In this document: one piece after another, positions 1 to 53,719 of the stretch
Layout: each line of letters opens with the position of its first letter
Numbering within the stretch: the first letter of the stretch is position 1
Assembly (NCBI GenBank): GCA_016180725.1
Contig: JACPAR010000015.1
Location: 1 to 53,719, forward strand
Source: Candidatus Levyibacteriota bacterium
GTDB lineage: Bacteria > Patescibacteriota > Microgenomatia > Levybacterales > UBA12049
Reading direction: 5' to 3'
DNA: 53,719 nt
Made by a program: the position numbers and the translations under genes
Notes under the pieces: model-generated
Seen by the model: only the letters and a program-made list of their open reading frames with translations
What the model was told of the DNA's origin: nothing
Databases searched by the model: none

Positions 1-203
1 CCTGAAGATTTGCTCAAAAAAAAGATGGTGGTGAAATAGTAGGACGCTTTGAGGAATGTATTTATATTCCAAAGGAAGGCAATACAGTTATATTAGGTAG
101 TAAGAAACCAGTACCCTTAATAAGGTAGTACAAAACACGTTGAAAGGGTCAAAAATGTGATACATAATACAATAATTATGCAGTCTGGAAACAGGCTGTT
201 ATC

Positions 204-240
204 AACCACCCGTTGTAAAAGACGGGCTTTTTTGTGGTTA
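204..240 (+). terminator. Rho-independent terminator-like hairpin
   Basis: aaccacCCCGT-tgtaaaag-ACGGGcttttttGTGGTT: GC stem followed by a T run. Confidence 0.55.
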
Positions 241-278
241 AAATTATTACTTCACTATTACGATATTTTTATATCCTA

Positions 279-309
279 TTGACAATGGTTTGATTAAATG
301 TGCTAAAAT
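279..309 (+). promoter_or_regulatory. Putative promoter (TTGACA ... TGC-TAAAAT extended -10)
   Basis: TTGACA at 279-284; TAAAAT at 304-309 preceded by TGn; long 19-nt spacer; start codon of the following ORF at 322. Confidence 0.4.
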
Positions 310-321
310 GAAATTGAAGAT

Positions 322-486
322 ATGATTATGAAAAATAAACGAGTTGCTAAAAAATCGCAAAAAATAACTTACGAGGAGGGACTAAAAATTGTTAAAGCAA
401 TACAAAAAAAGATAGAAATACTAGAGAAAAAAATAAAATCTCCGAGCGCCACTTCTGCAAATGAACGTTTACTACGATTCCCTTAA
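322..486 (+). CDS. Small 54-aa charged protein, candidate antitoxin partner of the downstream PIN protein
   Basis: Read by eye: MIMKNKRVAKKSQKITYEEGLKIVKAIQKKIEILEKKIKSPSATSANERLLRFP*; overlaps the PIN ORF start by 26 nt in another frame; below the ORF-track length cutoff. Confidence 0.45.
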   Translation: MIMKNKRVAKKSQKITYEEGLKIVKAIQKKIEILEKKIKSPSATSANERLLRFP

Positions 487-1021
487 ACTTGGAACAATTA
501 AAAATAAGTATCTGGTTTTAGATACAAACGTCTTATCCTCTTGTTCCTCTGATGTAGAATATTACAAAGTATTCTTTGAAATATTTAAAGCTAATCCTAT
601 TTTAATTGATCCTATTGTAAAATTGGAATTTTTAAGAGGAGCCTACAAGGAACAAACTTACAAAGAAAAAAATAAATTTTTAACAATTGAAAAATTCTTT
701 CCAATGGCTGATCATCAAGATATTTATAAAAGGATGTATGACAACGCTTTCAATATAGCCCGCATATATAGTCATCATGGAAGAAGTGATGTTCCTCTAG
801 GAGATATTTTAATAACTGCCAGATTTGGAATTTATAAAGACGATAGATTATTCTTGACAGAAGACATGAATGATTTTTTAACACTTCTATTTGATAGAAT
901 TTCAATCATCACTTTTGAGAAAATTAGAAATAAAGATAAATCCGAATACTTAGAACATACTCAACTTTTAAGGTTTAATCACAAAAAATATGAAGATTGT
1001 TTAAAAAATTTACCTGAATAG
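461..1021 (+). CDS. PIN-domain-like protein (putative RNase toxin)
   Basis: VLDTNVL near the N-terminus and downstream acidic LGDILITARFGIYKDDRLFLTEDMNDF, the PIN active-site pattern. Confidence 0.75.
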   Translation: MNVYYDSLKLGTIKNKYLVLDTNVLSSCSSDVEYYKVFFEIFKANPILIDPIVKLEFLRGAYKEQTYKEKNKFLTIEKFFPMADHQDIYKRMYDNAFNIARIYSHHGRSDVPLGDILITARFGIYKDDRLFLTEDMNDFLTLLFDRISIITFEKIRNKDKSEYLEHTQLLRFNHKKYEDCLKNLPE

Positions 1022-1022
1022 A

Positions 1023-1223
1023 ATGGCTATGATTTTTATCTACATAACAAATCCATTGTATCCCTGGAAAGGAGAAGTTGCTGATGAGACCGAATGTATT
1101 TTGATTACAAAAACTACAAAGGAAAATTACGAAAAAGTAAAAAATGAAGTTGAAGAAATTCACTCTTACACAATCCCCTACATCATCAAAATACCTGTTG
1201 AACCTAATTCTAAATACTCATAG
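1023..1223 (+). CDS. Small hypothetical protein
   Basis: 66-aa ORF immediately following the PIN gene on the same strand. Confidence 0.45.
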   Translation: MAMIFIYITNPLYPWKGEVADETECILITKTTKENYEKVKNEVEEIHSYTIPYIIKIPVEPNSKYS

Positions 1224-1308
1224 TGGTTAAAAAGCGTCCTTTTTTCTTCTAAAATTCTTACAAATTTTTGCTTGATAACTAGTTTTAATCTTCTACACTT
1301 TTTAAGCA

Positions 1309-1746
1309 ATGAAAATTATTCTTATTTTTGTCTGGATATATGCCGCCATGATAGCGATGTCTTTTTGGGAATCTTATACCGAAGGAAGACATGCCTGGGA
1401 TAAAAGAAAACTTGGCTGGAAATTAAGAATAACCAAAAGATTTGTACTCCCAGCTTATCATTTTTATCTTTTTTTTGTTATGTGGCCTTTACTTTTAACT
1501 CTCCCTTTTGTAATTTATGGCTTTGACTTAAAAATGTTTGGGGTTGTAATGAGCGCTTATTTTTCCGGATTGGTAGTTGAGGATTTTTTCTGGTATGTTG
1601 TTAATCCTGTAGTAAAACTTTCTGAATTCAATTCAAAGTTTGCTAAATTTTATGCATGGATAAAACTTGGCGAACTCGAAGTTCCACTTCTTTATATAAT
1701 TGGCCTCTCTATGGCAATTACATCCTGGTATTTTATTTGGAGATGA
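1309..1746 (+). CDS. Small integral membrane protein
   Basis: 145 aa with several hydrophobic segments; convergent with the FTR1 gene. Confidence 0.65.
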   Translation: MKIILIFVWIYAAMIAMSFWESYTEGRHAWDKRKLGWKLRITKRFVLPAYHFYLFFVMWPLLLTLPFVIYGFDLKMFGVVMSAYFSGLVVEDFFWYVVNPVVKLSEFNSKFAKFYAWIKLGELEVPLLYIIGLSMAITSWYFIWR

Positions 1747-2569
1747 CTGTTTTTTGTAGTCTCAAGGCAATTAAAATATAAAAACTATAAAAAAATATTT
1801 CAAGCAATGTTGGTTTAGCTGTATAGCCAAAAATAGTCCTAAGAAAACTACCAAATATACTATCGTTACTTAATATAAAAGATATATTTAAAACGGGATC
1901 GAAGAAAAAAACAGGTAAAAGCCCAACTTCCTGAAATTCATGCACTCCATGTGAAATAAGACCGGCTGCAAATAAAAGCAAAAATATTGATGAAGCAGTA
2001 AAAAATGCTGAAAGATTAATCTTTACTGCCCGCGCAAACAATAAGCATCCTAATATTAAAGCCAAAATTAAACCTAAAACCGCACCGATCAACTGATTTG
2101 TTGAGCCCGTCATGCCAACTGCCCTTAGATATAAAACTGTTTCTACACCTTCTCTTAAAACCGAAATAGCAACCATTGATGCTATGCCTAAACCATATCC
2201 TTTTTCTATATGTGGCGCTAGCTTTTGCTTGATTTTTTCACTTAAATTTTTTTGCTTATGTACCCAAATTATCATCCACGTTAGGAATAAAGTGGTAACA
2301 AACATAAGCGTCCCCTCAAATACCTGTTCTGTTTTTCCAGAAAAACCACCGAAAAAAAATTGTAAAAAGTAAGCAGTTATAACAGAAAGTAATACCCCAA
2401 CAAATGTTCCAAACCAAACAAATTTTTTAAGTTTCCAATTCGCTGATTGCTTAGAAAGAATGGCAAAAACAATACTAATCACTAAAATAGCTTCTATTGT
2501 TTCGCGGAAAGTGATTAAACTGGAAGTAAACACAAATAATAATGTATACAACAAAACTAACACTGTCAA
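1733..2569 (-). CDS. FTR1 family high-affinity iron permease
   Basis: Two REXXE-type motifs (FRETIEAILVI and LREGVETVLYLRAV) in a multi-TM protein. Confidence 0.9.
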   Translation of the reverse strand: MTVLVLLYTLLFVFTSSLITFRETIEAILVISIVFAILSKQSANWKLKKFVWFGTFVGVLLSVITAYFLQFFFGGFSGKTEQVFEGTLMFVTTLFLTWMIIWVHKQKNLSEKIKQKLAPHIEKGYGLGIASMVAISVLREGVETVLYLRAVGMTGSTNQLIGAVLGLILALILGCLLFARAVKINLSAFFTASSIFLLLFAAGLISHGVHEFQEVGLLPVFFFDPVLNISFILSNDSIFGSFLRTIFGYTAKPTLLEIFFYSFYILIALRLQKTVISK

Positions 2570-2604
2570 GATGTTAGTTTTGTTAAACAGTCAAAGCTTA
2601 AAAA

Positions 2605-2850
2605 TTAAGCAATGTTGCCTGAATTTGCTCCTCCCTGATTTACATCTCCTGCTGGATTAACTGGTGGTTCTTGAGCAGGAGGTACTTGTTCTGGCGTAGG
2701 GTTTACAACTGGTTCTGTTGGTTGTACAGGTTCGTTAACCGGAGGTACAACGGGCTCCGCTGGCTGAGATGGTTGTTGTACCGGCTGCTCGCCAACAGGG
2801 TTTACTGGGTTTGGCGTAACTGGCGTACTTTGATTTTGTTGATCATCCAT
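2605..2850 (-). CDS. Proline-rich low-complexity protein
   Basis: 81 aa rich in P/V/E/Q; start overlaps the dnaB stop. Confidence 0.5.
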   Translation of the reverse strand: MDDQQNQSTPVTPNPVNPVGEQPVQQPSQPAEPVVPPVNEPVQPTEPVVNPTPEQVPPAQEPPVNPAGDVNQGGANSGNIA

Positions 2851-4181
2851 TATCTATCACCTCCCTCTTCTCTTTTTTTGTCCACATTATAAAATCTTAT
2901 CCTATCTCCCCTAAAAAGTAAATCTATTTCTCCGGTTGGACCGTTTCTATGTTTTGCAATTAATAATTTTACATTCATTGTAGGAGATAATTGGTCTTCC
3001 GGTCTGTATAAAAACATCACTACGTCTGCATCCTGCTCTATTGCGCCCGACTCTCTTAAGTCGGCAAGCTGTGGCTTCTTCTCTCCTCTGTGTTCAACCG
3101 CACGAGATAACTGGGATACAGCTACAACCGGAATTTTTAATTCTCTGGCTAAATTTTTAAGGGCTTGTGAAACAATCGAAACCTCCTGAACTCTGCTATC
3201 ATATCTCCTCCCCGGATCGGCCAGTTGAAGATAATCAACCATAAGAAGTTTAATACCGTATTCCAACTGCAGACGCCTTGCTTTTGTACGCATTTCCGAA
3301 ACAGATATGCCAGGTGTATCGTCTATAAAAATCGGCGCGTCTGCAAGCTGACCCATTGCTTCTGATAATTTACTGAAATCATCCTCCGAGAGCTTACCTG
3401 TTTTTAATCTCCATGCGTCAACATCTGCCTGACCCACTAGTAGCCTGTCAACCAACTCTTCTTTACTCATTTCAAGTGAAAATATTCCAACCGGTAATTT
3501 TTCGATTACGCTTATATTTTGGGCAATATTTACAGCCATAGCCGTTTTTCCCTGACCCGGACGGGCTGCAAGAATAATAAGATTTGAATCCTGCATACCG
3601 GAAAGCAAAGAGTCGAGGTCAAAAAATCCGGTCTTTACCCCACGAAATCCAATTCCGGTTTTATGCAATTCATCTATTCTGTCAAAACTTTCTGCCAACG
3701 CTTCTTTGATTGGTGTAAAACCTCGTAAGATTTGCCCTTGAGAGATAGAAAAAATGGATGATTCAGCCTTATCTATAATTGACTTTATATCTTTATCATC
3801 AACAAATCCCATTTCTGCGATTTCTGTACCTGTTTTTATAAGCAATCTTTTTGTAGATGCCTCTTTAATTAAAAGAGCGTAATGCTCCACATTTGCAGCC
3901 GTTGGTACGGAGTTAACAATTTCTATTAAATAAGAAGAGCCGACTTTATCATAAACTTTTTTCTTTTTAAGCTGAGTTGTTAAAGTTAAAACATCTATTG
4001 GTTTTCTGTCTTCGTATAAAAAAAGCATGGCCTCAAAAATTATTCCGTTTGTGTCGTTGTAGAAATCTTTTGGGGTGATTATTTCAGACACAATATTAAT
4101 TGCGTCTTTATCAAGAAGAATTGCTCCTAAAACGCTTTTTTCTGCATCTTCGTTATGCGGCAGTATTTTTACGTTAGCCAT
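2850..4181 (-). CDS. dnaB: Replicative DNA helicase DnaB
   Basis: HNEDAEKSVLGAILLD N-terminus, AARPGQGKTAMAVNIA Walker A, LLMVDYLQL, SGAIEQDADVVMFLYR. Confidence 0.97.
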   Translation of the reverse strand: MANVKILPHNEDAEKSVLGAILLDKDAINIVSEIITPKDFYNDTNGIIFEAMLFLYEDRKPIDVLTLTTQLKKKKVYDKVGSSYLIEIVNSVPTAANVEHYALLIKEASTKRLLIKTGTEIAEMGFVDDKDIKSIIDKAESSIFSISQGQILRGFTPIKEALAESFDRIDELHKTGIGFRGVKTGFFDLDSLLSGMQDSNLIILAARPGQGKTAMAVNIAQNISVIEKLPVGIFSLEMSKEELVDRLLVGQADVDAWRLKTGKLSEDDFSKLSEAMGQLADAPIFIDDTPGISVSEMRTKARRLQLEYGIKLLMVDYLQLADPGRRYDSRVQEVSIVSQALKNLARELKIPVVAVSQLSRAVEHRGEKKPQLADLRESGAIEQDADVVMFLYRPEDQLSPTMNVKLLIAKHRNGPTGEIDLLFRGDRIRFYNVDKKREEGGDR

Positions 4182-4195
4182 AATTTAATTTTAAA

Positions 4196-4720
4196 CTATT
4201 TTAATACTACCGTTTCCATCTCTTCCGGTAATTTTTCAAATGTAACTGAATATTTAGAAACGGCGCTTGTCTGTTTTCCCAAAGCCTTTACTGCCTCCTC
4301 TGCACCATCACCGTAAAAGATAACAACATTCGGTTCAAGAGCTGCGATTGTTTCTTCATTTAATTTTCCTTCTACTTTAATTAATAAAACATTATGTTTG
4401 TCCAGCTTTTCTTTTGCAGCTTCGATTGCATCGGTCTTACCAAGTAAAATGCTTAATCCATCAATCAAAATACTATAAACTATATTTTGTGCATTTCTAA
4501 AAGCGGTAATTTTTGTTCCGGAAACTTCGTATTCACCCGGCCCTTTAATAGTTACCCTGCTTTCTTCAATTTTTGATAAGTCGTATTTTTCCTGCTCATT
4601 TAAAATAATCACCGCGTCTGCAGCTGTTTTAGACTTAAGCGCCACTGTTGGATCAACAACAAACGCAGAACGTTTTCCTTTTAACCTTAAACAACCTTGA
4701 GCAACAATATAAATATCCAT
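4196..4720 (-). CDS. MBL-fold (beta-lactamase-like) protein
   Basis: QGCLRLKGKRSAFVVDPT...VIIL...GPGEYEVSG... pattern of MBL-fold-like proteins. Confidence 0.6.
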   Translation of the reverse strand: MDIYIVAQGCLRLKGKRSAFVVDPTVALKSKTAADAVIILNEQEKYDLSKIEESRVTIKGPGEYEVSGTKITAFRNAQNIVYSILIDGLSILLGKTDAIEAAKEKLDKHNVLLIKVEGKLNEETIAALEPNVVIFYGDGAEEAVKALGKQTSAVSKYSVTFEKLPEEMETVVLK

Positions 4721-4855
4721 CGCATTTAAAACAAAAGCTGAGCAGTTTATTCATCCTAGCACAGCTTTTTTTCCTTGACAAGAGGATCTTTTTAATTTAT
4801 TATTAAGCACATCTTGAGCTACTCTTCTGCCCGGAATTTCCAGGTTTTATAATTT

Positions 4856-5281
4856 ATGAAAGCAGAAAAAATTGTAATTTCTTTTATTGCAGTCCTTATT
4901 GGCGTTCTTGTAGCAGGAGCTGCTTTTTATTTTTACCAAAGTACAAAAATCGTTTCGCCATCTCAAATTAAAACCGTTTCTATAAAATCTCCCACCCCAA
5001 CACCTTCTTCTTCTATTTTTCTGTCTGTTGAAAATCCTAAAAACGAAGACGTCGTGGACACAAAGACAATTACTGTTAACGGAAAAACAACATCGGATGC
5101 TGTAATTATTTTGTCAACAATCTCGGATGACCAGGTATTTACACCAACAAAAATCGGCAGTTTCTCAACCACAACAACTCTTAACGATGGTGCAAATCTT
5201 ATTACAATAACGGCAATTGCTCCAAACGGAGAAGAAGTAAAAATAACAAAAACTGTTACATATTCAACTGAAAGTTTTTAA
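4856..5281 (+). CDS. Membrane-anchored Ig-like domain protein
   Basis: N-terminal TM; VDTKTITVNGKTTSDAVIIL...LNDGANLITITAIAPNGEEVKITKTVTY, bacterial Ig-like pattern. Confidence 0.6.
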   Translation: MKAEKIVISFIAVLIGVLVAGAAFYFYQSTKIVSPSQIKTVSIKSPTPTPSSSIFLSVENPKNEDVVDTKTITVNGKTTSDAVIILSTISDDQVFTPTKIGSFSTTTTLNDGANLITITAIAPNGEEVKITKTVTYSTESF

Positions 5282-5284
5282 TTT

Positions 5285-6121
5285 ATGAAAACAAAATTTA
5301 GTTTTATTTTTCTATTTGCTATTTGCTTTTTTACCCTGAGCGTAGTCGAAGGGCTATTTGCTATGAATGCGATAGCATTATCTCCAACGCCAACAGATTC
5401 CGACGCCCCAACACCTACAAAGACTGAAGTAAAAAAGGATACGAACACCAGTGAGGTTATTAATGATCTAAAAGAACGTATCGCATCAAGAGTAGCACAA
5501 TTAAAATTAGTTAAAAGAAAAGGAATTCTGGGAACCGTTACCGATATATCCGGCACTCAAATTACTCTCTCTGATCCACAAAACAATACCCGCTTTATAG
5601 ATGTAGACGAGCTAACGAAATTTTCCTCCCCTTCTACGTCTGCAAAAGAATCTTTCGGACTTTCCGATATTACAAAAGGAACCAAACTTGGTATTCTTGG
5701 CATTTATAATAAACAATCAGAAAGAATTCTTGCCAGATTTGTTAATGTTATTTCTTTGCCAACAATAATTAACGCAGCTGTTACTTCTGTTAACAGCGAT
5801 GATTTTAGTTTTAAAATAGTTGAAGAAGAAGGAAAATCAAATAGCGTTGATGTTGAGAAAATAACAAAAACATTTTCCTACAGCAAGGAAACAGACCTTG
5901 TAAAATCAGGATTTTCAAAAATAAAAGAAGGTCAGCACGTTATGATTATTGGATTTCCGGATATAAAAGATAAGGCAAGAATTGTTGCCTCCAGAATTAT
6001 TATTTTTGCAAACATTCCTAAAAATCCAAGAATAATTATTCCCCAAGAAGCATTAGATCCTCAAGACACTACAACTCCATCGACCGGCAGCGGCAAAAAA
6101 CTTACACCAATTACTCGCTAA
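5285..6121 (+). CDS. Secreted protein of unknown function
   Basis: Signal peptide-like N-terminus; repeated beta-rich segments (GILGTVTDISGTQITL...). Confidence 0.6.
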   Translation: MKTKFSFIFLFAICFFTLSVVEGLFAMNAIALSPTPTDSDAPTPTKTEVKKDTNTSEVINDLKERIASRVAQLKLVKRKGILGTVTDISGTQITLSDPQNNTRFIDVDELTKFSSPSTSAKESFGLSDITKGTKLGILGIYNKQSERILARFVNVISLPTIINAAVTSVNSDDFSFKIVEEEGKSNSVDVEKITKTFSYSKETDLVKSGFSKIKEGQHVMIIGFPDIKDKARIVASRIIIFANIPKNPRIIIPQEALDPQDTTTPSTGSGKKLTPITR

Positions 6122-6124
6122 AAA

Positions 6125-6859
6125 ATGCTTGAACAAATCGCAGAAAGAATAGGAAGAGTTATAAAACCACATTTTTATACACGTGTTGAAAATAGTATTA
6201 ACGCTTATAATCTTTATGTTTATAACATAGAAAACTTAGAACTTTTAAAAGGAAACCCGTGTGTTTTTGTTGCAAACCACATAAAGCCTGAAGGTGATAA
6301 AAATGTTTACCGTTCCTCAGGTTTAAGTCCCGATTCGTTTTTATTAAGAAGAGTAATTCTTAATACACTTGGTCAAGACGTGCATTTTGTTGCTCAATAC
6401 GATCCTAATGATCTTGGGACATTAAGAGATAAAATTCCAGGCGCACGCAGCGTACTTAAAAGATTTCATAAAGGCATGCTTCGGGGATTCGATGTTATTC
6501 CTGTGTCAAAAAGAACCGGTGCTGTAAATGTTGATTTTTTCAGAGACGCAAAAACAGCCGTTGCAAGAAAAGAATCGATATTCATTTACCCCTTTGAAGA
6601 TTGGATGGATGACTTTAATCCCGAACAAAAAATTGAGTCCGGAGCAGCTTACCTTGCGCAAAAGTTAGATGTCCCAATCTTTCCTATTTATGTCTTTGGT
6701 TGTAAAACATGGAACCCAAAGCCAAACCAAGAAACAACAATCGTATTTGGTAAACCATTCTCCGCAAAAGGGATAACGATTGAGCAAACAAATAGTAAAA
6801 TAAGAGAAGAACTAACAGCTTTACAAAATTTAGTAAGAGCTAAAAACCATGAACAATAG
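6125..6859 (+). CDS. 1-acyl-glycerol-3-phosphate acyltransferase-like (PlsC family)
   Basis: CVFVANHIKPEGD..., FIYPFEDW, AAYLAQKLDVPIFPIYVFG, acyltransferase-like block arrangement. Confidence 0.6.
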   Translation: MLEQIAERIGRVIKPHFYTRVENSINAYNLYVYNIENLELLKGNPCVFVANHIKPEGDKNVYRSSGLSPDSFLLRRVILNTLGQDVHFVAQYDPNDLGTLRDKIPGARSVLKRFHKGMLRGFDVIPVSKRTGAVNVDFFRDAKTAVARKESIFIYPFEDWMDDFNPEQKIESGAAYLAQKLDVPIFPIYVFGCKTWNPKPNQETTIVFGKPFSAKGITIEQTNSKIREELTALQNLVRAKNHEQ

Positions 6860-8051
6860 GCTTAACCAAACAAAAAATTTATTAACAAAAAATTCCCTGG
6901 ATGCAATTCTTGTCTCCTCTATTCCAAATATTACTTATCTCACAGGCTTTTCTAATTTTTCCAAAGACGAACGGGAAGCATTTGTTGTTATCGTGGCTCA
7001 ACCCCTGGCTCAACCCCAGGGGTTGACGCACAAAACCCCTGGGGTTACAGGGTATATTATTACCGATGGAAGGTATTCCGAAGCAGTACAGATTTCTGTC
7101 CCCCACTTTGAGCTTATCGAACGAAATGTCAATAATACTTTAAAACAGATCTTTTCATCTCTTTTAAAAAAACATCGCATAAAAACAGTTGGCATAGAAG
7201 AAAATAACATCTGTGTTGCAGAATACAAAGCATTCAAAAAACTTTTTCCCAGAATAAAACCGTTCGATATATCGTTGTTACGAACAATAAAGTCAAACGA
7301 TGAAATTAAAGCAATCGAAAAAGCTTGCGAGATTGGAGACAAAGCATTTGAGTACATATTGGAGCAGCTTAATGAAGATTTAACCGAAAAGGATGTAGCA
7401 TTCCTACTTGAACATTTTATTAAAAAACAAGGCGCTGACCTTTCGTTTCCAACAATAGTCGCCTTTGGTAAAAATTCTTCCATCCCCCACCACCAAACAA
7501 GTAATCAGCGCCTAGCGTCCAGCGGTCAGTTTGTGTTAATTGATTTTGGAGTAAAATTGAATAATTATTGCTCCGACATGACCCGCACGGTATTCTTTGG
7601 TAAAGCAACTGATGAACAAAAAAAGATGTACCAAACTGTGTTAGAAGCACAACAGAAAGCCATCGACTTTCTTACTCAACGTCATTCTGAGCGAAGCGAA
7701 GAATCCCCAAGGGCTTCTTTAAAGCGGAGTGGATCCTTCGGCCTGCGGCCTCAGGATGACGGTCGGATGAAAGCAAGTGACATTGACAAAGTTGCACGTG
7801 ATTACATTGTTAATAAAGGTTATCCAACCATTCCCCACTCCCTCGGCCATGGCATTGGCCTTGAAGTTCATGAAGCTCCACGGCTTTCCCCAAACTCCAG
7901 TGATGAACTTAGAGAAGGCATGGTGTTCTCGATAGAACCTGGAATTTATTTACCGGGCTTTGGAGGCGTGAGAATCGAAGATCTTATCGTTCTTGAAAAA
8001 TCCGGCCATAGATCTCTAACAAAATCCCCAAGAGGCATGATTATAATTTAA
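6849..8051 (+). CDS. Xaa-Pro aminopeptidase / M24 family metallopeptidase
   Basis: FVLIDFGVKLNNYCSDMTRTVFFG, HSLGHGIGLEVHEAP, GMVFSIEPGIYLPGFGGVRIEDL: M24 metal ligands. Confidence 0.93.
   Translation: MNNRLNQTKNLLTKNSLDAILVSSIPNITYLTGFSNFSKDEREAFVVIVAQPLAQPQGLTHKTPGVTGYIITDGRYSEAVQISVPHFELIERNVNNTLKQIFSSLLKKHRIKTVGIEENNICVAEYKAFKKLFPRIKPFDISLLRTIKSNDEIKAIEKACEIGDKAFEYILEQLNEDLTEKDVAFLLEHFIKKQGADLSFPTIVAFGKNSSIPHHQTSNQRLASSGQFVLIDFGVKLNNYCSDMTRTVFFGKATDEQKKMYQTVLEAQQKAIDFLTQRHSERSEESPRASLKRSGSFGLRPQDDGRMKASDIDKVARDYIVNKGYPTIPHSLGHGIGLEVHEAPRLSPNSSDELREGMVFSIEPGIYLPGFGGVRIEDLIVLEKSGHRSLTKSPRGMIII
7012..7046. repeat. Palindromic element inside the M24 ORF (13-bp inverted repeat AACCCCAGGGGTT / AACCCCTGGGGTT)
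   Basis: Perfect complementary 13-mers separated by 9 nt. Confidence 0.8.
7681..7760. repeat. Palindromic element inside the M24 ORF (GTCATTCTGAGCGAAGCGAAGAATCC ... GGATCCTTCGG...CTCAGGATGAC)
   Basis: Imperfect inverted repeat; encodes RHSERSEESPRASLKRSGSFGLRPQDDGR. Confidence 0.8.
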
Positions 8052-8104
8052 AAGCTAAGCGATGTTTCGATAAGTTCATCTACTCTACCACTCTCAATGT
8101 ATTT

Positions 8105-9277
8105 TTACAACTCTTTCTCTGCAAGTCTTGCACCCTGCACAGTTGCTTGCAATTTTCTAAAAGCTACTTCCCATGCTCTAGTCCTAAGTCCGCAGTCAGG
8201 CGTTGGATTAACCAGACTTGAATCACCAAGTAATTTTGCCGAATAAAGAATACGGTCCCTTACAAGTTCCGGGCTTTCGAGAAAATTTGTATGAATATCG
8301 GTAACGCCAAGACCAATACGTGATGGAATCTTATATTTTTTAAACCAGGAAAGAATTTCGTATCCTGGACGGTTCCCCTCTTTAGTTCCTAATGTTTTTG
8401 AATCCCGATTAGATAACTCTAATGCATACTGGCTACAATTCTCCATTTTTTGGATATGGGGAAAAAGAAGCCGGTAATCAGAATAACAAATATGCACGCT
8501 AAACTGCCCTTTTAAACCCTTTACCGACTCATTAAACGACTCAACAAATAGCGGAACTTCTGATGGAATTGTTGTTGCAGCCGGTTCATCAATTTGTATC
8601 CAACCTGCACCATTTTCTATAAGCATTTTTATGTTTGGACGAATTAGAAACTTAGCAATATCTAAAACAAATTTACGCCGCGCTTTTTCCTTGTTTTGAA
8701 GCGCAACTTTACCACCTAGTCTTTGAGCTTTCTTTCCATAGTATTCATCAAAAGACCATGCAGCAATAGTATATGCTCCGGTAATTGGGATTTTTATTAC
8801 TCTGTCCGTATGCTTTTTTAAAAATGCTAATTCTTCTAAATGCCAGGGTTTTTTTAGTTTTGGCTTTCCAACGCATGCCGCTTTTTGATAATATTTATTA
8901 TCAAAAGACCTCACCAATCCTCTAAATACAAAGCCATAACAACGATTAACCGCGTATTGATACATCTCGCTCCGCTGCTGCTCCCCATCGTAAACAATAT
9001 CAAGCCCAGCCTTTTCCTGCATGCGGATTGCGTAAATAGATGCCCATTTTTTAATTTCATTCCTGTCACGGGTGCCAGGGTTTTTCTTTTGAAGAAGCAA
9101 TATTAATGGGTCATAGTCAATATCGAATCGCTTACCCCAAGAAACTGCATCCTTGATATCTTCATCTGTAATTTTTTTTCCTAGCGCAACCTTTACCCGC
9201 CATTCGGGTTTTGCAAGACTTCCTATTTCGTGCGTAAGTAAATGTATCATATTATTTTTGGAAATATGTTTTAACAT
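8105..9277 (-). CDS. Cobalamin-independent methionine synthase, catalytic (MetE C-terminal-type) protein
   Basis: GAGWIQIDEPA, VHICYSDY (HxC), ALELSNRD (E), NPTPDCGLRTR (C): Zn ligands of the MetE C-terminal domain. Confidence 0.88.
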   Translation of the reverse strand: MLKHISKNNMIHLLTHEIGSLAKPEWRVKVALGKKITDEDIKDAVSWGKRFDIDYDPLILLLQKKNPGTRDRNEIKKWASIYAIRMQEKAGLDIVYDGEQQRSEMYQYAVNRCYGFVFRGLVRSFDNKYYQKAACVGKPKLKKPWHLEELAFLKKHTDRVIKIPITGAYTIAAWSFDEYYGKKAQRLGGKVALQNKEKARRKFVLDIAKFLIRPNIKMLIENGAGWIQIDEPAATTIPSEVPLFVESFNESVKGLKGQFSVHICYSDYRLLFPHIQKMENCSQYALELSNRDSKTLGTKEGNRPGYEILSWFKKYKIPSRIGLGVTDIHTNFLESPELVRDRILYSAKLLGDSSLVNPTPDCGLRTRAWEVAFRKLQATVQGARLAEKEL

Positions 9278-10202
9278 CTTTTAGAATTAAAAGTTTTTTT
9301 GCTGCAACTTCTTCTGGTAAAAATTCTATATCTGAATTGTTTGCAATATATAAAACTTTAGGGTCAAGTCTTTTAAGAGTCTCTTTTATAAAAGACCTTA
9401 ATATAGCTTTATTTTCAAGAAGCGAATTCCTTCCGTCAACAATACCGGCAATAATATCAAATGGTATACGCCTTGGTAATGACTTAAGTGTTGTTTTATA
9501 AAAATCAACACCAACAACATCTGCTAATTTTTCATTACATAATTTTAAAACAAAAGGCGCCGCATCACCAAAATAAAAATGCACTGCAAATAAAGAATTT
9601 CCTTTTGATTTATATAAAGTTTTAAGTGAATCGATAAATAATTTTAGATCTTGATCATTTGCTCCGTGATATGGAAGATAAGGCTCGTTAAGCTGAATAA
9701 ATGATACACCCTTTTTATTTAAGTATTTTATAATTAATTGCAATATTTCTGTTGTTTTTGCAAGTCTTTCCTCAAAGGAGGCATCTCCTTCGCTTAATTT
9801 TGCAAATGTAAAAGGAGATGGCAGTGTTACTTTCCATTTTTTTGAGGGTTTTGTGTTTGGGAAAAAATCATCAAGCTTTCCGGTGTTTAAACGAACCTTT
9901 TTGCTAAAAATCGGTTGGCGGAAAAAGCTGTTGTTATTGAACCACCGGGTAAGCGCACCAACTTCTAAACCTTGCGTTGCTAAAACAATGGGTCGGAAAA
10001 TATCTTGCCAAGAAAGTTTCCCATCTTCGATGTAATCAAACGCTGCAGATTTCTGAAGCTTAAAAAGTTTTACAAGATCTGCTTTTTCTTGTTTTAATAA
10101 ATCCTTTTGAGAAAGGCGATTACGATCTACATCTCTACTTGTTTGGACAAGTTTTGCAGAGCGTGGATAAATACCATGTATAAAGTTTGCTATTTGTGTC
10201 AT
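9252..10202 (-). CDS. MetE-like (MetE N-terminal/core family) protein lacking Zn ligands
   Basis: IHGIYPRSAKLVQTSRD..., GVSFIQLNEPYLPYHG, IANNSDIEFLPEEVAAKKLLIL; overlaps the downstream MetE gene by 26 nt. Confidence 0.75.
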   Translation of the reverse strand: MTQIANFIHGIYPRSAKLVQTSRDVDRNRLSQKDLLKQEKADLVKLFKLQKSAAFDYIEDGKLSWQDIFRPIVLATQGLEVGALTRWFNNNSFFRQPIFSKKVRLNTGKLDDFFPNTKPSKKWKVTLPSPFTFAKLSEGDASFEERLAKTTEILQLIIKYLNKKGVSFIQLNEPYLPYHGANDQDLKLFIDSLKTLYKSKGNSLFAVHFYFGDAAPFVLKLCNEKLADVVGVDFYKTTLKSLPRRIPFDIIAGIVDGRNSLLENKAILRSFIKETLKRLDPKVLYIANNSDIEFLPEEVAAKKLLILKDVKTYFQK

Positions 10203-11170
10203 ATTATTTTTCTTCTTGGTTGATTTAAATATATATTAGATAATTCTTCAACAAGAATAAAAGAAAGTTCAAGATTGTGAATACTAACATGCTCTACGTT
10301 TAAACCTAATGGAATACAAATACCATTTTCTTTTACAAAACGCAAGATATCAGAAAGAATTTTTTTGCACACCTGAATTGAATTCCATCCCATACCAATC
10401 CACCCTGTTGCCAACTTTTTGATGGTTTTTTCGGGAACATTAACGCCTAACCACCTAAGAAGCTCCACATCCTTTGGTGTTGCAATAGGCGCAAAACTTA
10501 AAAATACCATTGGAGGTTTAATATGTTTTTTCACGCACTCTTCCCACAACTGCTTAAGAAATTGCTTGATAAACCAATCTTCGAAAAGAATTTGTGTTGT
10601 AAAAAATGTAATACCTGATTGTGTTTTTTGCAAGACCCGCAATATCTCGTGTTTGCGAGTTGGAATAATAATACCACCTAAACAAATATTTGGAAATTCT
10701 TCTTGAAATTGACCTTTCACCCACGCTGCCGCATCGTTTACCGATAATCCAGGATATGCAATTTTACTTGACTCCCCCCCAACAAAAACATAATTTTGCA
10801 CATTATATTTTCGACAGGTTTCTTTTAACCACAATTGCTGTTTTTCCCATGGCAAATAGACAATGGGTCTATTAATAATAAGATCCCACATACCGTACTT
10901 TTGCAAGAACGGACAGACGAGTCTTGGCTCCATTTTTGCCAATGCAGGCGAGATTCGAATGCCATTACGGGTTTCTTCCCGAACTTCCGGTAGGTTAATC
11001 GCATCAACCGGGAATTTCGAAAGAATAGTGGCAAAGAGCGAGATCGACTTGTCGATGTCTTGAGAAGATAAGTTTTTTGGCGGCGGAAGAAATTCATAAA
11101 GAATTGTTTTATCCCCTCTTCTAATTTTTTGGGCAAATGTTTTTTTGATGGTATTTTTTTTCATTTTCAT
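10199..11170 (-). CDS. Methylenetetrahydrofolate reductase-like protein (MetF family)
   Basis: TILYEFLPPP...INLPEVREE, YVFVGGESS, GGIIIPTRKHE, GITFFTTQILFE, MVFLSFAPI: MTHFR-type TIM-barrel motifs in a met operon. Confidence 0.75.
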   Translation of the reverse strand: MKMKKNTIKKTFAQKIRRGDKTILYEFLPPPKNLSSQDIDKSISLFATILSKFPVDAINLPEVREETRNGIRISPALAKMEPRLVCPFLQKYGMWDLIINRPIVYLPWEKQQLWLKETCRKYNVQNYVFVGGESSKIAYPGLSVNDAAAWVKGQFQEEFPNICLGGIIIPTRKHEILRVLQKTQSGITFFTTQILFEDWFIKQFLKQLWEECVKKHIKPPMVFLSFAPIATPKDVELLRWLGVNVPEKTIKKLATGWIGMGWNSIQVCKKILSDILRFVKENGICIPLGLNVEHVSIHNLELSFILVEELSNIYLNQPRRKII

Positions 11171-11173
11171 ATC

Positions 11174-11300
11174 TTAATGATGCCTCTTTTCTTTTAATGT
11201 ATTTACGATAATTTTTATATACGATGGATTTGTCCCACAACATCCGCCAATTAACAATGCGCCATCTTCAACCCATCTCGAAACTGAACTTGCATTACCA
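11174..11300 (-). pseudogene. 3' remnant of a homocysteine S-methyltransferase-like gene
   Basis: Minus-strand frame reads ...SVSRWVEDGALLIGGCCGTNPSYIKIIVNTLKEKRHH*, with the Zn-binding GGCCGT signature; only the C-terminal ~40 aa remain, ending 4 nt before metF. Confidence 0.7.
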
Positions 11301-11742
11301 CCAATACTTCTTCTATTTCTCGACTTAAATAATCTTCTGCTGGTTCTGTCCTACCAGACAATGGATCTGCAACTTCCTCCCCAACCCTGATAAACCAATG
11401 GGTTACAGGATCTCCATTTTTGCCTCTTTGTCTTTTTTTACCTGCCACTAAATATGGTACTTGCGAATCATATGTATCTGGCGGAAATTCCAATTCAGCT
11501 CCTGTTAATGCTGTAACCTGATCTGAAGATAATCCATCTGCACTAATGGGCAAAGTGCCTATCGGCCAACCAAGCATACTTAGACATGCTTCTCCACAAT
11601 AACTTGATCCTTCCGGTTGTCTTAACACAAACAATGCAACCTCACCAACATGAAAAACATCTCCTGTTGGAGTAAACACCCTTGGATCAGGTTGAACTTT
11701 TTGATCTATTCTTCCCTGTCTGTATGCTTCTATGTCTGCCAT
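11251..11742 (-). CDS. C39-like papain-fold cysteine peptidase domain protein
   Basis: SSYCGEACLSMLG (Cys) and THWFIRVGEEVADPLSG (His/Asp) as in Peptidase_C39-like proteins. Confidence 0.55.
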   Translation of the reverse strand: MADIEAYRQGRIDQKVQPDPRVFTPTGDVFHVGEVALFVLRQPEGSSYCGEACLSMLGWPIGTLPISADGLSSDQVTALTGAELEFPPDTYDSQVPYLVAGKKRQRGKNGDPVTHWFIRVGEEVADPLSGRTEPAEDYLSREIEEVLVVMQVQFRDGLKMAHC

Positions 11743-11746
11743 AAGA

Positions 11747-12922
11747 TTATTGGAATTTTCTTAGTCCTTCTTTGAAAGCCGTTGTTAATATTTCCATTTG
11801 CTCTGGAGTTTCTAATCCACCAGAAACGCGAACCGCAGAATAACTTGGATCAAACCATATACGTGTTTTAGGAAAACCAAAACTTTGTCCTAACTCACAA
11901 AGTTCTCTTACAGTTGGATTATCCCATAAAGCCTGTGCCATGGCGTATTGATCTTCATCGTTAAATCCCATGGATTGAATATAAAACACTGGCGATGCTC
12001 CATCTGGAAATAACCTTTGCGCTAATTTAAAATTGGGATGGGAAGGTAGATTTGGGTGAAAAACAGCAAATTTTCCAGTCTCCTCACCAACCTCAGCACA
12101 AGCTTTTGCAAGTGCAAGTGTGTTTCTAAAAATTACTTTATTTCTCCTATCAAATTCTTCTTTTGTAGGCAAAATTACTTGCTCTACTGTTCTAACTGTA
12201 GACGGCGGTGTTAAAGACCCTATCATTTGCCTTCTTCCTCTTAATTTAGCAAGAATATCTTGATTATTTGTTGTTGCTATACCAAATATATCTTGATTCA
12301 ATGCATAAAACTTTGTTCCACTTTCTACAACAATTACGGGAAATGGCAAATCTTTTATTCTCTTTGCCAACGGTAAACCAGTAGGTGTTGCAAGTGTATT
12401 ATCTAATATAATTAGGGGTTTCTTTTCTAAAGCTGCAACTTCTGCAAACAGCTCCTCGGTATCCAGAACTGGCATATCCTGCCCGTTTGTTACCGTCTCG
12501 AAAAAAACAATATCTGGATTCATCCTTCTAATTGCGCTGGAAACAGAAGTTGGAGAACCTGTATCAACCATTGCAACGCGAGCGCCCCGTTGATCCCTCA
12601 GAACATTTTCTACATACCGTCCTATCTGGCTATAAAATTGCTCTGGATACAGGGTAACCGTATCCCTACTTGGGCCGGCTATTTCCAATGCATCAACAAC
12701 TGCACTCATACCTGTGTTGTATAAAACAACATCTTTGCCCTCTACCCCCATTAACGTACCTACGTGTGCCTCCAGCCTCGCTAACGCAAGTGTTCCGTCA
12801 CGAAAATACAAATTTTCAGGCTTTCCTGTTCGCTTTGCTTCCAATGCACACCTTGCCGCCTCAATTGACGAAAAAGGTGGTACTCCGCTTATTCCTCTTT
12901 CTATAAATGTTGCTACTGCCAT
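11747..12922 (-). CDS. Cys/Met metabolism PLP-dependent enzyme (cystathionine gamma-synthase/lyase-like)
   Basis: LIILDNTLATP, VVESGTKFYALNQDIFGIA (PLP Lys region), SLTPPSTVRTVEQVILP: trans-sulfuration family. Confidence 0.82.
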   Translation of the reverse strand: MAVATFIERGISGVPPFSSIEAARCALEAKRTGKPENLYFRDGTLALARLEAHVGTLMGVEGKDVVLYNTGMSAVVDALEIAGPSRDTVTLYPEQFYSQIGRYVENVLRDQRGARVAMVDTGSPTSVSSAIRRMNPDIVFFETVTNGQDMPVLDTEELFAEVAALEKKPLIILDNTLATPTGLPLAKRIKDLPFPVIVVESGTKFYALNQDIFGIATTNNQDILAKLRGRRQMIGSLTPPSTVRTVEQVILPTKEEFDRRNKVIFRNTLALAKACAEVGEETGKFAVFHPNLPSHPNFKLAQRLFPDGASPVFYIQSMGFNDEDQYAMAQALWDNPTVRELCELGQSFGFPKTRIWFDPSYSAVRVSGGLETPEQMEILTTAFKEGLRKFQ

Positions 12923-12923
12923 A

Positions 12924-12950
12924 AAAAAACCTCTCTAAAAAAGAGAGGTT
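12924..12950 (-). terminator. Riboswitch expression-platform terminator hairpin
   Basis: Minus strand AACCTCTC-TTTTTTA-GAGAGGTTTTTTT, ending at the metB-like start codon. Confidence 0.85.
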
Positions 12951-13125
12951 ATACTTTTTTCCCACTTCGCATTAAGCTCCGCGGGACGCATCCTCCCCTT
13001 TAAGGGCTGGGGTTAGCACCGTGCTCGAATGAAAGGTCCTTCGTCGCAAAGCTCCTCAGGACGACCTTCGGTCGGTTGCTGGGTGAGTCATCGGGCCAGT
13101 CCCCTCGTCACCACTCTTTATGTTT
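12951..13125 (-). ncRNA. SAM-I (S-box) riboswitch
   Basis: Minus strand AAGAGTGGTGACGAGGGGACTGGCCCGATGACTCACCCAGCAACC...GGTGCTAACCCCAGCCC..., matching the S-box core; followed by a terminator and a methionine-pathway gene. Confidence 0.9.
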
Positions 13126-13135
13126 AATTGTTATT

Positions 13136-13165
13136 ATTATAAAGATATTCTTCGCCACTTGTCAA
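13136..13165 (-). promoter_or_regulatory. Promoter of the SAM-riboswitch operon
   Basis: Minus strand TTGACA (13165-13160) N18 TATAAT (13141-13136). Confidence 0.75.
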
Positions 13166-13187
13166 GATGGGCTTTTTGTGGTATATT
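13159..13187 (+). promoter_or_regulatory. Promoter of the T-box operon
   Basis: TTGTCA (13159-13164) N17 TGG-TATATT (13182-13187). Confidence 0.75.
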
Positions 13188-13194
13188 ATTAATA

Positions 13195-13372
13195 ATCGAA
13201 AACTAAAAGCGCCCAAGCGAAGTCACGATTCGCGATGCTGATCCCCAAAATGGGATACGGAAGTTGAACCGTAAAATCCAACAGTCGATGTCAGCCTAGC
13301 GGAGTCGGCCTGAGAGTCTTAAAGGAAAATACTTTAAGAAATAAGGATGGGACCGCGGGAGGTCCCGATTTT
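13195..13372 (+). ncRNA. T-box leader (probable tRNA-His sensing)
   Basis: Stem III-like CTTAAAGgaaaataCTTTAAG, then AAATAAGGATGGGACCGCGG T-box sequence, then GGGACC-gcggga-GGTCCCgattttt terminator; candidate CAC specifier; dapF-like gene and hisS downstream. Confidence 0.82.
13349..13372 (+). terminator. T-box terminator
   Basis: GGGACCgcgggaGGTCCCgatttt. Confidence 0.75.
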
Positions 13373-13431
13373 AGTTTTTAGGGGTTAGGTTTTAGGTATT
13401 AGAGAAACTAATAACTACAAACTAATAACTA

Positions 13432-14091
13432 ATTACTAACTATCGCCTCTCGTTCCTTACTTTACTCGTTGAGGATTGTCCAAGAAACGAGTGGGATCGT
13501 ATTGCTAAAGAAGGCTTACAAACTGTTGAGCAAGTTGGATTTATAGCAACAAATATACCATTCCCCACTCTTACCATGATGGGCGGAGAATTAAGTATTA
13601 ATGGTACGCTTGCATTCGCCAGACGACTGGACGGATCCGGGCAACTACAAACAAGCGGACTTTCTTCGTTGATAGATTACGAAAATAGAAATGGAACAAC
13701 ATCCATTAGAATTAACATGCCTTACAAAACTGATCGTTCAATTTTCGCAAATGAAGACGGAAAAAACAATATTGTTTTATTTGAAGGTATTGGCTATTTA
13801 TGCACTAACAAACAATCTGCCCCTACGATGGGCGAACTTGTTACCTTAGCTGAAAAATACAAATTACCTGCTTTTGGAATAGTTATCTATAGCAATAATC
13901 AAATTTTTCCGTTTGTTTATGTTGGTAAAACGCAATCTATGGTCGCTGAAAGTGCTTGCGGCTCTGGAAGCATTGCGTTGAATATTCTTACCGGTCAACA
14001 ACGGATAGTACAGCCAACAGGAAAAACAATAGAGGTTAATCATGTTAAAGATAGATTTACTATAACGGCTAAAGTTGATATGATAAGGTAA
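13432..14091 (+). CDS. Diaminopimelate epimerase-fold (DapF-like) protein
   Basis: EQVGFIATNIPFPTLTMMGGELSINGTLAFARRL and ESACGSGSIAL resemble the two DapF active-site segments; first ATG is at 13576 but the frame is open and protein-like back to an ATT at 13432. Confidence 0.55.
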   Translation: MTNYRLSFLTLLVEDCPRNEWDRIAKEGLQTVEQVGFIATNIPFPTLTMMGGELSINGTLAFARRLDGSGQLQTSGLSSLIDYENRNGTTSIRINMPYKTDRSIFANEDGKNNIVLFEGIGYLCTNKQSAPTMGELVTLAEKYKLPAFGIVIYSNNQIFPFVYVGKTQSMVAESACGSGSIALNILTGQQRIVQPTGKTIEVNHVKDRFTITAKVDMIR

Positions 14092-14112
14092 AGATATAAA
14101 GACACAAACACT

Positions 14113-14200
14113 TATCCTTCGACTTCGCTCAGGCCTTCGGCTCTGAGGCTCAGGTCTTCGACTCCGAAGACGCTCAGCCTCGAGGAGCTCGAAGAGATAA
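14113..14200. repeat. Cluster of palindromic repeat elements
   Basis: cttatccttcgacttcgctcaggccttcggctctgaggctcaggtcttcgactccgaagacgctcagcctcgaggagctcgaagagataaag. Confidence 0.65.
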
Positions 14201-14215
14201 AGTTTTATTAATTAC

Positions 14216-15481
14216 ATGAAAAATGTTGAACCAAAAACTTTAAAAGGATTTAGAGATTTTTTACCCAAGGAGACAAAAAAGAGGCAGTATGCAATTGATA
14301 CCTTGAAAAAGGTGTTTGAGTCCTATGGCTTTGAGCCACTAGAAACTCCGGCGCTTGAATACGAAGAGGTTTTACTTGGTAAATACGGCGAAGAAGGAGA
14401 TAAACTTATGTATCGGTTTGTGGATAACGGTGGCAGAAGAGTTGCATTGCGATATGACCAAACCGTTCCCCTTTCCCGCGTTGTTGCGCAGTACTCGCCT
14501 CGCGGCGGAGCGGGCCAGAATGAATTATCAATGCCGTTTAAAAGATATCAGATTCAACCAGTTTGGCGGGCGGAAAACACGCAAAAAGGAAGATTTAGGG
14601 AATTTTTACAGTGCGATGTAGATATCGTAGGCACTACCTCTCCCCTTTCTGATGCCGAGGTTATTGCTGTTGCTACAAACGCACTCAAAACCTTAGGTTT
14701 TAAAGATTATAAAGTTTTAATAAACGATAGAAATAATTTTTCTTACTTTCAGGAATCGATGAATCTATCCCAAGAACAAGTAATGGCAGTTATTCGCGCT
14801 ATTGATAAACTCAAAAAAATTGGCAGAGATGGAGTTATAAACGAACTTAAGGAAAAAGGATTTTCTTACGATCAGGCCGCAACTGTAATCGACAGCATCA
14901 GCAACATTAAACCAACAGAATATATTCTTGAGATTATGCAAAACCTTAAAAAAATGGGCATTAAGGAAGAGCGCATTCAATTCTATCCCACACTTGCTCG
15001 AGGCCTCGACTACTATACAGATTTAATTTTTGAAATTGAGATCGAAGGGTATACTGCCGGTTCTGTGTGCGGTGGAGGCAGATATGACAAACTCATTGCT
15101 ATGTTTTCCGACAAAGATATTCCTGCTGTTGGTTTTGCCTTTGGGTTTGACAGATTGATTGAGGCGATGGATGCCCTAAAGTTATTTCCAGATAATTTGG
15201 AAACAACCAAGGTGCTTGTAACTATTTTTTCTAAAGAACTAAAAGAAAAATCCATTGAAATCAGTTCTCGACTTCGCTCGAACAATATTAATACCGAAAT
15301 TTACCTAGACGAAAATGCAAAGCTAGAAAAACAACTAAAATACGCAGATCAAAAAGGAATCCCTTATGTTGTTGTTATTGGCCCTGAAGAAGCAGAAAAA
15401 AACCAAATAACCCTTAAAAACATGCAGACTAGAGAGCAAAAAACATTTAATCAAGAAGGTTTAGTCAAAGAACTAGCCTGA
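14216..15481 (+). CDS. hisS: Histidyl-tRNA synthetase
   Basis: LRYDQTVPLSRVVAQY, PVWRAENTQKGRFREFLQCDVDIVG, LARGLDYYTDLIFEI, AVGFAFGFDRL. Confidence 0.97.
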   Translation: MKNVEPKTLKGFRDFLPKETKKRQYAIDTLKKVFESYGFEPLETPALEYEEVLLGKYGEEGDKLMYRFVDNGGRRVALRYDQTVPLSRVVAQYSPRGGAGQNELSMPFKRYQIQPVWRAENTQKGRFREFLQCDVDIVGTTSPLSDAEVIAVATNALKTLGFKDYKVLINDRNNFSYFQESMNLSQEQVMAVIRAIDKLKKIGRDGVINELKEKGFSYDQAATVIDSISNIKPTEYILEIMQNLKKMGIKEERIQFYPTLARGLDYYTDLIFEIEIEGYTAGSVCGGGRYDKLIAMFSDKDIPAVGFAFGFDRLIEAMDALKLFPDNLETTKVLVTIFSKELKEKSIEISSRLRSNNINTEIYLDENAKLEKQLKYADQKGIPYVVVIGPEEAEKNQITLKNMQTREQKTFNQEGLVKELA

Positions 15482-16564
15482 TCCAGGCCGTACCCTTTCC
15501 CTATTTAGCCGTCGCTCCTTTGCAGCTTCTGCTCTATCAAAGATTATCCCCTCCTCTCCAGATTCTACAAGCTGCCGAAATTTTCGTCCGTCTACCATCC
15601 TATAAGTTCCTCTTTGATCCTGCCCATATCCTCCACTACGAGTGCCAACCACAATAAATGCTTCTTCTTGTAAAAGACTGGTCTGAAACCATCCCAAATT
15701 AACTTCGCTTCCTAAAGTCTTGTACGCAAGCAGCAATGTCCTGTCTCCCTGTCTTGCGCGCAGCACAGCATCAAAAAATACTTCAAGACGTAATTGCTGC
15801 ATGGGACTTGCTGGTAAATTTCTTTCATGCCTTTTGTAAAATGTTATTAACCGCTCTTTCATTGCCATGCTAACAGGTATAAATCCTGCTACTAATAATT
15901 TCCTGGCAATAGCAAAATCAAATTCCTGCTCTTGTGTGTAAGAAGGTTTTTTTTCGCCTCTTTTTATCCCTACGTGGGCTATACTCCTTGCTGCACTTGT
16001 TTCATTTTGGGTTGGTTTAGGAAGTAGTCCTGAAGAGGCTTTTGCTTTTTTTCTAACACCGTGAAGCGATCTTTCTACCTGTTCGTGTTTTAACCCTGTT
16101 GTTTCAACAACATCTCTTATGGAAAATCCCCTTGCAAGCAATGGCAGACAAAAAAGTGTAATGCCGCCTCGACTTTTGCTCATGGCAAGTCTATATTCCT
16201 CTGTTCTGGGGTAATTACCAACACCAATTGGTTCACAATATCCAGATTTACCAAGATCGGTAGCAGTATCAGAGACTTGTCCCCTTGTTAAATTACCCAA
16301 TTCCTCTGTAATTTCGTCCAAATTAAGACCGCGCCTTAAAGCCTCAAGGACCCTAGCCCTATGCGATCCTGGTTTTGGCTCATTACTCCTGCGTTCTTCT
16401 CGCGTAATCACACCATCTTTGTAGAGTTTTCCTGTTGCAGTAGTAACCTGTCTTCTGGAAAGACCTGTTTGCGCTGCTATATCCTCTACTGATCGTTGTG
16501 CGCGAAGATATGGAAGCACTATATCCGTTCTTGTTATCCGACGAGGATCTTTTTCTGCACCCAT
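15473..16564 (-). CDS. Multi-HTH domain protein of unknown function
   Basis: Several HTH-like segments (SVEDIAAQTGLSRRQVTTATGKLYKDGVI; NLDEITEELGNLTRGQVSDTATDLGKSG; SIRDVVETTGLKHEQVERSL). Confidence 0.6.
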   Translation of the reverse strand: MGAEKDPRRITRTDIVLPYLRAQRSVEDIAAQTGLSRRQVTTATGKLYKDGVITREERRSNEPKPGSHRARVLEALRRGLNLDEITEELGNLTRGQVSDTATDLGKSGYCEPIGVGNYPRTEEYRLAMSKSRGGITLFCLPLLARGFSIRDVVETTGLKHEQVERSLHGVRKKAKASSGLLPKPTQNETSAARSIAHVGIKRGEKKPSYTQEQEFDFAIARKLLVAGFIPVSMAMKERLITFYKRHERNLPASPMQQLRLEVFFDAVLRARQGDRTLLLAYKTLGSEVNLGWFQTSLLQEEAFIVVGTRSGGYGQDQRGTYRMVDGRKFRQLVESGEEGIIFDRAEAAKERRLNRERVRPGSG

Positions 16565-16632
16565 AAGCCGCTAGTATAGTATAGCCATATTTTAATTGCA
16601 ATTTTTAGGCCTCTCTGGTAAAATAGATTTAT

Positions 16633-16929
16633 ATGAAAGCAAATATCCACCCAAAATATAACCAAGCGCAGGTTTCTTGTGCTTGCGGAAACAAATTTAC
16701 AATTGGTTCTACCCAGGAAGTAATTAGAGTGGAACTTTGTAATAAATGTCACCCATTCTACACAGGCGAACAAAGATTTGTAGATGCAGCTTCCAGAATT
16801 CAGAAATTCCAGAAAAAACAGCAATCTGCACAAGGTTATGTAAGTAAAAAGGCTAAAAAAGAAGAGAAAAAAAAGGTAAAATCTTCCCAGCCCCGAACTC
16901 TCCGCGAAATGCTTGAGTCATTAAAATAG
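16633..16929 (+). CDS. rpmE: 50S ribosomal protein L31 with lysine-rich C-terminal extension
   Basis: [27 protein letters not shown]...[24 protein letters not shown]. Confidence 0.95.
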
Positions 16930-17047
16930 CTTGGTGCGAATGCATCCGAATAAAAATACTCCGAATATATCCGAATCCTTCTATGGTATTCGAAACGATT
17001 ATTCGGATTCATTTGAATTAATAATTCGGATCAATTCGTATTTCACA

Positions 17048-17965
17048 ATGGATAACTCATATTTACTTGTACAAATTGAAGAGTTGGATAAAAAAATCAA
17101 AGAAACCGAAAGCTTGTTACAAGATCCGGAACTTTCCCCTATGGCAAAAGAAGAAATACAAAAATTAACCCAGCAAAAAGAAGTACTGCAAAATGCCCTT
17201 AAAGCTTTGAATCAAGAAACAGCAACTACTTCAGGCGGTAATTCAGACCTCGATGAGCGAAACGTTATTTTACAAGTAAGCGGCGCAGCCGGCGGAGAAG
17301 AAGCTAAAATATGGGCGCAGGATTTAATCAGGATGTATTCAAGATTTGCCCAATTAAGAGGCTTTAAAGTAGAGGCTTTAGATGAGGATGTCATTAAAAT
17401 CTCAGGAAATAATGTATTTGGAACTTTTAAATACGAAGCAGGTGTACACAGAGTACAAAGAACTCCCGAAACCGAAAAAAGAGGCCGTATACACACCTCT
17501 ACCGCTACTGTTTCTGTGCTGCCTGAACTAGAAGATATTGATTTACATATTAGTCCAGAGGATATTGATTTTGAAGCTTTTCGGGCAGGCGGACACGGAG
17601 GCCAAAACGTTAATAAAGTTTCCTCTGCTGTTAGAATTGTTCATAAACCCAGCGGAATTGTTGTAGTTTCGCGGGCAGAACGTTCCCAAGGACAAAACCG
17701 GGAAATCGCAATGGAACTTTTAAGGGCAAAATTGTGGGAGATCGAACTAGAAAAACAACACGAAGAAATTAGTTCTCTAAAATCAACCCAGGTAGGCCGC
17801 GGCATGCGGGCAGAAAAAATCAGAACCTACAACTTTCCTCAAGACAGACTAACTGATCACCGGATTAGCCAGTCCTGGCACAACCTTCCCTCTTTGCTTG
17901 ATGGAAATATTAACGAAGTCGTAGAAAACGTTAAAACAGCTCTAGAAACTACCCAAGCCGCATAA
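17048..17965 (+). CDS. prfA: Peptide chain release factor 1
   Basis: [37 protein letters not shown] (GGQ), PET in the PxT position; start ATG chosen at 17048, not the ORF-track start 16931. Confidence 0.9.
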
Positions 17966-19679
17966 AATCTTTGGAAGATTTTCTGCCGTCGATTTTGTCA
18001 AGCGTGTTTTCCTTGATCATCTTGGCCAGGTGCTTGCCGCCGATTATGTGCGGAATAACAACATAATCTGCACCTGCATCGTAAAGTTTTTTCGCGTCAT
18101 CAAAATCCTGAGCAACTACTATAATTTTTGCGCTTACCTGCCTTTCGCCCGCCTGACGGACGGACAGAGCAGGCAGGTTTTTTGTATGATGCAACCCGTC
18201 TATTAGAAGAATGTTGTCATCAACATCCGAAACAGTCGAGATAACAAGCTTTGCTCTATGCAACTGAAGCCTTTGCTGAATATCTATGTCTGAAATATCG
18301 CCAAATATGCTTATTACCCCTTTTTCTTTTAAATCTTTTATTATATCCGGATCGAAATCTACAACAATAACTTTTTCTCCCTCCTCCAAGAGAGCATCTA
18401 AAATACCACTTCCCATTCTATTTGCGCCTATTAAAGCAACATGATCGGAGAGATCATCTAAACCCTCCGATTCCTCTTTTCCCTCTCTTATTTTCCCTAT
18501 TTCAAAAATACCGAGATAATTTTTTGTATGTTTATAGAACGAATTAGCATGCGTACTCATGTAAGTTGAAGCAGCAAATGTAACAAGACCAACTGTAGTC
18601 ATTAAAATTACAATATCGTTAGTTACATGCCCTAATTTACTTCCTAAAAATATAATAATAAGCGAGAATTCCGAAATCTGAGCCATATGAATTCCTGTTA
18701 AAAGAGAGGTTCTTTTCCGGTGACCAAATAAACCCATGATTATCATAATAATCAGAGGCTTTCCTAATATTACAAAAACCGAGAATATTAGAGCCGGCAC
18801 CAGTACTTTTCCTAAATCTCCTGTTGCTGCCTCCATTCCCAAAACAACAAAAAAGATTGTAATAAAAAAATCCTGAAGCGCCCTTACTCTGGCAATAATT
18901 TGGAAATTTTCTTTACTGTTTGCCAAAGCGACTCCGGCTAAAAACCCTCCTATTTCGATAGAAAAGCCGATAATTTGTGAACTAACTAAAGCCGACAATC
19001 CCAAAACCCAGGCAAGAGAAAAAAGTATTAGTGTTTCTTCCGACCTTGCCAGCTTATCTAAGATTAACGGAAATACTTTCTTACTTAAGAAAATAACAAA
19101 GGCAAATAATAAAATTGCCTTTACAATAATTAAGGCTAAATGCTGGGTTAACAATAATTCTTGCGAACCCTTATTAAATACCGAAAGAAATATTAAAACA
19201 AATACAGCAAAAAAATCCTGTATTAAAAGCATGCCAATCGAGATTTTCCCATAAAGGCTTTGCAGATCTTTTTTAGCCGAGAGGAGCTTAACAATAATAA
19301 TTGTACTTGAAAATGAAAGAGCAACTGCAATATAAAAAGACGAAATTAACGAAAACCCAAGTAGAAAAGATATAAAATATCCTAAAGCTGCTGTTAAAAT
19401 AATCTGCGGTATGCCAATAAAAAAAGCGGTGGAGCCGATTGAACGAAGGTCTTTTAATTTTAATTCAAGACCTAGCATGAATAACAAAAGCGTAATGCCA
19501 AATTGAGCCATCATTCGCAAATCCGCATGATTTTGCAGTTGTAACTGGCCAAATGGCCCGATAATAATTCCGGTTAAGATGTAAGCTAAAATAGGAGGTT
19601 GCTTTAAAAACCTAAAAATAATAGAAATAAGTGCTGCAAAACAAATAATAACCGTTACTTCAAACAAAATCCCGGACAT
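17949..19679 (-). CDS. Kef/CPA2-type monovalent cation:proton antiporter with TrkA-N domain
   Basis: 12-TM antiporter segment plus [31 protein letters not shown] Rossmann segment. Confidence 0.9.
18136..18178. repeat. Palindromic element inside the antiporter TrkA-N domain
   Basis: ACCTGCCtttcgcccgcctgacggacggacagagcaGGCAGGT; encodes the [18 protein letters not shown] region. Confidence 0.7.
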
Positions 19680-19722
19680 ACTTTAAGATTAGCAATTATT
19701 TGAAGAATTTACAAATTAAAAT

Positions 19723-19836
19723 TTATTTAGTTATTAAGTATAAGATCACGGCGATGGCGATGCCGATTGAAGCGATGGTAAATCCTATGGCTAGTAACCT
19801 TAACCACTCAAAATTAGGCGGCTCACTTTTTACCAT
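19723..19836 (-). CDS. Small single-TM protein (37 aa)
   Basis: MVKSEPPNFEWLRLLAIGFTIASIGIAIAVILYLITK*; begins 2 nt after the upstream protease stop; not in the ORF track. Confidence 0.45.
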   Translation of the reverse strand: MVKSEPPNFEWLRLLAIGFTIASIGIAIAVILYLITK

Positions 19837-19837
19837 A

Positions 19838-20971
19838 TTACTGGTTTGGAGCAGTATCAAGAGTTGCCGTAAGCTCGATTGTTTTTCCTTGTCCTGATTC
19901 TTCCTCCCGCCATACCTTAATCAAAACCCTATCTCCAACCTTCTTTTTTGCTATAAGCGCAGCAAGACCACCATTGTTATCCTTTACCCGCTTTCCGTCA
20001 AATTCAGTAATAATATCGCCAAGCTTTATTCCCGCCTTTTCGGCAGCTGCGCCCTCTACCACTTGCTGTACAAAAGCTCCTTCGGGAAGATTATTTCTAA
20101 GCGCTGCTTCCCGACTAACCATCTGGTATGCAACGCCAAGATAAGGACGTGTAAAGCCGCCTGTTTGCCTAAAATTACTTAAAGCATCTCTAACAACGTT
20201 TATGGGGAGAGCAAAACCAATATTCTCTGCGCCGCTTGCTACTGCAGTATTAATACCAATAACTTGACTTGCGGAATTCACAAGCGGTCCGCCGCTATTA
20301 CCGGGATTTATTGCCGCATCTGTTTGGATTACATCATCTAACCGTTCGGCAAGCCCTTCAAGCGGCGATCCTGCAGTAATACCTCGTCCAAGACCACTCA
20401 CAATCCCTTTTGTCACGCTGCCGCGAAACTCTCCAAGAGGCGTACCAACCGCAACTACCAGCTGCCCTACCTTAATCTTAGAAGAATCTCCCATCTCAAC
20501 CGTTTTTAACCCGCTTGCGTTTATTTTAATAATTGCAATATCGTTTGCCGGATCTCTATAAACACTCACTACGTCATATTTTTTTCCATCGTGGGCTATG
20601 ACTTTATACTTCCCAGCCGAAGAAACAACATGCTTGTTTGTAACAATAAGCCCATCCGAAGAAACAATAAATCCGGAACCGATATCCTGCTCCTGCTGTT
20701 TTCCCCTTGGACGCTCAAAAAAACTAAAAGGATCAAGCGGATTAATCTCGACAATCCGCTGCTCAATACCAACCGTTACAACAGAAGGAGTAATCTTTTC
20801 GACAATATCAACAACAACAGAGTCTTCCGACACCACTTTTACACGTTCTGACGGAAGTTGCAGATTCGGTGCTTTAAAAATATTTTGTAAATTTGGCGCG
20901 TATTGCTCAGCGACGCCAAACGCAGCCAGTAAAACAATAAAAACTGTTGCTAAAATAATTAACCTTCTCAT
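19838..20971 (-). CDS. HtrA/Deg-like S1C serine protease with PDZ domain
   Basis: VTNKHVV (His), NDIAIIKI (Asp), GNSGGPLVN (Ser), PDZ segment. Confidence 0.95.
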   Translation of the reverse strand: MRRLIILATVFIVLLAAFGVAEQYAPNLQNIFKAPNLQLPSERVKVVSEDSVVVDIVEKITPSVVTVGIEQRIVEINPLDPFSFFERPRGKQQEQDIGSGFIVSSDGLIVTNKHVVSSAGKYKVIAHDGKKYDVVSVYRDPANDIAIIKINASGLKTVEMGDSSKIKVGQLVVAVGTPLGEFRGSVTKGIVSGLGRGITAGSPLEGLAERLDDVIQTDAAINPGNSGGPLVNSASQVIGINTAVASGAENIGFALPINVVRDALSNFRQTGGFTRPYLGVAYQMVSREAALRNNLPEGAFVQQVVEGAAAEKAGIKLGDIITEFDGKRVKDNNGGLAALIAKKKVGDRVLIKVWREEESGQGKTIELTATLDTAPNQ

Positions 20972-20976
20972 GATAA

Positions 20977-22230
20977 TTATTTTATTAACTCTCCCACTGC
21001 TTTTTCTAGTTGTAAATCGTGACTTTGATCTTTTTCATCAGCTGCAACTGCAATATCCGGTTCCAATCCCTTTCCATTTACCCATGTACCGTTGGGAGTT
21101 AACCACTTAGCAATGGTTACATGCAAACCTGCGCCGCCACCTAAATCTTCGGCCTGCTGAATTGTTCCTTTTCCAAAAGATGTTTCCCCAATCAATTTTA
21201 TTTTTCTTTGGTCTCTTAAAGCTCCGGCAACTATTTCGCTTGCGGAAGCAGATCCTTTGTTAACAAGCACAACTACCGGCAGGTCTGTAAACACTCCCTG
21301 TCTTGTAACGGAAAATGTTGTTCTGTCTCCGTTTGCTTTTTCTTCCATTACAACCGGCCCGCTTCTTAAAAATTCCGAAGCAATAAATGTTGCATCGGTT
21401 AAGTATCCCCCCGGGTTATTGCGAAGGTCCAAAACTAATCCGGCGATATCTTTTTTACCATTCATCTCAAGCGATAATTTATTTACTACTGCCAACCATT
21501 CCTGATTTGTGTTGTCTCCAAATTGCGAAACTCTAATATAAAGAACCTGCTTTTTACTATTAGATACTTTTATACCGTCTATTTTGTCTGCTTCTTTTAG
21601 GAAGCCTTCAACGCTTTTTACTACAATCGAATCCCTTTCAATTTTTATATCTGTTGGATCGCTTGCACCTTTATGAAGAATTGTAAGGGTAACTGTTGTT
21701 CCCTTTGGTCCTCTAATTTTATCTACAGCTTGCGCAAGCGTCCAGCCCGTTGTAGGTTGGTTGTCAACTTTAAGAATTGCATCTCCGCTTCGAATTCCAG
21801 CTTTTTTTGCCGGCATTCCGTCCAGAGGAGCAACTACTATTATTTGTTTGTCTTTCATACCAAGCTCGGCCCCTATGCCTTCAAATTTTTGACCAGCCAG
21901 TCCTTGCTTAAAATTATCATTTTGTACGGGAGGTAGATATACGGTGTAGGGATCGCCTAAACTTTGCACCATACCGGAAATTGCTCCGTTAACAAGTTTT
22001 TGGGGATCTAAAGCTTTTTTGTCGTAATAAGAATCTTCTATTTTTTGCCAAACAGTCCAAAATGTGGAAAAATCAACGTTAGATAAAGATGCCGGCGGTT
22101 CACGGCTTATTACAGAAAGATGGGGTTTGTAGTTTTTCCAATCAAAAGTAATTTTGGAAACACCAAGATAATAACCCAAAAATCCCGATATTAATACTAT
22201 TAAAATAATATGCAGCGAACGTGTTTTCAT
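20977..22230 (-). CDS. Carboxyl-terminal processing peptidase (S41)
   Basis: PDZ plus VVLVNKGSASASEIVAGALRD; start taken at MKTRSLH to avoid overlap with rpsR. Confidence 0.93.
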   Translation of the reverse strand: MKTRSLHIILIVLISGFLGYYLGVSKITFDWKNYKPHLSVISREPPASLSNVDFSTFWTVWQKIEDSYYDKKALDPQKLVNGAISGMVQSLGDPYTVYLPPVQNDNFKQGLAGQKFEGIGAELGMKDKQIIVVAPLDGMPAKKAGIRSGDAILKVDNQPTTGWTLAQAVDKIRGPKGTTVTLTILHKGASDPTDIKIERDSIVVKSVEGFLKEADKIDGIKVSNSKKQVLYIRVSQFGDNTNQEWLAVVNKLSLEMNGKKDIAGLVLDLRNNPGGYLTDATFIASEFLRSGPVVMEEKANGDRTTFSVTRQGVFTDLPVVVLVNKGSASASEIVAGALRDQRKIKLIGETSFGKGTIQQAEDLGGGAGLHVTIAKWLTPNGTWVNGKGLEPDIAVAADEKDQSHDLQLEKAVGELIK

Positions 22231-22262
22231 GTAGATAAAGTCACCCAAACAAAAATTTTGAG

Positions 22263-22508
22263 CTAACGTCCTGCAGTATAAGGCAGGAGTGCTAAATGTC
22301 TTGCTTGTTTTATTGCAATTGTTACATCTTTTTGATGTTTTGAGCAAACTCCGCTTCTTGCTCTTCCGATAATTTTTCCTCTCTCTGTTAATACCCTGCG
22401 TAAAACCTCAACATCTTTAAAAATTGGGTTTTTGTTTTCTTTGCACAAAAAACACTCTTTTGGCACACTGATTTTTTTTCTTGTTCTTACTTTACTTTTT
22501 GGTCGCAT
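22263..22508 (-). CDS. rpsR: 30S ribosomal protein S18
   Basis: CFLCKE..., DVEVLRRVLTERGKIIGRARSGVCSKHQKDVTIAIKQARHLALLPY. Confidence 0.95.
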   Translation of the reverse strand: MRPKSKVRTRKKISVPKECFLCKENKNPIFKDVEVLRRVLTERGKIIGRARSGVCSKHQKDVTIAIKQARHLALLPYTAGR

Positions 22509-22517
22509 ATAAATTTT

Positions 22518-23057
22518 TTAAAAGGGGATATCGTCTGGGGCAACATCTGTAGTCTGATTCTCGCTGGTTTCTGCCGAGGAATCTTCGCCAGGTCCTTTTT
22601 CTCCTTTCTTTTTATCTTTTTGACTCTTAGAAGCTTTTACTTCGGGACTAACCTGAACTTTTTCTTCGTTAACCGGACTTGCCGTACTTATACTTGTTTT
22701 TGCGGCCTGAGATTCATCCGGTCGTTTGTTATCTAAAAGAATCATATCGTCAATTACAACCTCTGTTGCATTCCTTTGTGTTCCGTCTTGAGCTGTCCAG
22801 GACCTGGTTGAAAGTCTTCCTTCAACATAAACCTTTCGTCCTTTAGTTAAAAATTGGCTGCACAATTCCGCCAATTTATTCCAGGAGACAATTCTGTGGA
22901 ATTCTGTTTCTTCGTGTTTTTCTCCCGTGTCGGTTGTCCAAGACCTGTTAGTTGCCAAACCAAACGAGCAAACAGCTGTGCCGTTTGGAGTGTATCTCAA
23001 TTCCGGATCGCGTGTTAAATTCCCTATCAATTGAACTCTGTTTAAACTTCGTGCCAT
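22518..23057 (-). CDS. ssb: Single-stranded DNA-binding protein
   Basis: MARSLNRVQLIGNLTRDPELRYTPNGTAVCSFGLATNR...DDIPF C-terminal tail. Confidence 0.96.
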   Translation of the reverse strand: MARSLNRVQLIGNLTRDPELRYTPNGTAVCSFGLATNRSWTTDTGEKHEETEFHRIVSWNKLAELCSQFLTKGRKVYVEGRLSTRSWTAQDGTQRNATEVVIDDMILLDNKRPDESQAAKTSISTASPVNEEKVQVSPEVKASKSQKDKKKGEKGPGEDSSAETSENQTTDVAPDDIPF

Positions 23058-23154
23058 AATTTTTAGCGTTTAGTTATCAGCGTCGCGTCAAACGCGACTG
23101 CCACGTTTGACGTGGCGTCTAACGTCTAGTTAACTGAACGCTAGTTGCTAGACG

Positions 23155-23433
23155 CTATTTCTTCCGAACCAATAGGTGTCTTAAGATATTATCCTGACCA
23201 AAGAGTCTTTTTTCAAAATCCGAAGGAATAGAACTCTCTGTCTCGAGTGCCAATAATTTATAATAACCGTTTGTTTCCCTTTTAATCGGAAAACTCAGGT
23301 TTTTTTTACCCCATTCTTCTTCGGAAGCAATTTTAACATCCTTTAACCATCCTTTAATGGTTTCCTGAAGTTTTTTTCGCTGATCCTCGGATAAAGACGA
23401 CTTTAAAATCAAAACTAATTCGTACAATCGCAT
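23155..23433 (-). CDS. rpsF: 30S ribosomal protein S6
   Basis: MRLYELVLILKSSLSEDQ..., WGKKNLSFPIKRETNGYY; operon with ssb and rpsR. Confidence 0.93.
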   Translation of the reverse strand: MRLYELVLILKSSLSEDQRKKLQETIKGWLKDVKIASEEEWGKKNLSFPIKRETNGYYKLLALETESSIPSDFEKRLFGQDNILRHLLVRKK

Positions 23434-23485
23434 TGTGCTGTTATCCTATCAATTTACTCAAAAAAATGCAAGAAGCAAAAGAATT

Positions 23486-23815
23486 CTATGCCACCTTTAC
23501 TTCAGCTGATAAAATAGCCTGTCTTACTTCTTCCTCAGATAGTACATTGTCCCAAATTACCGTGTTACCATCATCCGTATAAATAACACTCATACCCTTG
23601 GACTGATCTCCTCCTGTTTTAACAACAATAAGACTCGTATTAACCGTATTTCCCAATACAGATACTCCATTACAAACATGTCTTATTGTTGATGGGTTTC
23701 TAGGATCTGGCTTACCAACCCCCATTACAACACCACGTAAATCGGAAATAAATCTTGAAGTAATACCTGGTATTCTAGACGATCCTCTCAACTCGGGTTT
23801 TTCTTTACCTGCCAT
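23486..23815 (-). CDS. Hypothetical protein
   Basis: 109-aa ORF in a strand-consistent position. Confidence 0.5.
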   Translation of the reverse strand: MAGKEKPELRGSSRIPGITSRFISDLRGVVMGVGKPDPRNPSTIRHVCNGVSVLGNTVNTSLIVVKTGGDQSKGMSVIYTDDGNTVIWDNVLSEEEVRQAILSAEVKVA

Positions 23816-23864
23816 ATAAAAATCATTATAAATAATTCTCTAAAATTTAACAATATTATTATTT

Positions 23865-25055
23865 TTATTGGCCAATAATAACAACGGCATCAAAAGGCAA
23901 ATCTTGTGTTAAATCAGAAGAAATACTGGCAATTTTGTATTGCGCCAAATCCAAATCTTTTTTAAGAAGACCTGTGTAGTCAATCTTACTGTTTTTAATT
24001 TTTATTGTTACATTTTCGTAATCGGAATTTTCGGCATTACCGGTTGATGTAACGTGATAGCCAAAATCCCGCAAAATATCAATAGCCTCACTTGCCGCCC
24101 CTATTTTACCCGCTCCGTTTAAAATAGAAAGGGTAAGCTTGCTTCTGTCTAAACCACTTATTGAACCCAGAACGATCGACTCTTCAATGCTAGTAGAATT
24201 ATTAGAAACTGCAGGATAAACTTCTAAAAAAGGCAAAGGGAAAGGCTGTATCGAGTTAAAAAGATTATTATAAATAATATATCTTTCTGTGCCGCTTGCA
24301 GGATCTAAAATAAAAACACCCTGATGGTCGTAACCGGTTATAACAACCGTATGTTCGCCTTTTACAACCGGCACGCTGCCATAAGAAAGCTCTACATCTA
24401 TCGGCTGTCCGTAACCAATACGAATCCAGGTTATTATTAAATGCTCGCTTGATATTGCTTTTTGAATAGCAACAGTTAAATCCTGATTTTTACTTAACAG
24501 TTTAGCTTCTAATCCATATTCTCTAAAAAGATCTATAAAAGGCGGCGCGTGAACGCCGTAATAATCTGCTCCCCCAAAAAATTTGTTTAAATTTTGTAAA
24601 AGTGAGCTAAAATCGTTTTTATCGGTAACTCCCATTCTTACTCCAATATTTGGGTTGTCGGAAATCCCGACTTTTTTCATTAATGTCTCCTCCGCTCCCC
24701 TTTCGTTTGTCGGATTAAAATCCTGATTATTTGTGTAATGAAAAATAACTGCAGACGCCGCCGCAAACTCGCAGCTTAAATTAAAAACCTGTCTTCTTGA
24801 AACAAGACTGATCTTATAACTTTCCGGCAGTGGAGCTAACGAAGGTATAAGTGAATTTGAACTTTCTGATAACTTTTGTTGCCGCTTAACAAAGCTATTT
24901 CGTTTAACAGTAGTGCCTAAAACCTTAGAGGATGGAGAAACAATATGTTCTGTTTTATCTAATTTAAAAAAAGAAAAATTTAAAACCTTAAACCAAAAGA
25001 GAGTGTAAAAAAGAAAAAAGACAACAACTGTAAAAACCGTTTTTCGTGATAACAT
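23865..25055 (-). CDS. C39-like peptidase domain protein with LytR_C-like C-terminal domain
   Basis: QVFNLSCEFAAASAVIFHYT, GEHTVVITGYDHQGVFILDPASG; LTLSILNGAGKIGAASEAIDILRDFGYHV resembles a LytR C-terminal domain. Confidence 0.65.
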   Translation of the reverse strand: MLSRKTVFTVVVFFLFYTLFWFKVLNFSFFKLDKTEHIVSPSSKVLGTTVKRNSFVKRQQKLSESSNSLIPSLAPLPESYKISLVSRRQVFNLSCEFAAASAVIFHYTNNQDFNPTNERGAEETLMKKVGISDNPNIGVRMGVTDKNDFSSLLQNLNKFFGGADYYGVHAPPFIDLFREYGLEAKLLSKNQDLTVAIQKAISSEHLIITWIRIGYGQPIDVELSYGSVPVVKGEHTVVITGYDHQGVFILDPASGTERYIIYNNLFNSIQPFPLPFLEVYPAVSNNSTSIEESIVLGSISGLDRSKLTLSILNGAGKIGAASEAIDILRDFGYHVTSTGNAENSDYENVTIKIKNSKIDYTGLLKKDLDLAQYKIASISSDLTQDLPFDAVVIIGQ

Positions 25056-25078
25056 TTCACAAAGGCTACGCGCCTATC

Positions 25079-25777
25079 TTAAATTCTACCACTTTCCAAA
25101 GGCATTGAATAATTACGAGTATTTACAAGTCTTACATCTATAAACTTCTTATTCCCATTAGGAAGTATGACTGCATTAAGTGAGTTGTTTGCGCTTCCTT
25201 CTCCTTTATTACCAACATAAATTCCATGTATGCGCTCTAGTCTTTCTGCAAGGTCACTCAGCTCTGGATCATCGCAAATTTTTATCGGATCCCCTTGTAT
25301 AAATGGAATTGAATATCCAATAGCATAAGGCAAACTACTATCGCCTATAAACCATATGCATAATGGAGCATCTATATGTGCTGGGTCAACTATATTTCCC
25401 AAGACATGTCCTGCAACTTGCCGCCATACTGTTACTTGCGCAAATTGATCTCCCCACGGATTTTTTGGACATAATGCATCAATTTCGTCTTGCTCAACAT
25501 CTTGATAACCAGTTGCGCCAAACATTTTTCTCATTAATTGTTTAATATTAAGATGGTCAACGCGACTGATTTTTATCGCCATATCTTGTTGATCTGAGTC
25601 TGAAGTTTTATACCGAAAAACAACACCATGACTTCCATAACCTACAAAAGTTAATTCACCAGCGTCTAACAAACACTCTAAGCCATCATAAAAATTTAAA
25701 ACAGGTACTTCAGCTAACAAGGGACGATTTCCCCATCTAGTAGATTCTGCGGGAATAGGTGTTAACTCCTTAAGCAT
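25079..25777 (-). CDS. Divergent protein-kinase-like fold protein
   Basis: VGYGSHGVVFRYK glycine-loop-like segment followed by MAIKIS. Confidence 0.4.
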   Translation of the reverse strand: MLKELTPIPAESTRWGNRPLLAEVPVLNFYDGLECLLDAGELTFVGYGSHGVVFRYKTSDSDQQDMAIKISRVDHLNIKQLMRKMFGATGYQDVEQDEIDALCPKNPWGDQFAQVTVWRQVAGHVLGNIVDPAHIDAPLCIWFIGDSSLPYAIGYSIPFIQGDPIKICDDPELSDLAERLERIHGIYVGNKGEGSANNSLNAVILPNGNKKFIDVRLVNTRNYSMPLESGRI

Positions 25778-25785
25778 ACTAAAAT

Positions 25786-26943
25786 CTATGCGCCGATTTT
25801 AAACTCTACAACATCTCCATCTTGTATAACATAATCCCTTCCTTCAAGACGGGCTTTGCCGACTTCACGGGAACCCTTCCAACCTTTGCTTTGAACAAAA
25901 TCTTGATATGAAACTACTTCTGCTTTAATAAACTTTTTTACGAAGTCTGTATGAATAGTGCCGGAGGCCATGAGGGCTGTTGAACCAGCCCGAATGGTCC
26001 AAGCTCTCACTTCTTTTTCCCCCGCTGTTAAAAATGAAATTAAACCTAATTTTTCGTAGGCTTTTTGAATTAATCTCTCAAGTCCTGATTGCTGTAATCC
26101 TAAATCCAAAAGATATTGTTTTTGTTCATCGGTTGATAATTCCGAAAGCTCTGATTCAATCTTTGCGCAAATGGCAATAATGTCATTGCGAGGAGTTGAA
26201 GACGACGAAGCAATCTCTTGAGACTGCTTCGCTTCGCTCGCAGTGACAGGATTAAGAAGCTCTGTGTATTTTTTAATAATTTCTGGGATTTTTTCTTCTG
26301 TATAATCTTCTTCCGAAACGTTGATTACCACAAGTTCCGGCTTTGCGGAAAGTAAAAATAAATCTCTCACCGCTTCTTTCTCTTCGTCAGTCAACTGAAC
26401 TTCTCTCGCCGGTATTCCCTTATCAAGATTGTCTATCAATCGCTGTATCACTTCTGCATAATTCTTAATTCTTGATTCATGCTTCTTTACATTAACATTT
26501 TCAAGCGTTGATAAATCTGCAAGTATTAGCTCTGCTTCAATAGTTTCTAGATCGGATTTTGGATCAACTGATCCCTCTTTAATCACGTTCTCATCCGCAA
26601 ACGCTCTAACAACATGAGCAATAATACTAACTTCCCGAATATGAGATAAAAATTTATTTCCCAACCCCGCGCCTTCTGATGCACCTTTAACCAATCCGGC
26701 AATATCGAGGAATTGAACGGTCGCAGGCTTTATCGGCGGAAATCCGCTCATTTTTTCCTCATCCTTTGTTATCTGCGCTAATCTTTCCAAACGTTCGTCC
26801 GGAACAGGAACTACCCCCACATTTGGTTCGATGGTAGCAAACGGATAATTTGCCGCCAACGCCTGCTGTTTTTTTAAAAGCGCATTAAACAAAGTAGACT
26901 TTCCGACATTGGGCAAGCCAATAATTCCAACCGAAATATTCAT
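25786..26943 (-). CDS. ychF: Redox-regulated ATPase / Obg-like GTPase YchF
   Basis: VGIIGLPNVGKSTLFNAL, NYPFATIEPNVGVVPVPDERL, C-terminal TGS domain. Confidence 0.96.
   Translation of the reverse strand: MNISVGIIGLPNVGKSTLFNALLKKQQALAANYPFATIEPNVGVVPVPDERLERLAQITKDEEKMSGFPPIKPATVQFLDIAGLVKGASEGAGLGNKFLSHIREVSIIAHVVRAFADENVIKEGSVDPKSDLETIEAELILADLSTLENVNVKKHESRIKNYAEVIQRLIDNLDKGIPAREVQLTDEEKEAVRDLFLLSAKPELVVINVSEEDYTEEKIPEIIKKYTELLNPVTASEAKQSQEIASSSSTPRNDIIAICAKIESELSELSTDEQKQYLLDLGLQQSGLERLIQKAYEKLGLISFLTAGEKEVRAWTIRAGSTALMASGTIHTDFVKKFIKAEVVSYQDFVQSKGWKGSREVGKARLEGRDYVIQDGDVVEFKIGA
26182..26247. repeat. 66-bp palindromic element inside ychF
   Basis: GTCATTGCGAG...CTCGCAGTGAC inverted termini, exactly 66 bp. 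Confidence 0.85.
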
Positions 26944-26972
26944 AAGAGGATTATATCAAGAAACAATTAATT

Positions 26973-28109
26973 TTATTCGTTTTGTTCTTTAGTAGATACG
27001 ATTTTTTTATACACCCTTTTATACTCCTCCACCATTTTCTCAATTGTAAAATTCTTTTCTATGTGTTTTCTACATGCTTCTCGCATTGCAAGATATTCGT
27101 TTTCCGGCATAGAATAAATTCTTTCAACAGCTTCGATCAACCCCTCTATCCCCGTTTTTTTAACAATCCAATCTCCTCGAATATCACTATCTGATGAATT
27201 TACTATAAATCCGGTTTCACCATCTTTAATAATTTCAGGTATTGAACCTCTCGCATATGCCACAACAGGTGTACCACAGCTCATCGCTTCGATCAAAACA
27301 AGTCCGAATGGTTCTTCCCATTGTAAAGGGAATAGAAAGAGCTTACTCGTTTGAAAATCTTTTATAAGATCTAATCTGTCTTTCCCCAATGTCAGAGAAA
27401 TATTTTTGAAACATTTAACATCTGGAAGCACTTTCTCTTCAAACCATTTCTCATATTCTTTTCTTATTGTTCCAAATAATTTTAAACTGCGTTCTGTCCT
27501 ATTGGCAAGATCTATAGCAATATCCATACCTTTATCGGGAACTACCCGTCCTGCCCACATCATGCTTAATCCTCCCTTTGAATAAAATTTAAAATCACCA
27601 GTATTTATTCCATGAGGAATGGTTGCCACATATGGTAAATCAGGTATCATTTCGCGCTGTCTGTTTGTGGGAACAACGAAGAAAATATTTTTACAATCTT
27701 TGAAAAGATTTAAATATTTTTTTGCATACTCAACATCTGTTGGATGATAAAGTGTAACTAGTAGTGGCTTTTTTACAAATCGTGCAAATGGAAGCGCTAT
27801 ATCACCGTCACCGAGATTGATGTGATATAAATCAAACTCTTCTTGCTCTGAAAATGCTTTTGAAAGTAGTGCCAGCTCAAAGAGAATATGTCTATTTGCT
27901 CGCATAACAGCCTTGTCCTCAATTGTGGAAAGATACGATACACTTTCAATACGTACTGGTAAATCAGAATCTCCAGATGCAAAAGCAACAACTTCAATAT
28001 CCTTTTGATTTACTAAATTATTAATAAAATCTCTAACAATAATTCTCGTTCCGTTTTTAGTGTGCTTGTTAATACTTAAGTAATTTGAGCAAACTATAGC
28101 AATTTTCAT
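26973..28109 (-). CDS. Glycosyltransferase family 4-like
   Basis: MMWAGRVVPDKGMDIAIDLA, EEPFGLVLIEAMSCGTPVVAYARGSIPEII. Confidence 0.9.
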   Translation of the reverse strand: MKIAIVCSNYLSINKHTKNGTRIIVRDFINNLVNQKDIEVVAFASGDSDLPVRIESVSYLSTIEDKAVMRANRHILFELALLSKAFSEQEEFDLYHINLGDGDIALPFARFVKKPLLVTLYHPTDVEYAKKYLNLFKDCKNIFFVVPTNRQREMIPDLPYVATIPHGINTGDFKFYSKGGLSMMWAGRVVPDKGMDIAIDLANRTERSLKLFGTIRKEYEKWFEEKVLPDVKCFKNISLTLGKDRLDLIKDFQTSKLFLFPLQWEEPFGLVLIEAMSCGTPVVAYARGSIPEIIKDGETGFIVNSSDSDIRGDWIVKKTGIEGLIEAVERIYSMPENEYLAMREACRKHIEKNFTIEKMVEEYKRVYKKIVSTKEQNE

Positions 28110-28112
28110 AAT

Positions 28113-30338
28113 TTACCCCAAACTTACCATTGTTTTTAAGAATTCAGCCGACCAACGGTAAATATTGTGGTTTTTAACTGAATTTCGCAACTTTTTCATT
28201 CGTTTCGTCTGCTCAGATAAAGGCATTATTAATGCTGTATATATTGCTTCTGAAGTTTGTTCTCCGCTATATGGGTTAACTATTAAAGCATCTTTAAATT
28301 CTTTTGAAGCGCCTGTAAATTGACTTAAAATAAGAACACCTTTTTCATCACTTCTGGCAGCCGCAAATTCTTTAGCAACAAGATTCATTCCATCATGAAG
28401 CGAGGTTACCAAACATACATTTGCAAGTTTATAATATTGGTTCAGTTCTTTATGGGTATGAAGCTTTTTTATAAGCACAATTGGTTTCCAATTTTTAATT
28501 TTATATAATAAGTTTACTCTTTCTACTTCTTTTTCTACGGCTTGAGCAAATTCCTGATATTTCTTAATTTTGCTTTTTGATGGCGGTGCAATTTGGATAA
28601 AAGTAAATTCTCCTCGATATTCAGTATATTTTTTGAGGAAAAGTTCAATAGCTTTTATGCGTTCAAGAATTCCTTTTGTATAGTCTAAACGATCAACACC
28701 AATTCCGATATATTTTACTTCAATTCCTAAATTCTTTAACAGTTTTTTCTTTTCAATTTCAAGTTGTTCATCATCGGGTTTCTCTTCATGATTTGAGAAA
28801 GCAATACTGATAGGAAAAGGTTTAATAAGCGATATGTGCTCACCTCTTGTAACTGTAAACTGCTCAAAATCAATAAGCGATTCAAGTTCTCTCCCGACTG
28901 TTTCTATGAAATTATTGCAATGCAACTGTGTATGAAAACCTATTAAATCAGCGCCAAGCATCCCGTCCAGCAGTTCTTTTTTCCAGGGACAAATACTAAA
29001 AGACTCAGGACTAACCCATGGAACATGCCAAAACAAACCAATTGTTGCGTCTGGCCTTGCGTTTTTTATCATTCTTGGAAGCAGTGCAAAATGGAAATCT
29101 TGAATACAAACAATAGGTTTTTTGAGGTTTTTTATTTCAGAAAGGACAGTTTTAGCAAATTTAGCATTTACTTTTTTGTACTCATCGTAATCTTCCTGAC
29201 TAAAAATCGGCCTCGTATGCGCATTAAGACATAGTGGATAAAGCGCTTCATTTGAAAATCCGTAATAATATCCTTTTTCTTCTTCCTCTGTAAGCCACAC
29301 TCTTTTTAAAGTGTATTTCGGATCATCCGGAGGCACTTGAATAGAATTATTTTCATCAACAACTAACTTATCTGCATCTCCGCTTCCGTGAGCAATCCAT
29401 GTTCCGCCTGTTGCCTGCATAACCGGCTCTATTGCCGTTACCATACCGCTTGCCGGAAAGAAATAATCAATTTTATTGCCGTTTTTTGTATGAATATAAG
29501 GCTCACGATTGGAAACAACAATAATCGTCCTGCCTTTAAGTATGTCTTTGACAAACTGCTTTAATCGTTCTGCTGTCCAGGGAGAATCTATTTTTTCCAA
29601 ACTAAGTCTTGCTTCCTCACTTGCTGCAAGCTGCGCTTGAATAAGACTTCTATTCATGTTTGTGATTTCTTTGACTAATGGCTGAAAAAACGGACTATTT
29701 GGTATATTTGGAGATTTGTTTCCCGATCTTGACAATTTTAACGATTCAACTAAATTATGCATCGGTCTAAAAATAATCCATCTCAAAAACAAAATTGCTG
29801 CTATTGATAATAGAAGAATTTGAAGGAAAAGACGCAGTAAATTATTTTTCCAGATTTCCTGCAAACGTGTATCTATATATCTTGCATTTTGCACAACTAT
29901 TAAGGATCCGACTACACTAGTTTTATCATGGAGGGGAACAGCAAAAACATACATCTTATTTTCTTCAAGCTTAACAAAATCTCCATTTGCATTATCGCCA
30001 TCCATTGCATCGGCTACAATTTTTTGGGAGTCGGAATTATCTTTAGGTAGATTCGAAGAAACAGCAATAACTTTTCCCTTGTTATCATATATTGCCAAAC
30101 CGGCAAGTCTTTCCCTATTGGCAAATTTTTCGACAACCGTTTGCAAGTACTCGTCTGATTTGTTGATGAAGTTTGGTTCGACAGTTTCTCTTAAACTTTC
30201 CGCAAGAAGCGTTGATCTGTGCTGAAGATCTACACTTAATCTTTTTTCTTCCTGATCAACTTGCTTTATAGTAAAAGAAAAGGCTACAAGACCAACTATC
30301 GCCGCAATTAATAATACGATTGCAATAATTTGTTTCAT
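28113..30338 (-). CDS. Trehalose-6-phosphate synthase-like GT20 enzyme fused to a membrane sensor/HAMP-like N-terminus
   Basis: TM - extracytoplasmic ~130 aa - TM (RWIIFRPMHNLVESL) then VVSNREPYIH, GLFWHVPWVSPESF, GVDRLDYTKGILERIKA, SLHDGMNLVAKEFAAAR. Confidence 0.88.
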   Translation of the reverse strand: MKQIIAIVLLIAAIVGLVAFSFTIKQVDQEEKRLSVDLQHRSTLLAESLRETVEPNFINKSDEYLQTVVEKFANRERLAGLAIYDNKGKVIAVSSNLPKDNSDSQKIVADAMDGDNANGDFVKLEENKMYVFAVPLHDKTSVVGSLIVVQNARYIDTRLQEIWKNNLLRLFLQILLLSIAAILFLRWIIFRPMHNLVESLKLSRSGNKSPNIPNSPFFQPLVKEITNMNRSLIQAQLAASEEARLSLEKIDSPWTAERLKQFVKDILKGRTIIVVSNREPYIHTKNGNKIDYFFPASGMVTAIEPVMQATGGTWIAHGSGDADKLVVDENNSIQVPPDDPKYTLKRVWLTEEEEKGYYYGFSNEALYPLCLNAHTRPIFSQEDYDEYKKVNAKFAKTVLSEIKNLKKPIVCIQDFHFALLPRMIKNARPDATIGLFWHVPWVSPESFSICPWKKELLDGMLGADLIGFHTQLHCNNFIETVGRELESLIDFEQFTVTRGEHISLIKPFPISIAFSNHEEKPDDEQLEIEKKKLLKNLGIEVKYIGIGVDRLDYTKGILERIKAIELFLKKYTEYRGEFTFIQIAPPSKSKIKKYQEFAQAVEKEVERVNLLYKIKNWKPIVLIKKLHTHKELNQYYKLANVCLVTSLHDGMNLVAKEFAAARSDEKGVLILSQFTGASKEFKDALIVNPYSGEQTSEAIYTALIMPLSEQTKRMKKLRNSVKNHNIYRWSAEFLKTMVSLG

Positions 30339-30710
30339 GGTTGTTTATTTTAGCATATTGGCCACATTAATGAGGATCTAAGCCTTATTATTTTCTAAAT
30401 TTTTAGAAACACTGAAAATGAAACCACTAAAAATATCCCAATTGCATTTCTATAAAAATATATGAAATGGTTGATACTGCATGTCGGGTTGTGTTCGACC
30501 TTTTTAGAAAAATCCGAACTCGCTTCAAGTCGAATCGGTAGGCGCAATCTGTGGACTCAATTTCGAATCGCTTCTAATCATCCTATTGCGCCATTAAAAA
30601 ACACAATCTGCAAATAACTGAGTCCACGAAAAATTTAGCAGTTATCAGTCATCAAAGCAAGATGGATTTTCTATTGCAAAGTACCTCAAAAACTGATACA
30701 AAATACCTGT

Positions 30711-31574
30711 ATGGTAAAGTCAACTAAAATTGCGGTTTTTGAAGGAAAGAAAATCCGCAGACATTGGGATGAGGAGAAAGAAAAATGGTATTTTTCAGTA
30801 GCTAATGTAGTATCAGTACTCAGCAATAGTACCAGCCCCTTAGCTTATTGGCGTAAGCTCAAAGAAAGATTGAAAAAAGAGGGTAGTGAAACCGTGACAA
30901 AATGTCACAGTTTGAAAATGTTGGCAGCTGATGGAAAAATGAGGTTGACTGATGTTGCAGATACAGAAACTATGTTTCGGATTATCCAGTCAATCCCTTC
31001 TCCCAAAGCAGAGCCTTTCAAAAGGTGGTTAGCCAGAGTTGGATATGAAAGGGTACAGGAGATAGAAGATCCAGAACAAGATCCAGAACTTGCTCAGAAA
31101 CGAGCTCGAGCCATTTATAAAGCAAAAGGATATCCAGAGGATTGGATAGAAAGACGGATGCGCTCTATTGCCATCAGGGAAGAATTAACAGATGAGTGGC
31201 AAAAACATGGTGTAGAACTGGCAAAAGAGTATGAAATATAAACTGCCGAAATATCCAAAGCTACGTTTGGTGTTACTCCATCAGAATATAAGAAAATAAA
31301 AGGACTCAAACGTCAAAATCTGCGTGACCATATGAGTGATTTGGAATTATTATTTTCCCAGTTGGGTGAAGCAGCCACCACAGAAATTACCAAAACAGAA
31401 CATCCCAAAGGATTTGAGAAAAATAAACATGTCTCAAGACGTGGAGGTAAAATTGCCGGAGATGCCAGATCTAACCTTGAGAAAGAAACTGGCAGAAAAG
31501 TAATAAACTCACAAAATTATTTACCTAAGAAACAAAACAAAAAACTATTAGAGGAGAACAAATTTAATGTTTAG
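30711..31574 (+). pseudogene. Bro-N/phage antirepressor-like gene interrupted by an in-frame TAA
   Basis: ORFs 30711-31241 and 31332-31574 share one frame; the intervening sequence reads EYEI*TAEISKATFGVTPSEYKKIKGLKRQNLRDHM... without another stop. Confidence 0.75.
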
Positions 31575-31908
31575 AAAGTTTTTCTTCCCAGGTTTTAAGT
31601 CCAGTTTTTACGACTGAGGGGGTAAAAAGGTTTGGCTTGATTTGTTTCAACAGTTTTTTTGCATCCTCATATCTTTTAGCTCCGTGATAAGCAGCCAGAA
31701 GGTTAAATTTTCCCATTACATTTAACTTACTCAAAGAAACTGATTCTCCTAACTTGATAGCCTCCTCAAATTTTTCCTGCATTACAAGGTTTGCAATGTT
31801 GTTCGCTCGTTTCATATAAAGTCTGTCATACAAAATTCGAACGATAAGCATGATTATTCCTAAAAATATTAAGGTTTGTATTATAAGCGAAAGAGAATTG
31901 TTATCCAT
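31564..31908 (-). CDS. Membrane-anchored TPR-like small protein
   Basis: N-terminal TM, EKFEEAIKLGE...LLAAYHGAKRYEDAKKLLKQI helical repeat-like. Confidence 0.55.
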   Translation of the reverse strand: MDNNSLSLIIQTLIFLGIIMLIVRILYDRLYMKRANNIANLVMQEKFEEAIKLGESVSLSKLNVMGKFNLLAAYHGAKRYEDAKKLLKQIKPNLFTPSVVKTGLKTWEEKLSKH

Positions 31909-32254
31909 GATTAGTTTTATCTTAACATAAATAACTCAGGTTTGAAAAGATAAAATGGCGTACTCCGTTTAGGTCGTTATATCAACCTAAAGACGGTTCT
32001 GGTTTACCATCGTTTGGAGCCATTGTACCAAATTGCTCGAACTTATTTTACCAAAAATTACTAAAAATTGACAGCTCCGCATTGTATTAGCTCGCCTCGC
32101 TTCGCTCGGCCTTCGCCACGTCTGACGTGGCTTCGCTTTGACTTTGCCGGAAAAATTTTCGTGTCCTTTCTCTTTTTTATTTCCTGCTTGTGCTAAGTCT
32201 AATATATTGAGCAAATATTATTGACTATATTTTTATACTCGATATAGTTTAGGC

Positions 32255-33511
32255 TCACCCAATAATATACAATTCCTTCACTGCTCTGGTTACTGCTGTA
32301 TATAACCATCTGCTCCAAAGCTCATCTTCCCAGTAGGCTGATGGTTCTTCAAAAAGCAAGACTCTGTCTGCTTGGGATCCTTGGGATTTATGGACAGTTA
32401 AAGCATAACCAAAATCAAACCTATCACCAATCTCTTTGTAATGAATACCTTTGACCTCGGTTAAATATTTTTCTTGATGAAATTGGTACCTGGAGATTCT
32501 ACCTTGGTATGGAATATCTTCACCATGGAATAATATCTCGGCTTCATACCAGTGTTTATCAGATGGAGTAAGTTTAATTAGTTTACCAATCATGCCATTA
32601 TAAATTGGTTTACTTAAGTTTTTGTAGTTATTCTTCAAACAAATAACCTGCTCACCAATAACTGGTTCATCTGATGAAAAATCTAGCCTACTTCTAATTT
32701 GTTGGTTAAGTTTGACCCTGGTAGCATTTCTACCACAAAGAATCAGGGTATTGTCATCAAAACTGTTAAATATCTTATCAATTATTTCCTCTGCTTCTGG
32801 GCTGTGTCTAGCAACTTTTTTAACAGTTGAGGAGAAATTTTGAAATGGAATTTTACCAGTAGTTCTGGCTAAAGTAGCCACTTGTAGAATTGGGTTATCC
32901 TGGGCATGTCTATGAATGGTTTCTAATCTAAGTTGTGGTTTATCCATTAAGCTGTAACTGTCTCCGACTGGTGGTAATTGTCCATGATCCCCAATAGCAA
33001 TGATGGAAACTCCGTATGAGCAAATATCTTGCCACATATCTTGGGTTATCATTGAAGCCTCATCAATAATTATTAAATCTGAATCAATAGCACTTACTTT
33101 TTTCCAACCAACAATATGGCCATTTTTATCAACCTTTGGTTTATACATTAAAGAATGAAGAGTTCCAATACTGTCTCCTTTGAATATAGACTTTTGCTCA
33201 ATAAGTTTACTTTTTAATACCTGGCTGGCTTTACCAGTAAAGCAGGCAAATGCAACAACAAGATTAGGTAATTGTTTTTTCAGGAGAGTCCGCAAAATTG
33301 CAGTAATAGTAGTTTTTCCTGTACCAGCATATCCACCTACTGTAATATACCCATATTTAGGATTTCTGACCCAAGAAAGTAAAGATTCTAAGACAAACTT
33401 TTGGTCAGAAGATAAATGGTCTTCTTCCTCAGTCCAAGGGTCATAGGCTTTAGTAAAAGTCTTTCTGATTTCATCAACACCGTAAGCCTTTGATTTAACA
33501 GCAGGGATCAT
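32255..33511 (-). CDS. SF1B DNA helicase (Dda/RecD2/PIF1-like)
   Basis: GGYAGTGKTTITAIL, LIIIDEASMI, IGDHGQLPPVG, ALTVHKSQGSQADRVLL, YTAVTRAVKELYIIG. Confidence 0.93.
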   Translation of the reverse strand: MIPAVKSKAYGVDEIRKTFTKAYDPWTEEEDHLSSDQKFVLESLLSWVRNPKYGYITVGGYAGTGKTTITAILRTLLKKQLPNLVVAFACFTGKASQVLKSKLIEQKSIFKGDSIGTLHSLMYKPKVDKNGHIVGWKKVSAIDSDLIIIDEASMITQDMWQDICSYGVSIIAIGDHGQLPPVGDSYSLMDKPQLRLETIHRHAQDNPILQVATLARTTGKIPFQNFSSTVKKVARHSPEAEEIIDKIFNSFDDNTLILCGRNATRVKLNQQIRSRLDFSSDEPVIGEQVICLKNNYKNLSKPIYNGMIGKLIKLTPSDKHWYEAEILFHGEDIPYQGRISRYQFHQEKYLTEVKGIHYKEIGDRFDFGYALTVHKSQGSQADRVLLFEEPSAYWEDELWSRWLYTAVTRAVKELYIIG

Positions 33512-34266
33512 GGAGAAATTATATCATCATGTTTGTCGCTAATCAGTTCCAAAAGTGGCTTTTCCCAACCAAAACAAGTCTCTCTGTTCTCTAATTGTCG
33601 AAATGTTGGTGTACATTTTGGATCAAGTTTGGTGTATTGTATGAGTACCTCAACAGTTTCCCGAATAAATTCACCAACTGTTCCGTCAGAATCATCAACA
33701 CCGCCTGAGATAAGTTTTTTATCAAGCCGCAGGAGCAAATCTACCAAAAGTTGTGTGGTCTGTTCATTTACTGGTAAATTAGACACAATAGCTGACAAAC
33801 GTTTACACCCTTCTTGCAAAGAATTTTGGTACGCAAACCAGGTGCGGGATGGGCCATTGTATCCCTTTATGTATCGCAAAGCTTCGGTAAAAGATTTTTT
33901 AATCACAGCCAATTCTTCTTTTTCTAATTTTCCTAATTTGCCGCTACAGCTTGGAGAATCTATTAGTTTCTTATCTTCATCTGTCAGTGGTTTGCCATAC
34001 ATAACCACGAAAAGAGCCAATGCTACCATATGCTTGCAAAGGGTATCACTTTGCCCCAGATAGCAGTTACAGTGACCGTAGTCGTATCGGCGTGCCTCTA
34101 CAGATACCCGATATGGCTTGGTGCCAAGTACAACCGCTGCATAAGATCTAATCCCTTCCTCAAATTGGGTTACCTTCCCGCTTTCATATAACACAACTGC
34201 TTTCTCAAACGTTGGTTGATCAGTGGCAAATTTAATTTTACTTAGATCATAGTCTGGTCGCTGCAT
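33508..34266 (-). CDS. SWIM zinc-finger protein
   Basis: HCNCYLGQSDTLCKHMVALALF (CxC...CxH); ATGA overlap with the helicase gene. Confidence 0.8.
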   Translation of the reverse strand: MQRPDYDLSKIKFATDQPTFEKAVVLYESGKVTQFEEGIRSYAAVVLGTKPYRVSVEARRYDYGHCNCYLGQSDTLCKHMVALALFVVMYGKPLTDEDKKLIDSPSCSGKLGKLEKEELAVIKKSFTEALRYIKGYNGPSRTWFAYQNSLQEGCKRLSAIVSNLPVNEQTTQLLVDLLLRLDKKLISGGVDDSDGTVGEFIRETVEVLIQYTKLDPKCTPTFRQLENRETCFGWEKPLLELISDKHDDIISP

Positions 34267-34273
34267 TTTTTAT

Positions 34274-35113
34274 TTATTTCAATTTTTTTATTCGTAGAAA
34301 AGCTTTGCTTATTGATGTATTTCCAACAAGCGATTGCATTTGTGCAATAGCAATCTGGTTTAACTGGGTTAAACGCTCACTTTGGGGTAATCCACGACGA
34401 ATGAGTTCAGCATTTATTCCTTCCAAATTTGCCAACACCACCAGTTGAGTTACATCTGAGTAGTCGCGGATATTGCCTTCTTTCCTGGGATTTCCGTCTC
34501 TCCACTCTTTGGCAGTTTTACCAAACAAAGCGACGTTTAAAATATCCGCTTCTGAAGCATAAATAACTTTGGCCTGACTCTCAGTAACTGACTTCGGGAT
34601 TAAGTTTTCTTTGATTGAATCTGTATGAATAAGATAATTAATTTTTGTTAACTGGCGTTTAATATCCCAACCCAAAGCTAATCTTTCGTTTTCCTCAGAT
34701 TTAAGTCGCTGAAATTCTTTAATCAAGTAAAGCTTAAATTCTGCACTTATCCAGGAAGCAAATTCAAAAGCAATATCTTTGTGTGCGAATGTTCCACCTC
34801 CATATCTACCTGATTTTGCAATAATCCCAATCGCATTGACTGAAAGAACCCATCTTTTGGGAGTTAAGGAAAAACTATTTAAGCCTGCCTCTTTTATTAA
34901 CCCATCGAATTCGATGGGTTTAAAATTTGGGTTGTTGATTCGTTCCCAAATACCTAAGAATTCTATAGTATCTCTATTTCTCATCCAGTTTTGGATGATA
35001 TAGTCAGTTCTTTCCTTATCTTTGTACCTTGCAATATCAGTGAGGGAGATGTAATCTATTTCATTTTGTTGAAAGGTATACACTTTTATGCCTTTGGTTA
35101 TAATTTTTTTCAT
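34274..35113 (-). CDS. KilA-N domain protein
   Basis: YISLTDIARYKDKERTDYIIQNWMRNRDTIEFLGIWE..., GRYGGGTFAHKDIAFEFASWISAEFKLYLIKEFQRLK. Confidence 0.9.
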   Translation of the reverse strand: MKKIITKGIKVYTFQQNEIDYISLTDIARYKDKERTDYIIQNWMRNRDTIEFLGIWERINNPNFKPIEFDGLIKEAGLNSFSLTPKRWVLSVNAIGIIAKSGRYGGGTFAHKDIAFEFASWISAEFKLYLIKEFQRLKSEENERLALGWDIKRQLTKINYLIHTDSIKENLIPKSVTESQAKVIYASEADILNVALFGKTAKEWRDGNPRKEGNIRDYSDVTQLVVLANLEGINAELIRRGLPQSERLTQLNQIAIAQMQSLVGNTSISKAFLRIKKLK

Positions 35114-35406
35114 ATTTTTAAAGCAATAGAATTTATTTTAATTATGACAAATTCGCCACAGTTAAAATCCAGTTTCTCCTGCTGCTATTATAGACGTAGA
35201 CTATAACAAGCTACGCTTATTATACAGGATTTTAGATCCGTAGGATCGCAAGATTTTCTTATTCAAACTAAATCAAAATGGCTATTGCATTTGTACGATC
35301 AGTTTGGTTCAATTAAGGTAGTCATAAGTTTTGATTTTTGACATTTGAGTTTTGAATTTTTTTATATGTATGTTATGGAATATCTTCAGAAATTTAGACA
35401 AGGTAA

Positions 35407-38400
35407 GCCCGACAGCTCACAGCTCACAGCTCACAGCTCACAGCTCACAGCTCACAGCTCACAGCTCACAGCTCACAGCTCACAGCTCACAGCTCACAGC
35501 TCACACTAAAGTTTAGGCGTCAATTCCCAAAAATCAAGAGGCAAACCCTCACTGTCCTCTTAATTATTTCTTTATTAATATCTCAACTCACTTCTCTTTT
35601 TGTTCCCTCAGTTTATGCCGCAAGTTCACCTTGGAGCCAAACTAATTGGAATGGTGGGAGTGGGCAGACTGCTTGGAGTGATACAACCAAGTATTCTTCT
35701 GGCTCAAGTGTTGATGCCACTACTACTTCTGGACAAGTAACATTGACTAATACAGAAAAATTTTCTAATACAGGGTTTGAATCAAACCTGACAGGGTGGA
35801 CCGTATCAGGCACCACCAATGATTTAACTTTGCAGCCTGATGGAGCTACTGGAATTGATACCTGGATATTATCAGTTGGCACAGGTGGTAGCGCTGGGTA
35901 TCAGAATACCAATAACGGTGCGCAGAATGTTTTTCAAGTGGGTCTCACAGTATCAGGCACAGATATTGAACGTGGACTTATAAAATTAGATCTTTCTTCT
36001 ATACCCTCAACAGCGAAGGTTTCATCTGCCACTCTTTCAATATATGCTACTAGTCAAGTAGCATCTGGAAATGCTCAAACATTTTCTGTTTACAGAATGC
36101 TCCAAAGTTGGGTGGAAGGAACAGGGAATTTTAGCACTACTGGGGATGGAACCACATGGTTAACCTATAATGGTGTCAGCAATTGGCAAACAGCAGGAGG
36201 GTCAGGGTCTAACGATCGAGAGACTACTGCTATCGGTTCTAGCGCATTCGCAAGTTCTGAAACTTCTGGTGAGTTCAAGAATTTCAGCTTGACAGCAAGT
36301 GCAGTTCAAGAATGGATTGATGGAACGATGACTAATAATGGGGTTATGATTAAGAGTGAGGAAACAGGAACAAATAGATTTACATTTGCTGCAAGTGATA
36401 ACGCTACTGCTGCTAACCGGCCTAAGTTAGCAATAAGCTACTATAACTACTCACGAGATACATCCATCAAATATGGAGGAAGTAATGCTTCGGCACAAAT
36501 AATCACACCTTCAGGTGGTACTAATAATTTTCTTCAAACTGTCAATGTGGGAGATACAAATACTTACAATTTAGTTTCTTATGCTTATACAGATGGTAGT
36601 GCCATAACTTCTTCTGATGTAGAGCTTTTTTATAACGGTTCAACGATTGCAACAACATATACTTCTGTTGGTTCTGGTTGGTATAAACTTACTGGAACTT
36701 TAACAGGAGCAAATGCGTCAAGGGTTTATGGAGTTCAAGTAAAAGCAAATAAAACTGTTTATGTAGACAACTTTAGTTTGAATAATTATGCTTCTTCCGG
36801 AACTTTGACCTCATCTATTTTTGACAGCGAATTTACAGCAGGTGCAGCTTGGGGTACCCTAACTTATACGGCAACTACTCCAACTAATACAACAGTTTCA
36901 GTAAAAATGAGGACTTCTAATTCATCTTCAATGTCTGGGGCTACAGCTTTTGGTTCATGTACCGCAATAACAAGTGGTTCCGACATTTCTTCTAACACTT
37001 GCGTAGCTGATGGGCAAAGATATATTCAATATCTCCTGACATTATCGAATAGCAGTACAGAAGTTACACCAACTTTTTCAGATTTATCACTAACATTTGC
37101 AACCTATGATACTGACGCACCATCTATCTCTTTAACAGCTTTAACCCCTGACCCAAATTCTGATAATACGCCAACTCTATCGGGAACAGCTACTGACTTA
37201 ATAGGCACTGTTTCCAATGTCCAGTTTCAGATGGATGCAACTTCTGGCTCCTGGACTGCTTGTACAGCGGATGACGGCAGTTTTGATGAAGTGACAGAGA
37301 CATTTACATGTACTCCTTCTGCATTATCTGACGGTAGTCATACGATGTATGTCAGGGCTACCGACAGTAACAGCAATACGACTGCTTCGGGAAGTGAATC
37401 TTCTGACACTTTTACCATTGATGTGACAGCCCCGGCTTCTTTTGACCTGGATTCTCCTGGCCATGAGAGTTACACTACCAATGAGCGACCCACTTTTAAG
37501 TGGAAGGCAACCACCGACCCTTCGGCAGGCTCAGGGCAAGTGCCTTCAGGTTTATCCAGCTATACCCTGGAAGTAGACAATGGGGATACGGGAGACTTTA
37601 GTATTACGGGTATCCCTACCAGCAGGACTACAGATTATGACACCAATAAATATCTTGTCCATTATGATAACTTTTCAGATTCAGATTCCAGTAATAATTA
37701 CATCTCAATTTATACTAAATCACACAGTGACTGGAGTTCCTCTGAAAACTATGGCAAGTTAAAAGAAGGCTCAAGATCCTGGAAGATTAAAGCCATTGAT
37801 GCCGCAGGTAATGAAAGGTCAGAGGGCAGGACTGTGATTGTTGATTTAACAGGCCCGACATTATCCTCCCTTTCCTCATCTGGCTCGGCAGGCAGCAAAG
37901 ACGGTTATTTTCTGGTGACCAACCAAAAGCCAAGCCTAACAGGCACTATTACTGATAATTATTCTCCTGATAAGGTAGAAATCTCCATCTACAAGGAAAA
38001 CTACTTTCTGGGTGCCATCACCTCCAAAGAGCTGTTTACTTCCATTACTTATTCACTCTCCAACAGCAGTAATAATAAATCCCTCTCTTTTTCCATTCCT
38101 GTCCCTGATTCCCTGGACTTCGGCAGTTACGAAGTAAATATTAAAGGACAAGACAAAGCAGGCAATAAATCCGGCGCTTCTACCATATATTTTAAGGTTT
38201 TGACTGCCCGGCAGGCAAAAGAACTTTTGCAGGGTAAACTTTCAGAAAAAGAAAAGAAAACAATTCAGGAGAGATCACAGGTATCTCTGCCGGAATTGGA
38301 GAAAAAAGCAGTTTTAAGACGGGAAAAAGAAGCAGCGGAATTTGATAAGTTAATTACCCCATTCTCCCAAACATTCTCTGTCATCCCCAACCTGATTGGG

Positions 38401-39243
38401 AATCTATATAAATCATCTACTGCGGGACTCACGATGACAGGAAACGCCATTAGCCATGGTTTCCTCGAAGTGACAAATGGTATAGGTAAAGGTTACAACA
38501 ACCTAGCTCAAAAAGCGCCTGGGTTGGTAAAAAATACCATGTTAGCTTTAGAAAATGGAGTAAATACGGTTAGCTCAACTATCAGTAACACTAACCAAGT
38601 AGCGCTTAATACTCTTAATAAATCTCAAGGGAAGTTAGAGAATAAAATCAGCAAGAGTTCTAGAGAAACAGCACAAATTTTTAATTCTCAATTATCAAAT
38701 GTTAAAAACATAGCAGGCGGCACCACTAAAGTCATTGCGAGCGCAAGCGAAGCAATCTCTAATTCGTTGGCCAGATCGCAGGAAGAAACCCAAAAACAAA
38801 TCGCAAAAACTCACCAGAATACAAGCGATGCTATTAAGGATAAAGGTCAAAGAATAAGTAAAGGAATAAATCTTGCTTTCCGCTCTTTCCAAAAACCAGT
38901 CAATGATACAACTGGTTTCCTGGACAGAACTAAAGTATGGTTTCTAACTTTTGGATCAATAGTTATAGATCCAAATCCAACAACTATTTCTGGTGTTGCT
39001 ATTGATGAGTTAGGAAAAGATTATGCAGTTGTTTCCTGGAAAACAAACCATTATGCTTGGGGTAAAGTTAATTATGGTAAAGATTTAACTTATGGGAAAG
39101 AAGTACTTTTAACCAAAAGAGAGAAAGTCCATGTTGCCCGCTTAACAGGGCTTAAACCAGGGGAAAAATATTATTTTGAAGTAATGTCCCAGAACAAAAA
39201 TTATGCTTATGACGCCTACTATAGTTTTGAGACTAAAAAGTAG
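35407..39243 (+). CDS. Giant secreted surface protein: signal peptide, DNRLRE-like domain, Ig-like domains, helical region, C-terminal FN3-like domain
   Basis: Frame is open from 35407; KFRRQFPKIKRQTLTVLLIISLLISQLTSLFVPSVYAA is a signal peptide upstream of the ORF-track TTG start (35743); no ATG/GTG/TTG between the upstream stop (35404-35406) and the signal peptide. Confidence 0.8.
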   Translation, partial: ARQLTAHSSQLTAHSSQLTAHSSQLTAHSSQLTLKFRRQFPKIKRQTLTVLLIISLLISQLTSLFVPSVYAASSPWSQTNWNGGSGQTAWSDTTKYSSGSSVDATTTSGQVTLTNTEKFSNTGFESNLTGWTVSGTTNDLTLQPDGATGIDTWILSVGTGGSAGYQNTNNGAQNVFQVGLTVSGTDIERGLIKLDLSSIPSTAKVSSATLSIYATSQVASGNAQTFSVYRMLQSWVEGTGNFSTTGDGTTWLTYNGVSNWQTAGGSGSNDRETTAIGSSAFASSETSGEFKNFSLTASAVQEWIDGTMTNNGVMIKSEETGTNRFTFAASDNATAANRPKLAISYYNYSRDTSIKYGGSNASAQIITPSGGTNNFLQTVNVGDTNTYNLVSYAYTDGSAITSSDVELFYNGSTIATTYTSVGSGWYKLTGTLTGANASRVYGVQVKANKTVYVDNFSLNNYASSGTLTSSIFDSEFTAGAAWGTLTYTATTPTNTTVSVKMRTSNSSSMSGATAFGSCTAITSGSDISSNTCVADGQRYIQYLLTLSNSSTEVTPTFSDLSLTFATYDTDAPSISLTALTPDPNSDNTPTLSGTATDLIGTVSNVQFQMDATSGSWTACTADDGSFDEVTETFTCTPSALSDGSHTMYVRATDSNSNTTASGSESSDTFTIDVTAPASFDLDSPGHESYTTNERPTFKWKATTDPSAGSGQVPSGLSSYTLEVDNGDTGDFSITGIPTSRTTDYDTNKYLVHYDNFSDSDSSNNYISIYTKSHSDWSSSENYGKLKEGSRSWKIKAIDAAGNERSEGRTVIVDLTGPTLSSLSSSGSAGSKDGYFLVTNQKPSLTGTITDNYSPDKVEISIYKENYFLGAITSKELFTSITYSLSNSSNNKSLSFSIPVPDSLDFGSYEVNIKGQDKAGNKSGASTIYFKVLTARQAKELLQGKLSEKEKKTIQERSQVSLPELEKKAVLRREKEAAEFDKLITPFSQTFSVIPNLIGNLYKSSTAGLTMTGNAISHGFLEVTNGIGKGYNNLAQKAPGLVKNTMLALENGVNTVSSTISNTNQVALNTLNKSQGKLENKISKSSRETAQIFNSQLSNVKNIAGGTTKVIASASEAISNSLARSQEETQKQIAKTHQNTSDAIKDKGQRISKGINLAFRSFQKPVNDTTGFLDRTKVWFLTFGSIVIDPNPTTISGVAIDELGKDYAVVSWKTNHYAWGKVNYGKDLTYGKEVLLTKREKVHVARLTGLKPGEKYYFEVMSQNKNYAYDAYYSFETKK
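35414..35504. repeat. Tandem heptanucleotide repeat (AGCTCAC)x13
   Basis: 13 perfect copies over 91 bp. Confidence 0.98.
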
Positions 39244-39262
39244 TAAAATATTTGTATAACCT

Positions 39263-40114
39263 ATGCCAAACGAATTTATACGCAATCTAAATATAAATCA
39301 AGAGAATAAGACTCCTGGAAGGTGGCCCGCTTCGACTCAGCGAGGCGAGCCAAAAGGACTCCTTCCAGGTGGCGTTGCCATGCCGGTTATCACAATCCTG
39401 GTATATTTTCTGACTAAAAATCCTTTAACTGGCAACCTAAAATTACAGTTCACGCTTTTAAGCATCATAGCTTTGTTAGTTTTTGGGTATTTTCTTAAGA
39501 AAAAAGGGCTATCTGTTATTCAAAATGTAGAATTTAATTATCTTCTAACAGTTGCTGTGCTGTTTTTGATTGCCTCCACCGGCTGGTTTTTCTCTCCCTT
39601 TTTCTTTGTTTTATACCTTTGGGCAATATTTTTGGCTTTTATCTTTTCACCTACGGCTTCCTTAGGTTTTATTATTACCCTGGTAATCCTTTTTTCTTTT
39701 AATATTGGACAGGTAGACTTAGCTTATGACTTTATGATTGTCTTATCATTACTCACCACAATCCCGTTAAGTCTATATCTTAGAAAAGAATATCTTCGGC
39801 TTAAAGAATCGGAAAAAGAAATTTTGGTACTGCAAAAACAGAAAGAAAATTTTAACAGCATAGTTGAGGAAGTGTTAGCCAATAAAATCAGCAGTATTGC
39901 AGCGAATTTAAGACAGCCGATTAATGATATTAAGCAGTTAGCTTTTAGAATGGGAGATATTAAGGAAAAACAAAAATTAGAAACTGACAGGGAAAGAATA
40001 CTTGCTTCCTCAGAAGAAGCCCTAAGGGTTCTAAAAGAATTTGAAGAACAATCAACAGGAAAGAAATTAGTAGTTAACCCCGGCTCTCCTCAGGCGGCTC
40101 CAGGAACTTCTTAA
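39263..40114 (+). CDS. Multi-TM membrane protein with C-terminal coiled/HisKA-like segment
   Basis: Six or so TM segments then LQKQKENFNSIVEEVLANKISSIAANLRQPINDIKQ. Confidence 0.6.
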   Translation: MPNEFIRNLNINQENKTPGRWPASTQRGEPKGLLPGGVAMPVITILVYFLTKNPLTGNLKLQFTLLSIIALLVFGYFLKKKGLSVIQNVEFNYLLTVAVLFLIASTGWFFSPFFFVLYLWAIFLAFIFSPTASLGFIITLVILFSFNIGQVDLAYDFMIVLSLLTTIPLSLYLRKEYLRLKESEKEILVLQKQKENFNSIVEEVLANKISSIAANLRQPINDIKQLAFRMGDIKEKQKLETDRERILASSEEALRVLKEFEEQSTGKKLVVNPGSPQAAPGTS

Positions 40115-40463
40115 TATTTTGCAGAAACTGGTCAGGATTCATGTCTGATTTAATGAGGTAAGATTTAGCTCCGTTTTGCATGGCTTCATCTATAACTTTA
40201 TCATGGGCTAAATTAGTAAGAAGTATAATGGGGCCATTGGCCAGTTTGGCAGGGTTTTCTTTAAGCTCTTTTAAAAACCCCAAGCCATCTAATTTAGGCA
40301 TCATGGCATCAAGTAAAATTAAATCAAAACCACCTTCCTGGGCTTTGAGTAATCCTTCCTGGCCATCAACAGCAGTTTCAACCTGGTATTTTTCACCTTC
40401 CAAAACTTCACGGTAAACATCACGGATATACTGGTCATCATCAATTACTAATACTTTTTTCAT
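40074..40463 (-). CDS. Response regulator receiver protein
   Basis: MKKVLVIDDDQYIRDVY, LILLDAMMPKLDGLGFL, LTNLA..., KSYLIKSD. Confidence 0.93.
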   Translation of the reverse strand: MKKVLVIDDDQYIRDVYREVLEGEKYQVETAVDGQEGLLKAQEGGFDLILLDAMMPKLDGLGFLKELKENPAKLANGPIILLTNLAHDKVIDEAMQNGAKSYLIKSDMNPDQFLQNIKKFLEPPEESRG

Positions 40464-40531
40464 CTGGTTTTAGAATAGCAAATAACCTTGGATATTGCAA
40501 TTGTTTTTTTCTTTAAGAATTTAACAAAAAA

Positions 40532-43201
40532 TCAACCTATATGTCTTCTAATAAGTTTTCTAATTTCTTCAACTAATACAATTGATGCTGCAATAGAAAT
40601 AATTAATAGCCAGTCTTGTAAACTCAAAACGGTTGTATGAAGTATATTTTGCATTAAGGGATTATAAATCGCAAAAAGCTGCAAAATAATAACAGTTAAG
40701 GTAGCACCAACTAAAAACCTATTTGAGAACGGATTTAATTGAAAAATAGATTTGCTTTCATGTCTGCAGTTCCAGGCATTAAACCACTGGAAAACTGCCA
40801 GTACTGTTAGTGACACTGTCCATGCTTTTACCATATCCTGCTGATAATAGCCTTTGAACAAAAACAGTGTTCCTATCATCATTGGTATTGCCATCAAAAA
40901 CATTCTTTGAGCAGTTAATCCGTCTATTAAATACTTTTTTGGATGTTCAAAAGTGCCTTTTAGCAAACCTTCTTCTTTAGGTTCCATAGCCAAAGACACA
41001 TCAAGAAAACCATCAGTCACAAAGTTTAGCCACACAATTTGGGCTGCTAAAATTGGTAATGGAAAACCTAGAAGCAATGCCCCTATAATGGTAAATGCTT
41101 CACCAAAACCGGTTGAAAAAAGATACAGAATAACCTTTTTAATGGTCTTATAAATACTCCTGCCTTCCTCTACTGCTGAAATAATACTGGCAAAGTTATC
41201 ATCAAGCAAGACTATATCTGAAGCCTCTTTGGCTACTTCCGTACCAATCTTACCCATAGAAACACCTAAATCTGCTGCTACCAAAGAGGGAGCATCGTTA
41301 ACACCATCTCCAGTCATAGCTACAATAACACCTTTTCTTTTATATGCCCTGACAATCTTTAACTTATGGTCCGGTGTAACTCGGGCAAAAACAGATACTT
41401 TAGGGAGCATATCAGCAAACTCATCATCAGAAAGTGAATCAATATCTTCCCCTGTTAGAATAGTGTCTCCTTCATGGTAAATGCCAGCCTCTTTGGCGAT
41501 AGCTTGAGCTGTTATTTTGTGATCTCCAGTAATCATTACTACCTTAATTCCGGCAGATATAGCTTTTCGCATAGCATCATGGACTTCTGGACGAAGTGTA
41601 TCTTTTAGACCAAAAAACCCTACAAAAGTAAGTCCTTCCACATCTTTAGGTTTAATATCATCATTGACATCATCCTTTAAGGCAAAAGCCAGAACTCTTA
41701 GCCCTTCTTGGGATATTTTGACTAACATTGCCTCAAGCTCTTTTTTCTTCTCCTGGGATAAAGGATGACTTTTGCCTTCATGCCAAACTTTAGTTGTAAG
41801 TTTTAAAATCTCCTCAGAAGCACCAAGCACAGTCAAATTTACCTGTCCATCAATTTTGTGTGAAACAGCATGGTATTTATTTTTGTAATCAAATGGTATT
41901 TCAGACAGCCTGGGAGATTCTTTCTCTAAAACTTGCTTTTGAAACCCTACCTTTTGGGCAAAGACTGACAAAGAGGACTCTGTTGGATCGCCAGTTGCCT
42001 GCCACTGCTTTAATTCCTTATCAAAAACCACTCCATTATTAGTAACAAAAGCTGCTAGTTTGCCTGCTAAAAGTAATTCTGGGTGATTAAGAGGGTCAAT
42101 TTTACTGTCATTTAAAATTACTTCTCCCTCTGGTTTATAACCTTCACCAGTTACGCTGAATGTTTTTCCGTCAACATAGACCTTCTGCAACAGTATTTCA
42201 TTTTTGGTAAGAGTGCCTGTTTTATCAACAGCAATTACCCTGGCTTGCCCTAAGGCTTCAACTGCCTGAAGTTTTTTAACCAAAGCATTCCTTTTACTCA
42301 TTCTCCAAACACCTGTTGCCAGCACTAAAGTCATAACAATTGGTAGACCTTCGGGAATAATAGATACTGCCAAGGACACAACTGTTGTAAACATTTCTCT
42401 TACTGAATGACCTAAGAAAATTCCTATGGTGAATATAGAAGTACAAATAGTAGCAACAGTAATAATGATTAACCTGGTAAGGTAACGAATATTGGCTTTA
42501 AGGGGTATTTCGGTATTGATAACAGCAATTTCTTTTGAGATTTTACCTAAAACTGTTTCCAGCCCTGTGGCAACAACAATTGCTTTTCCATTACCGGCCA
42601 CAACATTGGTTCCTTTAAAGACCATATTTCTTTGATCAGCAGTTGGTAAGTTTTGAGTAGATAATACTTCATCAAATTTAGAAACTGGCTGGGATTCACC
42701 GGTCATGGCAGCTTCATTAATTGTGAGATTGTTTGATTCAATTATTCTGCCGTCAGCCGGTACTTTATCTCCTTCTTGTAAAATAACCACATCTCCTGGT
42801 ACAACCTCATAGTCAGGGATAACCATCTCTTTGCCATCACGCAGGACTTTAGTATTAGTCTCAGCAAACTTTTTTAAAGCTAGTAGAGTATTTTGAGCCT
42901 TACCTTCCTGGATTGCGCCAACTATTGCATTAAAGAAAAGTACAAACAGAATAATGGAGCCATCAATAAATTCCTTCATAAAAAACACAATTAAACTGGC
43001 AATAAGGAGGACATAAATAAGAGGGCTTTGGAATTGTCGAAGAAAGATGATTACTAGATTGTCTAATTTGGCTTCTGGAAGTTTATTAAACCCGTACATT
43101 GCAAGACGATTTTTTGCTTCTTCCTCTATTAAACCATTTTCATTGGAATTAAGTATTTCAAAAACACTAGAAACATTTTTGGAGTACCAAGCATTTTCCA
43201 T
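40532..43201 (-). CDS. P-type cation-transporting ATPase (Ca2+-ATPase-like)
   Basis: IAVDKTGTLTKNEI, TGDHKITAQAIAKEAGI, MTGDGVNDAPSLVAADLGVSMG. Confidence 0.95.
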   Translation of the reverse strand: MENAWYSKNVSSVFEILNSNENGLIEEEAKNRLAMYGFNKLPEAKLDNLVIIFLRQFQSPLIYVLLIASLIVFFMKEFIDGSIILFVLFFNAIVGAIQEGKAQNTLLALKKFAETNTKVLRDGKEMVIPDYEVVPGDVVILQEGDKVPADGRIIESNNLTINEAAMTGESQPVSKFDEVLSTQNLPTADQRNMVFKGTNVVAGNGKAIVVATGLETVLGKISKEIAVINTEIPLKANIRYLTRLIIITVATICTSIFTIGIFLGHSVREMFTTVVSLAVSIIPEGLPIVMTLVLATGVWRMSKRNALVKKLQAVEALGQARVIAVDKTGTLTKNEILLQKVYVDGKTFSVTGEGYKPEGEVILNDSKIDPLNHPELLLAGKLAAFVTNNGVVFDKELKQWQATGDPTESSLSVFAQKVGFQKQVLEKESPRLSEIPFDYKNKYHAVSHKIDGQVNLTVLGASEEILKLTTKVWHEGKSHPLSQEKKKELEAMLVKISQEGLRVLAFALKDDVNDDIKPKDVEGLTFVGFFGLKDTLRPEVHDAMRKAISAGIKVVMITGDHKITAQAIAKEAGIYHEGDTILTGEDIDSLSDDEFADMLPKVSVFARVTPDHKLKIVRAYKRKGVIVAMTGDGVNDAPSLVAADLGVSMGKIGTEVAKEASDIVLLDDNFASIISAVEEGRSIYKTIKKVILYLFSTGFGEAFTIIGALLLGFPLPILAAQIVWLNFVTDGFLDVSLAMEPKEEGLLKGTFEHPKKYLIDGLTAQRMFLMAIPMMIGTLFLFKGYYQQDMVKAWTVSLTVLAVFQWFNAWNCRHESKSIFQLNPFSNRFLVGATLTVIILQLFAIYNPLMQNILHTTVLSLQDWLLIISIAASIVLVEEIRKLIRRHIG

Positions 43202-43338
43202 AAGTTAATAGCTGCTACCATTTCTAGTTTATCATTATTTTCGTTATCATGTTGCCAATCTACTTTGAATTTCTGGTGGTTTCGAGTGGACAATTCTCAC
43301 TAAAGCATCCCTTTTAGACAATGTGATAATATAGGGGT

Positions 43339-44646
43339 ATGACAAGATGGAAGCATGTGTTTAGGAAAACGTATTTGATCATTGTATCCCTCGCCGCATT
43401 ACTGGCTACTGCTGTCTTTTTTATCCTGCAATCTCCTAATCCGAAGACATCTATAGCGGAGTTTACCGGAGAAATCAGCGGACTTCCGCCATCAAGTACT
43501 GGTACCGCTTCAAAAAGCGCAGTTCTTAATGTTGTAGATCCGACTACCGTGCAACTAATCACCGGAAAAGAAATTGAAGGTAGTTTTTCTTCATACCAAA
43601 TAGAAACCTCTCCCGGCCGGAGGATGGCAATCCTGAAAGTATGGGATTTTGACAGTAAGGTTTTGTACAGCGGCTCAAGCAGGATTTTTAATCTTTCCGC
43701 AGGGCAGACTCAAAAGGCGGATATTGCACTTAAAGAGGCAGGTGCTTTCAATGACATTTCTGCTCCGGTGTCTTTCCAACCTGCGGTCTTTAACACCCTT
43801 ACTATATTCTCCAAAAGTTTCATTGCCCATGCGGCAGAAGAAAAACCGGTTTTTGCTGTCATCCACAAACCCGGACCACGCGGACCATATTCAGACCAGG
43901 TAGCAGATGTTCAACTCACCTTAGTTTTAAGCGGCAACAGTGTAATAGCAACCGATCAACAATCACTGGATGCTATCGATGAAGAGCGCAATTTAAAAGA
44001 TCTTGCTCCCGATACGTACGGGGATTTTAAGCCTTTAGAACCAAATTTTGTGGTGGAATTGGATATAAAGTTTGACCTTACCTGGCCGATAATAACAATT
44101 TCGTTAATAAATGTGGAAAATCAGGAAGTAATCTGGAAAGACACAACAGATTCTAGAGTAGAGACGAAAGCTTATGGTTTTAGTAATATTGTTAATCTTG
44201 CCGCAGAAAAATTAGTTACAAGTCTTAGCGGAAAAGGTCCAAATCCGGTTAAGCTCCCCGCATTTACTCCATCAATCCCAAAACCTGTCAAATCAATGGC
44301 CCAGTGGAGAATAAAGTTAAGAAAGTTACTGGGTTTGGACAAACAATCCGAATCCAAACCCCAATCATTACCGCCTCCAACCACAGCGCCTAAGCTATCT
44401 TGTAACATCCCAGCTTTTCGGGAATGCGCGAACACTTTTAGTTTGCAGGTATGTATTGACGCATGCCCGTATGTAGATACCGTTTGTCCGGCCAGCGCGC
44501 CGCCGAACACTGAGTGCAAAGAAACGGACAAGGCTTGTTCCGATGCTTGCTGGAACAAAGCCGATGCGCATATTAACAATTGCTTGACAGTAAACAACTG
44601 CACCAAGGAAGAAGTTATTGCTGGCGGTGGCGGAGCACAAAGGTAA
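43339..44646 (+). CDS. Secreted/anchored protein with Cys-rich C-terminus
   Basis: N-terminal TM/signal; C-terminal CNIPAFRECANTFSLQVCIDACPYVDTVCPASAPPNTECKETDKACSDACW...NNC. Confidence 0.6.
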   Translation: MTRWKHVFRKTYLIIVSLAALLATAVFFILQSPNPKTSIAEFTGEISGLPPSSTGTASKSAVLNVVDPTTVQLITGKEIEGSFSSYQIETSPGRRMAILKVWDFDSKVLYSGSSRIFNLSAGQTQKADIALKEAGAFNDISAPVSFQPAVFNTLTIFSKSFIAHAAEEKPVFAVIHKPGPRGPYSDQVADVQLTLVLSGNSVIATDQQSLDAIDEERNLKDLAPDTYGDFKPLEPNFVVELDIKFDLTWPIITISLINVENQEVIWKDTTDSRVETKAYGFSNIVNLAAEKLVTSLSGKGPNPVKLPAFTPSIPKPVKSMAQWRIKLRKLLGLDKQSESKPQSLPPPTTAPKLSCNIPAFRECANTFSLQVCIDACPYVDTVCPASAPPNTECKETDKACSDACWNKADAHINNCLTVNNCTKEEVIAGGGGAQR

Positions 44647-44719
44647 TTACTACAAGAGCTTTATCCGCAACCCTAGATGAACAATTTTTAGGACTTTTTT
44701 AAGGTAAGGGTTTGTCCAT

Positions 44720-45040
44720 TTAATAAATGGGGGTACCAGCATTTTTGTCGTTTTGAATCCGCCCCAGTAAGATAAACAGTTCAGTTATCGCTTCGACATC
44801 ATCTTCACCAACAACATTAAACTTTTCCTGACAGGCTTCGGAGAATAACTCCTCTTTCTTAAGATTACAAATAGTAGCCCGTGCTTCTGCTGCTGATACT
44901 TCGGGCATTAGTTGCGATGGAGTTATCGGTATTTTTTCTCCTCTTGATTGTTGTTGCCCCAAGAATAAAACTGCCAGAACAATGATAATTATTATGGCAA
45001 TAATAAGACCTGGGAGTGCAAATCTTTTTTGTTTTTTTAT
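44720..45040 (-). CDS. Small TM-anchored protein (possible ATA start overlapping the upstream stop)
   Basis: Frame reads (ATA)KKQKRFALPGLIIAIIIIIVLAVLFLGQQQSRGEKIPITPSQLMPEVSAAEARATICNLKKEELF...; the ORF track starts at a TTG inside the TM. Confidence 0.5.
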   Translation of the reverse strand: MKKQKRFALPGLIIAIIIIIVLAVLFLGQQQSRGEKIPITPSQLMPEVSAAEARATICNLKKEELFSEACQEKFNVVGEDDVEAITELFILLGRIQNDKNAGTPIY

Positions 45041-46206
45041 TTTCTTCCCTTACTCCTTTTCTTCAAAAATAAAACAGTGCCACCAATAATTGCTATTAAA
45101 ACTAAACTCACTATACCGACTTTAACAAGTGACAGTTTTTGGGCAATAACCATTACTCCCGGCTTATCACCTTCTGGTTTAACACTAACTGTTTTCCCAT
45201 CTTTGGTTTTGACTTCTACCTCACCTTCATAGACAACAACTGCTACCAATTTTTTATCGGTGTCTTTCAAAACCCAAAAATGGGTTCTGCTGACTGTTAC
45301 CCCCAACCAGCCTGCATCTACACCAAATTTATTTTCCGTAGGGTTGTTATTTCTTACTCTTACCTCTATTTCTCCTTCACTCAATTCTACAATGTGAGAG
45401 GTAACCCCATTGGCTTTAACCGGTTCTTGAAATTTAATCTTCTCCCAGTTACTAGATTGCATCACCGCCCCCGAATCCTCACCCCAAGAATATTTCTTGA
45501 TATTCTGCATTCCGGGAATGACAACAAACACAGGTTCGCCTTGAGGAACAGGCCGTATCCAAGCGTCCGCTTCAACCTTATCATTGATCCGCCCTTTTTT
45601 GTCAGCCTCCTTCATAGCCTCTTCGTACCACCATGGTTTTGTCTCCGCTTCCTTTTGACTAATACTTTTTCTGCCGAACAGGTTAAGAAAGCCTCCTTCC
45701 AGAGATTCTTCCAAATCACCGCTTGCGAAAAATTCCGAAACTTCAGCTACTTCTCTTAATCTCAACCAAGTTTGATAGGGATTAATGCCCAAAAACTCCA
45801 ACCATGACGGTCCCTCTTTTTGGCTTGGTGACGAAGTTTCCTTTTTTGAATCCAAAGTTGGGAGATTTTTGCTCTGGCCTTCATCTACTTCGGAAACTGT
45901 AGGAGTTTTTGGCTTAGCCGACAAACATGCTTTATAATCAGCCTCTACCTGTTTTTCACATGCGTCTTTAGATTGAGTACAGGTCTTATAGCACGCGCTT
46001 ACATCTTTGGTTTGATCTACGCATGGATAATAACATTTAGTCCATCCTGTCAAACAATTATATGAGGCGCGGGCACGGATTTTGTCACATTCCTCTATTG
46101 TCTGGGCATTGGCTTCCGGAGACAAGAAAAGCACAGCAGTTAAAATAAGCAGTACGGGCAGGATGCCTGCCCGCCAAAACTTTAGCGTAGACGGGAATTT
46201 TTTCAT
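45037..46206 (-). CDS. Secreted Cys-rich/FecR-like protein with C-terminal TM
   Basis: Signal peptide; ECDKIRARASYNCLTGWTKCYYPCVDQTKDVSACYKTC; FecR-like beta region; C-terminal TM and KKRSKGRK. Confidence 0.65.
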   Translation of the reverse strand: MKKFPSTLKFWRAGILPVLLILTAVLFLSPEANAQTIEECDKIRARASYNCLTGWTKCYYPCVDQTKDVSACYKTCTQSKDACEKQVEADYKACLSAKPKTPTVSEVDEGQSKNLPTLDSKKETSSPSQKEGPSWLEFLGINPYQTWLRLREVAEVSEFFASGDLEESLEGGFLNLFGRKSISQKEAETKPWWYEEAMKEADKKGRINDKVEADAWIRPVPQGEPVFVVIPGMQNIKKYSWGEDSGAVMQSSNWEKIKFQEPVKANGVTSHIVELSEGEIEVRVRNNNPTENKFGVDAGWLGVTVSRTHFWVLKDTDKKLVAVVVYEGEVEVKTKDGKTVSVKPEGDKPGVMVIAQKLSLVKVGIVSLVLIAIIGGTVLFLKKRSKGRK

Positions 46207-46215
46207 AAAAGCTAA

Positions 46216-47403
46216 TTAAAAAATACTCTGAACTTTTTTAGTCAGATTACCATCTTCGTCGCGAGCTGTAACAGTCACTATCGCATCAACACATTCTCCT
46301 GGAGTATTATAACGCCATTCTACATCCCCTCCTCCAACTGTCGAGCCAACAAAATACCCACAATTTATTTTCCAGAAATAAGTAAGCTTACTACCCTCGG
46401 GATCACTGGCAACAGGTTTCAATAGGTACCTGTGAGGTAATTCTTCATAAGAACCATGAAGCTGCGTATAATCGACTCTTTCTATCACTGGAGACTTGTT
46501 AACTGTTTTTCCCGCTCTCTCTTCTCCCGAGCATTTCACCTCTCTGCCTACAAGCACTTTTTGATCAAACGGTTCAGTGTGTGCAAAATCCCTTTTCTCA
46601 TCAGCAGCGTGTCTAAAAATTGCTGTCCATTCACCTCTAAGACGGGCATCAAGATTAATCAAAGCTGAACCTTCTTTTCTACAAAAGAAGGTTTCTTGGG
46701 TAGAAACAGAATTGAATGATTTAAGTGTGGTTAAAGCCGGACGATCTTCAACTAGAACTGGACCTACAACTTCACTAGTCTGGTCAACAATAAACCTGCC
46801 TTTAACGTTTGAAGTGCTAATGTTGTCTGTAGTTTTAGTCTCAGGATCTAAAACGAAAGTCACAAGTTTACCTGTGTTTTCTATTGCTGCATGTACCAAG
46901 AATGAATCAGCAAAATCAACTGGCTCAAGAGGCCCAGTTATATCTATCTTGAAAAATCCAAAGGTAACAACTAAGGAGCTAAAATGATTTATTTCCGTGA
47001 AGATTTTAGTCTTACCTTTTGTATCTACTACCACCTTTACATTTTTAGGAGTCACTAAATCATTACCAGAAAAATGAGAAATTATAGGGATCGAGTCTCC
47101 TGCTTCAAGAGTAATTTCAACAATGATTGGTTGAGATACTGTTAAACCACTTGGGGCCAACTCATATACTAAAACATTATCGTCATCTTGGGCCACCCGC
47201 TTTACAGAAATATCGCTTGTCGACATACCCTGGGGCAAGCTAACTTTAGGAATTGTAAGAACGACCTTTCCGTCATCAGAAGTAAACTTCAATATCTTAC
47301 TGGAACTGCGGTTTGTGAGCCAGACTGCTGCTCCAACAACAAGCAGGATTAAAATAAGGATCGCAATATGTACTGCCTTTTGGGTAAAAAAAGGATGCTT
47401 CAT
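46216..47403 (-). CDS. Secreted protein with Ig-like C-terminal domain
   Basis: N-terminal TM; LKPVASDPEGSKLTYFWKINCG...IVTVTARDEDGNLTKKVQ PKD/Ig-like. Confidence 0.6.
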   Translation of the reverse strand: MKHPFFTQKAVHIAILILILLVVGAAVWLTNRSSSKILKFTSDDGKVVLTIPKVSLPQGMSTSDISVKRVAQDDDNVLVYELAPSGLTVSQPIIVEITLEAGDSIPIISHFSGNDLVTPKNVKVVVDTKGKTKIFTEINHFSSLVVTFGFFKIDITGPLEPVDFADSFLVHAAIENTGKLVTFVLDPETKTTDNISTSNVKGRFIVDQTSEVVGPVLVEDRPALTTLKSFNSVSTQETFFCRKEGSALINLDARLRGEWTAIFRHAADEKRDFAHTEPFDQKVLVGREVKCSGEERAGKTVNKSPVIERVDYTQLHGSYEELPHRYLLKPVASDPEGSKLTYFWKINCGYFVGSTVGGGDVEWRYNTPGECVDAIVTVTARDEDGNLTKKVQSIF

Positions 47404-48443
47404 TTTTTCTTTTTCAAAATTAAGACCACTGTTCCAATAGCCACCGCCAAAACCAAACCAAACATAGCAAGCTTGGCAAGTGAAAGTTTTTGAGCAACCA
47501 CAACTACTCCTGGCTTACCATCTTGAGGTTCAACAGTCATAACTTTTCCATCCTTAGTTTTTACCTTCACCTGCCCTTGATAAACCCCCACTATTGTCTC
47601 TTTTGTTGGTTCATGGGTTATCCAATAGTGAGTACCAATAATAAAAAGATCTATAAATTCTGTACTTGCATCATGTTGTCCCTCCAGCTCAACAGTACCG
47701 TTTAAAATATTTATGGGACCGGTTTCCGGCAAGGTCGCTTCTGAACCAGGCGTAATGATAATTACAGTACCATCTGAAGAGAACAACTTGACTGGCTCAT
47801 CAATGGCTTTAATTGTCGATCCTAATGGAAAATCCCACAAACGTGCCTTGTCTATCTTAATAAATTCCGATGAACCCGGTAATTTAATCAGTCCCGTCTC
47901 GGAAAAACTCATACCTAAATAAAACTTATTTTTTGCACCTGCTTTTTTTGCTGCTTCTTTATCTTCCTGAGTAATATTTGGCGTTCTTTCCAGTTGAGCG
48001 CCAGTTTCAATTTTTTCAATATTCAAATCTAAACCATTGGAAATAATCCAATCATTTACTTGTTGCGCGTTCGTTAGCCAGCTTTCATTGGACGAAACCT
48101 CGGGTTCTTTTTTTAACCTGGCTATGTCAGGCTTTTTATCGGACTTCCTGCAAGCCCAGAAATCCTCCAGGGCTTTGGCGCTACAGTCAGAACTTTTTTC
48201 GCTGCACTGCTCTCTTTTTGTACATCTTGAATAAACTTCTCCGGAATTAAAATAAGTATCCCCGTCCGGTTTTTTTGTTTCCTCACCGCATAAATGAATA
48301 CAGGCATTAAAATTTTCCGTGCATTTTTTCATATCCTGATCAAAAATAGGCCTGCATTCAGCATCAGTACCTGCATAAGTTACATGAGGGCTCAGAAGAA
48401 AAATAAAAACAACTAAAATTATGGGCAGGATAAATTTTTTCAT
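47400..48443 (-). CDS. Secreted Cys-rich/FecR-like protein, paralog of 45037..46206
   Basis: ECRPIFDQDMKKCTENFNACIHLC...; YQGQVKVKTKDGKVMTVEPQDGKPGVVVVAQKLSLAKLAMFGLVLA matches the paralog YEGEVEVKTKDGKTVSVKPEGDKPGVMVIAQKLSLVKVGIVSLVLI. Confidence 0.7.
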   Translation of the reverse strand: MKKFILPIILVVFIFLLSPHVTYAGTDAECRPIFDQDMKKCTENFNACIHLCGEETKKPDGDTYFNSGEVYSRCTKREQCSEKSSDCSAKALEDFWACRKSDKKPDIARLKKEPEVSSNESWLTNAQQVNDWIISNGLDLNIEKIETGAQLERTPNITQEDKEAAKKAGAKNKFYLGMSFSETGLIKLPGSSEFIKIDKARLWDFPLGSTIKAIDEPVKLFSSDGTVIIITPGSEATLPETGPINILNGTVELEGQHDASTEFIDLFIIGTHYWITHEPTKETIVGVYQGQVKVKTKDGKVMTVEPQDGKPGVVVVAQKLSLAKLAMFGLVLAVAIGTVVLILKKKK

Positions 48444-48445
48444 TG

Positions 48446-49414
48446 TTACTGCGCCTTTTCTGCGGGCGGCTTATAATTTGGATTGAAATACTTGTAAAAA
48501 TCTTGAATTTCACTATAAATTCTTTGTGATTCTGCCGCTAAACCATTATATCGATAAACCATATTGTTATATTGTCCTAGTAAATTGTTGAAGTTTGTTG
48601 CGTCGCCTGCGTTTTGATATGCAGTCAGCTGGTTTTGCATCGAAGTAAGTTGAGGAGCAAGCGTTCCCAATTCATATTTAATCTCATCCATTCTTCTCAC
48701 CCTGCTGTTGAATCCTCCGTTTTTAAAAAGCCCTACAACTTTTGGCCGGTCGCTAAAATACTGTTTATAATATTCTTCTAGTTCCGGTGAAAGATCACTA
48801 TACTCAACTCCAAACTTAGAATGCAATTCGCTGAGAAAACTTTGTTTAATTTTCTTTTCATCTTTTGCTTTCTCCAAAATGCTCTTTACAGAAAGCAGAT
48901 GAGAATCATCTGCATGTTTTGAGAATTCTTGTTCGAGTAAGGAATTAACATTAGTTTTTTCATCCGGACTTAACCGATCATATATTGCATGTAACATTTC
49001 GTGTATTGCGGCTGCATATTTGTGATCGGCAAACTGCGGATCATCAATCTTTAAAAGATGTATCTGCCGTCCGCCAAACGGTCCTCCCCCTCGCTTTGGC
49101 CCAATGCAAGCAAGCGCCTCTACTCCATTAACAAGACAATACTTTCTAAAAACTTCTCCGTTAACAAATTCCGGCTGTGCCCGATAAAATGCTGCTTTCC
49201 CTTTACCTGTGAGGGTATTTTTTTCGGCAATCTCTACTATTTCGGCAGTTGGCTGATACGTTTTTAATACTTCTTCATCAGACTTTCTAAGATCTGCCGT
49301 TGCAAAAAAGAAAAAACCTCCAATAAGAAGCACAAGAACAAAAATTACAATCAAAGCTATGGTCAAACATCCCATGCCTTTTTTTTCTTGGGGTCCTTTT
49401 GATTTCTGCGCCAT
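48446..49414 (-). CDS. Membrane-anchored putative zinc metallopeptidase
   Basis: N-terminal TM; YAAAIHEMLHAIYDRLSPDEK (HExxH). Confidence 0.6.
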   Translation of the reverse strand: MAQKSKGPQEKKGMGCLTIALIVIFVLVLLIGGFFFFATADLRKSDEEVLKTYQPTAEIVEIAEKNTLTGKGKAAFYRAQPEFVNGEVFRKYCLVNGVEALACIGPKRGGGPFGGRQIHLLKIDDPQFADHKYAAAIHEMLHAIYDRLSPDEKTNVNSLLEQEFSKHADDSHLLSVKSILEKAKDEKKIKQSFLSELHSKFGVEYSDLSPELEEYYKQYFSDRPKVVGLFKNGGFNSRVRRMDEIKYELGTLAPQLTSMQNQLTAYQNAGDATNFNNLLGQYNNMVYRYNGLAAESQRIYSEIQDFYKYFNPNYKPPAEKAQ

Positions 49415-49466
49415 AAAGTTATATATTAATATATTAATCTTAAAATTTAGACTAAGTCAAGGCTTA

Positions 49467-49946
49467 TTATTCTACTTCTTCCCAATTATCGGTTGTTGCT
49501 CTTTCTAGGAATTGCGTAAATATTTTACCCGTATCCGGATAATAACGATACCATCTGAAAGTTGTTCTATGATCCGCAAGAGTTTCAAAAACTTGAATTA
49601 AATAATAAGGGTTATCTTTCGTTAGTTCCGCAGCAACTACGACATTAAACGTTGAACGGCCGTTCTCCTCAACTGCCTTTTTAAACTCTTGAACTTCGGA
49701 AAGCTTTGAAACAAACTCGACCCCTCTTTGACCTTTATTCACTTTAGGCTGTATCTTGTAAAAAACTAACCACCCACAAAAAATAATAAGAATTATAAAA
49801 CCAGTAATTATTAATAATTTATTTGGTTGTTGAACTTTATTTTTTGTATTTTTCTCCTTTAGCTGCAGCTGTTGCCAAAGAAACAACGCTACTATATCAC
49901 CGACAAGTAAAAACAAAACCGCTTTTTTGACAATATTTGGCAACAT
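49467..49946 (-). CDS. Membrane protein of unknown function
   Basis: Two hydrophobic segments, conserved-looking C-terminus. Confidence 0.5.
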   Translation of the reverse strand: MLPNIVKKAVLFLLVGDIVALFLWQQLQLKEKNTKNKVQQPNKLLIITGFIILIIFCGWLVFYKIQPKVNKGQRGVEFVSKLSEVQEFKKAVEENGRSTFNVVVAAELTKDNPYYLIQVFETLADHRTTFRWYRYYPDTGKIFTQFLERATTDNWEEVE

Positions 49947-49985
49947 ATGGAAATATTAGGTAATATTTGGTAATATTAAAGCACA

Positions 49986-50972
49986 ATGCTTATTCCGCCA
50001 AAGTATTTCTTAACACCAAAAATTTCCCAGCTTCTCGCATCAATAGAAGCAAGTAAGGAAGTGATTGATGCTATTTCTATTCCGGCAGAAGTAGAAACAA
50101 ATATTCGCCGTAGTTCAACGCTTAAAAGCTCGCTTTTTTCTGCAAGAATCGAAGGTAATACCCTTACCCTTGACGAACTTTCTAGTAGACCCTCCAAAGA
50201 TCAAAAAAAGGCAGAGGTGTTTAATATTTTAAAAGCCCTCAATACTATTTTCCAAAAGAGAAACAAAGATATTACTTTAAAAGATATTTTAAATCTACAT
50301 AAAATAGTAATGGAAGGATTAACGCATAAAACACAGCAGGGGAAAATAAGAAACGAAGTGAGCGCAATTTTTAACAGCGCCGGAATTGCTGTTTATATGC
50401 CTCCGCCTCCACGCTCGATCCCCTCTTTTTTAGAAAAGCTTATTAAATTTGCCAATAGTCAAAAAGAACAATTTGTGCCGATTCGTGCCTGTCTTACACA
50501 TTACACTTTTGAAAAAATTCACCCGTTTTTAGACGGCAATGGCCGGGTTGGAAGACTTCTTCTTCAGACAATAATGTATAAAGGCGGGTATGGCATGAAA
50601 GGACTTTTAACAATTGAGGAATATTTAGATAATAATCGCAGTGATTACTACCGGGCGCTCGAAGAAACAGAGCGGGATGCAAGCCCGTATCTTGAGTTAA
50701 TGCTTGAGGCAATAGCCGAAACTTCAGAAAAAGCAAAGCAACTTGTGCTTGAGAAAAAGCAATTACAAGCAAAAGATTATTTGCTGCCGCGCAGAGCCGA
50801 AATTCTGGACATTATTAAGGATCACAGGCTTGTGAATTTTGATCAAATAAGGCGAAGATTTATGGCTGTAAACGAAAGAACACTGCGCTTTGATCTTAAA
50901 AAACTTACAGACGCGGGGTTAATAAGAAAACTTGGCAATACCAAAGGCGTCTACTATGAATATCTCGACTAA
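49986..50972 (+). CDS. Fic family protein (class II-type N-terminal inhibitory motif) with C-terminal wHTH
   Basis: SARIEGN near the N-terminus; HPFLDGNGRVGRLLL; C-terminal DQIRRRFMAVNERTLRFDLKKLTDAGLIRKLG. Confidence 0.93.
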   Translation: MLIPPKYFLTPKISQLLASIEASKEVIDAISIPAEVETNIRRSSTLKSSLFSARIEGNTLTLDELSSRPSKDQKKAEVFNILKALNTIFQKRNKDITLKDILNLHKIVMEGLTHKTQQGKIRNEVSAIFNSAGIAVYMPPPPRSIPSFLEKLIKFANSQKEQFVPIRACLTHYTFEKIHPFLDGNGRVGRLLLQTIMYKGGYGMKGLLTIEEYLDNNRSDYYRALEETERDASPYLELMLEAIAETSEKAKQLVLEKKQLQAKDYLLPRRAEILDIIKDHRLVNFDQIRRRFMAVNERTLRFDLKKLTDAGLIRKLGNTKGVYYEYLD

Positions 50973-51097
50973 ACCTTAGCCACAAATCGCAGATAAATTA
51001 TGAAAGTAAAGGTAGCGAGGCTGTTGCACCCGAAAGGTGAAAATATTACTACTAATTTAACTCTTGCATAAGCGTAAAACTTCTTTGCCTAATCCTG

Positions 51098-51103
51098 TAT
51101 AAT
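51098..51103 (+). promoter_or_regulatory. -10 element of a probable leaderless MFS gene
   Basis: TATAAT ends 8 nt before the ATG at 51112. Confidence 0.45.
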
Positions 51104-51111
51104 ATTTTGAT

Positions 51112-52314
51112 ATGAATAAAAGGCTTATTTTTATCTTAGTCACGATGTTTCTAAATTTTTTGGGTTTTAGCATTGTTATTCCTATTCTCCCCTTTCTGGT
51201 CCAACACTACGCCCCGGATCAAAACACAATCGCTCTGCATGTTGGACTTTTGATATCTGTTTATGCTTTGTGTCAATTTATAGCAGCGCCCGGACTTGGC
51301 GCGTTAAGCGATCTTTACGGAAGAAGGCCGATTTTACTGATAAGTCTTTTTGGTTCGGTTATCGGATATGTTCTTTTAGGCGTAGGCGGTTCGCTCTGGA
51401 TATTGTTTTTGGGCAGAATTATTGATGGCCTAACAGGGGGAAACACTAGCACGGTTTATGCTTACATGGCAGATATTACAAAACCGAAGGAGAGAGGAAA
51501 ATATTATGGCATGCTTGGCGCAGCCGGCGGATTTGGATTTATGTTTGGACCGGCAATTGGAGGATTTACTGCTCATATTTTTTTAACTCTACCTCTTTTT
51601 TTAGCAGCCGGTGTAACCTTAGTAAACATGGTTTGGGGATATTTTGTTTTACCCGAAAGTTTGCCAAAAGAGCACAAAAGTATAAAACTTGATTTTAATC
51701 ACCTTAACCCATTCCAACAGTTTTCTCATATATTTGAAATTATTGCTTTAAAAAGACTATTTTCTATGGCGTTTCTTTTTTTCTTGGCATTTAATGCAAT
51801 GTACGGCAATGCTTCCGTATATTTAAAAGATGTTTTTAGCTGGAGTGCTGCACAAATCGGCATACTTCTTTTTGTTGTTGGTCTTATGGATATTTTTTCT
51901 CAAGGGTATTTACTAAGAAAACTTTTATCAAAATTTGGAGAAATGAACGTGATTATAATTGGAACAATCTTAAGCTTTATTGGACTATTTATCGCAGCCT
52001 CTACTTCGTTTTTTGTCTCAACTTATTTAATTTATTTAGGAGTAATTATTTTAATTATTGGCTATGGTTTATTTGAACCATCCACAAGTGGAATGATTTC
52101 AAATGCGGTTGGGCCTAAAATGCAAGGAAGGGTACAGGGAGCAAATCAGGGTATGCAGTCAATTGCCAGAGTTTTTGGCCCGCTTTTGTCTGCTTTTGCG
52201 TATCAATATTGGCGCGGTCTCCCCTACTCTCTAGAAGCATTACTCGTAGTTGGATCTTTTATAGTATTTACCTCTTCTTTAGCTCTGATCAAATCCCACA
52301 AAATTCAGAGTTAA
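51112..52314 (+). CDS. MFS transporter (TetA-like drug:H+ antiporter family)
   Basis: LGALSDLYGRRPILL, AYMADITKPKERGKYYGMLGAAGGFGFMFGPAIGG. Confidence 0.9.
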   Translation: MNKRLIFILVTMFLNFLGFSIVIPILPFLVQHYAPDQNTIALHVGLLISVYALCQFIAAPGLGALSDLYGRRPILLISLFGSVIGYVLLGVGGSLWILFLGRIIDGLTGGNTSTVYAYMADITKPKERGKYYGMLGAAGGFGFMFGPAIGGFTAHIFLTLPLFLAAGVTLVNMVWGYFVLPESLPKEHKSIKLDFNHLNPFQQFSHIFEIIALKRLFSMAFLFFLAFNAMYGNASVYLKDVFSWSAAQIGILLFVVGLMDIFSQGYLLRKLLSKFGEMNVIIIGTILSFIGLFIAASTSFFVSTYLIYLGVIILIIGYGLFEPSTSGMISNAVGPKMQGRVQGANQGMQSIARVFGPLLSAFAYQYWRGLPYSLEALLVVGSFIVFTSSLALIKSHKIQS

Positions 52315-52499
52315 AATCTGCAAAATATCTTAAATTTTTGGCTTGCCTGGCGGATTAAACTGTGCTAATTTTTACATACTTCTTGCGCATTTATTAAACA
52401 ATTCTTGTTGCTGTCTTACGCTCAAATACTATACTTAATAATATGAATAAATTCGGTCATTTAAACAAGTCTTGTGACGATAAAGATAAATAAGACTCC

Positions 52500-52657
52500 T
52501 TAACTTAAAACCCCAAGCTTTTCTTTGACTAAAATAAGCTTAATTCTTCCGGGCTGAAATTCTTTGTTAATGATTAAAATTTTATTAGAGGCTCAACCCC
52601 AGGGCTCGCCGCAGGAAAAAGAATTACAACTTCTCCAATAATTATTGTTTTATTCAC
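52500..52657 (-). pseudogene. Small gene apparently interrupted by a palindromic repeat fragment and frameshift
   Basis: AAAGGAGGTGA Shine-Dalgarno, GTG start at 52657, MNKTIIIGEVVILFPAASPGVEPLIKF*; another frame continues NKILIINKEFQPGRIKLILVKEKLGVLS* to 52500. Confidence 0.4.
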
Positions 52658-52754
52658 ATCCTCACCTCCTTTTCGAAGATTCCTGTTATCTTATTATAAC
52701 ATCTCTAATGCTCAAATAGCCTTTGTGAATTTTAACCGCTCGTAAGTTTTACAC

Positions 52755-53459
52755 CTAAAAGTTAGTGTTCGAAGAATTCTCATAGTGAATTTCTGGAATT
52801 AAATCAGACGTTGCTATGTAGATAAAAAAACCTGCAGTTAATGCAAGAAATATAGGAATATATCCTTCCAAAACATTACCAAGCAGGTATGTTGTTATTG
52901 CGCCAATAAATGCAACAGCAGCACTCAGAATATTTACAATTATTATCTTTTTTCTAGCTAATCCTTTGTGAAGCATTAACCCAAAATCACCTATCTCTTG
53001 GGGTATTTCATGCGCCGCAACCGCTATAGTTGTCACTATCCCCAACGGTATATTAACCATAAACGTTGCTGCAATAACAATGCCATCAATAAAATTATGA
53101 ACCGTATCTCCAATAATAATTAAAGGAAGTGTAGATTTTGATTCTCTTTCATGCTCCTGATATTCCTCGTGGTGATGAAACCAATGAATAAAACGTTCTA
53201 TAAGAAAAAACAGCACAATACCTAAAAGCGTCCAGAAAAAAATATTTATCTCGGTTTTTTCGGCCTCATGAGCTGCCTCCGGCAATAAGTCAAAAAATGC
53301 AGTACCAAGCAAAACTCCAGCTGCAAACGAAGCAAGAAAATGAGAAATCTTTAACGCAAGTTTTTCATGAGATAATAGAATAAAACCTCCGATAAGAGAG
53401 GCTACACTCCCTAAAAATGTAAATAATAAAATATACGCTAGAGTTGACATAGATTGCAA
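52755..53459 (-). CDS. ZIP family metal transporter
   Basis: GDTVHNFIDGIVIAATF and AVAAHEIPQEIGDFGLML. Confidence 0.93.
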   Translation of the reverse strand: MQSMSTLAYILLFTFLGSVASLIGGFILLSHEKLALKISHFLASFAAGVLLGTAFFDLLPEAAHEAEKTEINIFFWTLLGIVLFFLIERFIHWFHHHEEYQEHERESKSTLPLIIIGDTVHNFIDGIVIAATFMVNIPLGIVTTIAVAAHEIPQEIGDFGLMLHKGLARKKIIIVNILSAAVAFIGAITTYLLGNVLEGYIPIFLALTAGFFIYIATSDLIPEIHYENSSNTNF

Positions 53460-53719
53460 ATTCCAAAAAACTCAAGCGAATGACTTTTTACTTTGAACTT
53501 CTTTTTCTTTTCAATATCTTTTTCAAGCGCTTCAATATTGCAGTCTGAAATATCTTCAATGTTGCCACATTTTTCACATACTAAATGATGATGGTCTGCT
53601 TTTGCACTGTGCTCGTATCTAAGTTTTCCTTCGTTTAATTGAACCGATTTAACAATTCCCTTTTCAAAAAGAGCATTAATAATCCTAAAAACAGTAACTT
53701 TATCTACTTTAATTTTGTT
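53438..53719 (-). CDS. Fur family metalloregulator (5' end beyond the window)
   Basis: Minus strand NKIKVDKVTVFRIINALFEKGIVKSVQLNEGKLRYEHSAKADHHHLVCEKCGNIEDIS...SHSLEFFGICNLCQL*. Confidence 0.9.
   Translation of the reverse strand, partial: NKIKVDKVTVFRIINALFEKGIVKSVQLNEGKLRYEHSAKADHHHLVCEKCGNIEDISDCNIEALEKDIEKKKKFKVKSHSLEFFGICNLCQL

Follow-up and report, generated by a model that had tools for sequence, protein, structure and literature searches.

In a 53,719-nucleotide stretch of DNA from a Candidatus Levyibacteriota bacterium (contig JACPAR010000015.1 of assembly GCA_016180725.1, positions 1 to 53,719; hereafter the window), a heptanucleotide tract lies between the start codons and the signal peptide of a large predicted secreted protein. 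Judged from sequence, this tract is very probably a simple-sequence contingency locus, at which slipped-strand mispairing would cause translational phase variation. Random ON/OFF switches of this type, built on repeats, are known from pathogens. CPR/Patescibacteria are thought to live attached to host cells, and to our knowledge hardly anything is known of how their surfaces vary in the face of hosts, grazers and phages. Control of a large secreted adhesin-like protein by slippage would give them a concrete and testable mechanism of such variation. An earlier note on this DNA had proposed a contingency locus, and the proposal is supported by the copy numbers of homologues, the varied non-triplet units at one position, the presence of ON and OFF states, the two-frame ATGs, purifying selection and the lack of a detectable MutS.

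A heptanucleotide tract between start codons and a signal peptide

Thirteen complete AGCTCAC units (13.0 perfect copies, 35414-35504) are contained in a perfect period-7 run of 94 bp on the forward strand (35412-35505), which obtains a Tandem Repeats Finder score of 188 compared to 59 for the next-best array of the window. Tandem-repeat and frame analysis confirmed the exact unit count of the earlier note, as well as its reading that the tract is free of stop codons in all three forward frames and encodes SSQLTAH. The tract is preceded by a leader (35366-35411, + strand) with three ATGs in two frames, both of which are open through the tract. ATG 35366 and ATG 35375 share one frame while ATG 35370 uses another, and these frames end directly past the tract, at TAA 35507 and TAG 35514, respectively, just as the note had described. 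The third leader frame, that of the signal peptide, is closed by TAA 35404. It is then open from 35407 to 39243 (1,279 codons), and its first ATG, GTG or TTG is TTG 35743, which is 3' of the signal peptide, so that with 13 units the gene is predicted to be OFF, again in line with the note. Gene callers restricted to these three start codons miss the signal peptide, and assemblies may appear OFF or broken at such genes.

The copy-number predictions of the note proved correct by frame calculation: 14 or 11 units (+1/-2) fuse ATG 35366/35375 to the signal peptide, and 15 or 12 units (+2/-1) fuse ATG 35370 to it. Two features that characterize contingency loci are found here, namely a non-triplet tract (13 x 7 bp) where the coding region begins, between the ATGs and the signal peptide, and a unit number that alternately joins and separates a start codon and the gene.

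The region 35286-35365 (+ strand), 5' of the leader, is the presumed promoter and 5' untranslated region. It holds TTGCATTTG at about 35295, similar to CTTGCATTT found 5' of the leaders of relatives, and TTGCAT is visible in the sequences of the window and of the homologous loci L016, L018, L019 and L022. The promoter role is only putative, since a consensus promoter scan gave no site in 35286-35365 or in the leader. No strong ribosome-binding site is visible 5' of the window ATGs, which counts against the proposed switch. A degenerate heptad series (TTTTGAT, TTTTGAC, ATTTGAG, TTTTGAA) is located at 35330-35359, directly 5' of the leader.

The predicted secreted protein

The signal peptide (35506-35622, + strand), identified by direct translation and by alignment with relatives, displays a basic stretch, a hydrophobic core and a cleavage motif (LKFRRQFPKIKRQTLTVLLIISLLISQLTSLFVPSVYAA). 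Together with the ASSPW motif that follows, it aligns with the relatives' counterparts, and its cleavage is predicted from the motif. The body of the protein (35623-39243, + strand), whose C-terminal half is shared by relatives, contains a Disaggr_repeat domain and an Ig-like Big_13 domain in a Pfam scan, which also gave a sub-threshold match to the purple-acid-phosphatase N-terminal domain (FN3-like) at the C terminus. The product of a contingency locus is typically a surface or host-interaction protein, and a signal peptide followed by extracellular-type domains corresponds to this; the window protein is probably located at the surface and may have an adhesive function. At about 1,245 aa after the tract it is large, not giant as first described. 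The earlier placement of the bacterium in the CPR is supported by its relatives, in the same class as the Beckwithbacteria genome CP011210, and its episymbiotic lifestyle is only presumed.

Tracts at homologous loci

A protein search of genome contigs returned eight loci in Microgenomates-type genomes, including Daviesbacteria, Blackburnbacteria, Roizmanbacteria and Beckwithbacteria, and a profile of the signal-peptide region matched 11 of 374 class genomes, the window's genome counted. Tracts of relatives from other Microgenomatia families sit at the homologous place, 5' of the same signal peptide, and follow a common design, in which ATGs (ATGTATG or ATGATATG) occupy exactly two frames that both stay open as far as the tract, and a single long open frame continues beyond it. 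L016 (Blackburnbacteria, genome G225) carries (AGCTCAC)7 behind a leader nearly identical to that of the window and is OFF. In the same genome, about 12 kb away, L018 has (ACTC)3.75, a 15-bp run, and is also OFF; L027, which belongs to another family, has (ACTC)11.75 and is ON via the second ATG. GA tracts are present in L019 from the single-contig genome CP011210 ((GA)9.5, a 19-bp run; OFF), in L022 ((GA)6.5; ON via the first ATG) and in L020/L030, where 6 GA units are followed by an assembly gap. L015 and L017 have no tract at that place and an ATG in frame. The copy number differs among homologues, with both ON and OFF states, across different species and not within one population. The OFF state is found in 4 of 6 scorable family members when one in three would be expected, an excess that is not significant because the numbers are so small. 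Within the families of G225, G123 and G143, no close relatives with other tract lengths were found.

The two heptamer loci (13 and 7 units) share one phase, which counts against switching and might be expected if the protein were translated constitutively despite the frame break, either because ribosomes undergo programmed frameshifting within the repeat or because they initiate at a near-cognate codon past the tract (ATC 35533, ATT 35563). The conserved coding region and the near-cognate codons present in frame would also suit such translation, but a fixed frameshift would break L027 and L022, each of which already has an ATG in frame. Moreover, ATT 35563 lies within the hydrophobic core, the region scanned in L018 contains no near-cognate start, and the other frames hit stop codons after the tract. 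We regard constitutive translation as improbable. An assembly artefact, in which short-read assembly miscounted a repeat number that is in reality fixed and in frame, appears a little less probable again. A 94-bp perfect repeat in a metagenome assembly of 44 contigs is miscountable, and N gaps occur at such tracts in L020/L030 and L037; yet the runs of L018 (15 bp) and L019 (19 bp, in CP011210) are too short for easy miscounting and are nevertheless OFF, and a tract of the window's kind would be unstable whatever its exact count.

Outside the class, 16 of the 17 hits (L037-L053) have no tract. At L037:1425-1496 (genome G438), 24 C residues and 48 N stand directly 5' of a related signal peptide; this is perhaps a mononucleotide version of the tract, suggestive but unusable.

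Two further observations concern individual relatives. Contig C21 of G225 (L021/L034) has a third leader copy without a tract, in which a tRNA-like stretch separates leader and signal peptide, and looks like a disrupted paralogue. In L019, AAACGGCTTCGCCGTTTT is found directly 3' of the GA tract, with a near-identical hairpin in L022, in both cases within coding sequence; this small hairpin, which T residues follow, looks like an intrinsic terminator.

Conservation of the locus and genome background of the tract

Open ATGs in exactly two frames were observed in 9/9 leaders scored, compared to 3-19% of dinucleotide-shuffled sequences, the nine leaders being not all independent and equal to perhaps three or four cases. 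Within each tract type, the leaders are 86-92% identical while the fourfold-degenerate sites are 34-40% identical. Between the window and L016, 40 of 46 leader bases and 40% of the fourfold-degenerate sites are identical, and the 80 bases 5' of the leader are poorly aligned (37 of 98 aligned columns). For L018 and L027, the 37-base leader has 34 matches, the fourfold-degenerate sites are 34% identical, and the 80 bases upstream match in 73 of 82 aligned columns, with the DNA further upstream unalignable. Leaders that are far more alike than fourfold-degenerate sites must be strongly constrained or exchanged between genomes.

Strong purifying selection acts on the coding regions, with dN/dS about 0.1 even where both members of a pair are OFF. 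dN/dS was 0.13-0.14 for the window vs L015 and vs L016 and 0.10 for L016 vs L018, both OFF; these values are approximate, with synonymous sites near saturation and poorly aligned stretches excluded. The OFF genes are therefore not dead, because genes that can never be translated would lose such conservation.

The window's genome comprises 768,608 bases in 44 contigs and is 80.5% complete. In the 552 kb sampled, no other perfect tandem run approaches the length of the AGCTCAC tract, which is also the sole tract with contingency-like anatomy; in the first 293 kb, for which all runs were listed, the next-longest has 4.7 copies. Such a lead argues that the tract is not there by chance. Period 7 (n = 29) and period 14 (n = 19) dominate the tandem repeats of this sample, other multi-base periods having at most 4 each, so the genome tends to heptads generally, although no other run in the sample comes near 13 perfect copies. 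The same period-7/14 bias of short tandem repeats is seen in G123 and G143, within genes and between them. A genome search found no other AGCTCAC arrays in the window's genome, and only 2 of 374 Microgenomatia genomes contain three or more AGCTCAC units in tandem, in each case where a gene of this family begins.

It is very unlikely that a neutral heptad expanded by chance at the start of a gene which is dead or uses another start, the repeat having no role: the bias towards periods 7 and 14 and the intergenic AGCTCAC arrays of unrelated viral contigs would agree with this, but L016, from another family, has the same heptamer in the same position, other relatives have tetramers or dimers at the homologous site, the two-frame starts were kept in every case, and the long frame is intact and conserved.

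The flanking genes have close counterparts too. The gene upstream (33508-34266) is 84% identical to one that neighbours the homologue L016 in G225, and the gene downstream (39263-40114) is 83% identical to a neighbour in L015. The two matches are to two other families and may represent conserved or transferred blocks.

Proposed mechanism and comparison with known systems

In the phase variation that we propose, slipped-strand mispairing at replication would add or remove AGCTCAC units, each unit causing a one-base frame shift. In two of the three phases, one of the two ATG frames would continue across the stop-free tract to the signal peptide, so that the protein would be made and exported (ON). 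In the third phase, which is that of the window (n = 13) and of L016 (n = 7), ribosomes from both ATG frames would stop a few codons past the tract (OFF). Since the tract precedes the signal peptide, cleavage would remove SSQLTAH as well, and one mature protein would result in all ON states. The locus would act purely as an ON/OFF switch, although the two ON phases may differ in level according to the ATG used. That slippage takes place in living populations and that translation starts at these ATGs is our inference. MutS_V was not found in the six genomes tested, the window's included, with positive controls in place. The absence of MutS fits an unstable tract and is only permissive, because MutS may be missing from the whole group.

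Translation of Haemophilus influenzae lic1A may begin at any of three codons, which lie in two frames (PMC4019658), as in the window, and in lic1A and lic2A (5'-CAAT-3') the coding region likewise has a non-triplet tract near its 5' end. They differ from the window in that their unit is a tetranucleotide and their products are lipooligosaccharide enzymes, whereas the window has a heptanucleotide 5' of the signal peptide of a secreted protein, in an unrelated phylum. The neuO gene of Escherichia coli K1 (5'-AAGACTC-3' heptads, prophage CUS-3) also has a heptanucleotide tract in its 5' coding region, where slippage switches translation. It is in phase OFF in 42 of 64 complete genomes (PMC13001214), and OFF assemblies are therefore normal for such loci. 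However, neuO is ON in one phase of three, with repeat numbers divisible by 3, when the window locus should be ON in two of three, and its repeat peptide stays in the enzyme while that of the window would be cleaved off with the signal peptide. With no acetyltransferase domain among the Pfam matches and a unit other than AAGACTC, the window gene does not belong to the neuO family, and the two loci are alike in mechanism only.

At the large adhesin genes hmw1A and hmw2A of H. influenzae, repeat units of 7, 8 or 9 bases are found in different strains (PMC2651432), which is comparable to the exchange of units among the relatives described here; these are mostly promoter repeats tuning transcription, in contrast to a tract between start codons and signal peptide. 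A Gracilibacteria BD1-5 gene with hypervariable 9-mer repeats, for which slippage was proposed (PMC6851277), is another case of repeat-based diversification of a CPR gene, but its in-frame 9-mers alter a tripeptide array and do not switch it ON or OFF. This was the sole paper on CPR repeat variation found, and no report of repeat phase variation in CPR/Patescibacteria was found by full-text searches of a library that includes few subscription journals. As far as we found, the kind of phase switch is already known and the bacterial phylum is one without an earlier report.

Similar leaders before other genes and heptads in viral contigs

(CTCA)5 is present in 2 of 374 class genomes, both times 5' of signal peptides: at L027 and in G343. 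The G343 locus is a different secreted-protein gene, in which ATGTATGCA is followed by 11 CTCA units and then the signal peptide; it is OFF. The G123 locus, a frame of 949 codons that includes an FG-GAP repeat, has a ATGATATGC leader, 7.5 GA units and a signal peptide, and is ON. The ATGATATGC leader pattern was matched in 3 of 323 genomes, each time at a gene of this kind. The arrangement is thus not confined to one protein, as the G343 and G123 genes are unrelated to that of the window. A (GA)9.5 tract in G225 (L101:19945) was dropped, as it leads to no secreted protein.

It is conceivable, although we would stop short of calling it probable, that a transferable phase-switch cassette, made of a 5' region of about 80 bp, the two-frame ATG leader and the slippage tract, circulates among Microgenomatia before the signal peptides of different secreted proteins, the unit (7, 4, 2 and perhaps 1 base) being exchanged and the two-frame logic kept. 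Were this the case, host-dependent CPR bacteria would gain a repertoire of stochastic surface switches.

No relatives of the window protein were found in viral contigs. AGCTCAC arrays occur there in eight stretches, mostly intergenic and unrelated. In short viral frames from IMG/VR, the AGCTCAC heptad is directly 3' of the ATG, from L063:6329 on and in the first 63 bases of L065, a contig that ends within its AGCTCAC tract; these heptads are possible contingency loci in phages.
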